From the NCBI RefSeq assembly GCF_014595955.1, contig NZ_JABVCF010000023.1, positions 1-51,535 on the forward strand: DNA of 51,535 nucleotides, written 5' to 3'. This document shows, in pieces, positions 1 to 51,535 of the stretch. This DNA is from Pseudaminobacter soli (ex Zhang et al. 2022). GTDB lineage: Bacteria > Pseudomonadota > Alphaproteobacteria > Rhizobiales > Rhizobiaceae. Numbering within the stretch: position 1 is the stretch's first letter; each line of letters begins with the position of its first letter. A program made the position numbers and the translations under genes. The notes beneath the pieces were generated by a model that worked only from the letters and a program-made list of their open reading frames with translations, did no database searches and was not told where the DNA came from.

Positions 1-50
1 CTGATGGTACTTCGTCTCAAGACGCGGGAGAGTAAGTCGCTGCCAGGTCT
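1..50 (+). rRNA. rrf: 5S ribosomal RNA, 3' part (cut by window start)
   Basis: The first 50 bases read like the 3' third of an alphaproteobacterial 5S rRNA: a GATGGTACT block, then GTCTCAAGACGCGGGAGAGT and a closing GCCAGGTCT. The 5' part lies outside the window. A strong terminator follows within 40 bases, so this is the end of an rRNA operon. Many Rhizobiales rRNA operons carry a tRNA-fMet after the 5S gene; none is seen before the terminator here. Confidence 0.9.
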
Positions 51-86
51 GCTAAACGCATGGAATCTTCTCTTTACGTCTCTCTG

Positions 87-118
87 ACGCCCTCACCCTC
101 GCGGTGAGGGCGTTTTTG
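87..118 (+). terminator. Intrinsic terminator of the rRNA operon
   Basis: A perfect 11-bp stem (ACGCCCTCACC at 87-97 pairing with 103-113) with a 5-base loop runs straight into a T tract at 113-117. It lies about 37 bases after the 5S end, as expected for termination of an rRNA operon. Confidence 0.9.
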
Positions 119-332
119 CATTTGTGCTCTGGCTCTTATCGGCCCTGGCGAACCCGGGGGAGGGGATCGCAAGTCCGCATTGGCAGCCGCGGGCCAGGGG
201 CGCATGCTGATGGGGTGCAGGCTTCCACAGCTGTTTGCCGGTTGGCCTCGGACATGCCGCATTTGCGGCAATGGTTCTGACGAGCATCGTCTACGAGTGT
301 GTAGACCACCGCATCGTTCACAGGGCCTGCTA

Positions 333-2339
333 ATGAAGACCGTCACCGAGTTCCCGCGTAAAGTCATCGAAAACCCCGACATGGGCATCGTCATGCCTGA
401 TGGCTGCCGCCTTTCGGCACGCGTCTGGATGCCGGCGGATGCGGACAAGAACCCGGTGCCGGTGATCCTCGAACATCTGCCATACCGCAAGCGCGACGGC
501 ACCACGGCGCGCGACAGTCTTACCCACCCGTACTTCGCCGGGCATGGCTATGCCTGCATCCGCGTCGACATGCGCGGTAATGGCGATTCCGAAGGCTTGA
601 TGGAGGACGAGTATACCGAGCAGGAACTGCAGGACGCCTGCGACGTGATTGCCTGGGCCGCCGCGCAGCCCTGGTGCAACGGCAATGTCGGCATGATGGG
701 CATCTCCTGGGGCGGCTTCAATTCGCTCCAGGTCGCGGCGAAAGAGCCGCCGGCGCTGAAGGCTATCATCACGCTCTGTTCCACGGACGACCGCTACGCC
801 GACGACATCCACTATAAGGGCGGCCTGCTTCTCAACGAGAATCTCGGCTGGGGCTCGACCATGCTGAGCTACTCGTCGCGTTCGCCGGATCCGGCGCTGG
901 TCGGCGAGAAATGGAAGGCGATGTGGCTTGACCGGCTCGAGCACGAGCCGTTCCTGCCCGCCGTGTGGCTGCGGCATCAGCGCCGCGACTCCTATTGGAA
1001 ACGCGGCTCCGTCTGCGAGGATTTCTCCAAGATCAAGGCAGCGACGCTGGCGGTTGGCGGCTGGGGCGACGCCTACAAGAATGCGGTTTCGCGGCTGGTC
1101 TCCAACATCGACGCTCCGGCGAAGGGTATCGTCGGTCCGTGGATCCACAAGTACCCGCATTTCGCGGTGCCGAACCCGGCGATCGGCTTCCTGCAGGAGG
1201 CGCTGCGCTGGTGGGGCCGGTGGCTGAAGGACGAGCAGACCGGGGTCGAGAATGATCCGGCAATGCGGCTCTATGTGATGGATTCGGCTCCGCCGCGCGA
1301 TTGGTACGAGGAACGCTCCGGGCGCTGGGTCGCCGAGAAGGAGTGGCCGTCCAAAACCATTGGGCAGCGGAGATTCCATCTGGCTGATGGCAATCGATTG
1401 GGCGATGAGACCGGCAGCCTGTCGCCCGTAAAGGTCGCCTCGCCGCAGGATTGCGGCATGGATGGCGGCGAATATTGCGCGATCTGGCTTGGGCCGGAAC
1501 TGCCCGGCGACCAGCGCGCGGATGACGCCAAGTCGGCTTGCTTCGACACGGAGCCGCTGACGGCATCGATCGACATCGTCGGTGCGCCGGTGGTGGAACT
1601 CAGCCTGTCCGCCGACAAGCCGGTGGGCATGGTGGCGGTGCGGCTGTGCGACGTCCACCCGGATGGCGCCTCTACGCGCGTGACCTACGGCGTGCTCAAT
1701 CTCTGCCACCGTGAGGGGCACGAGACGCCAAAACCGCTCGTGCCGGGCGAGACGGTGACGATCCGGCTGCAACTCGACGACATCGCCTATCAACTGCCGG
1801 TCGGCCATCGACTGCGGCTCGCCGTTTCCTCTTCCTACTGGCCGCTGGTCTGGCCGTCGCCGGAAGAGGTGACGCTAGCGCTCTCCGGCGGCTCGCTCAG
1901 CCTGCCCGAGCGCGCCGCGGGAACCGGCAACGAGGTCAGCTTCGAGGGACCGGAAGCGGCGCCGAAGTGGAGGATCGAGACGGTGCGGCCGGCGAGCAAC
2001 AGCCGCAAGGTCGAGCGGAACGAAGCAACGGGCGAGGTGACGCTCGCCATCGTCGACGACTTCGGCGAGGACCGGGACCTGGACCACGGGCTGGTCAATG
2101 GCGGCGTTGCGCGCGAGAAGTGGACGATCCGGCCCAATGATCCGCTCTCTGCGCGCGGCGAGACGCACTGGACCTCGACCCTTTCGCGGGACGGCTGGTC
2201 GCTGCGCACCGAAACCTACTCGAGCATGCACTCCGACGCGACCACCTTCCATCTCACCGGCCGGATCGAGGCGTACGAGGGCGATACGTTGGTGTTCGAG
2301 CGCGACTTCAAGGAAGAGATCCCGCGCGACTTCATCTAG
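333..2339 (+). CDS. CocE/NonD family hydrolase (X-Pro dipeptidyl-peptidase-like)
   Basis: A 668-residue alpha/beta hydrolase of the CocE/NonD (S15-like) family, which cleaves esters or peptide-like amides by a Ser-Asp-His triad. The nucleophile motif GISWGGF puts the catalytic Ser near residue 125. The segment GGWGDAYKN probably holds the Asp and GPWIHKYPHF the His. A C-terminal beta-rich jelly-roll domain follows from about residue 390, as in cocaine esterase. No signal peptide is seen, so it is probably cytoplasmic. The ATG at 333 (MKTVTEFP) is chosen over an upstream in-frame start at 180 because the intervening residues look non-coding. The substrate cannot be told from sequence. It stands alone, with hairpins on both sides. 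Confidence 0.87.
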   Translation: MKTVTEFPRKVIENPDMGIVMPDGCRLSARVWMPADADKNPVPVILEHLPYRKRDGTTARDSLTHPYFAGHGYACIRVDMRGNGDSEGLMEDEYTEQELQDACDVIAWAAAQPWCNGNVGMMGISWGGFNSLQVAAKEPPALKAIITLCSTDDRYADDIHYKGGLLLNENLGWGSTMLSYSSRSPDPALVGEKWKAMWLDRLEHEPFLPAVWLRHQRRDSYWKRGSVCEDFSKIKAATLAVGGWGDAYKNAVSRLVSNIDAPAKGIVGPWIHKYPHFAVPNPAIGFLQEALRWWGRWLKDEQTGVENDPAMRLYVMDSAPPRDWYEERSGRWVAEKEWPSKTIGQRRFHLADGNRLGDETGSLSPVKVASPQDCGMDGGEYCAIWLGPELPGDQRADDAKSACFDTEPLTASIDIVGAPVVELSLSADKPVGMVAVRLCDVHPDGASTRVTYGVLNLCHREGHETPKPLVPGETVTIRLQLDDIAYQLPVGHRLRLAVSSSYWPLVWPSPEEVTLALSGGSLSLPERAAGTGNEVSFEGPEAAPKWRIETVRPASNSRKVERNEATGEVTLAIVDDFGEDRDLDHGLVNGGVAREKWTIRPNDPLSARGETHWTSTLSRDGWSLRTETYSSMHSDATTFHLTGRIEAYEGDTLVFERDFKEEIPRDFI

Positions 2340-2354
2340 GGTCTCACGCACGAG

Positions 2355-2383
2355 CAACGCCGTTTGACATTGGAGCGGCGTTG
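2355..2383 (+). terminator. Weak terminator-like hairpin after the CocE-type gene
   Basis: CAACGCCG at 2355-2362 pairs with CGGCGTTG at 2376-2383 around a 13-base loop, 15 bases after the stop codon. There is no clear T tract. The rest of the 305-base gap up to 2644 shows no other gene or motif I can support. Confidence 0.45.
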
Positions 2384-2644
2384 TTCGCCTTCGGATTGAC
2401 TGCCTGCTACGGTTCTCGTTCGTCAGGAAAAAAGGCCGCTCTGAACGCTGGCCACTGGCGTCAATTCCGAGCACTTCCAGTACTCCTCCTGCCACCGGCG
2501 CGCATCTGCCGGAATTTTCGTCCAGTTTTCTGAACCTAGCCGCGCTCCATTCGTTGTCCCTGTGTCCGGCTGCCTTCGTGGCCAGGCAGCTTTGGTTCGC
2601 AATCCAGCGAGACAAGGCATTTAATGCAACGCAGGAGAGTCATT

Positions 2645-2839
2645 ATGGCCAAGGAACGCGAGCACGAAAGGGGTAAGCAAGGAGCCGGCAAGGCCGGCCA
2701 GGGCATGCCTGAGGAGCGGCGCCAGGGCCAGCAGCAGCAGGAACGCGGTTCCGAGCGTCAGCAGAGTGGCGGCAGCGAGCATCGCGGCGGTTCACAGCAG
2801 CATCAGCGGGAAGGTGGGAGCGGCTCCAAGCAGCGCTGA
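2645..2839 (+). CDS. Small hydrophilic Gln/Gly/Glu-rich protein
   Basis: A 64-residue, highly charged, low-complexity protein rich in Gln, Gly, Glu, Arg and Ser, with no hydrophobic segment and no Cys. The AGGAGA at about 2632-2637 sits 7 bases before the ATG at 2645, which favours this start (MAKEREHE) over the in-frame ATG at 2624. The composition resembles bacterial hydrophilins or stress-induced disordered proteins; this is inference from composition only, and no family is recognised. A perfect hairpin lies about 80 bases downstream. The gene appears to be a single unit. Confidence 0.6.
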   Translation: MAKEREHERGKQGAGKAGQGMPEERRQGQQQQERGSERQQSGGSEHRGGSQQHQREGGSGSKQR

Positions 2840-2921
2840 CCAGCGCTGCCGGGTATTCGCCCACTTCAAGGAAAGCGGGCGAAGCATACGCCCCCGGCTG
2901 ATGTTCATGGCAAGATCAACG

Positions 2922-2945
2922 AGAGGCCGGCGACCGCCGGCCTCT
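2922..2945. terminator. Perfect hairpin downstream of the small hydrophilic gene
   Basis: AGAGGCCGGC at 2922-2931 pairs perfectly with GCCGGCCTCT at 2936-2945 around the loop GACC. No T tract follows, so it may be a Rho-assisted or bidirectional terminator or an mRNA-stabilising stem. Confidence 0.5.
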
Positions 2946-3047
2946 GCCACGTTCGGCCTTGCAATCGACTTGAAATCGGGGGCAATGCAGAGGCAGCCCA
3001 CGTCTGACAATCCCAGTTGCTAAGCGCCTCCGGGAGATCTAGTCATC

Positions 3048-4067
3048 ATGAAGAAGATCGGCTTTCTTTCGTTCGGGCACTGGTCGCCCTCTCCGCAGTC
3101 GGGGACGCGGTTGGCGTCGGACGCGCTCCTGCAGGCGATCGATCTTGCGGTCGCCGCCGAAGAACTGGGCGCCGACGGAGCCTATTTCCGCGTGCATCAC
3201 TTCGCCCGCCAGCTTGCCTCGCCGTTCCCTCTGCTGGCTGCGATCGGAGCGAGGACCAGCCGTATCGAGATCGGCACCGCCGTCATCGACATGCGCTACG
3301 AGAACCCGCTCTACATGGCTGAGGATGCGGGTGCGGCCGACCTCATCGCCGGAGGGCGCCTGCAACTCGGCATCAGCCGCGGGTCGCCCGAGCAGGTGGT
3401 CGATGGATGGCGCTATTTCGGCTACGTCCCGCCCGAGGGCCAGACCGATGCCGAAATGGCGCGTCATCATGCGGAAGTCCTGCTGGAGGTGCTGCGAGGG
3501 CAGGGCTTTGCCCAACCCCACCCGCGGCCGATGTTCCCGAATCCTCCGGGCCTGTTGCGCCTCGAGCCCCATTCTGAAGGCTTGCGGGAGCGGATTTGGT
3601 GGGGGGCCGCTACCAACGCCACCGCCGAATGGGCGGCAAGGCTGGGGATGAATCTCCAGAGCTCGACGCTCAAGTTTGATGAGACAGGCCAGGCGTTTCA
3701 CATCCAGCAGGCCGAGCAGATCCGGGTTTTCCGGCAAGCGTGGAAGGAGGCGGGCCATGCGCGCCAGCCGAGGGTGTCGGTCAGCCGCAGCATATTCGCA
3801 TTGGTCAACGATCAGGACCGCGCCTATTTCGGGCAGGATCAGAGCCAGGACCACATCGGATATCTGGACGAGAACACCCGGGCGATCTTCGGCCGCAGCT
3901 ACGCGGCCGAGCCTGACTTGCTCGTCAAGCAATTGGTGGAGGACGAGGCCGTCGCCGAAGCCGACACGCTGCTCCTGACCGTGCCCAACCAACTCGGCGT
4001 GGCGTACAATGCGCATGTCATCGAGGCCATACTGACCTATGTCGCGCCGGCTCTCGGGTGGCGTTGA
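3048..4067 (+). CDS. LLM-class flavin-dependent oxidoreductase (bacterial luciferase-like)
   Basis: A 339-residue member of the luciferase-like monooxygenase superfamily, TIM-barrel enzymes that use FMN or F420 for oxygenation or hydride transfer. It begins with the typical first strand (KKIGFLSFGHW). It has EELGADGAYFRVHHFA, matching the family's helix-strand with the substrate/flavin His pair. It then has RIEIGTAVIDMRYENP and GRLQLGISRGSPEQ, the standard flavin-phosphate-side segments. Length is normal for the family. GGGAG precedes the ATG by about 10 bases. No pathway partner lies next to it, so the substrate is unknown. A hairpin 2 bases after the stop codon isolates it from the next gene. 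Confidence 0.85.
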   Translation: MKKIGFLSFGHWSPSPQSGTRLASDALLQAIDLAVAAEELGADGAYFRVHHFARQLASPFPLLAAIGARTSRIEIGTAVIDMRYENPLYMAEDAGAADLIAGGRLQLGISRGSPEQVVDGWRYFGYVPPEGQTDAEMARHHAEVLLEVLRGQGFAQPHPRPMFPNPPGLLRLEPHSEGLRERIWWGAATNATAEWAARLGMNLQSSTLKFDETGQAFHIQQAEQIRVFRQAWKEAGHARQPRVSVSRSIFALVNDQDRAYFGQDQSQDHIGYLDENTRAIFGRSYAAEPDLLVKQLVEDEAVAEADTLLLTVPNQLGVAYNAHVIEAILTYVAPALGWR

Positions 4068-4069
4068 CA

Positions 4070-4100
4070 GGCTCCGTTCTCCGCGTTCGAGAACAGAGCC
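4070..4100 (+). terminator. Hairpin terminator after the LLM oxidoreductase
   Basis: GGCTCCGTTCTC at 4070-4081 pairs with GAGAACAGAGCC at 4089-4100 with one mismatch and a 7-base loop. It begins 2 bases after the stop codon. No U-rich tail is present. Confidence 0.5.
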
Positions 4101-4249
4101 GGCGTCAGCACTCATCATAAAGTAGCAGCACTTCCTATCCGTCTTCAGATCAATTCGGCCGCGTCGGAAGGCCGATATACTTCCTGAAGTGGACTGTTCC
4201 TTTGCTCCGGCTCAAACTCGGCCCGGGCGGCGGCTATCTGGAGGAAGTC

Positions 4250-5653
4250 ATGCAACATGACCCTGTGACGCGCTTGTTGAACCGGGACGGCGAGCCGATC
4301 GAGGTCGAGACAATCAACGAGTTCCTCGGCGACCTTGCCGGACGCGCGATCCAGCCGCGCGACGCCGACTATGACACCGCAAGACGCATCTGGAATGGCG
4401 CGATCGACCGCTATCCCGGGCTGGTTGTGCGCTGCCTAGGCACTGCGGATGTCATACATGCGGTGAGGTTCGCCCGCGCCAAGGATCTGCAGGTCTCGGT
4501 TCGCGGCGGCGGTCACAACGTCGCCGGACGTGCGCTCTGCGACGGCGGCATGGTGATCGACCTATCCTGGATGCGTGCGGTCATGGTCGACCCGCAGACG
4601 AGAGTTATCGAAGTCCAGGGTGGCGCGACACTCGGAGACCTCGACCGCGAGACCCACCTCTATGGGCTGGCTGTTCCGACGGGCGTGGTGTCGAAGACCG
4701 GGGTGGCCGGCCTTACACTGGGCGGAGGCGTCGGCTGGCTGGTCCGCAAGTACGGGCTCTCCTGCGACAATGTTGTCTCGTTCGAGGTCGTGACGGCTGA
4801 GGGACAATTGCTGACTGCAAGCCGGGAAGAGAATCCTGATCTCTTTTGGGCGCTACGCGGCGGCGGCGGCAATTTCGGCATCGTCACGCGCTTCCGGTTC
4901 CGCGCACAGCCGATTGCGACTGTACTCGGCGGAATGATCGTGCATCCGCGCGAGCGGGCGGGCGAGGTGCTCCGCTTCTATCGTGATTTCATGGCGCAAG
5001 CGCCCGAAGACCTGACCGCCTATGCAGGCATGGTGACATCGCCGGACGGCGTGCCGGTCATTGCGATCATCTGCTGCTGGTCCGGTCCCATGTCGGAGGG
5101 AGAGCGCGTGCTGGAGCCGCTGCGGGCCTTCGGTCCACCGCTCGCCGATGTCGTCCAGCCGATGCCGTTCCCGGCCATGCAGCAGTTGCTCGATCCCGCC
5201 TTCCCCGACGGCTCGTACAATTACTGGAAGGCGAGCTTCGTGCCGAGGCTCACCGATGAGGTGGCCGACCTTCTGGTCGAGCACGGTAACCGGATAAGAT
5301 CTCCGATGTCGGCCGTGGTGATCGAGTTCTACGGCGGTGCGCCGGGCCGCGTCGGGCCCAGCGAGTCTGCCTTTGCCCAGAGACGTGCCGAGTACAACAT
5401 CGGCATCATCGCCCAATGGCTGGATCCCGCCGAGAGTGCGGAGCACATTCAATGGGCGAGGACCTTCTATGATGCGCTCGAGCCCCATTCCAGCGGCGAT
5501 CACTTCCTGAACTTCCAGAGTGAGATGGCCGATGAGGTGGTGAGGAGATCGTTCGGCGAGAACTATTCTCGGCTGGTTGAGGTGAAGCGGAAATACGATC
5601 CGACGAACTTCTTCAGCCTCAACCAGAACATCAGGCCCGCCGAAGCGGCATGA
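4250..5653 (+). CDS. FAD-binding oxidoreductase, berberine-bridge-enzyme type
   Basis: A 467-residue flavoprotein of the PCMH/VAO fold with a C-terminal BBE domain; such enzymes oxidise alcohols, sugars or C-H bonds and pass electrons to O2. RGGGHNVAG holds His about 89, the expected 8-alpha-histidyl FAD attachment. The loop that carries a second, cysteinyl FAD link in bicovalent members reads GVVSKTGVAGLTLGGG here, without Cys, so attachment should be mono-covalent. The C-terminal YDPTNFFSLNQNI is the classic BBE motif. GGAGG at 4240-4244, 5 bases before the ATG at 4250, fixes the start; an in-frame TTG at 4202 is less likely. No signal peptide is seen. The substrate is unknown. Confidence 0.87.
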   Translation: MQHDPVTRLLNRDGEPIEVETINEFLGDLAGRAIQPRDADYDTARRIWNGAIDRYPGLVVRCLGTADVIHAVRFARAKDLQVSVRGGGHNVAGRALCDGGMVIDLSWMRAVMVDPQTRVIEVQGGATLGDLDRETHLYGLAVPTGVVSKTGVAGLTLGGGVGWLVRKYGLSCDNVVSFEVVTAEGQLLTASREENPDLFWALRGGGGNFGIVTRFRFRAQPIATVLGGMIVHPRERAGEVLRFYRDFMAQAPEDLTAYAGMVTSPDGVPVIAIICCWSGPMSEGERVLEPLRAFGPPLADVVQPMPFPAMQQLLDPAFPDGSYNYWKASFVPRLTDEVADLLVEHGNRIRSPMSAVVIEFYGGAPGRVGPSESAFAQRRAEYNIGIIAQWLDPAESAEHIQWARTFYDALEPHSSGDHFLNFQSEMADEVVRRSFGENYSRLVEVKRKYDPTNFFSLNQNIRPAEAA

Positions 5654-5660
5654 GCAGGCA

Positions 5661-5693
5661 AGGCCCGAGTTCCACCCTGCGGTCCTCGGGCCT
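5661..5693 (+). terminator. Terminator-like hairpin after the BBE oxidoreductase
   Basis: AGGCCCGAG at 5661-5669 pairs perfectly with CTCGGGCCT at 5685-5693 around a 15-base loop, 7 bases after the stop codon. It lacks a T tract. Confidence 0.5.
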
Positions 5694-6099
5694 CGTCTGA
5701 CCTCTCACCTCACATCTCGTTGAAGCGCTCATGCAGGATGTTGCGCCTCATGGCAGCCGGATACATCATGCGAGGTCACGGTGTGCCTTCAATTGGACGC
5801 AGGCGGAGCATCGTGTGGTGAGCCCAGCGACTGCCTCCGGATTGCTAAACGCTGGGAGCGAATCGGCAAGTATCGAGTGTCCTTATGAGTAATGTAGGTG
5901 GGTATTGAATTCTTAGACTGCTGACACATTTGCGAAGTGTGATTGAGTAACTTAGCAATTGTACTGTCGATCAGTGCGAAGATCGCAAAATATTGCAGCG
6001 TTACTGGTGGGATGGATGCATCTAGCTGTAGGTGTAACTTGGCGCTCAGCGGTCCCTGTCCATATCGTTCGACGCGGTAAACCTCAAAGGAGGAGACAC
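5694..6099. other. Intergenic stretch before the DUF5132 genes
   Basis: About 400 bases with no convincing gene. The middle (about 5870-6010) is clearly more AT-rich than its surroundings and is the likely promoter region for the downstream metal/membrane island. An upstream extension of the next reading frame (from 5959) is rejected, because its residues look random and a near-perfect ribosome binding site lies much closer to the gene. I could not assign a firm -35/-10 pair. Confidence 0.5.
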
Positions 6100-6360
6100 A
6101 TGGAGTTCAAGGCAGGAAATCTGCTCACGGGCTTGGCGATCGGGGTCGGAGCAGCCGTGATAGCACCTGTTGTGATGCCGATCCTGAGGCCGTTTGCGAA
6201 ATCCATGATCAAGGCGGGCCTTGTGGCCTATGACCAGGCGCGGGTGTCATTGGCGGAGCTCAATGAACGGACCGGCGACATCGTGGCGGAAGCGCGCGCT
6301 GAAATGGCCGAGACCCAGAGGGCCTCCGAGGAGCGACCAAGCTCCGAGATGGCGGCATAG
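6100..6360 (+). CDS. DUF5132 family small membrane-associated protein (copy 1)
   Basis: An 86-residue protein matching the DUF5132 pattern. A glycine-rich hydrophobic helix (GLAIGVGAAVIAPVVMP, about residues 11-28) is followed by LRPFAKSMIKAGLVAYDQA and an acidic amphipathic helix ending ERTGDIVAEARAEM. AAAGGAGGAG directly upstream of ATG 6100 is a near-consensus ribosome binding site. The gene is the first of a block and has a paralogue 100 bases downstream with the same architecture. Function is unknown. The single hydrophobic segment and the neighbouring P-type ATPase suggest a role at the membrane; that is inference. Confidence 0.8.
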   Translation: MEFKAGNLLTGLAIGVGAAVIAPVVMPILRPFAKSMIKAGLVAYDQARVSLAELNERTGDIVAEARAEMAETQRASEERPSSEMAA

Positions 6361-6461
6361 CACTGCGCACCGGCCAGTCTCGGGTCTGGCGAAATGCACC
6401 GATGCAGTCGAAACGGGGTGGTGGGCGACAACAGGGGTGTGGGCCAACCAGGAGTTCTCTG

Positions 6462-6779
6462 ATGTCGGTACTCGAAGACATGTTCAAGGGCGGCAACGTT
6501 GGCACAGGCATTGCCGTCGGGATCGGAGCCGCAATTGTCGCTCCGGTATTAATGCCACTCCTTCGTCCTATCTCGAAGGCTGTCGTCAGAGCCGGGGTGA
6601 TGGCTTACGACCAGGGCCGGGCGGCACTTGCCGACGCTAATGAGTGGACATCCGACATGATAGCCGAAGCCAGGTCGGACATGGCAGGAAGGACGAACGG
6701 GCAGGCGGAGCAGACCACCGCACGTCGCACCCGCAGGGAATCCGAGCCGAGAGGCACAGGCGCGGCTACGACAACGTGA
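6462..6779 (+). CDS. DUF5132 family small membrane-associated protein (copy 2)
   Basis: A 105-residue paralogue of the preceding protein. GIAVGIGAAIVAPVLMPLL aligns with the hydrophobic helix of copy 1, and VVRAGVMAYDQGRAALADA plus SDMIAEARSDM with its C-terminal helix. This copy has an additional basic, Thr/Arg-rich C-terminal tail. The AGGAG 7 bases before ATG 6462 supports the start over an in-frame ATG at 6402. The tandem arrangement suggests duplication, and the pair may form hetero-oligomers; that is inference. A 14-bp palindrome follows the stop. Confidence 0.8.
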   Translation: MSVLEDMFKGGNVGTGIAVGIGAAIVAPVLMPLLRPISKAVVRAGVMAYDQGRAALADANEWTSDMIAEARSDMAGRTNGQAEQTTARRTRRESEPRGTGAATTT

Positions 6780-6792
6780 GCCCTGGCAAATA

Positions 6793-6806
6793 GCTCAGCG
6801 CTGAGC
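6793..6806. promoter_or_regulatory. Perfect 14-bp palindrome between DUF5132 copy 2 and the P-type ATPase gene
   Basis: GCTCAGCGCTGAGC at 6793-6806 is a perfect palindrome starting 13 bases after the stop codon of DUF5132 copy 2 and about 150 bases before the ATPase. It could be a dimeric regulator's operator. It has no loop, so it is a poor terminator. Confidence 0.3.
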
Positions 6807-6954
6807 CGGGTTCGCCGCAAGGCAAATGGCTGGTGCTAACCACCGTGCTATGACGTGCCCACGCGGCCCGCGCACGCGATGATGTTCCCATTTTCACGAC
6901 TCACCGTCGACCATTCGGCTCGAGGCCCGCGCATGTGCTCAGGTGCCGTAATGC

Positions 6955-9900
6955 GTGCTTTCTGGATGTCTTTTGGGATTTGAGAGGGTGCACAGTCCAT
7001 CCTCCTTATCCATTGTCCCACTGCATACGTCGATCCCGGGGCGAGCACGCCTGAAGGTCGATGGCCTGCAGGGTTCACCAGTCGTCAAGGATGCGCTGGA
7101 GCGCCTGGGCCGGATGGCCCCAAATGTATCCAGGCTCACCGCGAGCGATTTGACAGGGAACATCCTGATCGAGCACGAGGCAGCCACACCGCTGCATTCC
7201 ATCCTGGAATATCTGAGGGCCCGCATTCAGAGGGAGATCACCGCTCCTGGTGCGGTTTCCTCCGACACCGGCCCGGTCTGGCATACTCTTACTCGGGACC
7301 AGACATTCGCTGCGCTGCATAGTTCCGCCGAAGGCCTGAGCCGGCGCGATGCATGCCAGCGGCTGGCCGAGACGGGTCCGAACGTAACCCAGACGGTCCA
7401 GCCGCGTTCGAGCGCCAGCATCCTCGCAAGCCAGTTCCAGAGCCTGCCCGTCGCTATTCTTCTCGGTGCGGCGGCAGTTTCGGTGCTCACCGGCGGTTTG
7501 CTTGAAGCCGTCGCCATCCTCGCGGTCGTTGGCATGAACGGCGCAATCGGTTTCAAGACCGAATCTCGTGCGGAGGCGACCATACGGAGTCTCGGCGCCC
7601 AGGCTTCCCGGACTGCTCAGGCTTTGCGCGACGGGGTTTCGATAGGGGTGCCTGTCAGAGAGATTGTCCCGGGCGACGTGATTTCGTTGCGACGCGGCGA
7701 TGTGGTTCCGGCCGACGCGCGTGTGATCTCGGCGCAGGGATTGAGCGTGAGCGAAGCAATGCTCACCGGCGAGAGCATGCCTGTATCCAAACACCCTGAG
7801 CCGATTGGCGACTGGACGACACCGCTCGGGGCTCGCAGCAACATGCTGTACTGCGGAACGATCATTACGGGTGGCGGAGGGCGTGCGCTGGCGGTCGCGA
7901 CCGGCTCGTCCACGCAAACTGCGCTGATCCAACGTCTTGTTACCAGCACTGCCCGCCCCGAAACACCTCTCCAGCGACAGCTAGGCGATCTGGGCAGACA
8001 ACTCGGATGGGTGACCTTGGCTGCGGGCGCGGTGATCGCGGGCGTGGGCCTTCTGCGCGGCCAGGGCCTCATTCCGATGATCCGTTCGGCACTGTCGATC
8101 GCCGTTGCCGCGATGCCGGAAGGTCTGCCGCTGCTGGCCACCACGATTCTGGCCCTTGGTGTGGAGGCACTGCGTAAACGCGGCGTTTACGTTCGGCGAC
8201 TGGCGGCGATCGAAACCTTGGGGGCAGTGCAAACTATCTGTTTCGACAAGACAGGGACCTTGACGCTGGGCCGCATCAATGTGGAGCAGATCAGGATCGC
8301 CACAGAATCCTATTCGAGCTCGGGAGGCGTTCTGGGGCAGGATGGGAGGCCGGCCGAACTCGATCAGAAGCCGGCATTACAGCGCCTGCTCCAGGTGGGG
8401 GCGCTCTGCAGCGACGTTCAGATCGTGCACAAAGGAACCAGCGTGACCCTTGATGGGTCGCCCACCGAGTGCGCGCTCGTCCAGTCGGCCCTCGACAGCG
8501 GCATTGACGTCGCAGCGCTGCGGCAGCAATTTCCGCGCACCAAGGTTCAGCACAGATCCGAAGCCTATCGCTTCATGGCGACCACGCATGTGTCGGCGCA
8601 CGGACAGATGGTCTCCGTGAAGGGAAGTCCCGACGACGTCCTGGAACGTTGCCGATTCCAAATGCTTCCCGACGGCACGGAGCAGGAACTGACTCCGGAG
8701 CGCCGGGCACGCATCGAAGAGCGGAACCTCGAACTGGCATCCCAGGCCCTGCGGGTGCTTGGAATGGCGGAAAGGCAACTGCAAGGACAGGATGGCGGCG
8801 TCCAGGATCGGCCGGTCGAGGACCTTACCTGGATCGGGCTCGTTGGCATGGCTGACCAGATCCGCCCTGGCATACGCGAACTGATGAGCAGGCTGCATGA
8901 GGCTGGCATTCAGACCATCATGCTCACTGGGGATCAGCGGCCGACGGCAATTGCCGTGTCCGAGCGCATCCACCTGAATGGCCCAGGCGCGATTCGCGTG
9001 ACAGATGCGGCCGAACTGGAAGGCCTGACCCCTGCCGAACTTGGTGAAGTTGCGGGGCACACACAGGCATTCAGCCGGGTAAGCCCCGCGCAGAAGCTGC
9101 AGATAGTGAGATCGTTGCAGGCCGCCGGCACAACCGTTGCGATGGTCGGTGATGGAGTGAACGACGGCCCGGCGCTTCGAGCTGCCAATGTCAGCATTGC
9201 GGTGGCCGAGACGGACGTTGCCGCGGCAACCCGTGAGATCGCCGACATCCTCATCACCTCAGATCGGCTCGATGGCCTGTTGCCGGCACTCGTGACCGGC
9301 CGCACCACGCACCGGAACATCCGCAAGGCGCTCCGCTACCTCGTGAGCACAAACCTGAGTGAGGTGCTGCTTGTCCTTAGCGGCACCGCGGCCGGAATGA
9401 GTGCTCCTCTTTCGCCGATGCAGTTGCTGTGGATCAACCTCATCACCGATGTGCTGCCCGGTCTTGGCCTCGCGATGGAAGCACCCGAGGCCGATGTTCT
9501 CGAGCAGGGGCCGATGGAAGCCGACGCCCCGGTGCTGGGGCGCGACGACATTGCCGGCACGGCAGCTCAGGCTGCCATGCTTGGTGCCGGTGCGTTGGCG
9601 TCGACCCTCGTCGGCTGGCGACGCTACGGCGCAAACGCACCGCAGACAGGGACGATGACGTTCGGCAGCATCATGCTCGCGCAACTGCTGCACGCCCTGA
9701 CATCACGTTCGGAGGAGCACGGCATATTTGGACCCACCGCGCCGCCGAGAAACAATGCGCTTTCCGCGATCGTGGGCGGCTCGATCGGCGTGCATCTGAT
9801 TGCGTTGCTGCTGCCGGTGGCGAGGGGCCTGCTCGGTGTATCGCGATTGAGCGCGAGAGACGCCGCGACGACACTCGCTGGCGGGGTGCTTCCGTTCATA

Positions 9901-10008
9901 GCCATGGAACTGAACAAACTGAACTCGATCGGCCCCGGCGACCAGTTCACCTGGAGACGCGACGTGACTGCAGAACCGGACGCCTGGCCGGGCGACCAGC
10001 CCGCCTAG
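6955..10008 (+). CDS. P-type cation-transporting ATPase with N-terminal HMA-like module
   Basis: A roughly 1,017-residue P-type ATPase. An N-terminal ~75-residue module (TSIPGRARLKV ... ILIEHE) resembles HMA-type domains but lacks CxxC. The pump follows: LTGES (about 270), the phosphorylation motif DKTGTLT (Asp about 431), the nucleotide/hinge motif TGDQ and GDGVNDGPAL (about 732). The fourth membrane segment has AAMPEGLP, and the late segments carry NLSEVLL and NLITDVLPGLGLAME, which point to the P2 (Ca2+/Na+/K+-type) group and not to CPx heavy-metal pumps. Transported ion is unknown. The start is uncertain: GTG 6955 has no good ribosome binding site, and GTG 6988 is an alternative. Its stop overlaps the stop of the convergent next gene. 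Confidence 0.85.
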   Translation: MLSGCLLGFERVHSPSSLSIVPLHTSIPGRARLKVDGLQGSPVVKDALERLGRMAPNVSRLTASDLTGNILIEHEAATPLHSILEYLRARIQREITAPGAVSSDTGPVWHTLTRDQTFAALHSSAEGLSRRDACQRLAETGPNVTQTVQPRSSASILASQFQSLPVAILLGAAAVSVLTGGLLEAVAILAVVGMNGAIGFKTESRAEATIRSLGAQASRTAQALRDGVSIGVPVREIVPGDVISLRRGDVVPADARVISAQGLSVSEAMLTGESMPVSKHPEPIGDWTTPLGARSNMLYCGTIITGGGGRALAVATGSSTQTALIQRLVTSTARPETPLQRQLGDLGRQLGWVTLAAGAVIAGVGLLRGQGLIPMIRSALSIAVAAMPEGLPLLATTILALGVEALRKRGVYVRRLAAIETLGAVQTICFDKTGTLTLGRINVEQIRIATESYSSSGGVLGQDGRPAELDQKPALQRLLQVGALCSDVQIVHKGTSVTLDGSPTECALVQSALDSGIDVAALRQQFPRTKVQHRSEAYRFMATTHVSAHGQMVSVKGSPDDVLERCRFQMLPDGTEQELTPERRARIEERNLELASQALRVLGMAERQLQGQDGGVQDRPVEDLTWIGLVGMADQIRPGIRELMSRLHEAGIQTIMLTGDQRPTAIAVSERIHLNGPGAIRVTDAAELEGLTPAELGEVAGHTQAFSRVSPAQKLQIVRSLQAAGTTVAMVGDGVNDGPALRAANVSIAVAETDVAAATREIADILITSDRLDGLLPALVTGRTTHRNIRKALRYLVSTNLSEVLLVLSGTAAGMSAPLSPMQLLWINLITDVLPGLGLAMEAPEADVLEQGPMEADAPVLGRDDIAGTAAQAAMLGAGALASTLVGWRRYGANAPQTGTMTFGSIMLAQLLHALTSRSEEHGIFGPTAPPRNNALSAIVGGSIGVHLIALLLPVARGLLGVSRLSARDAATTLAGGVLPFIAMELNKLNSIGPGDQFTWRRDVTAEPDAWPGDQPA

Positions 10009-10508
10009 GCAGGCAAGAGGACAGTCTTAGATGCTACTGGATTCGACAGGAAGAAAGTCTGGTCTGGCCGCTCGGCCGCAGAGCCGATGATGGCACGAAG
10101 GACCGGCTCGGCCACCAGTTCCGCCACCTGAACGATCGGGTGCTTCGGCAGCACCATCGGCATCAGCTTCGTCACCAGTGAAACGAGGTCGAACTCGGTC
10201 CCATGGCTGACGGAGTTGCTGCCCGGGTTTGCGCCGCAGCACGGGCAGGTGCTCGGCTCGGCGTTGCCGGCCGCCGGACCCGTTTTCAGAGCCGGAGTCC
10301 ATCCGCCGAGAGGGTCGAGGTTCCTGTCATGCTCGATCGTGACGCTCGCCGCCGCCGGATTGACGGTCACGTTTCGCACGCCCTGTATGGCGTTCAACTG
10401 CTGCTTGAGGCCGGCGAAGAACTGTTCCTGGTGCCGTGCTGCGGGGATCTGGATCCGCATGCGGCCGGGAATGCGGTGGATGATATGGGCCTTCAGGCGA
10501 GGATGCAT
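10005..10508 (-). CDS. HMA-like domain protein with CPCC motif
   Basis: A 167-residue protein. Residues about 8-65 (HRIPGRMRIQIP ... NVTVNPAAASVTIEHD) repeat the module found at the N-terminus of the convergent P-type ATPase and in the protein at 12066. A linker contains TCPCCGANPG, a possible thiol metal site. The last third (LVTKLMPMVLPKHPIVQVAELVAEPVLRAIIG) is hydrophobic but broken by prolines and charges, so it may bind the membrane peripherally. No catalytic motif is seen. Its TAG stop and that of the ATPase share the palindrome CTAG at 10005-10008. Function is unknown; partnership with the ATPase is inference from shared module and position. Confidence 0.75.
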   Translation of the reverse strand: MHPRLKAHIIHRIPGRMRIQIPAARHQEQFFAGLKQQLNAIQGVRNVTVNPAAASVTIEHDRNLDPLGGWTPALKTGPAAGNAEPSTCPCCGANPGSNSVSHGTEFDLVSLVTKLMPMVLPKHPIVQVAELVAEPVLRAIIGSAAERPDQTFFLSNPVASKTVLLPA

Positions 10509-10612
10509 TACGCTTGCTGGTCTCAGTTTCAGCCGACTGCGTGGCTCGTCGGCGAACCCAATAGCCGGTTTTTACGAAGGATTAATGACAGTTGAGCGGC
10601 AATATGTGTCGC

Positions 10613-11905
10613 TCAGGAGATTGCCTGGGTCATCAGGAAAAGCAGGCAGCCGACAAGCGCGCCGACCACGGTTCCGTTCATCCTGATATATTGCAGGTCG
10701 CTGCCCACCAGCAGTTCGAGGCGGTCCGAGAGAGCCTTGGTGTCCCACTTCATGACGACATCCGAGAAGAACGAACCGATTTCGCCTCGGAACCTGACAA
10801 TATGAAGCGAAAGGCGTTCCAAGGCGGAGTCGATGTGCTTCTGCATGGCCTCGTCGGAGAGGAGGGCCTGACCGATCAGAACGAGCACACTTTCCAGAGC
10901 TTCGCGGGTCTTCGAGGATGGCGACTCCAGATCCTGCAGCAACACGGCGGAGAGATCGGTCCAGATCGAGCCGATCCAGGCCTGCACGTCGGCATGGTCG
11001 AGCAGCCTGTTCTTGGCAGCATTGATCTGATCCTGCAGTTCCGGAGAGGTCTGCAACTTCTCCACGATATCGGACAAGGATTCCCGGAATTTCAGCCGCG
11101 CTTCGCTTTCCGGCTCTCGGAGATTCTGCAGCACCTCGAGCACGCCCGAGATCATCGCATTGGCAATGCGCTTGTTGATTGCACTCGGAATCCACCAGCG
11201 GCTGCGCTGCTGGACGATCTCTTCGATCCGTTCGGAATTCTCCTGCAGCATCTTCTCGGCCATCCCGAGGGTCTGATCGAAGACGACGTCCGCTTCGCCG
11301 CTCTTGGTCAACGCCTCGACGATACGGGCCAGCACCGGGGTGATGTCTGTGCGGCGCAGTTGCTCTCCCAGGGTGCGATTGGCGAACTCGAGCAAGTCCC
11401 GCTTGCCCAGCGAGCGGATGACGTATGGCATCGCCTGGATGATCGTGTCGGCGATCCCCGCAGCGGTGGACCGACGGCCGAGCCAGACGGCGAAACGACG
11501 GCCTATCCGTAGGGCGCGCAGCTTGCCGAGCACCACCTCCGGGGTCAGGAAATGCTGCTCGATGAAAACGCCAAGTGTGCGCGCGATGCGCTCACGGCTG
11601 TTCGGGATAATCGCCGTGTGCGGTATCGGAACTCCGAGCGGATGGCGAAAGAGCGCCGTCACTGCGAACCAGTCGGCCAGTCCGCCGACGACGCCCGCTT
11701 CGGCTCCCGCCCGCAACAGCAGGACAGCGAAGCCCGGCGCCTCGACCAGATGCGTTGCGAATGTGATCCCGGCCATGGTGCCGAGGAGCGTGTTGGCGAG
11801 GACGCGGTTGCGCCGAAGGCGCCGGCGCTGCAGGGCCTCGTTCTTGAGTGTGAAGCCCTGCGGAAAGGTGCTCGTGGTCTGTGGTGTCATCATTTCCGGC
11901 GGCAT
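10613..11905 (-). CDS. DUF445 family membrane protein
   Basis: A 430-residue protein of the DUF445 (YjiN-like) family. The N-terminal region has two hydrophobic segments (about residues 35-65) and the diagnostic stretch GAEAGVVGGLADWFAVTALF, then RHPLGVPIPHTAIIPNSRERI. A long helical, charged middle resembles an apolipoprotein-like or coiled-coil domain. A final hydrophobic segment is near the C-terminus (YIRMNGTVVGALVGCLLFLM). Length is typical. Family function is not established. An internal ATG at 11893 or 11890 (MMTPQTTS) could be the true start. It lies between two genes encoding HMA-like modules, on the same strand as the CPCC protein with about 100 bases between them. Confidence 0.82.
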   Translation of the reverse strand: MPPEMMTPQTTSTFPQGFTLKNEALQRRRLRRNRVLANTLLGTMAGITFATHLVEAPGFAVLLLRAGAEAGVVGGLADWFAVTALFRHPLGVPIPHTAIIPNSRERIARTLGVFIEQHFLTPEVVLGKLRALRIGRRFAVWLGRRSTAAGIADTIIQAMPYVIRSLGKRDLLEFANRTLGEQLRRTDITPVLARIVEALTKSGEADVVFDQTLGMAEKMLQENSERIEEIVQQRSRWWIPSAINKRIANAMISGVLEVLQNLREPESEARLKFRESLSDIVEKLQTSPELQDQINAAKNRLLDHADVQAWIGSIWTDLSAVLLQDLESPSSKTREALESVLVLIGQALLSDEAMQKHIDSALERLSLHIVRFRGEIGSFFSDVVMKWDTKALSDRLELLVGSDLQYIRMNGTVVGALVGCLLFLMTQAIS

Positions 11906-12065
11906 GCATTGCCCTCTGTTGCGCCAATAAATGGTGCTCGTGTCCGAACCGCCAACATCCGGCCCTCAATGCAGTGTAATGAGGCTGAGATTGGGCGTCT
12001 GCCGGGCGCACTTGTGTCGCAATGTGGACGTTTCCGGGATCGGATCGTTGGGAGCGAGGCAACCG

Positions 12066-12632
12066 ATGCTGCCAAGTGCTACTGTCGAACACGAGCTTAC
12101 CGGGCGCCTGCGGGTCAGAGTGCCGGGCCTGCGCGGAAATCAGTCGTTCTTCCGCTCTGCGATCGAAACGCTCTCGCAGCATCCGGAGATCAGCGCGGTG
12201 ATCGTCAACCCGTCCACCGGCAGCGTCCTCATCGAACATACGACGGACCCGCAGTCGATACAGGAGTTCGCCGCCGAACGCGGACTTTTCGAAGTGCGCA
12301 GGGTACCTCCGGCACCCGCAACGCGCAGAATCGTTGTATCCCCTAAAACCGCGGCGTCAGGGCTCGTTGTCCTGGGCGCCCTACAGGCCGCGCGCGGCGA
12401 GATCCTCGGGCCTGCGTCCGAGAATTTCTGGAACGCCTATGGCGCGCTGCGGGTAATGCACAATCTGCCGCTGATGCTGCTGTTCGGCGGACTGGGCCTG
12501 TTCCAGATCTCGCAAGGCAGGGCATTCGGCTCGGCCGCCTCGCTGTTCTTCTATGCATTCATGCTGGAGCGGCTGACGGCGCCCCATGCCAACCGTCCGG
12601 CTGGGGCACGCCCACGGCTGGCCTCGAATTGA
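12066..12632 (+). CDS. HMA-like module protein with C-terminal membrane segments
   Basis: A 188-residue protein. Residues about 6-60 (HELTGRLRVRVPGLRG ... SAVIVNPSTGSVLIEHT) form the third copy in this block of the GR-x-R / IEH module. The C-terminal half holds two hydrophobic stretches (ASGLVVLGALQAARG and LPLMLLFGGLGLFQIS) and a third weaker one (GSAASLFFYAFML), so it is probably an integral membrane protein. GGGAGCGAGG just before ATG 12066 supports this start over an in-frame ATG at 11931. No CxxC metal motif is present. Function unknown; it belongs with the ATPase/DUF5132 block by shared module and location. Confidence 0.72.
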   Translation: MLPSATVEHELTGRLRVRVPGLRGNQSFFRSAIETLSQHPEISAVIVNPSTGSVLIEHTTDPQSIQEFAAERGLFEVRRVPPAPATRRIVVSPKTAASGLVVLGALQAARGEILGPASENFWNAYGALRVMHNLPLMLLFGGLGLFQISQGRAFGSAASLFFYAFMLERLTAPHANRPAGARPRLASN

Positions 12633-12643
12633 CCCGACAGGGC

Positions 12644-12660
12644 CGGGAGGCAGGCTCCCG
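12644..12660 (+). terminator. Short terminator-like hairpin after the HMA-like membrane gene
   Basis: CGGGAG at 12644-12649 pairs with CTCCCG at 12655-12660 around GCAGG, 11 bases after the stop. The stem is only 6 bp and no T tract follows. Confidence 0.3.
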
Positions 12661-12798
12661 CAATACTAACTGTAGTCAGTCCCATCCCACTCGCAGAGCC
12701 TGACGCCTCGGCCAATACACTGCTTAAGCGGTGGCGCGGCTGCCCGCCTCAGATCCTCGCCACCGTAGTGTTCCCACCCCTGTCGAGCGACGAACTAC

Positions 12799-13344
12799 TT
12801 AGTACGGATAATATGGGCAGACGTAGCGCCCATAATAATCGTAGAAGCAGTAATTGTTGGAGAGCCCATAGTAGGGAAAACCAACGCCTAGGAAGAAGTC
12901 GCCATCACCGCCGTCGAAGAAGTTATTGTTGAAGCGGTGGAATCGGTTGAAACGGTTATGGAAGAAGCGCGCATGCGCAAAACGGTTGCCGTGGAAGGAG
13001 CGGTTGCCATGGAAGTGATCAAACCCGCGGCCCATCATGGGATGGCCGAAGCCGCCCATATGACCGAAGCCGCCCATGTGTCCGAAGCCTCCCATGTGCC
13101 CGAAACCGCCCATATGGCCGCCGCCACCAGAGAAATGGCCACCGCCGTGACCGCCACCGCCACCACCCCCGCGCACTTGCACGATGGGAAGCGAGTTACT
13201 GATATCGTGGCCGGAAAGACTCGTTCCGGCTGCCAATCCCGATGGGCTAGCCAGGGCCGGTGCTGCCAACCCTGCGACAACGCCGATGGCTATTGCGCCC
13301 CGACGCATGAGGGACACGAGATGAGGTCTCATATCAGTCTCCAT
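12799..13344 (-). CDS. Secreted Gly/His/Met/Phe-rich repeat protein
   Basis: A roughly 181-residue exported protein. A signal peptide (RRGAIAIGVVAGLAAPALASP) is followed by a Gly-rich stretch and about five near-identical hexapeptides GHMGGF. A His/Phe/Asn/Arg-rich region comes next (NRFAHARFFHNRFNRFHRF), and a Tyr-rich C-terminus carries two Cys (NYCFYDYYGRYVCPYYPY). No enzyme motif is seen. His and Met repeats could bind copper or other metals, or the protein may be a structural envelope or matrix component; both are inference. The ribosome site GGAGAGGTG favours ATG 13344 (METDMRP); ATG 13365 and ATG 13332 are alternatives. Confidence 0.75.
   Translation of the reverse strand: METDMRPHLVSLMRRGAIAIGVVAGLAAPALASPSGLAAGTSLSGHDISNSLPIVQVRGGGGGGGHGGGHFSGGGGHMGGFGHMGGFGHMGGFGHMGGFGHPMMGRGFDHFHGNRSFHGNRFAHARFFHNRFNRFHRFNNNFFDGGDGDFFLGVGFPYYGLSNNYCFYDYYGRYVCPYYPY
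13046..13117 (-). repeat. Four tandem 18-bp repeats encoding GHMGGF
   Basis: Units at 13046-13063, 13064-13081, 13082-13099 and 13100-13117 share the pattern CCGAAGCCGCCCATRTG on the plus strand with only a few substitutions. They stay in frame in the Gly/His-rich gene and could expand or shrink by slippage. Confidence 0.9.
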
Positions 13345-13599
13345 CACCTCTCCAAGGTTGAACATTCAAACGGTCCCGGAAGTTATTATATTGGCACCGC
13401 TTTCAGGAGTAACGCTTTGGCCGGAAGAGTCGGAGCAGGAGCGTACCGGATTCTTGGACACGTTCGCGCGACAGTGACGTGATCGCATCCGCTTCCAGAC
13501 GCGGAGAAGGCAAACGATTGCAGGATACCGTCGGAACGCCGATTTCCGCACTATAGGCATCGGCATTTCGCCCTTAGCCGGGAATGCGATGCAGCCGCC

Positions 13600-16500
13600 T
13601 CAGCGCACCGGTCTTTTCGCCGAGATCAGTTCCAGCAATCGCCGGGTGCGATCCAGCCGCTTGGGACCGGGCGCGGTGCTCGTCTCGGCAACGAGGCGGT
13701 TACCTCGCCTGGACAAGCGCCTACGTTTCTCCCAGCGTGCCCATGTCTTCTCATCAGGCTGCTCCAAAAAAACGACGGCGATCGCCTTCGGTCCGGCCCT
13801 CACGGCCGACACGCCTGCCTGCGCCGCGCGCAACTTGATCAACGCGATGTCCAGCAGGGTCCTGACTTCCTCTGGTGGCGGGCCGAAGCGGTCGATCAGT
13901 TCGTCCTCGAGCGCCGAAATCTCTACCGGATCCTCCAGCCGCTGCAGGCGCGAGTAGAGATTCAGGCGCACCAGCGATTCTGACACGTAGCCCTCGGGCA
14001 GAGCGCCAGCCATCTCCAGCTCGATGCTGGGCTCCACTTCGACTTCGAGCCTCTCGCCGCGCGCTATCCGCACCGCGCGGGCAAGCAGGTGCTGATAGAG
14101 GCTGACGCCGATCAGTTTCATGTGTCCGGCCTGGTCGTCTCCCACGAGATCGCCTGCGCCGCGCAGGTCGAGGTCCCGCGCGCTGATCGCGAGACCGGAG
14201 CCCAGCCGGTCGAATGCCACAAGGGTGGAGAGTCGGGAGCGGGTCTCGTACGCGAGTTCCTGCCCGGGTTCGGTGAGAAGATAGGCAAAGCCCTGGGGGC
14301 GGCCCCGCCCGACACGGCCGCGTATCTGGTGCAACTGGGCGAGGCCGAAGCGATCGGGGCGCCAGACCAAGATCGTGTTGGCGCGTGGCACGTCGAGGCC
14401 GCTTTCGATGATGTTGGTGGCAAGCAGGACGTCGCCATCGCCATCCGCGAAGCCCACCATCGTCTCGTCCAACTCGGCGATCTCCAACTCGCCATGGGCC
14501 ACGCGCAGGCTGAGCTCCGGCACGATGCGGGCGAATTCCTTGCGGAGACCGTCGATGTCCTCGATGCGCGGCACGACGAAGAAGCTCTGTCCGTCGCGGC
14601 GCTTTTCGCGCAGCAATGCCGTACGCACCGCCGCCTGATCGAATTCGGCCAGAGAGGTGCGCACCAGACGCCGCCGGGCGGGCGGGGTCGCCAGCGTGCT
14701 GGTTTCGTGGATACCGACCATCGCGCCCTGTAGCGTGCGCGGGATCGGGGTGGCGCTCATGGTGAGCACATGGAGATTCGGCTTCAGGCTGCGCAAATTC
14801 TCCTTCAGCCTGGTGCCGAAGCGGTGCTCCTCGTCGATGACAACGAGCCCGAGATGCTTGAAGGAGACATTCTTTCCGGCGACGGCATGGGTGCCGACCA
14901 CCAGCCCGATCTTGCCGCTCGCCAGGCCCTCCTGAACGCGCTTCGTTTCGGCAGTGCCCACGGCCCGCGACAGGTGACCCACTTCCACGCCGGTGCCCGC
15001 AAACCGGCGGCGAAAGGTCTCGTAGTGCTGGCGGGCGAGCACAGTCGTCGGCGCCACCACCGCAACCTGCTTGCCTGAAAGCGCCACAGCGGCGGCGGCG
15101 CGCAACGCCACTTCGGTCTTTCCGAAGCCGACATCGCCGCAGATCAGCCGGTTCATCGCCTTGCCGGAAGCGAGATCGTTGAGGACGGACGCTATCGCCG
15201 TCTGCTGATCCGGTGTCTCCGGATAGGGGAAGCGTGCGGAAAATCGCGCATAGGCCGCACGCGGCGGCACGATCTTGTCGGCGCCGCCCGCTTCTCGCTT
15301 CCGCGCCAACTCCACCAGTTGCCCGGCCGCCTCGTCGATCTCGGCGCTCACGAGCGCCTTGCGCTTGTTCCAGGCGTCGCCCTTCAGGCGATCCAGCGTA
15401 ACCGTGCCTTCGTCCGCGCCATAGCGCCAGATGCGGCCGAACTCCCCCACCGGGGCGAGCAGGGACGCGCCTTCGTGGAACTCCAGCCGCACCGTGTCGC
15501 GGCTGACGCCGTCGACCTCGACGGTTTCCAGTGCGCGAAGCACGCACACGCCATGGTCCTCATGGATGACGACGTCGCCGACGTCCAACTCCGGTTCGGC
15601 TGCCAGTTCGGCCTCGGCTGCCCCCCGGCCGTGATACAGCCGCGCCCCGAACAGGTCAGGCGCGGCGACGATCGCAAAGCCTGCTCGGCGGTCGACAAAG
15701 CCATGTTCGAGGTCCCACGGCGCTGCCAGAAGCGAACCGGCTTCGGCAGCAATCACGTCCGACCAATGCTCCACTGCGTCCGGCTTGCGCTCGAGCCGGC
15801 GTGCCAGCCCCCGTTCCATGCGCGCGAGTTCGGAAGCCGTACCGGCAAGGAGGACAGGGCCTGTTTCCAATGCCGCCGATATGAACCGCGCCACGGCGCC
15901 GGCCGGGTCGGCTTGCAGCAGGAAGTCGGGCAAGCCTTCGATGCCGCCGACGTCCAGCGTCTCGGCGCCGCGTTCCTCAATGATTAGCGTGACCTCTTTG
16001 TCGCTTAGATAGAAGTGCTCCTGATGCGCGCTCACGCCATCTACATCCGCCCGCGCCTGCCGCGATTCGGCGACCAGTCCCGATGCCGTAGCCAGCCGAT
16101 CCTGGAAGCCTGGCGCGGTCACAAGTGCCGCCTCGGGCAAAAGGTCGAACACTGTCCTGAGTTCGACCCCAACTCGCAGTAGCATTTGCTCAAGGCTTAC
16201 GCGTCCGCGTGCGCCGGTCTCCTCCGGCGCATCGGCTATCAGTTCCGAGGCGGGCGGTATTCGCATAGAAGAGAGGTTGCTCTGGGTGCGTTGCGAGAGC
16301 GGGTCATAGGTGCGGATCTCGATGATGTCGTCTTCCTCATCGAGCAGGATGCGGACAGGCTGCTCGGCAGCGGAGGGGAAGATGTCGAGCACTTGGCCGA
16401 GAAAAGCTGCTTCTCCCGCCTCGTCCACGCGCTCATCCAGTATGTAGCCGGCGCGCTCCAGGTCGGCGAGCAAGGCTTCACGGGTCAGTTCATCGCCGAC

Positions 16501-16947
16501 CGACAGCGTCTTGAATCCGGGCGACAGAGCCTCTGCTGAGGGCACGCGGCCGAGTGCGGCTTCGACGGAGGTCACGAGAAGCCGCGTTGTCCGCGCGGGC
16601 CGGGACAGGGCCTCGATGGCGCTGGCCCGTCGTCCCATGCATTCGCGAGAGGGCAGGGCACTGTCGTAGGGCAGGCAATCCCAGGGCGGGATGACGATGA
16701 CCTCCGTCTCGGGGCGCAAGCTCTTGAAGGCGAGGGCTACCTCGTCGGCGGCGGCTTCACTGCCGGCGAGATACAAAAGATCGCGTCGGCCAGCCGCATT
16801 TGCCCGTTCGATAAGTCGTGCAGCGATCGCGGCGGCCGGCAGACTGCGACCACCACGTTCCGGTTCGTCGGCGGCAGGCATTCTGCTGGGCCGGAGTGGC
16901 TCTCTGCCAACCACCTCGACTGCCCCTGCTTTCTTGGGATGTGTCAT
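13600..16947 (-). CDS. Mfd-like transcription-repair coupling helicase, divergent
   Basis: A roughly 1,115-residue protein with the full Mfd plan. An N-terminal UvrB-like region is followed by the CarD-like RNA-polymerase-interaction domain (GDVVIHEDHGVCVL, then RIWRYGADEGTVTLDRL). The superfamily-2 motor has GDVGFGKTEVAL (Walker A), DEEHRFGTRLKE, SATPIPRTLQGAMVG and HQIRGRVGRGRPQG. The TRG-like QDLDLRGAGDLVGD pattern appears as ARDLDLRGAGDLVGD, and a C-terminal domain closes it. Mfd clears stalled RNA polymerase and recruits UvrA. Several usually constant positions differ from housekeeping Mfd, and no recG/sdhE neighbours are seen. It may therefore be a second Mfd-type copy, as some Rhizobiales carry. 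ATG 16947 is preferred; a GTG at 17052 adds 35 atypical residues. Confidence 0.82.
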   Translation of the reverse strand: MTHPKKAGAVEVVGREPLRPSRMPAADEPERGGRSLPAAAIAARLIERANAAGRRDLLYLAGSEAAADEVALAFKSLRPETEVIVIPPWDCLPYDSALPSRECMGRRASAIEALSRPARTTRLLVTSVEAALGRVPSAEALSPGFKTLSVGDELTREALLADLERAGYILDERVDEAGEAAFLGQVLDIFPSAAEQPVRILLDEEDDIIEIRTYDPLSQRTQSNLSSMRIPPASELIADAPEETGARGRVSLEQMLLRVGVELRTVFDLLPEAALVTAPGFQDRLATASGLVAESRQARADVDGVSAHQEHFYLSDKEVTLIIEERGAETLDVGGIEGLPDFLLQADPAGAVARFISAALETGPVLLAGTASELARMERGLARRLERKPDAVEHWSDVIAAEAGSLLAAPWDLEHGFVDRRAGFAIVAAPDLFGARLYHGRGAAEAELAAEPELDVGDVVIHEDHGVCVLRALETVEVDGVSRDTVRLEFHEGASLLAPVGEFGRIWRYGADEGTVTLDRLKGDAWNKRKALVSAEIDEAAGQLVELARKREAGGADKIVPPRAAYARFSARFPYPETPDQQTAIASVLNDLASGKAMNRLICGDVGFGKTEVALRAAAAVALSGKQVAVVAPTTVLARQHYETFRRRFAGTGVEVGHLSRAVGTAETKRVQEGLASGKIGLVVGTHAVAGKNVSFKHLGLVVIDEEHRFGTRLKENLRSLKPNLHVLTMSATPIPRTLQGAMVGIHETSTLATPPARRRLVRTSLAEFDQAAVRTALLREKRRDGQSFFVVPRIEDIDGLRKEFARIVPELSLRVAHGELEIAELDETMVGFADGDGDVLLATNIIESGLDVPRANTILVWRPDRFGLAQLHQIRGRVGRGRPQGFAYLLTEPGQELAYETRSRLSTLVAFDRLGSGLAISARDLDLRGAGDLVGDDQAGHMKLIGVSLYQHLLARAVRIARGERLEVEVEPSIELEMAGALPEGYVSESLVRLNLYSRLQRLEDPVEISALEDELIDRFGPPPEEVRTLLDIALIKLRAAQAGVSAVRAGPKAIAVVFLEQPDEKTWARWEKRRRLSRRGNRLVAETSTAPGPKRLDRTRRLLELISAKRPVR

Positions 16948-17134
16948 ACCGATCCGCCGTCCGCGCACTTGTGAACCGCAGAAGAGACAGCAACCGCCTT
17001 GGTTCCACCATGTGAGATCAGGGTTCGCTTGAGGGACCGGAGAATATGCCACGCCACCGCTCCAGCGGCCATGATCCGGCTCAGGCGCGATCTACCGGAC
17101 CGGCTCCCAAGACGGATCGGTTTGCGCTGAGACG

Positions 17135-18277
17135 CTACTCGGCGGCTTCCGTTATCGCGCTAAACCCCGCAGTTGTTTCGGCATGCAGCGCCTTCTGGAT
17201 ACGGCCGAACGTGGCAAGCGCCTGCCCGACCACTTGGTCCATGTTGTAATAGCGGTAGGTCGCGAGCCGGCCGACGAACCAGACGTCGGGACGTGCCATC
17301 GCCATTGCCTCGTAGCGCTTGTAGAGCGCCTCGTTTTCCGCCCGCGGAACCGGATAGTAGGGATCGCCTACGTCGCTGGGAAACTCGTAGGTCAGGCTGG
17401 TCTTCGGATGAATCTGGCCGGTGAGATGCTTGTATTCAGTGATGCGGGTGTATAACTCCGACTGCGGATAGTTGACGACCGCGACCGGCTGAAAATTCTC
17501 TTTGTCCAGCGTCACATGCTTGAAGTGCAGCGAGCGGTAGGGAAGCCGTCCCAGCTTCCAGTCGAAGAACTCGTCGATCGGTCCGGTATAGATGAGCCGC
17601 CGGTAGGGGATCTGGTTGCGGATCTCGCGAAAATCCGTCTGCAGCATGATCTTGATGTTCGAATGGTCCACCATGCGCTCGAACATGCGCGTGTAGCCGT
17701 GCAGCGGCATCTTCTGGAAGCCGTCCGTGAAGTAGCGGTCGTCGCGGTTCGTCCTGGTGGGGACACGCGCAGTCACCGACTTGCTGAGCTGCGAGGGATC
17801 AACGCCCCATTGCTTCCTGGTGTAGCCGCGAAAGAATTTTTCGTAGAGCTCGCGGCCGATGGTGCTGACCACGACGTCTTCGGAGGTTTTCACCTCATCG
17901 ACTTTCTCGCGCCTCAAGGCGAAGAACTGCTCCAACTCCTCGGAGGTCAGGTTCAGGTCGTACAGCCCGTTGATGGTGTCGAGGTTGATCGGGATTGGCA
18001 GAAGTTTCCCGTCCACCGCAGTCAGGACGCGATGCTCGTAGTCTCTCCATCGCGTGAACTGCGAGAGATAGTCGACGATCGACTGCGCATTGGTATGGAA
18101 GATGTGCGGTCCATAGCGGTGGATGAGGATGCCTGCATCGTCGTAGCAGTCGTAGGCGTTGCCGCCGACATGTCTTCTCCGGTCGATGAGGAGCACCGAT
18201 TGCCCGAGTTGCGATGTGATCCGCTCCGCGAGCACGCTTCCCGCGAAGCCCGCCCCGACGATAAGCCAGTCGAACAT
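17135..18277 (-). CDS. glf: UDP-galactopyranose mutase
   Basis: A 380-residue flavoenzyme that interconverts UDP-galactopyranose and UDP-galactofuranose, the donor for galactofuranose in surface glycans. The N-terminal Rossmann motif is VGAGFAGSVLAE. RRRHVGGNAYD and HRYGPHIFHTN are the typical glf segments; then come YTRKQWGVDPSQLSKSVTARVPTR and DGFQKMPLHGYT. The C-terminal FAD site is GRLATYRYYNMDQVVGQAL. Length is normal. GAGGAG lies about 8 bases before ATG 18277. Its start is 2 bases after the stop of the glycosyltransferase gene upstream, so the two are almost certainly co-transcribed. Confidence 0.95.
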   Translation of the reverse strand: MFDWLIVGAGFAGSVLAERITSQLGQSVLLIDRRRHVGGNAYDCYDDAGILIHRYGPHIFHTNAQSIVDYLSQFTRWRDYEHRVLTAVDGKLLPIPINLDTINGLYDLNLTSEELEQFFALRREKVDEVKTSEDVVVSTIGRELYEKFFRGYTRKQWGVDPSQLSKSVTARVPTRTNRDDRYFTDGFQKMPLHGYTRMFERMVDHSNIKIMLQTDFREIRNQIPYRRLIYTGPIDEFFDWKLGRLPYRSLHFKHVTLDKENFQPVAVVNYPQSELYTRITEYKHLTGQIHPKTSLTYEFPSDVGDPYYPVPRAENEALYKRYEAMAMARPDVWFVGRLATYRYYNMDQVVGQALATFGRIQKALHAETTAGFSAITEAAE

Positions 18278-18279
18278 GG

Positions 18280-19452
18280 TCAGGCTCCTCGGCGCAGAGG
18301 GATGACGTTCTTCAGGGCGGAGGCCGTGGCCATGTGGGCCGCCATCCCCTCCCACGTCCTGTCCCACGACGTTCCGGCAAGGAAGGCATCGGTCTTTGCC
18401 CAGTGGTGTCCGCGGGGTCGCGAGAGTATGTCGCGCAGCTTCTCGACGACATCGTCTGCATCGGCGATCGATACGAGCCCTTGCGCGCCGTAGGTCCGAA
18501 CAACGTCCACGATCGCAGTCGATACGACGGGCAGTCCGGCGGCAAGAAATTCCGGCGTCTTGGTCGGGCTGATGTAACGCGTCGACTCGTTCAGCGCGAA
18601 CGGCATCCAGCCGGCATCCCAGTTGGCGAGATAGGAAGGCAGTTCCGCGTATTGCTTGCCGCCGAGCCAGTGGATGTTGGCGCGTTGTGGCAAAGTCGCC
18701 GGATCGATCTTCACCACCGGCCCGATCATCATGAACTGGACGTCCGGCATGACCTCGGCGCTGTACGCGACGAGGTCGATGTCCAGGCGTTCGTCGATCA
18801 CGCCGAAGAACCCGACGCGTGGATGCGGCACGTGAGCCTGATCGGCCGGATCGGCGATCGACTGCCGCGCCCGATGGAAATGCGCGACGTCGATGCTGCT
18901 CGGGAAGGGGTAGATTGCGCGATGATGGGCGCGCTTCGCTTCGTAGAGGCTTTGGCCGCCGGTAAAGACCACGTCGGCACGGCCGAACATCACCTTCTCA
19001 AGCCGCACGAGTTCCGGAGGCGCGTTCTTGAAGGCGGACAACTCGTCCATGCAGTCATAGACGCATAGATCGCCTTCGATGTGATCGCTGAAGCGCAGAG
19101 CCATCGGCGTGTAGTACCAGGTGACGAGCCGGTCATAGCTTTCGGACGCCAGCAACTCGTCCACCAAATGGCGCTGGATTTCCATTGCCTCGGACTCGCC
19201 GGTTCCGTGCGGCAGAACCGGGGTTGCGATCGTTATAAAGCGGCCCGCTTGGTTCAGGTGCAATGAAGGCGCACTGCAATCTTCTCGAATTTGTTCTTCA
19301 AGGAAGATTATCCTGTGGTTCTTTGCTGCTCTAGTGAGAATATGTTGTGGTCTCTGGAAAACAAAATTCCATCTTAGATGAGAGAAGCATAATAATAATG
19401 AACTGTAGTAGTCGGTATGTTTTTGTAGAGGGCAATCTATGATGCGTTCCAT
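18280..19452 (-). CDS. Glycosyltransferase, GT4-like (GT-B fold), partner of glf
   Basis: A 390-residue glycosyltransferase. The start of the fold reads SHLRWNFVFQRPQHILTRAA, a pattern seen in GT1/GT4-annotated enzymes often found beside glf. The C-terminal donor-binding half has RVGFFGVIDERLD, NIHWLGGKQYAELPSYLANWD and PTKTPEFLAAGLPVVST; the EFLAAGLPVV segment is the GT-B nucleotide-sugar site. No membrane segment is seen, so it is probably cytosolic or peripheral. Inferred role: transfer of galactofuranose or a related sugar, because it heads an operon with glf. The first 40 codons are strikingly AT-rich compared with the rest. Its ribosome site is weak. Confidence 0.87.
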   Translation of the reverse strand: MERIIDCPLQKHTDYYSSLLLCFSHLRWNFVFQRPQHILTRAAKNHRIIFLEEQIREDCSAPSLHLNQAGRFITIATPVLPHGTGESEAMEIQRHLVDELLASESYDRLVTWYYTPMALRFSDHIEGDLCVYDCMDELSAFKNAPPELVRLEKVMFGRADVVFTGGQSLYEAKRAHHRAIYPFPSSIDVAHFHRARQSIADPADQAHVPHPRVGFFGVIDERLDIDLVAYSAEVMPDVQFMMIGPVVKIDPATLPQRANIHWLGGKQYAELPSYLANWDAGWMPFALNESTRYISPTKTPEFLAAGLPVVSTAIVDVVRTYGAQGLVSIADADDVVEKLRDILSRPRGHHWAKTDAFLAGTSWDRTWEGMAAHMATASALKNVIPLRRGA

Positions 19453-19881
19453 CTACGATTTCCGCGATAGGAGGGAAATATTGAATCGGTCGGTTCTCGT
19501 CAGTTGGCGGGAATTCGCCAATCTAACTTGATGATGATCAAGTTGTTCCAGCCTAACTCGGAATCGTGAACAGAGCAGGAGACGAAGGTTGGCTTTCGGC
19601 AAGGTGCGAGGCCGTGCGCGAAGCTACTGTGGCAACAGCGCATGCTGCGATCAGCTAAGTGAATGCCTATATGTCGGTCGAGCGAGGACGGCTCACGAGC
19701 GGCAGAAGGGGCTGCGGCATTCCTGCATTCGGCAAGGATTTTCGTTCGTTCGCCCCATTGCCGCCATTATGGAGAACACAAAGGCCAGCAAATTGTAGAA
19801 GCGGGGCGCCCAAATTCGTTCGGCATGATCCGAACGGACAAACATGGCCAAAGATGCCGGGGCTGCTTTCGGGTGGGTGAC
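19453..19881. other. Divergent control region between the glycosyltransferase and GH43-like genes
   Basis: About 430 bases without a convincing gene. It contains a perfect FNR/FixK-type palindrome at 19525-19544. A reading frame continuous with the GH43-like gene begins at 19663, but its residues look non-coding and it has no ribosome binding site. Confidence 0.6.
19525..19544. promoter_or_regulatory. Perfect FNR/FixK-type palindrome
   Basis: The arms AACTTGAT (19525-19532) and ATCAAGTT (19537-19544) are perfect inverted repeats around GATG. The core TTGATGATGATCAA at 19528-19541 equals the consensus TTGAT-N4-ATCAA of FNR/FixK/Anr anaerobic regulators. It is centred about 82 bases upstream of the glycosyltransferase start and about 347 bases upstream of the GH43-like start. 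Confidence 0.6.
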
Positions 19882-20805
19882 ATGAAGATCAGCTTTGCAA
19901 CCAACGTATTTCCGCTATTCGATCCGATCGCCGTGGACGACATCAAGGACCCGTGTCCGGTCTTTGACGGCAAGCTCTGGCACATGTTCGGTTCGAGCGG
20001 CACGGTGACGAGCGAGACCTGGAAGATCCTGCATGCCACCGCGCCGGAGATCTTCGGCCCGTGGACCGAGCATGAGCCGATTGCGCTGCCCGTCACCGGC
20101 TCCGGCGTCGCGGCGCCCGGCGTGATCTTCGAGGACGGCATCTTCCACATGTTCATCCAGACCGAATTCATGAAGTCGGGCGGACGCTGCGAGCATGTGG
20201 TATCCAATGACGGGTTCCAGTGGGTGGTGCTGCCGCCGGCGCTACTCGCCATCCCCGATACCGACGAGGACGGAATCTACGATCCGCATCCCGCCGTGAT
20301 CGGCGGGCAGCGGTACCTTGTCTATTCGGGCATGCCCAAGTTCACGCGGGTCCCGCAGCCGGACGTCTATCTTGCCAAGAGCATGTCCGACTCCTGGTTC
20401 GGTCCATGGGAGCGCGTCGGCAAGATTCTCGACCACAACGACGTGCCCCATCACAATCCGCGTGAGCATCCGGACTATGAGTGGGGTATCGAGGGTGCGC
20501 AACTGGTCGAGCTGCCCGATGGACGTGTCCTGCTCAACGCAACCTGCTTCCTGCCGGAAGGCGCTCGGGGCACCCGCCAGCGAGTGTTCTTCGCCATCGC
20601 TGACAGTGTCGAGGGGCCGTACAATACCGTCGGCCCGGTTCTCGATCCGGGCGAAGCCGGAGAGAACGGCCACTCCACCGTCATGATCCTGAATGGCGAA
20701 CTGACGCTGTTCTATCAGAGCCGGCGCGAGACGACGAACCATCGCTGGCGCTACGGCGTTGCCAAATGCCGGCTCGATCAGCCGGTGCTGCCTGAGGTCG
20801 CCTGA
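19882..20805 (+). CDS. Glycoside hydrolase family 43-like five-bladed beta-propeller protein
   Basis: A 307-residue protein with the five-bladed propeller pattern of GH43/GH130-like enzymes. It shows DPCPVFDGKLWHMFGSS (first blade, candidate base Asp), AAPGVIFEDGIFHMF, YDPHPAVIGGQRYLVYSG, WGIEGAQLVELPDGRVLL (candidate acid Glu in IEGAQ) and GHSTVMILNGELTLFYQSR. No signal peptide is seen, so it should act in the cytoplasm, unlike most secreted GH43 enzymes. ATG 19882 is preceded by GGGTGGGTGA. It faces three glycosidases on the opposite strand and diverges from the glf operon. The substrate is unknown; action on a galactofuranosyl or arabinofuranosyl glycoside would fit the context but is inference. 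Confidence 0.75.
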   Translation: MKISFATNVFPLFDPIAVDDIKDPCPVFDGKLWHMFGSSGTVTSETWKILHATAPEIFGPWTEHEPIALPVTGSGVAAPGVIFEDGIFHMFIQTEFMKSGGRCEHVVSNDGFQWVVLPPALLAIPDTDEDGIYDPHPAVIGGQRYLVYSGMPKFTRVPQPDVYLAKSMSDSWFGPWERVGKILDHNDVPHHNPREHPDYEWGIEGAQLVELPDGRVLLNATCFLPEGARGTRQRVFFAIADSVEGPYNTVGPVLDPGEAGENGHSTVMILNGELTLFYQSRRETTNHRWRYGVAKCRLDQPVLPEVA

Positions 20806-20901
20806 GAGCTACTTGCAGTCGCGGCGTTCGTAATGCCGCTGCTGGTGACTGGCGAGCATCCAGGGACGCCAGTCCTCTGACGGCAGTCGACACTGCCCGG
20901 G

Positions 20902-22173
20902 TCAGTATTTCTGCCGAACCGCACGGAACGGGAAGCCTGTCGCCACCGCCCGTTTCCGCGGGCGGAAGGGAATGGGACGCTTGTCGTTCGGCGGTCCTTC
21001 CTGATGGTCGATTTCGCCGTTTTGGGCGGCTTCCTGCAGGTCATTAAGGTGCTGCACCGACTGCAGCGCCTCCAGCATCGGCTCGCAGATGAGCCGTCCG
21101 CCGTCGGGTTCACGATGGCAGATCGGGTCCCAGAGGCCCATCGGCGTCCAGACCTCCGGTTCGTGCCATTCGGGCATTCCGAGGATCGGGTAGAGACAGA
21201 CGCCCATGAGCGGCACTCCCTGCCGAAGGAGCTTCTCCGATTCCAACGCGACTTCAAGCAGCCAGGGGGCGCGGCTGTGACCTACATGCGAGGTTTCGCT
21301 GATCATGACCTCGCCCCCGTAACGCTGCCAGACCATACGGGTCAGTTCGCCAATCCCCAGGCGCCGAGGATCGTCATCGGCAAGAGGCGGGATGCGTCCG
21401 TCCGGCAATGCGGTCGCACCCCATTCCCACTGGTTCGTCCAGTAATAATTGATGCCCACGACATCGAGATGCCTTCTGGAGCCACCAAGTTCGGGCAACA
21501 GGCGCCCCGCAATCATGTCCCATGCCTGGAACACGAGTCTCTCGTTGAAATCCTGGGCCTCCGCCGTGTCGAGCGGCCTGTCTGAGTTCACCGCGACCCG
21601 GCAAATGGGATCGACATTGACCATGCGGGCGTCCGGGCAGGCACTCCAAAGGGCTTCGATCCCGGCCAATGCCGCCCGGCAGAGCTGAACCTTGAGGTCC
21701 CACCCTCTGCCTTCGATGTAGGGAGCGAAGAGTCCCTTTTCGCCACCAGCATAAGCCATGAAACTCGGCTCATTGACGGGCGTGAAGAGGCAGGCGCCTT
21801 CAGTGCGGACGCCGATGTAGCGGCCGACCGCATAACAATAGTCGGCGAAGCGAGGAACGAACCCCTTCCCGAACAGATCCAGTCCTTCGGGATAGCCGTA
21901 ATGGAACAGGTCCCAGATGACGTCGACCTGATTGCGCCTGGCGGACTCGACAAACGGCTCCAGGCTGGAGAAATCGTAGCGGCCGCGCCCCATGTCGACC
22001 AGCGGCCAGCGGACCGTCTCGCGCGCTGCGTGGATCCCAAGCTCGCTGAGGTTCCGATAGTCCTGCTCGACCGTCTTGTCGTGGCCGGTCGCCACGACCT
22101 GATCGAACCATTCCCGATGGCGGTTGTAACCCGTGGAGCCTTCGAAACCGGCCAGAAAGAAGCTGCGAAACAT
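20902..22173 (-). CDS. Clan GH-A glycosidase, GH1-like (copy A)
   Basis: A 423-residue TIM-barrel glycosidase. The strand-4 motif FTPVNEP places the acid/base Glu at about residue 135 and VMISETSHVGHS the nucleophile at about 293. FFLAGFEGSTGYNRHREWFDQ at the N-terminus resembles beta-glucosidase-type entries, and DVVGINYYWTNQWEW is the usual substrate-binding strand. There is no signal peptide. The C-terminal 40 residues are basic and low in structure. It is the last gene of a three-gene minus-strand set, 23 bases after the second GH1-like gene. The specific sugar cannot be told. GH5 assignment is an alternative. Confidence 0.8.
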   Translation of the reverse strand: MFRSFFLAGFEGSTGYNRHREWFDQVVATGHDKTVEQDYRNLSELGIHAARETVRWPLVDMGRGRYDFSSLEPFVESARRNQVDVIWDLFHYGYPEGLDLFGKGFVPRFADYCYAVGRYIGVRTEGACLFTPVNEPSFMAYAGGEKGLFAPYIEGRGWDLKVQLCRAALAGIEALWSACPDARMVNVDPICRVAVNSDRPLDTAEAQDFNERLVFQAWDMIAGRLLPELGGSRRHLDVVGINYYWTNQWEWGATALPDGRIPPLADDDPRRLGIGELTRMVWQRYGGEVMISETSHVGHSRAPWLLEVALESEKLLRQGVPLMGVCLYPILGMPEWHEPEVWTPMGLWDPICHREPDGGRLICEPMLEALQSVQHLNDLQEAAQNGEIDHQEGPPNDKRPIPFRPRKRAVATGFPFRAVRQKY

Positions 22174-22196
22174 GAACGGCTCTTCTTGGATAGTTT

Positions 22197-23468
22197 TCAG
22201 CTGTGGAGCGGGCCGACAGCTTCGGTGTCCCCGCAGACCAGGGTCCGATAAGCATCGACCAGCGGCGTGCGGATCCTGTTCAGGTCGGCATCAAGGTCCC
22301 AAAGGCCCATCTGCAGCAGATGCTGCGCGACATCTCTGCGACCTTGACGCCAGGCCCAGGTGACCAGCGCAAACATAGGCCACCATGTGTAGCCGACGAG
22401 GGGGAAGCCTTCCGCCCTTAAGCGACGAACCGCCGAAACCGACCGCTCCAGCCATCCCAGGCGGCGCGCTACCGATCCCGAGGTCGCCACCTCCGAGATC
22501 ATGAGCGGAACTCGATAATGGTCGTGGTAGCGGCGAGTTACACCCTCGACCAGGCCAAGCTCGGTGTAGGGCATTTTGGTTCGCAATCGTCCCCGTCCAT
22601 CGCGCTCCAGCCTCTTGTGCGTGAATAGGGGATAAAGATTTAGGCCGATCACCTCGGGGGGCGTCGGCTCGCGCCGCAGACTGCGCAGCACCTCGTCATC
22701 AGCTCCGTTGGCCCGGAGCCATGAATGGAGAGGATGGAAGTCGTCCACGCGGCCCGAAACGAGATCGAGGGCCAGGAAGACGATCTCGCGCCGGCGCTGC
22801 GCCTCCTCTTCGAGATCGGGGCTCGCCGCCTCGTAGAGATCGGTGGGGTCCACATGATATGCGACGATCTCGCTGTCGACTGTCCGCAGCGCCGCTACCG
22901 TCGACTGGATGCCCTGTGCCAGCTGCATCATGACGGCGACGAAGCCGCGCCAACTGTGGAGATAGGGCGGCCACCAGCCAAGCCGCCCGCAATACCATGC
23001 CGTTATGCGTGGCTCGTTCAACGGCGTGTACCAGAAGATCCGGCCCTTGAAGCGCTCGGCCAGCCGGGCGGCATAATCCGCGACCAGTTGCGGATAGTCG
23101 GGATTGAGGTAGGCGCCCTCGATCCAAAGCGGCAAACCGTAGTGGACAAGATCGACCTGAGGAGCAATCCCGAGATCGAGCATGCGCTCCAGCGGTTCAT
23201 CCGCGTGGTGCCAATCCCATTGCCTGGGAGCAGGCTGGATGCGGTGCCATGGCACGCCATATCGGGCCACAGGCACCCCAAGCTCGGCCATCAGGTCCAG
23301 ATCCTCTCGCCAGCGGCGGTAGTGATCCGTCAGTTCATACTCGTCCAATTTCCGCCCGGTGACGGGGTGAGGGGCGGTTATGAACGTGTCCTCGATGCCG
23401 GTCGCCCACCAGAATTTCTCCGGGTCGCTCAGGCGCCGCAACTCGGAGCGGGTCGGTAGGGGCGTCAT
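22197..23468 (-). CDS. Clan GH-A glycosidase, GH1-like (copy B)
   Basis: A 423-residue GH1-like enzyme. YTPLNEPRITAWYC gives the acid/base Glu at about residue 152 and PLMISEVATSG the nucleophile at about 326. EDLDLMAELGVPVARYGVPWHRIQP is the typical first-strand segment and PEVIGLNLYPLFTHK the strand-6 segment. It is equal in length to copy A but clearly diverged from it. No signal peptide is seen. Its ATG overlaps the stop of the GH2 gene upstream by 4 bases, indicating translational coupling. Presumed retaining beta-glycosidase; the substrate is unknown. Confidence 0.82.
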   Translation of the reverse strand: MTPLPTRSELRRLSDPEKFWWATGIEDTFITAPHPVTGRKLDEYELTDHYRRWREDLDLMAELGVPVARYGVPWHRIQPAPRQWDWHHADEPLERMLDLGIAPQVDLVHYGLPLWIEGAYLNPDYPQLVADYAARLAERFKGRIFWYTPLNEPRITAWYCGRLGWWPPYLHSWRGFVAVMMQLAQGIQSTVAALRTVDSEIVAYHVDPTDLYEAASPDLEEEAQRRREIVFLALDLVSGRVDDFHPLHSWLRANGADDEVLRSLRREPTPPEVIGLNLYPLFTHKRLERDGRGRLRTKMPYTELGLVEGVTRRYHDHYRVPLMISEVATSGSVARRLGWLERSVSAVRRLRAEGFPLVGYTWWPMFALVTWAWRQGRRDVAQHLLQMGLWDLDADLNRIRTPLVDAYRTLVCGDTEAVGPLHS

Positions 23469-25333
23469 TCGGTCTTCGGCGCGGCGCGATCACGACGGCG
23501 CTTGTCGACTTCCTGCTTGATCAGCGCATCGAGAACCTCGCTGGGGACCGACTTCGCCGGCCGGGTGTTGATTTGCCGCAGGCGTTCCGGATCGAGCTTC
23601 GGCTTGCGATCGATCGTGAGAAGCCCGTTGGTTTCCTGTTCCGTGTCGGTGAGCTGCGTGTAGCAGAAGCCGGCGAGCACAGTGGATTCGAGCAGGCCAT
23701 TGACCAGCGATTCGTAGGCGGAGAGCAGTTCCTCCGGCCCGGAGAACTGCCCATAGCCGAACCAGTCCTCCTCATGCGCGGGCTTGAATGCAATGCCGCC
23801 GAACTCGCTGATGACGATCGGTTCGTCGCCCAGCGTGCCCCCTTCACCCAGGAGGGGGTGATGATGCGGGCGGACTTCCCGGAAGGTTTGGATCACCTTG
23901 GCACGGTCGCCATAGCGCTCGTACAGCACGTCGCCCGAAGGGGCGTAGTCGTGCACGCCAAAGATGTCGCCCACCGCATGCTGCCATCCATCATTGGCAA
24001 TGACGGGCCTGGTCGGATCGAGCGCATGTGTCAGGTGGAAGAGTGCGCGCACGTAGTGGCGCTGCTGCGCCGACCGATCCAGGTCCGGCACCCCCCAACT
24101 CTCGTTGAGCGGCACCCAGGTGACGATGCAGGGGTGGTTGTAGTCTCGTCGCACCGCGTCCATCCACTCGCTGACCAGCATTTGCACCGCGGAATCGGAG
24201 AAGACATAGGCGTTCGCCATCTCTCCCCAGACCAGCATGCCGTAGCGATCACACCAGTACAGGAACCGCGGATCCTCGATCTTCTGGTGGATGCGCAGGC
24301 CGTTGAAGCCCAGCGATTTCGTCAGTTCCACCTCCTGGCGCAGGGCATCCGGGCTGGGGGCGGTCAGATGCGAATCTGGCCAGTAGTTCTGCGCCAGAAC
24401 AAGCCGGAGGAAGGTCGGAATGCCATTGAGAATGAAGCGGCCACCCCGCAGTTCGATCCGGCGAAGGCCGAAATAGCTCTCGACGTGATCGATGACGGAA
24501 CCGCTCGCATCGAGCAGTTCTACCGTCGCGTCGATCAGGTTGGGATGGTCCGGCCCCCAGAGCAACTGGCGACGCCGGCGTATCGCTGCGTCGCTGATGT
24601 CGAGCAGCAGGTCGCGGCGGATTTCCCGACTGCAGAGCAGGTAGAGGTCTTCGGCGAGAACTTCGACTGGACTCTCTCCGCAAAGCCGCACCCGGATGGA
24701 CCAGCCCGTCTGGGGGGCGGCGTTCAGGCGCGCGATCATGGCGACGCCAAACCGGTCCACATCGGGCGTCCAGCGAAGCTCCTCGATGAAGATCAGGGGC
24801 AGCGGCTCGAGCCAAACCGGCTGCCAGATGCCGGTCGTGCGGTGATACCAGATGTAGCCTGGCTTCTCTTCCCAGAATTGCTTGCCGCGGGGCTGCTGGA
24901 GATCGCGCGGCATGTCCTCTGCTCTGACCGTAATGACATGCGTGGCGCCTGAAACAAGGAGGGGGGCAATGTCTGCGCAGAAGGGGGTGTGTCCACCCTT
25001 GTGATGTACCGCCATACGGCCATTCACCCAAACGCTGGCTTCGTAGTCCACCGCGCCGAAATGGATCATCAGCCGGCCCTGGCGATCGGTCTCGTCAAGC
25101 TCGATCTCCCGGCGATACCATACCACCGGATGGAAGCCGCTCTCGTCCAAACCAGAGGCTTTGCTTTCCGGCGGGAAGGGCACCACGATCTCGCGCGGAA
25201 ACGGCTCGGTCCGCTCGAACCAGCGCTCGGCTAGTCCCCGATCCTCATCGTCGTGTGCGAATTCCCACCGGCCATCCAGCGAGATGAATCGGTCACGCCG
25301 CAGGTTGGGGCGTGGATGATCTTCAGGTCGCAT
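23465..25333 (-). CDS. Glycoside hydrolase family 2 protein
   Basis: A 622-residue GH2 enzyme (beta-galactosidase/beta-glucuronidase superfamily). The N-terminal sugar-binding jelly-roll domain (about 15-180) includes VVWYRREIELDE, VDYEASVWVNG and WYHRTTGIWQPVWLE. An Ig-like domain (about 185-295) is followed by the TIM barrel, with VTWVPLNESWGVPD (acid/base Glu about 411) and EPIVISEFGGIA (nucleophile Glu about 510). No signal peptide is present. First gene of the GH2 - GH1 - GH1 minus-strand operon, 233 bases from the divergent ctaD. Length is close to the short, glucuronidase-like GH2 members. Confidence 0.88.
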   Translation of the reverse strand: MRPEDHPRPNLRRDRFISLDGRWEFAHDDEDRGLAERWFERTEPFPREIVVPFPPESKASGLDESGFHPVVWYRREIELDETDRQGRLMIHFGAVDYEASVWVNGRMAVHHKGGHTPFCADIAPLLVSGATHVITVRAEDMPRDLQQPRGKQFWEEKPGYIWYHRTTGIWQPVWLEPLPLIFIEELRWTPDVDRFGVAMIARLNAAPQTGWSIRVRLCGESPVEVLAEDLYLLCSREIRRDLLLDISDAAIRRRRQLLWGPDHPNLIDATVELLDASGSVIDHVESYFGLRRIELRGGRFILNGIPTFLRLVLAQNYWPDSHLTAPSPDALRQEVELTKSLGFNGLRIHQKIEDPRFLYWCDRYGMLVWGEMANAYVFSDSAVQMLVSEWMDAVRRDYNHPCIVTWVPLNESWGVPDLDRSAQQRHYVRALFHLTHALDPTRPVIANDGWQHAVGDIFGVHDYAPSGDVLYERYGDRAKVIQTFREVRPHHHPLLGEGGTLGDEPIVISEFGGIAFKPAHEEDWFGYGQFSGPEELLSAYESLVNGLLESTVLAGFCYTQLTDTEQETNGLLTIDRKPKLDPERLRQINTRPAKSVPSEVLDALIKQEVDKRRRDRAAPKTE

Positions 25334-25461
25334 TGGCGGGTTCCATCCCTCTCAGGTGCGCATCGGGCCGGCGAAGGGGATTCTGCGTCGTGAACTAGCC
25401 AATGTGACTAGGGTTCCAGCCGAAATGTGAACCTCCGCAGATTGAGAGCGTGGAACCATGA

Positions 25462-27219
<1,758 letters not shown>

Positions 27220-27277
27220 GCGGACGGGCCGCGGACGGAAAAGAGCTCTTCGCAAAGGCCGCGGAGCCGGCTTGACC

Positions 27278-28135
27278 TCAGCCGCCCGGTATTTCACGTC
27301 CTGTCAGGTCGAATTCGAACCACTCAACCGAAAGGTTTCTCAAAGTGCCGTCCGCATGCATTCCATCCACGATGGTCGTGAGGAGGTCGGCGAATTCTGG
27401 ATCACCCGGCATGATCGCGACAGCCTGCGGTACGCGATAGGCTGGCTGCCCGATCACCCGGAAGGGTTTGCCTCTCTTGATCTGCGCCACGGCCGCCGGC
27501 AGATAGCTCATCACGCCATCGAGTTCGCGGTCGGCGAGTGCTTCGAAGGCCTTGTCCTCCTGATCGTAGGTCGCGATCACTGGGTTCTCGATTTGGTAGG
27601 CCACTGGCGACACGTCGATGATCCCGGAGAACTCGCGCCGCAGATAGAGTTCGCTGTTGGCGGCCTTCACTACGCCGATGCGCTTGCCGTTCGCATCGGA
27701 GAGCGCCCTGATGGTCCTGTTCTGCTGGTGCACCGTCAGCACACCCAGGGAATAGTAATAGGTTGCGGGGAAAACCAACTTCTCGGCACGCTCGGCGGTC
27801 GGGGTCATGCCGTTGACCACGATGTCGTACTTGCCCTGCCACCGACCTGAGGTCTGTTCTTCCCAGTTGTAATTCGATCCGTCCTCGCGGGTGACGTATC
27901 TGACCTGGACTCCGAGACGTCGCCCGATTTCGCCCAACACTTCGACGTCGAAGCCGGTCAGTCTGCCTTTATTGTCCTTCAGCACATACGGCGGGGAAAT
28001 CTCTGGATAGGGTGCCAGAAGCTCGCCGGTTCTCAATACTTCATCGAGTGTCGCCCCGGCAAAGGAACTTGTCTTCACAAAAGTCGTCAGCGCGAAAGAT
28101 GCCCAGATAAGATGCAATCCAGTCCAGAAACGCAT
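27278..28135 (-). CDS. Extracellular solute-binding protein, family 3 (amino-acid ABC type)
   Basis: A 285-residue type-2 periplasmic binding protein with a signal peptide (HLIWASFALTTFVKTSSFAGA). PYPEISPPYVLKDNKGRLTGFDVEVLGEI is the classic family-3 entry. YDIVVNGMTPTAERAEKLVFP matches the second conserved block, and GKRIGVVKAANSELYL the hinge region. A strong GGGGGGACAAGG site precedes ATG 28135. No permease or ATPase gene is adjacent, so it is an orphan binding protein or a sensory/dehydratase-like member of the fold. The ligand is unknown. It converges on ctaD. Confidence 0.85.
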   Translation of the reverse strand: MRFWTGLHLIWASFALTTFVKTSSFAGATLDEVLRTGELLAPYPEISPPYVLKDNKGRLTGFDVEVLGEIGRRLGVQVRYVTREDGSNYNWEEQTSGRWQGKYDIVVNGMTPTAERAEKLVFPATYYYSLGVLTVHQQNRTIRALSDANGKRIGVVKAANSELYLRREFSGIIDVSPVAYQIENPVIATYDQEDKAFEALADRELDGVMSYLPAAVAQIKRGKPFRVIGQPAYRVPQAVAIMPGDPEFADLLTTIVDGMHADGTLRNLSVEWFEFDLTGREIPGG

Positions 28136-28503
28136 GCCTTGTCCCCCCAGACCAAGACTTACGACAAAATCCAGTTGTGGTGGTGTTTAGGCGCGTTTTG
28201 TTGCTAAGTTCCTAATCGTCGCAAATGACGAAGAAGATAAGCAAGTATCTATCCGTGCATTCTTGCGTTTTGTGGAGTGTTTTTCCAGGCTGCTTCCTAA
28301 ATTTCGGTGAGCATAGTTTTTGCTTTTTTGGGGGGTTGTGGGGCTCCCATAGCGGGCGGCTCTCCCCGACGAGCGCTGGGACGCGCCTCGGGTGCGAGCG
28401 GCCGCGCCGAACCAGCCCAATTTGGGGCAGATCTCAGGGAGCTATGCGCGACAACGAGGTCGCCTATGCGAGGCTGAGCGCTGGGTTCCGGAAGCCGGAG
28501 CTT
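28136..28503. other. Intergenic stretch upstream of the solute-binding protein gene
   Basis: The part at 28160-28330 is noticeably AT-rich and probably contains the minus-strand promoter of the solute-binding protein gene. A reading frame on the plus strand (28225-28887) is rejected as a shadow of the chorismate mutase gene. I cannot name a specific promoter pair or operator. Confidence 0.45.
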
Positions 28504-28809
28504 TCAGGGGCGATCAGGGGCCTGCGAGTTCGTCAACTCATCCTTGATGGTTTCCTCGAGGCTGCAGCTGAACGCGATCAGCCGCGCGTAGAGCTCGCGC
28601 ACGAGTTCCGGGTCGAGGCCCTTCGCTTGCGCTCGCGCGGCCGCCCGTTCCCGGACAGCGTCGACCCGGTCCTGCAGCACTGCGGGAATGCCGTGCTCAT
28701 GTTTGATGTGACCGACTTCGCGGATGATGCCCGTGCGCTCTACCAGCAGGTCGACAATCCGGTCGTCGAGAGCGTCGATGCGGGCACGGTACGGTTCGAG
28801 GATCTTCAT
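28504..28809 (-). CDS. Chorismate mutase, AroQ class (small, monofunctional)
   Basis: A 101-residue all-helical AroQ-type domain, which converts chorismate to prephenate. Visible pattern: YRARIDALDDRIVDLLVERTGIIREVGHIK, with the expected Arg near 8-10, Arg25 and Lys36, then Arg48/Arg53 in the second helix and a C-terminal helix (ELYARLIAFSCSLEETI). The acidic residue at the usual Gln/Glu position is compatible with mutase or isochorismate-pyruvate lyase activity. ATG 28809 (MKILEPY) is chosen over a TTG at 28845. No signal peptide is seen, so it is cytoplasmic. It has no aromatic-pathway neighbours here. Confidence 0.82.
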   Translation of the reverse strand: MKILEPYRARIDALDDRIVDLLVERTGIIREVGHIKHEHGIPAVLQDRVDAVRERAAARAQAKGLDPELVRELYARLIAFSCSLEETIKDELTNSQAPDRP

Positions 28810-29116
28810 GAGCGGGTCCGTAAGATAGGATGCCCAAAAAGCCAAGCTTGGATGTGTCGAAATTCCGGATCACCGGCGTTGGCCTAACGTCACATGCCCG
28901 CGCAGAAACCGGGACGCCTGATCTTCGCCAGATCATCGGAGCCTGAATTGGAGGTCACATTCCTCGGATTACATATCGGGCTGCTCGAAACGCGTTCAGT
29001 AGCTGCGGCTCCCGAGAAGTCTCGCCATCTCTGCGTTGTTTGTTCCCGCACAAAGAGCGGCGTTCCGCACTGACCTAACGTGCCTTCGTAACAACGCGGT
29101 CAGAAGGACACGTGCC
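28810..29116. other. Intergenic region upstream of nirK
   Basis: About 300 bases between the divergent chorismate mutase and nirK genes. It holds a TTG-N8-CAA half-site palindrome at 29040-29053. Nothing else is supported. Confidence 0.5.
29040..29053 (+). promoter_or_regulatory. Candidate NnrR/Crp-Fnr binding site upstream of nirK
   Basis: TTGTTCCCGCACAA fits the TTG-N8-CAA half-site spacing of the Crp/Fnr family. It is centred about 70 bases before the nirK ATG, which would allow a -41.5 activator position for a start near 29088. An nnrR-type gene is in the same cluster (38865). Confidence 0.6.
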
Positions 29117-30178
29117 ATGAGCACCCGCAAGTACCTCTTCGCAACGGTCGCTGCAGCAGCATTCGCAGCGGCAACTGCCTTCCCGGCCTTTCCTTCGGAC
29201 CAGCACAGCCATGTGGCCGAGTTCGGTACGCCCGAAGCCCCCGTTGACGTGATCCGCCAGGCGACCGATCTTCCCGGTACGGTAGGTGAACGCGGGCCGC
29301 AGACGGTTCGGGTCGGACTGGAGACGGTCGAGGTCATCGGCAAGCTCGCGGACGGCACGAGCTATCATTACTGGACCTTCAACCGGAAGGTTCCCGGACC
29401 GCTGGTCAGGGTTCGCGTTGGAGACACCGTCGAGGTTCTTCTAAAGAACCACGAGGACAGCGTGGCCATGCACAATGTCGACTTCCATGCGGTTACCGGC
29501 CTGCACGGCGGCGGACATGCCACGCTCGCGGCACCCGGCGAGGAGAAGGGTTTTACCTTCAAGGCGCTGAACCCGGGCCTCTACGTCTACCACTGCGCCG
29601 TGGGGCCGGCAGCCCAGCACATCGCCAACGGCATGTACGGGATGATCCTGGTCGAGCCCGAAGGCGGCCTGCCGGCGGTCGACCATGAGTTCTACGTCAT
29701 GCAGGGCGAGCTCTACACGGAGGAAGCGCTCGGGACGCAGGGGCAGCTTACCGAGAGCTACGACAAGTTGATCAACGAGCAGCCGGAATACTACGTCTTC
29801 AACGGCGCCGCCGAGGCGCTGACCGGCGACAATGCGCTCAAGGCGAAGGTCGGCGAGACGGTGCGCATCTACTTCGGCGTCGGCGGCCCGAACAAGACCT
29901 CGAGCTTCCACGTGATCGGCGAGATCTTCGACAAGGTCTACAATCTCGGATCGCTGACGGGTGAACCGCTGCCCGACGTGCAGACCCTTACCGTCCCGCC
30001 CGGCGGTGCTGCCGCGGTCGACTTCAAGGTCGAGGTCCCCGGCGAATACGCCCTGGTCGATCACGCCCTGTCGCGCGCCATGCGCGGCCTGATCGGCAAG
30101 CTGGTAGTGGAAGGGCCGGAGCAGCCGGACATCTATCGCGAGGGTGTCGAGGAGAAGGTCGGGATGCTCGGCGAATAG
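29117..30178 (+). CDS. nirK: Copper-containing nitrite reductase (two-domain, class II type)
   Basis: A 353-residue periplasmic enzyme reducing nitrite to NO. It has a signal peptide (KYLFATVAAAAFAAATAFPAF) and two cupredoxin domains. Type-1 Cu ligands are His119, Cys160, His168 and Met173; type-2 Cu ligands are His124, His159 and His316. Catalytic residues are Asp122 (MHNVDFH) and His265 (SSFHVIGEIF). The short linker loop HCAVGPAAQHIANGM and SSFHVIGEIFDKVY are class II features. AGAAGGACA precedes ATG 29117. A candidate NnrR box lies upstream and a long hairpin follows. The locus also carries a three-domain nirK at 36605. Confidence 0.97.
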   Translation: MSTRKYLFATVAAAAFAAATAFPAFPSDQHSHVAEFGTPEAPVDVIRQATDLPGTVGERGPQTVRVGLETVEVIGKLADGTSYHYWTFNRKVPGPLVRVRVGDTVEVLLKNHEDSVAMHNVDFHAVTGLHGGGHATLAAPGEEKGFTFKALNPGLYVYHCAVGPAAQHIANGMYGMILVEPEGGLPAVDHEFYVMQGELYTEEALGTQGQLTESYDKLINEQPEYYVFNGAAEALTGDNALKAKVGETVRIYFGVGGPNKTSSFHVIGEIFDKVYNLGSLTGEPLPDVQTLTVPPGGAAAVDFKVEVPGEYALVDHALSRAMRGLIGKLVVEGPEQPDIYREGVEEKVGMLGE

Positions 30179-30193
30179 CCTGCCATCCCCAAC

Positions 30194-30223
30194 AATTGGC
30201 CGCCGGGCAGCCGGCGGCCAATT
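30194..30223 (+). terminator. Strong hairpin terminator after nirK
   Basis: AATTGGCCGCCGG at 30194-30206 pairs perfectly with 30211-30223 around GCAG, 15 bases after the nirK stop. The stem is 13 bp; the bases after it are not T-rich. Confidence 0.65.
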
Positions 30224-30308
30224 CGCTTCATTTCGCTGCCGCCGTGGTCTCGATGATGGACCTGGACGGCGGCGCTGATCGACCCACATTGGTTTCAGGA
30301 CGAGCCCC

Positions 30309-30686
30309 ATGCGCAATCCCCAAGCCACTCCCGCCGAATGCAAGGTTCGCCTGGACTCCGGCGCGAGCATCGTCGAGCGCCTGAGGCGTGAACTCAACGA
30401 GGCAGGGCTCGACTGCGGCTGCCGCGACGCCGCCGACGCGATGCTGGAACGGATCGGCGCGGAAGAGGGCCTTGCTCGCCGCGCCGAAGGTCTGGCCAAT
30501 GCCCGCCGGATGCGCGATGCGATCGTGATCGTCACGGCGCTGCTTTGCGAACTCGACGAACTGACGCCGGAAGAGCCGGACCGGACAGCCTTCCACGAGA
30601 TCGCCAGCCTCTTCCAGGATGTCGCCGATTTCGCCGCCAGCGGGGCATTGGCGGCGCGGCAGGCTGCCGGGGCGGGAAACAGCTGA
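30309..30686 (+). CDS. Unknown small protein translationally coupled to nnrS
   Basis: A 125-residue, mostly alpha-helical, acidic protein with no signal peptide or membrane segment and a DCGC motif near residue 36. I do not recognise a family. Its TGA overlaps the ATG of nnrS (TGATG), so the two are probably coupled in translation and function. The start at ATG 30309 follows a weak AGGA. Codon use (G/C-ending) fits its neighbours. Position between nirK and nnrS suggests a role in nitrite/NO metabolism, by association only. Confidence 0.6.
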   Translation: MRNPQATPAECKVRLDSGASIVERLRRELNEAGLDCGCRDAADAMLERIGAEEGLARRAEGLANARRMRDAIVIVTALLCELDELTPEEPDRTAFHEIASLFQDVADFAASGALAARQAAGAGNS

Positions 30687-31942
30687 TGGCCGCCTCGCAA
30701 CACTCCTCGGCGCACGACCGGTCAGTGCTGCGAAGCCTCCGCAAATCGGGCGAGACCGCGCGTGACGGCCGCGGCCGCATCGCGTCGATGCCGCCGATCC
30801 TGCAATACGGCTTCCGGCCCTTCTTCTTCCTCGCCGCGCTATATGCGGGGCTGGCGATCCCGGCCTGGCTCTGGATCTACGCAGCGGGCGGGGCGCTTTC
30901 CGGGCCGTTTCCAGGCCTCGGTTGGCACGTTCACGAGATGCTGTTCGGCTATCTCGCGGCTGTCATCACCGGCTTCGTCCTGACCGCGGTTCCGAACTGG
31001 ACGGGGCGCCTTCCACTCAGCGGCTGGCCGCTTGCCGGACTGGTCGCGCTATGGCTCGCCGGCCGGGCCGCATGCGCCTTCCTCCCGGTCCCGTCGCTCG
31101 CGATGGCGGCCGACCTCGCATTTCCAGCGGTGCTGGCCTTGGCGCTGTGGCGGGAGATCATCGCCGGACGTAACTGGAAGAACCTGCCGGTCGCTGGGAT
31201 GATCACCCTGTTCGGCGCCGCCAACGCGCTGCATCACGCGGAGAACCTGGGGCTCGTGCCTGCGGGCCTTGGACCTCGGCTGGCGCTTGGTGTCGCTGCC
31301 CTGCTGATCGCGCTGATCGGCGGGCGGATCGTCCCGAGCTTCACCCGCAACTGGCTGGTCAAAGACGGCGCCACCCGCTTTCCCGCCACCTTCGGGCGCC
31401 TCGATAAAGCGGCGCTCGTGGCGACGGCGGTCGCCATGATCCTCTGGGTGGCCGTTCCGGAATCGCTCGCTACAGGCAGCGCGCAGATCGCTGCGGGAGC
31501 CCTGCTTGCCGCCCGAATGATGCGGTGGCGTGGCGTGCGGACCGTCAAGGAGCCGATCCTGTTGATCCTGCATGTTGGCTATCTCTGGCTTGCAGTGGCG
31601 ATGCTGTTGCTCGGGGCCTCCACTCTCGCCCACGCCGTTCCCACGAGTGCAGCGATCCATGCGCTGACGGCCGGCGCCATCGGAACCATGACGCTCGCCG
31701 TGATGACCCGCGCCAGCCTCGGCCATACCGGCCGGCAGATCGTCGCCGATCGGTATGTCGTCGCCATCTATCTCGCGGTCACGCTCGGCGCGGCGCTGCG
31801 TGTGGCGGCCCCGTTCGCCGGGAACTGGTACCTGCACGTGCTCGCCTGCGGCGGCGTCTTCTGGAGCGCTGCCTTCCTCCTATTCGCGGTGCGTTACGCA
31901 GCTGTCCTGTGGGGTCCGCGGGCTGCGGTTCACGGAACGTAA
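30686..31942 (+). CDS. nnrS: NnrS family heme/copper membrane protein
   Basis: A 418-residue membrane protein with about 12 hydrophobic segments. It opens with the NnrS hallmark ILQYGFRPFFFLAALYAGLA, then LGWHVHEMLFGYLAAVITGF and AVPNWTGRLPL. Conserved His residues recur in later segments (NALHHAENLGL, MTRASLGHTGRQ). Members protect against NO-related stress in denitrifiers and are under NnrR control in relatives. ATG 30686 overlaps the preceding stop; an in-frame start at 30545 is rejected, as it lies inside the upstream gene. Acts in the inner membrane. Confidence 0.93.
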   Translation: MAASQHSSAHDRSVLRSLRKSGETARDGRGRIASMPPILQYGFRPFFFLAALYAGLAIPAWLWIYAAGGALSGPFPGLGWHVHEMLFGYLAAVITGFVLTAVPNWTGRLPLSGWPLAGLVALWLAGRAACAFLPVPSLAMAADLAFPAVLALALWREIIAGRNWKNLPVAGMITLFGAANALHHAENLGLVPAGLGPRLALGVAALLIALIGGRIVPSFTRNWLVKDGATRFPATFGRLDKAALVATAVAMILWVAVPESLATGSAQIAAGALLAARMMRWRGVRTVKEPILLILHVGYLWLAVAMLLLGASTLAHAVPTSAAIHALTAGAIGTMTLAVMTRASLGHTGRQIVADRYVVAIYLAVTLGAALRVAAPFAGNWYLHVLACGGVFWSAAFLLFAVRYAAVLWGPRAAVHGT

Positions 31943-32058
31943 CCTCCCGCCTACCAAAGAGGGTATTGAAAAAAACAGGCGGGGCTTTAGCTTTGTGCCT
32001 GCCCATTCCGGCGGAGAGGGAATGGCGATCCGCCCTGTCCAAGGCACATGAGGAGGCC

Positions 32059-32265
32059 ATGACCCAGGACACCGGAAAAGCAGCCGAGTTGGAGCATCGC
32101 CCGCCGGCAAGCGTCAGGCGCAGGGAACTGCTCGCCTTTCTTGTGCTTGCCTTCGGCATCTGGCCGATCGTGGCGGTCGGCGTTGTCGGCGGCTATGGCT
32201 TCCTCGTCTGGATGTGGCAGATTGTGTTCGGCCCGCCGGGCCCTCCTCCTCACCCTTTGCATTGA
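32059..32265 (+). CDS. napE: Periplasmic nitrate reductase membrane subunit NapE
   Basis: A 68-residue single-pass membrane protein with RRRELLAFLVLAFGIWPIVAV followed by GGYGFLVWMWQIVFGPPGPP, the NapE signature. Role in nitrate reduction is not settled. AGGAGG lies 4 bases before ATG 32059. First gene of napEDABC; 7 bases separate it from napD. A 116-base gap after nnrS probably carries the nap promoter, but no clear Crp/Fnr box is present. Confidence 0.9.
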   Translation: MTQDTGKAAELEHRPPASVRRRELLAFLVLAFGIWPIVAVGVVGGYGFLVWMWQIVFGPPGPPPHPLH

Positions 32266-32272
32266 GGCTCGC

Positions 32273-32608
32273 ATGATGGACACCCCGTCAGACGGCGTGA
32301 CGAGGCGCCAGTTTCTCGCAGGCAGGACAGGCCGCAATCATGATGCGGAGTCTGCACCGGAACAGCACTGCATATCGAGCGCGGTTGTAGCCGTGCTGCC
32401 GGGCCGCGAGGACGAGATCGCGGCCAGGCTGGCCGAAATGAACGGCGTGGAACTGAGCGCACGCCAGGGTAGCAAGATGGTGGTGCTGCTCGAAGGCCCG
32501 AGCAGCGGCGCGGTCGGCGGCCTGTTGCTGCAGATCGCCGTCATGGACGGCGTGATCACCGCCAACATGGTGTTCGAGCACGTCGAACAGGAAGTCCAGG
32601 GAGCTTGA
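32273..32608 (+). CDS. napD: Nap chaperone NapD with an extra N-terminal RRxFL segment
   Basis: A 111-residue cytoplasmic chaperone. From about residue 31 it is a standard ferredoxin-like NapD ([21 protein letters not shown], then [20 protein letters not shown] and [12 protein letters not shown]), which binds the NapA Tat signal peptide. The first 30 residues ([15 protein letters not shown]) are unusual for NapD and look like the N-terminus of NapF, the Fe-S protein that is missing from this operon. It may be a remnant of napF fused to napD by deletion. Start is ATG 32273, with ATG 32276 also in frame. Confidence 0.88.
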
Positions 32609-32610
32609 GA

Positions 32611-35106
32611 ATGGACCTTTCCCGACGCGATCTGCTGAAGGCGCAGGCGGCCGCCATAGCGGCCACGGCGGCTGGCATCGTGCCCGAAGCCGCAGCCCAG
32701 CCGGTGCCGGGCGGCGTGAGCGCATTGGAGATCAAGTGGTCGAAGGCGCCCTGCCGCTTCTGTGGGACGGGCTGCGGCGTGATGGTCGGCGTCAAGGAAG
32801 GCAAGGTCGTCGCCACCCACGGAGACATGCAGGCGGAAGTCAATCGCGGCCTGAATTGCGTGAAGGGCTATTTCCTTTCGAAGATCATGTATGGCGCAGA
32901 CAGGCTGACCCAGCCGCTGCTGCGCAAGAAGAACGGCGTCTACGACAAGGAGGGTGAGTTCGAGCCCGTCTCCTGGGACGAGGCCTTCGACGTCATGGCC
33001 GAGAAGTGCAAGCAGGTGCTCAAGGAAAAGGGTCCCACCGCCGTCGGCATGTTCGGCTCCGGGCAGTGGACGATCTTCGAGGGATACGCCGCGACGAAGC
33101 TGATGCGCGCCGGCTTCCGCTCCAACAACCTCGACCCGAACGCGCGCCACTGCATGGCCTCAGCCGCGGTCGCCTTCATGCGCACCTTCGGCATGGACGA
33201 GCCGATGGGTTGTTACGACGACTTCGAGGCCGCCGATGCCTTCGTGCTGTGGGGCTCGAACATGGCCGAGATGCACCCGATCCTGTGGACGCGGGTCGCA
33301 GACCGGAGGCTGGGCCATCCGCATGTGCGCTGCGCGGTGCTGTCGACCTTCACCCACCGCTCGATGGACCTTGCCGACATCCCGATCATCTTCAAGCCGG
33401 GAACCGACCTCGCGATCCTCAACTACATCGCCAACCACATCATCACGACCGGACGCGTGCACGAGGATTTCGTGCGCGACCACACCGTCTTCGTGAAGGG
33501 CGAGACCAACATCGGCTACGGCCTGCGCCCGGAGCATCCGCTGGAACAGGCAGCGGCCGGCGCTGGCGATCCCGGAAAGACGGAGCCGTCCAGCTTCGAG
33601 GAGTTCAAGGCGTTCGTCTCTGAGTACACGCTCGAGAAGGTCTCCGAGCTCTCGGGCGTCGAGCCGGGCTTCCTCGAAGAGCTGGCCGAACTCTACGCCG
33701 ACCCGGCCAAGAAGGTGATGTCGCTCTGGACGATGGGCTTCAACCAGCACGTCCGTGGCGTCTGGGCCAACCAGATGCTCTACAACATCCACCTGCTCAC
33801 CGGAAAAATCTCGGAGCCGGGCAACAGCCCGTTCTCGCTCACCGGCCAGCCTTCCGCCTGCGGCACGGCGCGCGAGGTCGGCACCTTCGCGCACCGGCTG
33901 CCCGCCGACATGCTGGTCGTCAATCCGGAGCATCGCGCCCACGCTGAGGAGATCTGGAAGGTTCCGCACGGCCTGCTGCCCGACAAGGTCGGCTACCATG
34001 CCGTGCAGCAGGACCGTATGCTGAAGGACGGCAAGCTCAACTGGTACTGGATCCAGGTGAACAACAATCTCCAGGCGGCGCCGAACAATGACCAGGAGAC
34101 CTATCCCGGCTATCGCAACCCGGAGAACTTCATCGTCGTGTCGGACGCCTATCCGACCATCACCGCTGTCAACGCCGACCTGATCCTGCCCGCCGCCATG
34201 TGGGTCGAGAAGGAAGGCGCCTACGGCAACGCCGAGCGGCGCACGCATGTCTGGCATCAGTTGGTCAGCGCGCCCGGTGAGGCTCGCTCGGACATGTGGC
34301 AGCTGGTCGAGTTCTCCAAGCGGTTCACGACCGACGAGGTCTGGCCTGCCGAGATCCTTGACTCCAATCCGGACTATCGCGGGAAGAGCCTCTACGACGT
34401 TCTGTTCCGCAACGGCCAGGTCGACCGTTTTCCGCTCTCCGAAGCGAGTCCGGAACACGAGAACCACGAGGCGAAGCACTTCGGATTCTACATCCAGAAA
34501 GGGCTGTTCGAGGAGTACGCTTCATTCGGCCGTGGCCACGGCCACGATCTGGCGCCCTACGACATGTACCACCAGGTGCGCGGACTGCGCTGGCCGGTGG
34601 TCGACGGCAAGGAGACGCTCTGGCGCTACCGCGAGGGCTATGACCCCTATGTGAAGCCGGGCGAGGGCGTGAAGTTTTACGGCAATGCCGACGGCAAGGC
34701 GAAGATCATCGCCGTACCCTATGAACCGCCGGCCGAATCCCCTGACGAAGAGTTCGACCTTTGGCTGGTGACTGGCCGGGTCCTGGAACACTGGCATTCA
34801 GGCTCGATGACCATGCGGGTCCCGGAACTCTACAAGGCGTTTCCGGGCGCGGTGTGCTTCATGAATGCCGACGATGCGCGCGACCGCGGCCTCAACCAGG
34901 GCGCGGAGATCAAGGTCGTCTCGCGGCGCGGCGAGATGCGGACGCGCCTCGAGACCCGCGGCCGCAACCGAATGCCGAAGGGCGTCGTCTTCGTTCCCTG
35001 GTTCGATGCCAGCCAACTGATCAACAAGGTCACGCTGGACGCGACCGATCCCATTTCCAAGCAGACGGACTTCAAGAAATGCGCGGTCAAGATCGTTTCC
35101 GTATGA
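32611..35106 (+). CDS. napA: Periplasmic nitrate reductase catalytic subunit NapA
   Basis: An 831-residue molybdoenzyme reducing nitrate to nitrite in the periplasm. The twin-arginine signal is [19 protein letters not shown]. The [4Fe-4S] cluster ligands are Cys48, Cys51, Cys55 and Cys83 (CRFCGTGC ... NCVKG). Cys181 in ARHCMASAA is the Mo ligand, and bis-MGD-binding segments follow. The C-terminal domain ([16 protein letters not shown]) is complete. AGGGAG is 9 bases before ATG 32611. It overlaps napB by 4 bases (ATGA), so the stoichiometric partner is translationally coupled. Confidence 0.98.
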
Positions 35107-35564
35107 AGACACGGATACTCCTTGCTCTGATCGGGGCAGGGGCCGTGTTCACCATTTCGACAGCCCTGGCGCAGATGGGCGCCGAGCTCAGGGGCGACGT
35201 GCCGTTCACCGAGTCGGCTCCTGCCGACCCGCTGCCCAAATGGACCGTGGATGACATCCGCAAGATGCGCGCCTATCCGGACCAGCCTCCGGTCATCCCG
35301 CACTCGATCGAGGGCTACCAGCTTTCGGTCAATTCGAACCGATGCCTTTCCTGCCACAAGCGGGAGCTTACCGAAGGCTCGGGCGCCCCGATGATCAGCG
35401 TGACCCATTACATCACGCGCGAAGGCCAGATGCTCGCTGACGTCTCGCCCCGCCGCTACTTCTGCACGGCCTGCCACGTGCCGCAGGCCACCGCCGCACC
35501 GCCGGTCAAGAACACTTTTAGGGACATGAGCGAGATGGGCGTCGAACACGCGGGGGACAAGTAG
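35103..35564 (+). CDS. napB: Periplasmic nitrate reductase diheme cytochrome NapB
   Basis: A 153-residue periplasmic c-type cytochrome that passes electrons from NapC to NapA. It has a signal peptide ([23 protein letters not shown]) and two heme sites, CLSCH at 81-85 and CTACH at 121-125. The axial partners are expected among [11 protein letters not shown] and VTHYITR. Its ATG lies inside the napA stop (ATGA), and napC starts 4 bases after its stop. Confidence 0.96.
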
Positions 35565-35568
35565 AGAA

Positions 35569-36276
35569 ATGGGCAAACTGCGGGCGGCCGCCCTATGGGC
35601 GTGGAAAATCCTGTCTACGCCGGCAGCCACGCTAAGCCTTGGCTTTCTCACGCTCGGCGGCTTCATCGGCGGCGTCATCTTCTGGGGCGCCTTCAACACC
35701 GCGCTCGAGGTGACCAACACCGAACAGTTCTGCATCTCGTGTCATGAGATGGAAGCAAACGTCTATCAGGAGTTGACGCGGACCATCCACTTCACCAACC
35801 GCTCGGGTGTGCGAGCCTCCTGCCCGGACTGTCACGTCCCGCATCAGTGGACCGACAAGATCGCCCGCAAAATGCAGGCCTCAAAGGAGGTTTGGGGAAA
35901 GATCTTCGGCACCATCGACACGCGTCGAAAATTCCTCGACAAGCGGCTGGAACTCGCGCAGCACGAATGGGCGCGGCTGAAGGCCAATGACAGCCTTGAA
36001 TGCCGCAACTGCCACTCGTCGGTGGCGATGGATCTCTCGAAGCAGACGCAACGGGCCGCCGACATCCACACACGCTACCTGCTGAGCGGCCAGGCCACTT
36101 GCATCGACTGCCACAAGGGCATCGCGCATGAGTTGCCCAATATGGAAGGGGTCGATCCGGGCTGGAAGGTCCCGCCCGAGATGCAGGGGGAGCAATTGCC
36201 GCAAGCCTCCATCTTCGACAGGCTCGAGCGGTGGTCGACCATACATATGGCGGTTGCCGGAGAGTTCGTGAACTGA
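35569..36276 (+). CDS. napC: Tetraheme quinol dehydrogenase NapC
   Basis: A 235-residue membrane-anchored NapC/NirT cytochrome. One N-terminal membrane helix (about 19-42) precedes four heme-binding sites: CISCH (55-59), CPDCH (85-89), CRNCH (145-149) and CIDCH (178-182). It oxidises quinol and feeds NapB/NapA. The heme spacing and length are typical. It is the last gene of the nap operon and is followed at once by a hairpin. Confidence 0.96.
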
Positions 36277-36278
36277 AG

Positions 36279-36296
36279 AGGCGCCGAAGGGCGCCT
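36279..36296 (+). terminator. Hairpin terminator of the nap operon
   Basis: AGGCGCC at 36279-36285 pairs perfectly with GGCGCCT at 36290-36296 around a GAAG loop, 2 bases after the napC stop. There is no strong T tract. Confidence 0.5.
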
Positions 36297-36604
36297 GTGG
36301 TCACGTGCGCCGCTGATACCGATGGCTGATCGCCGGCCTATCACCATCTTCTGTCCGTAGAGGCGGGAAGATGGCTGGCGGCGAGGCCGATACTTCCTCG
36401 CCCGTTCTTCACGGGGAAAGGGAGAGGCGAGGGCGACGCCAGGGTCAAAGATCGCTGCCGTTACTTCGTCAATAAATCTCGAAGCCGTTGACGTATGTCC
36501 GAGCTTTCGAAAGCCGCGCAATGTATAATCCAACGGCGCGCGGGCATTATGCGCGGCGCTCCCTGCTGCCAGTTTCACAGCACATCCCGAGATGGGAGGA
36601 CATC
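36297..36604. other. Intergenic region before the three-domain nirK
   Basis: About 310 bases without a gene. It contains a perfect palindrome GCTTTCGAAAGC (36503-36514) and a consensus TATAAT (36524-36529). No TTG-N8-CAA Crp/Fnr box was found here, unlike upstream of the first nirK. Confidence 0.5.
36503..36529 (+). promoter_or_regulatory. Candidate promoter/operator of the three-domain nirK
   Basis: The 12-bp palindrome GCTTTCGAAAGC (36503-36514) lies just upstream of TATAAT (36524-36529), about 75 bases before the ATG at 36605. A regulator bound there would cover the -35 region. No good -35 hexamer at 16-18 bp spacing is seen, which would fit an activator-dependent promoter. Confidence 0.35.
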
Positions 36605-38095
36605 ATGAAGCTGCATCGCGCGGCGATGATTCTGGGATTTGTGGTTCTTGGCCTAATCTGGTCTTCCGTCGCAAATGCGGAGCAGCATCAGCACGCGCTC
36701 GGGACAACTGAGGCCGGGGCCAATACTCCCATGGCGGATGAACAGCCACCCGCTTCCACCTCCGGGGGAAGTCCTGCCGTGTCAAACAGCAACCCGGCCG
36801 CATCCACAATGCAAATGAGTTCGCATGCGCCGGTGGTATTCACCTTGCGGACCGGGATCGCTGAGGGGCGGATGGTTTTCATCGGTGACGGCGGCGAAAT
36901 TGACCGAAAAGTCAACCCGACGCTGATGGTCCACGACGGCGAGACGGTCCAGATCAACCTGATCAATGGCGAGGGCGCACAGCATGACGTGGTCATCGAC
37001 CAATACGCAGCGCGCTCGGCCATCGTCACCGGGAAGAATGCAAGTTCGACATTCTCTTTCGTCGCAAGCAAAGTCGGCGAGTTCGACTACTACTGCTCGG
37101 TCCCTGGCCACCGCCAGGCAGGCATGCAGGGCTTGCTTCAGGTTATGCCGGGCAACCGCGCTGAGATGGGAGCAACGGCAACAGACATCACTCGCGATCC
37201 CGCCGACCTACCGCCGCCGATCGGTGCCCGCCAGCCTCGGATCGTACGCGTCGATCTCGAAACGGTGGAACTCAAGGGACAATTGGACGACAAGACGAGC
37301 TATACGTACTGGACCTTCAACGGCAAGGTTCCCGGCCCCTTCGTCCGCGTGCGCGTCGGCGACACGGTCGAGGTGCATCTGAAGAATCCCGAGGAGAGCC
37401 TGATGATCCATTCCGTGGATTTTCATGGCGCCATCGGGCCGGGCGGCGGCGCGGAGTTCACGCAGACCGATCCGGGCAGCGAGGCCGTCGTAACGTTCAA
37501 GGCGCTCGAACCCGGCATATTCGTCTATCACTGTGCTACGCCGAGTGTGCCCACCCACATAAGCAACGGCATGTACGGCCTCTTGCTGGTGGAACCGGAA
37601 GGCGGCTTGCCGCAAGTCGACCGTGAATTCTATGTCATGCAGGGGGAGATCTACACGGTTCAACCGTTCGGCACGCCGGGCGACCAGGAACTGGACTACG
37701 AGAAGCTGCTCGACCAAAGGCCCGAATATTTTCTCTTCAACGGCTCCGTCGGCGCGCTGACCCGTACCCATCCTCTTTACGCCAATGTCGGTGATAGCGT
37801 GCGCATCTTCTTCGGAGTTGGCGGACCGAACTTCACCTCGTCTTTCCATGTGATCGGGGAGATTTTCGATCATGCCTATGTGCTGGGAAGCGTTACGTCG
37901 CCGCCGCTGACGGGTGTGCAAACCGTTTCAGTGCCGCCCGGCGGCGCGACGATCATCGATTTCAAGATCCACCGCGGCGGCCGCTACACGCTGGTCGATC
38001 ATGCACTTTCCCGCTTGGAACGCGGCCTCGTCGGCTTCCTGGACGTGGACGGGCCGCGAGACGATGCAATTATGTACAAGGGGCCTGCAAAGTAG
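36605..38095 (+). CDS. nirK: Three-domain copper nitrite reductase with N-terminal cupredoxin
   Basis: A 496-residue exported protein. A signal peptide (AAMILGFVVLGLIWSSVANA) and a Ser/Pro/Ala-rich linker lead to an N-terminal cupredoxin (about 75-183) with its own type-1 Cu ligands His127, Cys164, His169 and Met174. A complete NirK core follows: type-1 His269, Cys310, His318, Met323; type-2 His274, His309, His466; catalytic Asp272 and His415. Tethered-cupredoxin NirK enzymes are known, for example in Hyphomicrobium, where the extra domain is thought to affect electron entry. GGGAGGACATC precedes ATG 36605. It is about 6.4 kb from the two-domain nirK. Confidence 0.93.
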   Translation: MKLHRAAMILGFVVLGLIWSSVANAEQHQHALGTTEAGANTPMADEQPPASTSGGSPAVSNSNPAASTMQMSSHAPVVFTLRTGIAEGRMVFIGDGGEIDRKVNPTLMVHDGETVQINLINGEGAQHDVVIDQYAARSAIVTGKNASSTFSFVASKVGEFDYYCSVPGHRQAGMQGLLQVMPGNRAEMGATATDITRDPADLPPPIGARQPRIVRVDLETVELKGQLDDKTSYTYWTFNGKVPGPFVRVRVGDTVEVHLKNPEESLMIHSVDFHGAIGPGGGAEFTQTDPGSEAVVTFKALEPGIFVYHCATPSVPTHISNGMYGLLLVEPEGGLPQVDREFYVMQGEIYTVQPFGTPGDQELDYEKLLDQRPEYFLFNGSVGALTRTHPLYANVGDSVRIFFGVGGPNFTSSFHVIGEIFDHAYVLGSVTSPPLTGVQTVSVPPGGATIIDFKIHRGGRYTLVDHALSRLERGLVGFLDVDGPRDDAIMYKGPAK

Positions 38096-38284
38096 CTTGC
38101 CGGTAAACGACCTGGCGCGAGTTCCATCGGCTCACCCATGCGGTCCGCACCAGAAGGAGGCCGCCGCTGCCTCAGGCGCTTCGTAACGCGCTAGGCGAAA
38201 GTCAAAGTGACACGGACATGCGGCTCGGCCGGGAGACTTACGTCAACCCGGCCTGCCCCTCCGCCCCCCTGATGCGGCTGAATC

Positions 38285-38728
38285 CTACTCAGCCGCGACG
38301 ACCTGCCCGAATAGTTCCTCGAAAGCAGCCTTGGCTTTTCCGGTCTGCTTCACCGTCTTCGCTTCAGCCAGGTTGGTCGGAGCGCCGACCTCGATCAGCG
38401 CCACCATTCCCATGCCGTAATGGGGCGTGCACTTGAGCCCGTAGATGCCTTCCTTATTGAGCGTCACGGCGAACTCTTCGTTGAACTTGCTCTTGAAGGG
38501 CTCGGCATCGCCCGGGATCATGCCCTTGATGGTCTCGACATTGTGACCCTTGTCGGTCGGCACGAAGCGGACGGTATCGCCCGGCGCCGCCTTGATGTAG
38601 GCAGGCTCGAACACCATCACGCCCCTCTCGCCCTTGTTCAGCATCTTGACCTCGAATTCCGCGGCACCCGCGGTTGCGGTGAAGGCGACCGCTGCTCCAA
38701 GGGCCAAGGCTGCGATGATCCTGTTCAT
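38285..38728 (-). CDS. Pseudoazurin
   Basis: A 147-residue periplasmic blue copper protein with a signal peptide ([20 protein letters not shown]). Type-1 Cu ligands are His62 ([11 protein letters not shown]), Cys100, His103 and Met108 ([11 protein letters not shown]). Pseudoazurins donate electrons to NirK and, in some species, to nitrous oxide reductase. The minus-strand orientation makes it convergent with the three-domain nirK and divergent from nnrR, with a perfect NnrR-type box in between. It is the probable redox partner of the local NirK enzymes. Confidence 0.95.
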
Positions 38729-38792
38729 TTTCCTCTTCCTTTTGCATGCGGCGTTGGACCGCGCAAAACCTATAGATGCCGCACGGGGGGCA

Positions 38793-38812
38793 CAGTTTGC
38801 GCTGGCGCAAAC
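38793..38812. promoter_or_regulatory. Perfect NnrR/DNR-type box between pseudoazurin and nnrR
   Basis: The core TTGCGCTGGCGCAA (38796-38809) has perfect inverted half-sites around CTGG, extended to 8-bp arms at 38793-38812. It fits TTGCG-N4-CGCAA, the NnrR/DNR-type version of the FNR box. Its centre is about 74 bases from the pseudoazurin ATG and about 62 bases from the nnrR ATG, so it may control both, including autoregulation of nnrR. Confidence 0.75.
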
Positions 38813-38864
38813 TCAGGGTAGAAAGCAGGCGAAGACTTCCCGGCGATCCCGGAGGACGTGCCGC

Positions 38865-39566
38865 ATGCCAGTGCTCGACAGGTCTCTGCTTACGGGCCTG
38901 CCCGCCTTCGCCAGACTTTCCGCGGAGGACCTCGACCAAATTTTGAAAGGAGCGCGTTCATCGCGCGTGCCAAAGGACTCGGAGGTGTTCTCGCAGGACG
39001 AGGAAGCCCAGTCGTTCCACCTCCTTCTCTCCGGACATATCCGCGTCGTGCGCACCACGCCGGAGGGTCATCAGATCATCGCCCGTTACATCAATGAGGG
39101 CGAACTCTTCGGCATCGCGATCGCCATGGGCAGGATGACCTACCCCGCCAGCGCGGTAGCGGCGGTCGATTGCGTGGTGCTCTCCTGGCCCAACGGCGCA
39201 TGGCCCGACCTGGTGGCGCGGGTTCCGGCCTTCGCCACGGCCGCCTATCAGACGATCGGAACCCGGCTCGAGGAGACGCAGAAACAGGTCATGGCGATGG
39301 CGACCGAACAGGTCGAACAGCGGATCGCCCGAACCGTGCTGCGGCTCGTACAGCAGTCCGGGCGCAAGACGCCGGAGGGGATCGAGATCGATTTTCCGAT
39401 CACCCGGCAGGACATCGCCGAGATGACCGGCACGACGCTGCATACCGTGAGTCGGCTGCTCAGCGCCTGGGAAGCTCAAGGGCTGGTCCGTGGCGGGCGC
39501 CAGAAGGTCACCGTCACCGATCCGCACGGCCTCATGCTGATTGCCGAGAACCGACGGCGCGGCTGA
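38865..39566 (+). CDS. nnrR: Crp/Fnr family regulator, NnrR type
   Basis: A 233-residue Crp/Fnr protein with an N-terminal cyclic-nucleotide-binding-type barrel (SFHLLLSGHIRVVRTT, YINEGELFGIAIAMG). A dimer helix precedes a C-terminal helix-turn-helix (ITRQDIAEMTGTTLHTVSRLLSAWE). It lacks the N-terminal Cys cluster of oxygen-sensing FNR. By context with nirK, nnrS and pseudoazurin it is most likely the NO-responsive activator NnrR. GGAGG lies 9 bases before ATG 38865; the longer frame from 38634 runs through the operator and is rejected. Its end overlaps the convergent DUF1858 gene by 35 bases. Confidence 0.92.
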   Translation: MPVLDRSLLTGLPAFARLSAEDLDQILKGARSSRVPKDSEVFSQDEEAQSFHLLLSGHIRVVRTTPEGHQIIARYINEGELFGIAIAMGRMTYPASAVAAVDCVVLSWPNGAWPDLVARVPAFATAAYQTIGTRLEETQKQVMAMATEQVEQRIARTVLRLVQQSGRKTPEGIEIDFPITRQDIAEMTGTTLHTVSRLLSAWEAQGLVRGGRQKVTVTDPHGLMLIAENRRRG

Positions 39567-39780
39567 GGCTCCTGCCCGCCAAGGCGGCCTCCAGTTCCAT
39601 CAGGAACTCGCCCTCCGGCACGCCATGCTCGCGGCAGGCTTCGGAAACGGTATGGAACGTTCCGATCGGACATCCAACGCACAACATGCGTCTGCGAACC
39701 AGCACGAGGATCGTTTCCGGCCAGCGGCGCATCACCTCGTCTATCGGCATGTCAGGATGGATCATCGGTGTTCGAACCAT
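39532..39780 (-). CDS. DUF1858 domain protein
   Basis: An 82-residue protein with the DUF1858 core IHPDMPIDEVMRRWPETI followed by MLCVGCPIGTFHTVSEACREHG. The Cys-x2-Cys and later Cys may bind metal or a cofactor. Such proteins are frequent next to denitrification or hybrid-cluster-protein genes, but the function is not established. AGGAG 10 bases before ATG 39780 supports the start. The gene converges on nnrR and the two coding regions overlap by 35 bases. A 12-bp palindrome TCCTTCGAAGGA (39791-39802) surrounds its ribosome site. Confidence 0.82.
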   Translation of the reverse strand: MVRTPMIHPDMPIDEVMRRWPETILVLVRRRMLCVGCPIGTFHTVSEACREHGVPEGEFLMELEAALAGRSLSRAVGSRQSA

Positions 39781-39875
39781 CGGATATAGCTCCTTCGAAG
39801 GAAGCCATTTTGTTCGGGATCAGCCTTGCGTCGTTGCGCCGGAACAAAGAGCGAGCGCTTGTGGCTTTCTCGGCG

Positions 39876-40802
39876 TCAGCCTCTTGCTGGCAGGTTTCTG
39901 GCGATATCCACGAACTGACGCACCGTCTTGGCGCGGTTGGTGCGTTTCCAGACCAGCACGGTCTCGATACGGAAATCCGGCTGCAGAATAGGCCTCACCT
40001 CGACGTTGCGGCCGAGGAAGCCGATCAGGCTCTCAGGGTAGACGGTGATGCCGAGACCCGCCGCGACGAGGCCGACCAGCGCCAGCGTGTTCGACGCCTC
40101 CAGCTTGATGTTGAGGGGAACGCCCTCGGCGGAGAACATCTCGTTCAACCGCCAGCGATAGGCCTCCCATTCCACCAGGTCGCCTAGGATCAGTTCCTCC
40201 TGAGCCAGATCCGCAGGCCGGACCTCGTGCAATCGGGTGAGGCGGTGGTTCCTCGGCGTGACGACGTAGAGCGGGTCCTTGGCAAGAAGCAGGCTGTGGA
40301 AGTCGCTGTGGTCGAACGGTCCGATCATGTAGCCGATGTCGACCTCGTCATGCGCCAAGGCCAGTTTCTGCCCTTGGGTGCGGATATAGCGAAGGTTCAC
40401 ATCCACGTGGGGGTAGAGGCGCCGGTAACGCGAGACGGCAAACGGCATCAACTCCGTGGCTGCGAAGGCCATGTAGGCCAGGCGCAGGACTCCCTTCTTG
40501 CCTTCCGCCACCAGCCGCGCCGATTTGACCGCGCGGGAATAGGTCTGCAGGAGTCTTTCATTGCCCTCGTAGAAGGAGCGGCCGGCCGGGGTCAGAGTTA
40601 CTTCGCGCGTGGTGCGCTCGAACAGGGCGAAGCCGAGGAGGTGCTCGAGCTTCTGGATGCGCCGGGTCAATGCCGACTGGTCCACGTTCAGCCGCTCGGC
40701 GCTGCGGCGGAAATTGAGTTCCTCGGCGACGACTAGGAAGGACTGGGTGAGTTCCAGCCCTGCCTGCGATTGGGTGTTCGAATTTCCGTTTGTCTTAGGC
40801 AC
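39876..40802 (-). CDS. LysR family transcriptional regulator
   Basis: A 308-residue LysR-type regulator. An N-terminal winged helix-turn-helix (about residues 17-75: SFLVVAEELNFRRSAERLNVDQSALTRRIQKLE) is followed by a type-2 periplasmic-binding-like effector domain (VLRLAYMAFAATELMPFA ... VALVGLVAAGLGITVYPES). It is divergent from the carbamoylsarcosine-amidase-like gene, the usual arrangement for LysR control of the neighbour and itself. The effector is unknown; a hydantoin- or creatinine-type compound is inferred from the target genes. Confidence 0.93.
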   Translation of the reverse strand: MPKTNGNSNTQSQAGLELTQSFLVVAEELNFRRSAERLNVDQSALTRRIQKLEHLLGFALFERTTREVTLTPAGRSFYEGNERLLQTYSRAVKSARLVAEGKKGVLRLAYMAFAATELMPFAVSRYRRLYPHVDVNLRYIRTQGQKLALAHDEVDIGYMIGPFDHSDFHSLLLAKDPLYVVTPRNHRLTRLHEVRPADLAQEELILGDLVEWEAYRWRLNEMFSAEGVPLNIKLEASNTLALVGLVAAGLGITVYPESLIGFLGRNVEVRPILQPDFRIETVLVWKRTNRAKTVRQFVDIARNLPARG

Positions 40803-40883
40803 GCCTCCACGATGATGGATTGATGCACCCGGCGCAAGAATATTTGGCGAAAGATCAGTTCAGGTGGATGGCGAGTGCCGGCA

Positions 40884-40902
40884 TCATCTTCTTTCAAGAT
40901 GA
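40884..40902. promoter_or_regulatory. Candidate LysR-type operator (palindromic T-N11-A)
   Basis: TCATCTT (40884-40890) and AAGATGA (40896-40902) form a perfect 7-bp inverted repeat around CTTTC. It contains T-N11-A, the LysR-box pattern. It is about 81-99 bases from both divergent start codons. Confidence 0.5.
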
Positions 40903-40982
40903 CTGCTCGGCAAGTGGACGGGTGATCATCGAAGATCGGAAATCGAACGCCGGTTTGAACAACACCGGGACTGGGAGCCGCC

Positions 40983-41705
40983 ATGAGCGATATCGACAAC
41001 AAGGAACTCGACCGCATGCTTCAGCAGGCATTCGCGGCATCGACCAAGATCTATCAGGAGCGAGGCTTCCAGCGCCGTGTCGGCTTCGGCAAGCGCCCGG
41101 CGCTTATCAGCGTCGACCTCGCCAATGCGTGGACGCGGCCGGGCAACCCGTTCACCTGCGACCAGGACGCGATGGACAACGAGATCATCCCCGGCATGCA
41201 GCGGCTTCTCAAGGCCTGCCGGGACAACGGGCACCCGGTCGTGCACGTCACAACTGCCTATGAGATCACCGATCGCAACTCGCCTTTCACCGACATGGGC
41301 CTGTGGCACTGCAAGATCCCGATCGACGTCGTGAACCTGAAGGACAAGGAACTCTGGGCGATCGATTCCCGTATCGCGCCGGTTGAAGGCGAGTACACGC
41401 TGCTCAAGAAGCGGGCCAGCGCCTTCCACGGCACAGGCCTTGCCGGCATTCTGCGCGCCGCCGGCGTCGACACCATCCTGGTGACCGGCGTCACGGCTAC
41501 GGCCTGCGTGCGCACCACCATCTGCGACGGGCTGGCAGACGGCTTCCGCACCATTGCCGTTCGCGAATGCATCGGCGATCGCGTTCCGGGCGCGGTTGCC
41601 TGGAATCTTTACGACATTGATGCGAAATTTGCCGACGTTCACAGCGTCGACGAATGCGTCGATTATCTGAACACGGTGAACTCTACCCGCCTTGCGGCGG
41701 AATGA
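40983..41705 (+). CDS. Isochorismatase-family amidohydrolase, N-carbamoylsarcosine amidase-like
   Basis: A 240-residue cysteine hydrolase of the isochorismatase superfamily. The triad is visible: Asp45 (ALISVDLANAW), Lys143 (LLKKRASAFHGTGL) and Cys175 (GVTATACVRTT). The extended N-terminal helix and the motifs resemble N-carbamoylsarcosine amidase, which releases CO2, NH3 and sarcosine. The hydantoinase genes downstream support a carbamoyl-amino-acid substrate. GGGAG precedes ATG 40983. An intrinsic terminator or attenuator lies between this gene and hyuA. Confidence 0.87.
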   Translation: MSDIDNKELDRMLQQAFAASTKIYQERGFQRRVGFGKRPALISVDLANAWTRPGNPFTCDQDAMDNEIIPGMQRLLKACRDNGHPVVHVTTAYEITDRNSPFTDMGLWHCKIPIDVVNLKDKELWAIDSRIAPVEGEYTLLKKRASAFHGTGLAGILRAAGVDTILVTGVTATACVRTTICDGLADGFRTIAVRECIGDRVPGAVAWNLYDIDAKFADVHSVDECVDYLNTVNSTRLAAE

Positions 41706-41712
41706 AAGCTGC

Positions 41713-41742
41713 GGCGCGTCCTTTGCAGGACGCGCCTTTTTT
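41713..41742 (+). terminator. Intrinsic terminator/attenuator between the amidase gene and hyuA
   Basis: GGCGCGTCC (41713-41721) pairs perfectly with GGACGCGCC (41728-41736), followed by six T residues (41737-41742). It begins 7 bases after the amidase-gene stop and 83 bases before hyuA. Confidence 0.9.
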
Positions 41743-41824
41743 CCGCTGGGAGGAGATGGCGGAGCAGGCAGTCTAGGGAGGATCGCCCTGGGTTGTGCAC
41801 CGATTGCTTGAGGAGGAGGAGCAA

Positions 41825-43906
41825 ATGGCACGCATCGGCGTGGACGTCGGCGGAACCAACACGGACCTGGTGCTGGAGTGCGCGAAAGGCGTCTTCTACC
41901 ACAAGGTCCCGACGACCCTGAAGAACCAGTCGATCGGCGTGGTCGAGGGGGTCAGGGGCATATGCAGCCTCGCTGGGATTAAGCCGTCGGAGGTGGATGT
42001 CATCGTTCATGGCACGACCACCGCAACCAACATCACCATCGAGCACAAAGGCTCTGAAACCGGGATGCTGACGACGCGGGGTTTCCGCGACATCCTGCAC
42101 ATCGGACGCCACAAGCGGCCCTACAACTTCTCGCTGCACTTCACCGTTCCGTGGCAGGACCAGCCCTTGGTGAAACGCCGCAACCGGATCGCCATCTCCG
42201 AGCGCATCCTGCCGCCCAGTGGCGAAGTGGAGACCGCGCTGAACGAGCAGGAGGTGCGCGACGCCATCAAGCTGTTCAAGAAGCGCGGCATCAATTCCAT
42301 CGTCGTCGGCTTTATGTTCGCCTTCCTGAACGATGCGCACGAGCGCCGCGCCAAGGAAATCATCCTGGAAGAGATGCCAGACGCCTATGTGACGCTGTCG
42401 AGCGAAGTCGCCAACGTGATGCGCGAGTACGAGCGCTTCTCCACGGCGGCGATGAACTGCTACGTGGGACCGAAGACCGCGTTCTATCTGCGCGATCTTG
42501 AATCGAAGCTTCGCGAGGCGGGCGTAACGTCCAAGCTTCGCATCATGCAGTCCAACGGCGGCGTGTCGACAGTCGAATCCTGCGCCGCAAGACCCATTCG
42601 CATCCTCATGTCGGGTCCGGCGGGTGGCGTCATCGGCGGCGCGTCGGAAGGAGTGATGGCGGGCGTAAGCAACGTCATCACAGTCGACATTGGCGGCACC
42701 TCCGCCGACATCAGCACGATCCCGGATGGCCGGGTGAAGATTATGAATCCCCGCGACACCTACGTGTCCGGCCATCCGGTGCTGACCCCCATGATCGACC
42801 TGGTGACCATCGGAGCCGGTGGCGGCTCGGTAGCCTTCATCGACGAGGCAGGCGCCTTCAACGTCGGGCCTCGTTCGGCGGGCTCCGAGCCGGGGCCGGC
42901 ATGCTACGGCCGTGGCGGGGTGGAGCCGACCGTGACCGACGCGCAGGTCGTGCTCGGCCGCCTCGATCCGGACCTTGTCCTGGGCGGCGACCTCAAGCTC
43001 GATCCGGAGCTTTCATGGAAGGCCATCGAGGAGAAGATCGCAAACCCGCTCGGTATGTCGGTGAAGGAGGCGGCGCTAGGCATCATCAAGATCATCAACA
43101 ACAACATGGCCTTGGCGATCCGGTCGAATTCGCTCGCACGTGGCATCGATCCCCGGGAATTCTCGATCTTGCCGTTCGGCGGCGCCGGGCCTCTGCATGG
43201 CGTCGCGCTTGCGGAGGCGATCTCGGCGAAGGACATTATCGTTCCCGTCGCGCCGGGCATCACGGCCGCGGTCGGCCTTCTGAAGACCGACCTCCAGTAC
43301 GACCATACGGAGGCGGCGATCGTCGAACTCAACGCTTCCGGCGACGACGAACTCGCCCGCATCAACGAAGCCGCCAGACGCCTGCATGCGCGGGTTGTCG
43401 CGGAACTGGACGACGACGGTATTCCGCGCGACCAGCAGAGGGTCGAGATGGTCGCCGAATGCAGATATCGCGGGCAGGGCTTCGAGCTGCGCGCGAAGAT
43501 GCCCGACGGACCTGTGACGCACGCCAACAAGTCGGTCATCGTGGACAGCTTCCACGATCAGCATCAGGTCGACTACGGCTACAGCTACCGCGACCAGGAG
43601 GTCGAACTGATCACCCTCCGCGCCATCGGCCGGGCCGCGGTCGAGCGCCTTCACGTGCCCAAGGTGCGCGAGACCGATGGATCCAGCATCGACCGCGCGC
43701 TGATGTTCGTGCGGACGACCACTTTCGACGACGGAAGTACGCTCGAAACCCCGCGCTATGACCGCACCAAGCTCTACGCGGGCGACAAGGTGAACGGTCC
43801 CGCAATCCTGGTGCAGCACGATTCCACGACGCTGGTGCCGCCCGGCTATGTCGCCGAGACGCTGGACTACGGCAACACGCGCGTCCGTCGCGCCGGCATC
43901 GCCTGA
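41825..43906 (+). CDS. hyuA: Hydantoinase/oxoprolinase subunit A
   Basis: A 693-residue HyuA-type subunit with an ASKHA ATPase fold. The N-terminal phosphate motif is RIGVDVGGTNTDLVLE. Then come VIVHGTTTATNITIEHKG, SGPAGGVIGGASEG, TVDIGGTSADIS and IGAGGGSVAFID, all classic. Together with HyuB it opens N-methylhydantoin, hydantoin or 5-oxoproline rings, in most cases with ATP. The GAGGAGGAGGAG immediately before ATG 41825 is an excellent ribosome site; the in-frame start at 41795 is rejected. It is 16 bases from hyuB and shares a likely pathway with the upstream amidase. Confidence 0.93.
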   Translation: MARIGVDVGGTNTDLVLECAKGVFYHKVPTTLKNQSIGVVEGVRGICSLAGIKPSEVDVIVHGTTTATNITIEHKGSETGMLTTRGFRDILHIGRHKRPYNFSLHFTVPWQDQPLVKRRNRIAISERILPPSGEVETALNEQEVRDAIKLFKKRGINSIVVGFMFAFLNDAHERRAKEIILEEMPDAYVTLSSEVANVMREYERFSTAAMNCYVGPKTAFYLRDLESKLREAGVTSKLRIMQSNGGVSTVESCAARPIRILMSGPAGGVIGGASEGVMAGVSNVITVDIGGTSADISTIPDGRVKIMNPRDTYVSGHPVLTPMIDLVTIGAGGGSVAFIDEAGAFNVGPRSAGSEPGPACYGRGGVEPTVTDAQVVLGRLDPDLVLGGDLKLDPELSWKAIEEKIANPLGMSVKEAALGIIKIINNNMALAIRSNSLARGIDPREFSILPFGGAGPLHGVALAEAISAKDIIVPVAPGITAAVGLLKTDLQYDHTEAAIVELNASGDDELARINEAARRLHARVVAELDDDGIPRDQQRVEMVAECRYRGQGFELRAKMPDGPVTHANKSVIVDSFHDQHQVDYGYSYRDQEVELITLRAIGRAAVERLHVPKVRETDGSSIDRALMFVRTTTFDDGSTLETPRYDRTKLYAGDKVNGPAILVQHDSTTLVPPGYVAETLDYGNTRVRRAGIA

Positions 43907-43922
43907 TCGGGGAGGGATCAAC

Positions 43923-45722
43923 ATGAACACCATGGAAAAGATCGTAGCGGCGAAGGAAGTACCGGCCGAGATCGACCCGATCACGCTGCAGGTGATCCGC
44001 GGCTCCTTCGAAACGATCGCGGAAGAGATGGCGCATGTGCTCTATCGCATGTCCTTTTCATCCATCATCCGGGAATCGGAGGATCTGGGCGCAGGCCTGT
44101 TCGACGTCCATTTCAACACGCTGTGCGAGTCGGAATCGACGCCGATGCACATCGGCTCGATCCCCGGCTATCTGCGCGGCATCCAGGAGACCCTGGAGGA
44201 CGGCGAATGGTACGAGGGCGACGTGGTCGTCCATAACCATCCCTACCACGGGTCGAGCCATACGCCTGATCTCGCCATCGTGGTTCCCGTCTTCTTCCGG
44301 GGTCGGCTCGTCGGCTTCGCCGGCAATACCGCGCATCACGTCGACATCGGCGCGGCGACGCCGGGCCTCATCATCGACGTCCCCGATGTCTATGCCGAGG
44401 GAATGCTGTTTGCCGGCACCAAGCTCTACCGCAAGGGAGAGCCCAATCGGGCAATGTGGAATTTCATCCGCAGAAACAGCCGCGCCGCCCAGCAGTTGGT
44501 CAGCGACATCGAGGCGCAGGTCGCTTCCGCCAGGCTCGGGGCCAAGCGCTTCGTCGAATTGATCGAGAAGTTCGGCGAGGAGACGGTCTTTCAGGCGGCA
44601 AATCAGCTGATGGACTATGCCGAGAGGATGATGCGCCAGCGTATCTCGGACATTCCGGACGGCCAATATTCGGCTGAGGGCTGGCTGGACGACGACGGGC
44701 GAAACCGTGACCAGAGGCTGAAGGTGAAGGTCACGGTGCGGGTGAGGGGCGACGAACTCGATGTCGACCTGACCGGGTCGGCCGACCAGACGCCGACTGC
44801 CTACAACGTGCCCTTCGAGGGCTCGACCAAGGTGGCCGCCTATGCGGCGTTCCGCAAGCTGCTGCTCGACGCCTACACTTCCGACGTGCGGGTGCCTTCG
44901 AATGAGGGCTCGTTCCGCCCGATCAACGTGATCGCGCCGCTCGGGTCGATCTTCAATCCGAAGCCGCCGGCCTCGGCCGAAGCGCGCTTCACCCAATGCA
45001 ACCGCATGATCGATCTGATCATCCGCGCGCTCGCTCCGGTGATGCCCGACAAGGTGATTGCCGGCAGCTCGGCGTCGATCTCATTCGCCGCCTATTCGGG
45101 GGTGCGGCCGAGCGGCGACTACTGGGTGTTCCTGGAAGTCAACGAGGGCGCCTATGGCGGACGGCCGCGCTCCGACGGGCCCGACAGCATCGACAACCTG
45201 ATGGCCAACACGCGCAATAATCCTCTCGAGGATCTGGCCATGCACATCCCGATGGTCTGCGACCGCTACGAACTGCGCGACGACGTTCCTCCGGGCGCCG
45301 GCGAGTTCCGCGGCGGGCTTGGCGTGGTCAAGGCGCAGCGCGTGCTCACGGACGGCTTCATCACGCACGAATCCGAGCGGCACAAGGAAGCTCCCTGGGG
45401 TGTGTTCGGCGGCACTGACGGCGCGGTGGGCAAGTGCCTCATCTACAATTCCGGCGCCCCGCAGCAGGCCCGCGAGATGTATTCGAAATTCTCCGGGCTG
45501 GCCGTGAACCCCAACGACGTGATGGCCTACTACAGCCCGAATGGCGGAGGTTACGGCTCACCTCTGAAGCGGCCACCGCAGAAGGTGCTCGAGGACGTGC
45601 TGGATGGCTTCTATTCCGTAGACCACGCGCGGGAGGTTTATGGCGTGGCCGTCAACCTCGAGGACGAGACCGTCGACATAGAAGCGACTGCGCGCCTGAG
45701 GGCACTCAAGGCAAAAGCATAG
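43923..45722 (+). CDS. hyuB: Hydantoinase/oxoprolinase subunit B
   Basis: A 599-residue HyuB-type subunit. Diagnostic segments are EIDPITLQVIRGSFETIAEEM, SFSSIIRESEDLGAGLFD, GDVVVHNHPYHGSSHTPDLA, FAGNTAHHVDIGAATPG and DLTGSADQTPTAYNVPFEGS. The C-terminal GAGEFRGGLGVVK and SPNGGGYGSPLKR are also conserved. It partners HyuA. With a carbamoylsarcosine-amidase-like gene next to it, the N-methylhydantoin branch of creatinine breakdown is the best guess, but acetone carboxylase-like or oxoprolinase roles cannot be excluded. GGGGAGGGAT precedes ATG 43923. Confidence 0.93.
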   Translation: MNTMEKIVAAKEVPAEIDPITLQVIRGSFETIAEEMAHVLYRMSFSSIIRESEDLGAGLFDVHFNTLCESESTPMHIGSIPGYLRGIQETLEDGEWYEGDVVVHNHPYHGSSHTPDLAIVVPVFFRGRLVGFAGNTAHHVDIGAATPGLIIDVPDVYAEGMLFAGTKLYRKGEPNRAMWNFIRRNSRAAQQLVSDIEAQVASARLGAKRFVELIEKFGEETVFQAANQLMDYAERMMRQRISDIPDGQYSAEGWLDDDGRNRDQRLKVKVTVRVRGDELDVDLTGSADQTPTAYNVPFEGSTKVAAYAAFRKLLLDAYTSDVRVPSNEGSFRPINVIAPLGSIFNPKPPASAEARFTQCNRMIDLIIRALAPVMPDKVIAGSSASISFAAYSGVRPSGDYWVFLEVNEGAYGGRPRSDGPDSIDNLMANTRNNPLEDLAMHIPMVCDRYELRDDVPPGAGEFRGGLGVVKAQRVLTDGFITHESERHKEAPWGVFGGTDGAVGKCLIYNSGAPQQAREMYSKFSGLAVNPNDVMAYYSPNGGGYGSPLKRPPQKVLEDVLDGFYSVDHAREVYGVAVNLEDETVDIEATARLRALKAKA

Positions 45723-45746
45723 AGCTGTCCCCGGAAAGTAACCTTG

Positions 45747-45778
45747 CGAAAGGCGTCCGGTCCAGGACGCCTTTCGCC
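45747..45778 (+). terminator. Long perfect hairpin after hyuB
   Basis: GCGAAAGGCGTCC (45747-45759) pairs perfectly over 13 bp with 45766-45778 around GGTCCA, 24 bases after the hyuB stop. A short T-rich stretch comes about 10 bases later. Confidence 0.75.
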
Positions 45779-46073
45779 AAGTTCAGATTTTGGCTGTACC
45801 GGTGGTGGGCTTGACTTTCCAGTCGCAAGGCCCCACGTTTCGCTTCATGTACGTGACCGAACGCCGCTTTCTTTCGTTTCATAGGGTGTGCCCCATCGCG
45901 GGCATCTGACCCCCGGCTGGTCGCGTCGCGCCCCGGCCGCGGGGCATTAGGCGAGCTTTCCCGCACTGCGGGACGATAGCGAGCCCCACACGCGACACTC
46001 AAATCCCAGAACAAGAATTCGACCTTAGCGATGCCGCAGGCGCGCGAGCGGTCATTTGCAAGGAGAGTCCAGG
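45779..46073. other. Intergenic region between hyuB and the first Rnk-type gene
   Basis: No gene is supported here; the minus-strand frame across it is low in coding character. A small GC hairpin (GCCCCG 45930-45935 with CGGGGC 45940-45945) is present. No clear promoter is recognised. Confidence 0.4.
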
Positions 46074-46523
46074 ATGAATCCTGAGACAAAGAGACAACGC
46101 AAGCCGGCCATCACGATGACCCGCACCGATCACGAGCGGCTGTCGCGACTGGCCGAATCCATGTCCGCAAGGAATCCCGAAGTCGCGGATGAACTCTTGG
46201 CGGAAGTCGACCGTGCGCGAGTCGTCGCCGATGCGCGGATCGCGGCGGACGTCGTGCGCATGGGTTCCAGCCTGCGCTTCACCACCGACGCAGGCGAAGT
46301 CCGAAGCGTAACCCTGGTCTTCCCCGGCGAGGCTGACATCGCCGAAGGCAAGATCTCGATCCTCACGCCGATCGGCGCCGCTTTGATCGGCCTCTCCGCC
46401 GGGCAGTCGATCGACTGGACGGCACGTGACGGACGCACCCACCGGTTGACCGTGGAAAGCGTCGACGCACCCGCCGAGGCCTCGGCCAGCCAGGCTTCCA
46501 TCGAACTGCGGCCGGCATCATGA
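46074..46523 (+). CDS. rnk: Nucleoside diphosphate kinase regulator (Rnk/GreA C-terminal type)
   Basis: A 149-residue protein. A helical N-terminal part (ITMTRTDHERLSRLAESM) is followed by the GreA/GreB C-terminal FKBP-like domain: RMGSSLRFTTDAGEVRSVTL, then EGKISILTPIGAALIGL and GQSIDWTARDGRTHRLTV. Rnk proteins bind RNA polymerase near the secondary channel without Gre cleavage activity. AAGGAGA lies 8 bases before ATG 46074. A second, more diverged Rnk-type gene follows 144 bases downstream. Confidence 0.87.
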   Translation: MNPETKRQRKPAITMTRTDHERLSRLAESMSARNPEVADELLAEVDRARVVADARIAADVVRMGSSLRFTTDAGEVRSVTLVFPGEADIAEGKISILTPIGAALIGLSAGQSIDWTARDGRTHRLTVESVDAPAEASASQASIELRPAS

Positions 46524-46667
46524 CGGAGGTTCTGCCGCCCTGCCGCCTCTCGCTGTTCGGAGGCTGCCTCATCGCAGGATCGTAGCCCCTGCGCCGCCCT
46601 CAGCGGCCAGGGGATTCTCCATTTCGTTTCAACTGACCGCTCCCGGGCGGAGCGATGGAGAACTGCG

Positions 46668-47204
46668 ATGTCGAACGAAACCTGCATCCTCACCACGAAA
46701 GACTTCACGATCCTCGAAGTCATGCGCGACCGCTGCCTCGGCGACGATCCGCTGGCGCCGATCCTGAAAAGGAAGATCGAAACCGCTACGGTCGTCTTCC
46801 GCGACGATGTTCCCGAGAACGTCGCCACGCTGAGCAGCCGCGTGAGCTTCAGCGTCGACGGCCGCGATCCAGACACCCGCGTACTTTCGCACGACCGTAT
46901 GACCTCGCCCGTCGGCATGTTCCTGCCGATAACCACGCCGCGGGGGCTGGCCCTTCTCGGCCTCGCCGAAGGCCAAGTGTTTCCCCTGACCAACCATGAC
47001 GGCGTCGAGGAGCGGATCGCGCTGGATAAGGTTCACTACCAGCCCGAGGCGGTAAAGCGCGAGAAGGAAGCAATGGACAGGCTGGCCGAGCCGGAGAAGC
47101 GCAGGCCGGCGCTGAAGCTGATCCGCGGCGCCTTCTACGATCAGCCGCGCTTCGTGCCTGCCGGGCCCGACGACTCCGACGATCCCGGCCCGTCGGCCGC
47201 GTGA
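46668..47204 (+). CDS. Second Rnk/GreA C-terminal-type protein, diverged
   Basis: A 178-residue protein with the same core: a short N-terminal helix (FTILEVMRDRC), then ATLSSRVSFSVDGRDPDTRVLSH, VGMFLPITTPRGLALLGL and GQVFPLTNHDG. These align with the Rnk FKBP-like domain of its neighbour. It has an extra charged C-terminal tail of about 45 residues (VKREKEAMDRLAEPEKRRPALK) that the first copy lacks. Probably an RNA-polymerase-binding regulator; no catalytic motif. ATG 46668 follows GGAG at 10 bases. Confidence 0.75.
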   Translation: MSNETCILTTKDFTILEVMRDRCLGDDPLAPILKRKIETATVVFRDDVPENVATLSSRVSFSVDGRDPDTRVLSHDRMTSPVGMFLPITTPRGLALLGLAEGQVFPLTNHDGVEERIALDKVHYQPEAVKREKEAMDRLAEPEKRRPALKLIRGAFYDQPRFVPAGPDDSDDPGPSAA

Positions 47205-47236
47205 GCCATGCCCGCGCGCCGATCTAGAGGAAATGC

Positions 47237-47983
47237 ATGACCGAGCATCTCGTGATAGCGGCCGCGGCGTTCTTCGCGGGCATGCTGAACACGGTGGCGG
47301 GAGGAGGTACTTTCCTGACCTTTCCCGCTCTCGTCTACACCGGGGTCCCCGTCGTGGCGGCGAACGCGACCAGTGCCGTCGCCGTGTTCCCCGGCTATCT
47401 CGGCGGCGCGGCGGGCTTCCGCCGTGAGATCGCCGCCTTCGACCGTAGGAAGCTCATGAAGATCACTGGCGCGACCGTCCTAGGTGGGCTGGTCGGTTCG
47501 CTGCTGCTCCTGGTGTCGTCCAACGAGGCGTTCTCGGTCGCCGTCCCTTTCCTGCTCGCTTTCGCCACGCTTGCATTCGCATTCGGCGACCGTCTCCAGA
47601 GCTGGGCCCAGCGGCACAGCTTCGGAGCGGGCGGAGGATCCATCGGGACGCTTCTCGTCTCCATTTACGGCGGCTACTTCAACGGCGGGCTCGGCATCGT
47701 GCTACTGGCGCTGTTCTCGGTGTGGGGGATGCGCGACCTCAACCTGATGAACGGGCTGAAGAACGGCCTCTCCTTCGTGCTGTCGGCGATCTCGGTCGGG
47801 ACCTTCGCGGCTGCAGGGATCGTCGCATGGCCCCAGGCGGCCCTTATGATGGCGGCTGCCACGGTCGGCGGATATGCCGGAGCGCCTGTCGCGAGGGCGC
47901 TGCCGCGATCAGTCGTCAAGGCTGTCGTCATCATCGTCGGCGCCGCCATGAGCGCCGTCTTCTTCTGGAGGCTTCTGGCGTAA
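47237..47983 (+). CDS. TauE/SafE (TSUP) family membrane transporter
   Basis: A 248-residue membrane protein with about eight hydrophobic segments in two halves. The N-terminal half has FFAGMLNTVAGGGTFLTFPAL and ANATSAVAVFPGYLGG; the second half has SIYGGYFNGGLGIVLLALFS and LKNGLSFVLSAISV. The repeated N-x-GG(G/L) pattern is the family mark. Family members export sulfite, sulfonates or other organic anions. AGAGGAAATGC precedes ATG 47237. It lies 32 bases after the second Rnk-type gene, so co-transcription is likely. Substrate unknown. Confidence 0.88.
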   Translation: MTEHLVIAAAAFFAGMLNTVAGGGTFLTFPALVYTGVPVVAANATSAVAVFPGYLGGAAGFRREIAAFDRRKLMKITGATVLGGLVGSLLLLVSSNEAFSVAVPFLLAFATLAFAFGDRLQSWAQRHSFGAGGGSIGTLLVSIYGGYFNGGLGIVLLALFSVWGMRDLNLMNGLKNGLSFVLSAISVGTFAAAGIVAWPQAALMMAAATVGGYAGAPVARALPRSVVKAVVIIVGAAMSAVFFWRLLA

Positions 47984-47991
47984 CGCACCGG

Positions 47992-48014
47992 ATACGCGCG
48001 TAATGAGCGCGTAT
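47992..48014 (+). terminator. Hairpin terminator after the TSUP gene
   Basis: ATACGCGC (47992-47999) pairs perfectly with GCGCGTAT (48007-48014) around GTAATGA, 8 bases after the stop codon. No T tract follows. Confidence 0.5.
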
Positions 48015-48488
48015 TGTGAGGTGCCAGTCGCCGGCTGGCGCTAACGCTGTCGTGCCGCCGGTCCGACCATGAGGCCGCGTTAGACCCTTGGTCGCCGCGT
48101 GCGCTTTTTCCTTTTTATTCTGCTTCAGCCAACGGCGCGGAGTGAATTCTCAGCGTCGAAAGGCCGCATCTACATTGAGATCGATTGAATAGGTGAAGTG
48201 CAGCCACCATATAAGGAAAATGACGTTCTCAAGCCGCCATAGAAAATATCTGCTTCTGTCAGGATCTTTGCTGACCCTTTCTTAAACCCCGGACGGCTCG
48301 GACGTTCGCGACTGCCGTCTCGGGGAACTCCATTCACAATCAAGCCGTCTTGCACGTGGCGATCTTTTTGCCGCGGTCGAAGGACCGCATGCGGCGCCAA
48401 GTGCATGGCCGGCGTCTTAGACGTGCCTGGTCGCGCAGCTTTGCCGACGCGGATCGGGCCTGATCACCCTTTGCGCAATGGAGAATGC
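48015..48488. other. Intergenic region before the DUF1127 gene
   Basis: About 470 bases with no gene I can support. The 48100-48260 part is AT-richer and probably contains the DUF1127 promoter. Long leaders are common for DUF1127 genes in Rhizobiales, and a small RNA here cannot be excluded. Confidence 0.4.
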
Positions 48489-48788
48489 ATGACCGATCAC
48501 CCGATCCTTCGACCATCAACCCCAGCCCGGCGAGACGCGAAGCGAAGTAATCCGCTGACGACGCTCGCACAGTTCCTTGCCCGCGCATTCCAGCGTTGGC
48601 AGCAACGCAAGGCGATTGCCCACCTTGAAGCCCTGGACGACAGGCAACTCGAAGACATTGGAATCTCGAGAAACGATATCTCTCGGCACGTGGAGGACCT
48701 CTTTCGCCGGAAGGGCCGACAGATCAGGCCAAAACGTTCGCTTGCAGCGCCGGAGGAAGCTCCCAACGAGCTTCGCAGAGCGGCCTGA
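48489..48788 (+). CDS. DUF1127 domain protein
   Basis: A 99-residue basic protein. The DUF1127 motif lies at about residues 38-70: WQQRKAIAHLEALDDRQLEDIGISRNDI. Members include short Arg-rich regulators that bind RNA and affect phosphate, motility or stress phenotypes in alphaproteobacteria. Here N-terminal and C-terminal extensions of about 30 residues flank the domain. GGAG lies 5 bases before ATG 48489. It is a single gene with a long upstream region. Confidence 0.85.
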   Translation: MTDHPILRPSTPARRDAKRSNPLTTLAQFLARAFQRWQQRKAIAHLEALDDRQLEDIGISRNDISRHVEDLFRRKGRQIRPKRSLAAPEEAPNELRRAA

Positions 48789-48862
48789 GGGTCGCGGCAC
48801 CAAGAATATGTCAGGTAAGGCGCGGGCCTTGTGCCCGCGATTCAACAGTCGGAGAAATCCAG

Positions 48863-48937
48863 TTGGACACGGCAACGAAAACGATCATTGCAGTAGGAAT
48901 GTTCGGATTGATGATCCTTGCGTTCGCGATGATCTGA
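48863..48937 (+). CDS. Possible 24-residue membrane peptide
   Basis: A TTG-started frame encodes 24 residues with a strongly hydrophobic second half (IIAVGMFGLMILAFAMI) and a short polar N-terminus, as in known bacterial single-pass micropeptides. GGAG lies about 9 bases upstream. It is too short for a statistical coding test and I recognise no family. It sits 74 bases after the DUF1127 gene. Confidence 0.35.
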   Translation: MDTATKTIIAVGMFGLMILAFAMI

Positions 48938-49355
48938 TCCGGATCGTGGCCTGGCGACATTCCGCCACCTTGAATAAAATAGCTTAGTGGAATAAGTAAG
49001 ATACATGTGCATGGAGACTTACATCAGGATTTCGAGGCTTGCCGGAGAAGGTCGCATCCCTTCCCGGAGCAGGCTCTCCAACCCTGAAGCCCGCACGTAA
49101 TTCCTGCTCCGGGACATTCCAGAACAATCTGCGGTTCATTCCTGCGGCGCTCTTCGTGGCGTCGCACCAATGGAGCGTGACAATGATATTTTCCCGCCTC
49201 AGGCGCATTTGCCTTTCCTGCAGCCGTTTGCTTCCAAGAGCAGCCTCCCGGTGTCCGTGGTGCATCGCGTCGGTCGTCGTCCCTTCGACAAGGGAGGATC
49301 TGCCGAAGCCGCACCGGGGGCCGGGCGCTTATTCGACATGGTCACAGGTGCTGCT
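48938..49355. other. Intergenic region before the Nudix gene
   Basis: No convincing gene. The first part (48970-49010) is AT-rich. A perfect 11-bp inverted repeat with a 29-base spacer lies at 49063-49113. A plus-strand frame from 49170 joins the Nudix gene but looks non-coding before about 49338. Confidence 0.4.
49063..49113. repeat. 11-bp perfect inverted repeat with 29-base spacer
   Basis: CCCGGAGCAGG at 49063-49073 is the exact inverse of CCTGCTCCGGG at 49103-49113. It could fold in RNA as a long-loop stem or bind a dimeric protein. No family of repeats is recognised. Confidence 0.5.
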
Positions 49356-49925
49356 ATGAGCGCCGCCTTGGATCGTACCATCCTAACCGTCGGACAACCC
49401 GGGATCGCGAAACAGTACGCCGCGGTGCCCTGGCGCATGAGAGACGGCTTCCTCGAGGTTATGCTGGTGACGTCGCGCCGCCGCGGCCGGTGGATCGTGC
49501 CGAAAGGGTGGCAGGTGGCAGGCTGCACGCCGTCGCAGTCCGCTGAACGCGAAGCCTTCGAGGAGGCGGGCGTCGTCGGTCGTGTAGCAGCCGAGCCGAT
49601 CGGGTCGTATCGCTACTCGCGACCGCGGGACGATGGTTCGTTGGAGCAAAGGCACGTGACGGTCTTTGGCCTCTATGTCCTCGAAACGCTCCTCAACTGG
49701 CTGGAGAAGGGCCAGCGGAAGCGGCAGTGGTGGCCGATCGCGGAGGCATGCAAGGTGGTTGACGAGCCGGGATTGGCAGAACTGCTGAAGACCTTGACGT
49801 CCGGCTCGCGTAAAGTGCGGCCGTCGGCATCATCGGATTCGGCCGGGCGAGAACTCCGGCAGCGCGTCCCCCTGCTGCCACGGACCGAATCCTCCATTGC
49901 AGTTCATGCGGCAGGTGCATGTTGA
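49356..49925 (+). CDS. Nudix hydrolase, DIPP-like
   Basis: A 189-residue Nudix protein. The fold opens with KQYAAVPWRMRDGFLEVMLVTSR. The Nudix region is RWIVPKGWQVAGCTPSQ followed by SAEREAFEEAGVVG, so REAFEEAG is intact. The first Glu of the canonical G-x5-E is replaced by Cys, a change tolerated in diphosphoinositol-polyphosphate phosphatase-like members, which also share the PKGW motif. It probably hydrolyses a nucleoside or inositol pyrophosphate compound. The start may also be ATG 49338. The last 50 residues are low in structure. Confidence 0.83.
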   Translation: MSAALDRTILTVGQPGIAKQYAAVPWRMRDGFLEVMLVTSRRRGRWIVPKGWQVAGCTPSQSAEREAFEEAGVVGRVAAEPIGSYRYSRPRDDGSLEQRHVTVFGLYVLETLLNWLEKGQRKRQWWPIAEACKVVDEPGLAELLKTLTSGSRKVRPSASSDSAGRELRQRVPLLPRTESSIAVHAAGAC

Positions 49926-50100
49926 TCAAGCCAGCCGCCTGTCCTACGCGGGGCGCGCGCACCGCCAAAGCGGGCTTTTGACCCGGACGCGATCACAAAC
50001 CTGGCTGCGCGTCCGGGACCGCCAGGTTTCCACTTTTCCGGTTCGACAATCCCCGAGGAACGGCGCGGGCGTTGCCTGCAGCAACCACGCGGAGGCAATC

Positions 50101-51096
50101 ATGAAGGTATGTGAAATCCTTGGCGAGCAGGACGTCGGGCTTGGCATGCCCGCGAAGGGAAAATCTTCCGCCCTGGCCGCAGTCGCGAAGCGGCTGGGGG
50201 AACGAGTGGGCAGAGGTCGGGAGGCGCGCATGAGCATCTCGGCCGATCCGGCACGGCTTGATGCATGGCACAGGGGAGCGTTGACGGAGAGCGATCTGAC
50301 TTCTGCGCTGATATGCGATGCGGAAGCCGTGCGAGTGTTGCTCGACGTCCTGGACTGCCAAACTGGCCACGGCGAAAACCAGGCGCCGCTTTCTCTTCCA
50401 CCGCGCGCGCGGGTCGGGATTGCGATTTCCTATGCGCTGCACAGCCAGGCTGGCCTGTCATTGGCAAACGCCGCGGATATCGCCGCCAAGTCCGTGAAGG
50501 TTTCCGACTCGGTCCTGGCCGCGCTGGATTTCTTTCCGCCCGCGAATCCAGACTCCGTCGAAAGCAGTGCAAAGCGGCACTGGCGGGACGAAAGCGATCC
50601 TTTCGCTCTGTTCGTGCCGCATGCGGACGAGGAACTGCCGGGGGTCGATGAGTATCTCGACGTCATCGACGATCGGAGGATCGTCTGGAGGAAACCTCGA
50701 TGCGACGCCTACGAACTGGCCTGTGATCTGGATCGTCTTTCGGACGCTATGAGGCGCGAAAATAGTCCCGCGCTGCAGGAGGAATACCTGGCGGTCCTGA
50801 GCCGCGTCCGCGAGCCGGCCGATCAGGTTGCCGAATGGATGGGAATGGTCGGCGATGACGGCTTCCGGCCGGTTCCGGACCGGTTCACGGACGTGACACC
50901 GTTCCTGCGCCATGGAATCGAGTTAACAAGCGACGGCTCGTACTGCGCGCAGACCTATCCGACGCGGATTTCGGTGAATGTTTCGCTGGCCGCGCGGTCG
51001 ATGAAACGCCGTGTTCTCGGGCTTTCCGTAACCGGCCCTCTCGAAGGACCTGCCGCTTCCCCACCGTGCCCAGAAAGATTGACGCGATGGCTTTGA
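50101..51096 (+). CDS. Unknown 331-residue protein upstream of nspC
   Basis: A 331-residue acidic protein with no signal peptide or membrane segment. I do not recognise it. The N-terminus (MKVCEILGEQDVGLGMPAKGKSSAL...) faintly resembles the opening of PTS IIA-type domains, but the phosphorylated His context is not seen. The middle has VGIAISYALHSQAGLSLA. The C-terminal half is Asp/Glu-rich with DPFALFVPHADEELPGVDEYLD and WMGMVGDDGFRPVPDRF. Codon use fits real genes. ATG 50101 is chosen over the frame start at 49897. Its end overlaps nspC by 10 bases, suggesting coupling. Function not assigned. Confidence 0.55.
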   Translation: MKVCEILGEQDVGLGMPAKGKSSALAAVAKRLGERVGRGREARMSISADPARLDAWHRGALTESDLTSALICDAEAVRVLLDVLDCQTGHGENQAPLSLPPRARVGIAISYALHSQAGLSLANAADIAAKSVKVSDSVLAALDFFPPANPDSVESSAKRHWRDESDPFALFVPHADEELPGVDEYLDVIDDRRIVWRKPRCDAYELACDLDRLSDAMRRENSPALQEEYLAVLSRVREPADQVAEWMGMVGDDGFRPVPDRFTDVTPFLRHGIELTSDGSYCAQTYPTRISVNVSLAARSMKRRVLGLSVTGPLEGPAASPPCPERLTRWL

Positions 51097-51535
51097 TACA
51101 GACGCCCTACTACCTGATCGACAAATCCAAGCTCCTCCGGAATCTGGAGCGTATCGCCTACCTGCGCGAAAAATCCGGTGCCAAGGCGTTGCTTGCCCTG
51201 AAATGCTTCGCCACCTGGTCGGTCTTCGACCTGATGGGCGAATACATGGACGGCACGACGTCATCGTCCCTCAACGAGGTCAAGCTCGGGCGCACGCGTT
51301 TCGGGGGAGAGACCCACGCCTACAGCGTGGCGTGGGCAGACCACGAGATCGACGAGGCGGTCGCGCATGCCGACAAGATCATCTTCAATTCGATCGGGCA
51401 ACTCGACCGCTTCAGCGCACGCGCTGGAGGGATCGCATGTGGACTGAGGCTCAACCCAGGGATCAGTTCGTCGAGCTTCGACCTGGCCGATCCGGCAAGG
51501 CCTTTCAGCCGCCTGGGGGAATGGGAAGCAGGCAA
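51087..51535 (+). CDS. nspC: Carboxynorspermidine decarboxylase, N-terminal part (cut by window end)
   Basis: An open frame of 149 codons runs off the window. It opens with ALIQTPYYLIDKSKLLRNLE, then LLALKCFATWSVFDLM, in which the Lys is the expected PLP-binding residue. GTTSSSLNEVKLGRTRFGGE and KIIFNSIGQLDRFSA are further NspC/alanine-racemase-fold III segments, as is GLRLNPGISSSSFDL. The enzyme makes (nor)spermidine from carboxy(nor)spermidine. A carboxyspermidine dehydrogenase gene usually lies beside it and may be downstream, out of view. Its ATG overlaps the end of the preceding unknown gene by 10 bases. Confidence 0.9.
   Translation, partial: MALIQTPYYLIDKSKLLRNLERIAYLREKSGAKALLALKCFATWSVFDLMGEYMDGTTSSSLNEVKLGRTRFGGETHAYSVAWADHEIDEAVAHADKIIFNSIGQLDRFSARAGGIACGLRLNPGISSSSFDLADPARPFSRLGEWEAG

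Follow-up and report, generated by a model that had tools for sequence, protein, structure and literature searches.

Genes of the island

The genes and features of the island are listed below, with positions counted in the window, which is the whole stretch of 51,535 nucleotides that was analysed.

6100..6360, + strand: DUF5132 protein 1, 86 aa (Pfam DUF5132, 37.7 bits)
6462..6779, + strand: DUF5132 protein 2, 105 aa (Pfam DUF5132, 28.6 bits)
6955..10008, + strand: P2-type ATPase, 1017 aa, with an uncertain GTG start (ORF, Pfam, and motifs)
7021..7179, + strand: HMA_2-like module at the ATPase N-terminus, residues 23-75, without CxxC (our own module profile)
10005..10508, - strand: HMA_2 protein, 167 aa, with the module at residues 9-63 (Pfam HMA_2, 40.6 bits)
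10613..11905, - strand: DUF445 protein, 430 aa (Pfam DUF445, 331 bits)
12066..12632, + strand: HMA_2 protein, 188 aa (Pfam HMA_2, 37-38 bits, shorter ORF reading)

The Pfam cut-offs are 25 bits for DUF5132 and 30 bits for HMA_2. These ORFs and Pfam matches agree with the original prediction, which placed the module proteins beside two DUF5132 paralogues and a DUF445 protein. DUF5132 protein 1 has a short N-terminus followed by a Gly-rich GxxxG helix, a basic stretch, and then an acidic Glu/Ala tail, and directly 5' of it lies a ribosome-binding-like site, AAAGGAGG. The two DUF5132 proteins of the window are 48% identical; the start of protein 2 was taken as the ATG at 6462, in an ORF that is open from 6402. 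In the HMA_2 protein at 10005-10508, the module is followed by a CPCC stretch, which was rejected as a conserved metal site since both Microvirga counterparts lack it. The HMA_2 protein at 12066-12632 has an N-terminal HMA-fold module; the helices predicted after it repeat a Q-x-x-(R/Q)-G motif and are likely membrane-embedded.

A sigma-70-like promoter was sought in positions 5600-12800 and no match was found. A mobile island was also considered and rejected, since there are no tRNA genes in the window, the G+C content of the island is about that of its surroundings, and a search of the plasmid collection gave no near match. A Microvirga relative is, however, located on a plasmid.

Conservation of the gene set

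An HMA_2 gene lies within 3.4 kb of DUF5132 in all 37 retained loci, and a P-type ATPase is present at 35 of them (31 P2-type and 4 P1B-type). The DUF5132 and HMA_2 ORFs overlap or are at most 169 bp apart in 34/37 loci. HMA_2 is present in two or three copies at 22 of the 37 loci, as is DUF5132 at 7. L025 (G833) was dropped because its DUF5132 match is below the Pfam cut-off and it is without any partner gene; counting it would turn 37/37 into 37/38. The loci without an ATPase are L053, where the contig ends, and L039, where none lies in the fetched flank, while the P2 count takes in L030 (a contig-cut piece only) and L037 (a broken copy). Going by the length of the contig and the position on it, L017 duplicates L043, L022 duplicates L028, L023 duplicates L026, and L024 duplicates L027.

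Co-occurrence across genomes had been proposed as a check, and the gene set was found to be conserved in Alphaproteobacteria, Nitrosomonas, Nitrospirota, and Cyanobacteria. Since HMA_2 accompanies DUF5132 at every retained locus and a P-type ATPase at nearly all of them, the grouping is not due to chance. A chance neighborhood of unrelated genes is thus extremely improbable: nothing was found in its favor for the core, which linkage across several phyla refutes, but it may apply to DUF445 and the flanking genes. DUF445 is present at only 6/37 loci; it was therefore rejected as a core part and is peripheral or accessory. Of the ion-homeostasis complex originally predicted, the co-occurrence of DUF5132, HMA_2, and ATPase genes holds across genomes and DUF445 falls outside the core. 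The gene set is also present in isolated strains that are not known to be pathogens, with carriers such as Microvirga sp. VF16 and Novosphingobium naphthalenivorans.

Among 297 genomes, the 12 top-scoring ATPases (the window's included; at least 509.6 bits, with the next match at 475.1) were adjoined by DUF5132 in 10 cases and by HMA_2 in 11. G443 has the module ATPase and HMA_2, with DUF5132 not detected, and the G290 ATPase, which ranks 12th, has neither gene alongside. HMA_2 is commoner than DUF5132 (22 vs 7 of 297 genomes). DUF5132 is rare; counting the window's genome each time, it was found in 3 of 240 genomes of the class, 7 of 297 of the order, and 3 of 398 of the phylum.

The ATPase and its N-terminal module

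The prediction that one module is common to the ATPase N-terminus and the 167-aa and 188-aa proteins was borne out by our own profile, Pfam, and phmmer. With Pfam HMA_2 (PF19991), the ATPase module reaches only 14.4 bits, under the cut-off that both standalone window proteins pass. It scores 28.4 bits with a module profile made from 51 standalone HMA_2 rows, none of which is from the window. A pattern had given the module in 56 of 68 HMA_2 candidates and none in the other 12; the earlier 56-row profile included three rows resembling ATPase N-terminal pieces and, therefore, was rebuilt without them. A phmmer comparison connects the 12066-12632 protein with the ATPase module (E 2e-5) and with the other standalone protein (E 2e-7 to 3e-7); the 10005-10508 protein and the ATPase module gave no direct match. 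The motifs are PGRARL...TGNILIEH in the ATPase, and PGRMRI...AASVTIEH and TGRLRV...TGSVLIEH in the two HMA_2 proteins. Thus, the predicted G-R-x-R start and S-(V/I)-x-IEH end are both seen in the HMA_2 proteins, but the end in the ATPase opens with N rather than S. A conserved His stands before GRxR. The check on module structures gave like predicted folds (strand-strand-helix-strand-strand-helix) for two of the three window modules; for the third, the comparison was one of sequence.

All 33 aligned HMA_2 proteins match PF19991 at E 0.1 or better. The profile from standalone rows matched the own ORF of 29/31 family ATPases, and the module of the L084 and L086 ATPases is in an adjoining ORF. 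None of the 19 comparison rows (17 distinct) scored above 0 bits. The standalone modules have a mean charge of +2.9 and are positive in 50/53 cases. Our literature searches found no functional study of HMA_2 (PF19991).

The module has a predicted HMA fold that is CopZ-like, and related HMA_2 modules are carried by P1B ATPases. Along with the CPCC stretch in one window protein, this could indicate that the HMA_2 proteins are metallochaperones supplying the pump with a transition metal (Zn, Cu, Fe, Mn). However, classical HMA metallochaperones have a CxxC metal site, whereas CxxC is absent from the standalone modules (0/53), as originally predicted, and CPCC is present in only 1 of 33 HMA_2 proteins. 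A heavy-metal chaperone relay was set aside for this lack of CxxC. The pump, a P2 type without a CPx site, also keeps Ca-type ligands, and we consider metallochaperones unlikely.

TM4 of the window ATPase has PEGLP in place of the CPx of P1B heavy-metal ATPases, and no CPx motif is present. By these motifs, the ATPase is P2-type and not P1B, in line with the original prediction. The best Foldseek match of the ATPase model is SPCA1, and SERCA/SPCA-type calcium-site residues are kept in TM4, TM5, and TM6. These would be the equivalents of SERCA E309, N768, E771, N796, and D800, the alignment itself having no SERCA row. The TM4 Glu is found in 34/34 aligned ATPase rows, which include L089-L091, not module-bearing, and the TM5 and TM6 residues in 33/34, the exception being the broken L037 copy, which ends before them. 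Comparison ATPases (loci L065-L083, n = 19, with a full-length ORF in 16) also keep PEGL, and many also keep the TM5/TM6 residues; the calcium site thus does not set the module-bearing family apart.

The window pump shares its fold and Ca-site residues with P2A Ca2+-ATPases (SERCA, SPCA1, LMCA1). It differs from them in its additional N-terminal HMA_2 module, in scoring under the cut-off of TIGR01522 (487 vs 798 bits), and in its place in the tree, on a separate side from 17 sampled relatives. TIGR01116 was not passed either (421 bits vs a cut-off of 703). In the tree, the module-labelled ATPases form one side of a single branch (30 vs 17 rows, SH-aLRT 100). L084 and L086, with the module in the adjoining ORF, and L088, with a weak module match, were labelled module-bearing by hand, and the tree is without L037 and two duplicate comparison rows.

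A divergent SAM-synthetase (MetK-like) gene is present at 19 of the 37 DUF5132 loci and touches the ATPase gene at some of them, with a 4-bp overlap at L045. Its proteins mostly keep GHPDK (18/19), GLTGRK (19/19), and SGKD (18/19), and have lost the GAGDQG loop in 19/19, in a comparison with L104 and L105 only (two housekeeping rows, L102 and L103, were in the wrong frame and left aside). A second MetK copy lies elsewhere in 8/8 examined genomes with such a gene. All of this would suit a pump linked to S-adenosylmethionine or polyamine metabolism through what it transports or how it is regulated, with a SAM-synthetase paralogue in its operon and the pump either moving an organic cation or being enzyme-regulated. 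We find this quite improbable, given that the gene is missing, within the stretch examined, from the window and the two Microvirga loci as well as from 15 further DUF5132 loci, that the window's genome has a single MetK gene away from the island, and that the pump retains its Ca-type ligands. An ion-efflux scaffold gives no account of the presence of this gene. At L084, a single 1316-aa ORF covers pump and SAM synthetase. The joining residues do not look like the helix with which the pump normally ends, and the module is read in a different frame. Frame errors are therefore likely, and a fusion is not claimed.

A possible membrane platform around the pump

Strict GxxxG is found in 35 of 42 DUF5132 members, and segment 51-75 is net negative in 42/42 (mean -5.6, 47% E+A). 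The tails have 0-2 His and no Cys. Reading topology from charge, DUF5132 would be single-pass with N-out/C-in orientation. A literature search found no paper naming DUF5132.

In mycobacteria, the PacL/CtpC effluxosome is a P-ATPase platform whose scaffold is a small single-pass protein, and scaffold proteins of this kind cluster P-type ATPases that are heavy-metal pumps (PMC9374683, PMC13043812). The original statement that no such complex is described was, therefore, too strong. The N-terminal module is also found on a Rhodococcus plasmid ATPase whose gene adjoins one for DUF1490 (26.9 bits with the 51-row profile; 31.2 also recorded).

With moderate confidence, we propose that the island encodes a P-ATPase membrane platform working like the PacL/Ctp effluxosome, with DUF5132 as scaffold and a Ca2+/Mn2+-type exporter. 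In the mechanism that we infer, the platform would be centered on the P2A-like cation-exporting ATPase. The GxxxG helix of the DUF5132 scaffold would self-associate, and its acidic Glu/Ala tail would dock on HMA_2 modules through their basic GRxR face, at the pump N-terminus as well as in the separate HMA_2 proteins. Docking would stabilize the pump and hold it in clusters, which is the effect of PacL on CtpC/CtpG. The exported ion would most likely be Ca2+ and/or Mn2+, with roughly one ion moved per cycle. The HMA_2 module would then be a protein-docking or regulatory domain and not a Cys-based metal relay.

Another, clearly less probable, explanation is regulatory: rather than forming a clustering scaffold, DUF5132 and the HMA_2 proteins would act as subunits through which the affinity or the turnover of the P2A pump is adjusted. 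Phospholamban and sarcolipin are small transmembrane helices that act on SERCA, and here a small single-pass protein adjoins a P2A-like pump. SERCA entries with phospholamban and sarcolipin are among the Foldseek matches of the pump model, though these reflect the pump alone. The multiple HMA_2 and DUF5132 genes at 22 and 7 of the 37 loci fit a multi-part platform better, and the acidic DUF5132 tail is complementary to the basic module.

According to published work on PacL, clustering requires the helix GXXG and a helix Lys, and in the conceptual PacL model, Glu/Ala repeats touch the N-terminal domains of the pumps. For this model, docking of the acidic DUF5132 tail on the modules would be at least as good a fit as the module-module contacts originally proposed. 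PacL (DUF1490) and DUF5132 are both small single-pass proteins with a Gly motif in the helix and a Glu/Ala-rich acidic cytoplasmic part, and both are encoded with a P-type ATPase (35/37 DUF5132 loci). They differ in the spacing of the helix motif (GxxG in PacL, GxxxG in DUF5132) and in pump class, which is P1B for PacL and P2 in 31/35 at DUF5132 loci. PacL1 has a His-rich C-terminal metal-binding tail, whereas DUF5132 tails are without such a motif. Unlike the PacL/CtpC-CtpG-CtpV effluxosome, the retained DUF5132 loci all have a separate HMA_2 gene (37/37).

The sequence comparisons are no more than suggestive of homology between DUF5132 and DUF1490. hhalign gave a probability of 8% (P 0.004), with 6% (P 0.006) for a smaller alignment, and there was one profile match of 14.7 bits and one BLASTP match of 15 residues; equating the two families was set aside. 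DUF1490 is not among the families listed (25 of 39) for the 42 DUF5132 members, and the two window proteins had no DUF1490 match up to E 10. YtxH (PF12732) was matched by 7/42 members (best E 1.5e-5), and the similarity may therefore be common to many small helix-plus-Glu/Ala proteins.

More tentatively, the loci may represent a second class of P-ATPase platform that is phylogenetically wide (Proteobacteria, Nitrospirota, Cyanobacteria). The cysteine-free HMA_2 module would be a general docking tag. DUF5132 would bring tagged pumps (P2A or P1B) and separate HMA_2 proteins together in a single ion-export body, joined at about half of the loci by a divergent SAM-synthetase. If DUF5132 and HMA_2 do cluster calcium-type pumps, then the arrangement would be a general one in bacteria, extending to phyla beyond that of the mycobacteria. 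This would also give a function to two families so far without one, and a role to the HMA fold without metal-binding cysteines.

The DUF6110 'PacL-like' proteins found with P1B6 ATPases have the same general build without the metal-binding motif (PMC9374683). DUF5132 shares this build, with a different pump class, and DUF6110 was matched by 2/42 DUF5132 members (best E 0.068).

Gene content of the island and its shared module

The island in the window consists of six genes. The luciferase-like and berberine-type oxidoreductases to its left and the mfd-type helicase to its right are unrelated to the island genes.

Genes of the island
6100-6360, plus strand, DUF5132 gene
6462-6779, plus strand, second DUF5132 gene
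6955-10008, plus strand, P2-type ATPase gene (start codon inferred)
10005-10508, minus strand, HMA_2 gene
10613-11905, minus strand, DUF445 gene
12066-12632, plus strand, second HMA_2 gene (start codon inferred)

Adjoining the island is a 188-aa Gly/His/Phe-rich ORF (12802-13365, minus strand) with repeats and a signal-like start, for which a Pfam search gave no credible match.

The original prediction held that the ATPase N-terminus and the two HMA_2 proteins have one module in common, and this module proved to be real. Two copies scored above the HMA_2 cut-off of Pfam; that of the ATPase was detected at 28.4 bits with a profile from 51 standalone relatives, none of them a window row. The fold comparison covered two window modules, those of the 188-aa HMA_2 protein and the ATPase N-terminus. 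Residues 1-80 of the former were predicted to form a ferredoxin-like domain (mean pLDDT 95-98), the remaining chain being less certain. The top solved Foldseek matches were CopZ-type chaperones and HMA domains with a probability of 1.00, several at a target-normalised TM of ~0.6-0.7; no E-value was <0.001, and LuxS and other folds also appeared at lower probability. The ATPase module model agreed with that of the 188-aa protein in the succession of its strands and helices, with lower confidence (block means 57-84). CxxC was found in 0/53 standalone modules, and a His, then GRxR, plus a TGS strand are conserved instead. The standalone modules are basic, with a mean charge of +2.9, rising to +3.9 in the GRxR half.

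Linkage of DUF5132, HMA_2 and P-type ATPase genes

With one genome sampled per species, DUF5132 was rare, occurring in 3/240 class genomes, 7/297 order genomes and 3/398 phylum genomes (2 over cut-off), with the window's genome included in every count. In each of the eight class loci with DUF5132 other than the window, an HMA_2 gene and a P-type ATPase lie close by; a ninth match, from another class, below the Pfam cut-off and with neither gene, was left out. Among named genomes, 28 DUF5132 loci were found, from Alphaproteobacteria, Nitrosomonas, Nitrospirota and Oscillatoria, and HMA_2 was present in every one. Across the 37 retained loci, window included, ORF-based gene calls gave HMA_2 in 37, a P2-type ATPase in 31, a P1B-type ATPase in 4, a SAM-synthetase-like gene in 19, an amphipathic-looking repeat protein in 12, an EcsC-type gene in 8 and DUF445 in 6. 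Four of these loci (L084-L087) came via the ATPase search and the others via DUF5132, an anchor that favours recognisable members.

When the 297 order genomes were searched from the ATPase, the top 12 matches scored at least 509.6 bits and the next scored 475.1. HMA_2 was beside 11 of these 12, and one ATPase had neither HMA_2 nor DUF5132. DUF5132 was beside 10, window included, four of which were below the Pfam cut-off, and matches as weak as these four were sought only beside the top ATPases. In a quick tree built under a single-matrix model from the ATPase core, with the module excluded, one branch (SH-aLRT 100) split the 30 rows labelled module-bearing from the 17 others. The window ATPase groups with Microvirga and then Inquilinus; DUF445 and a pair of DUF5132 genes are likewise present at their loci. 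Of the two Microvirga loci, L036 matches the window in gene order, and L042 carries the window's gene set with the HMA_2-DUF445-HMA_2 block placed at the opposite side. At the Candidatus Manganitrophus locus (L037:11554-14644), the ATPase is broken into three ORFs.

The pump, the DUF5132 proteins and comparison with PacL

The TM4 Glu (PEGL), TM5 Asn and Glu, and TM6 Asn and Asp are kept across the pump family, and a Gln stands where we take the TM8 Glu of SERCA to lie, the SERCA correspondences being assumed. The TM4 motif is common to the comparison ATPases and many have the TM5/TM6 residues; therefore, these residues indicate a P2A-like pump and nothing beyond. The best structural match of the pump model was SPCA1, which is a Ca/Mn pump. 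Since the pump scored below the curated P2A cut-offs, its transported ion is a prediction.

GxxxG was found in 35/42 DUF5132 helix segments. The stretch behind the helix is basic (mean charge +3.3), suggesting an N-out/C-in orientation by the positive-inside rule. The segment that follows is negative in 42/42 (mean -5.6), and the tails have 0-2 His and no Cys. This acidic segment, together with the basic standalone modules, suggests that DUF5132 may dock on HMA_2 modules.

Two papers describe the clustering of P1B pumps into "effluxosomes" by PacL (DUF1490) proteins, which have a GXXG helix motif and a C-terminal metal motif; Glu/Ala repeats touch the pumps' N-terminal domains in a conceptual model, and DUF6110 is named PacL-like (PMC9374683, PMC13043812). 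The ATPase N-terminus of a DUF1490 and ATPase pair on a Rhodococcus plasmid matched the HMA_2 module profile at 26.9 bits. DUF1490 and DUF5132 matched at 14.7 bits by profile, and hhalign gave probabilities of only 8% and 6%. YtxH was matched by 7/42 DUF5132 members and DUF6110, weakly, by 2/42. DUF5132 did not show either of two defining features of PacL that were checked, a match to the DUF1490 profile and the metal motif. By analogy, the DUF5132/HMA_2/pump system may work like an effluxosome; its membership in the PacL effluxosomes is not established. Open-licence literature searches on DUF5132, on HMA_2 or SAM synthetase paired with P-type ATPase, and on "HMA2 domain-containing" turned up no recognisable paper on the system. 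Further prokaryotic P-type ATPase families are expected, according to one paper (PMC10654040).

Additional partners and HMA_2 modules beyond DUF5132

The S-adenosylmethionine synthetase inside the cluster in 19/37 loci is divergent. It mostly adjoins the P2 ATPase gene, in some cases touching it or overlapping it by 4 bp. GHPDK (18/19), GLTGRK (19/19) and SGKD (18/19) are present, and the GAGDQG loop is lost in 19/19. Another copy was found elsewhere in 8/8 examined genomes with a cluster copy, and the sole one of these eight that was checked (L104) is of the ordinary kind. The window's genome has one copy only, elsewhere and of the ordinary kind.

Additional genes at related loci
L018, L019, L021, L032, L034, L035, L037, L040, L043, L045, L048-L052, L084-L087: divergent SAM synthetase
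L030:10823-11512, L031:10758-11483, L043:10812-11621 and 9 more: Ala/Val/Gly-rich repeat protein
L020, L043, L045, L048, L049, L051-L053: EcsC-family gene near the cluster

The Ala/Val/Gly-rich protein (~215-280 aa) follows the HMA_2 gene and is repetitive and likely amphipathic; the two that were searched gave no convincing Pfam match.

HMA_2 was commoner than DUF5132 in the order sample (22/297 genomes). The module was also present on P1B ATPases of L020, of the cyanobacterial loci and of a Priestia plasmid carrying three HMA_2 genes, and at 8/10 further HMA_2 places selected from the order sample. Thus, the module is a wider P-type ATPase theme, of which DUF5132 marks one version. In the Priestia aryabhattai plasmid stretch (L096:3147-6659), three annotated HMA2 genes surround the P-type ATPase, all four carry the module, and no DUF5132 is among the annotated genes. 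A 731-aa HMA_2 ORF at another locus (L123:4290-6718) has no DKTGT motif, and an adjoining 71-aa ORF gave a weak DUF5132 profile match of 17 bits.
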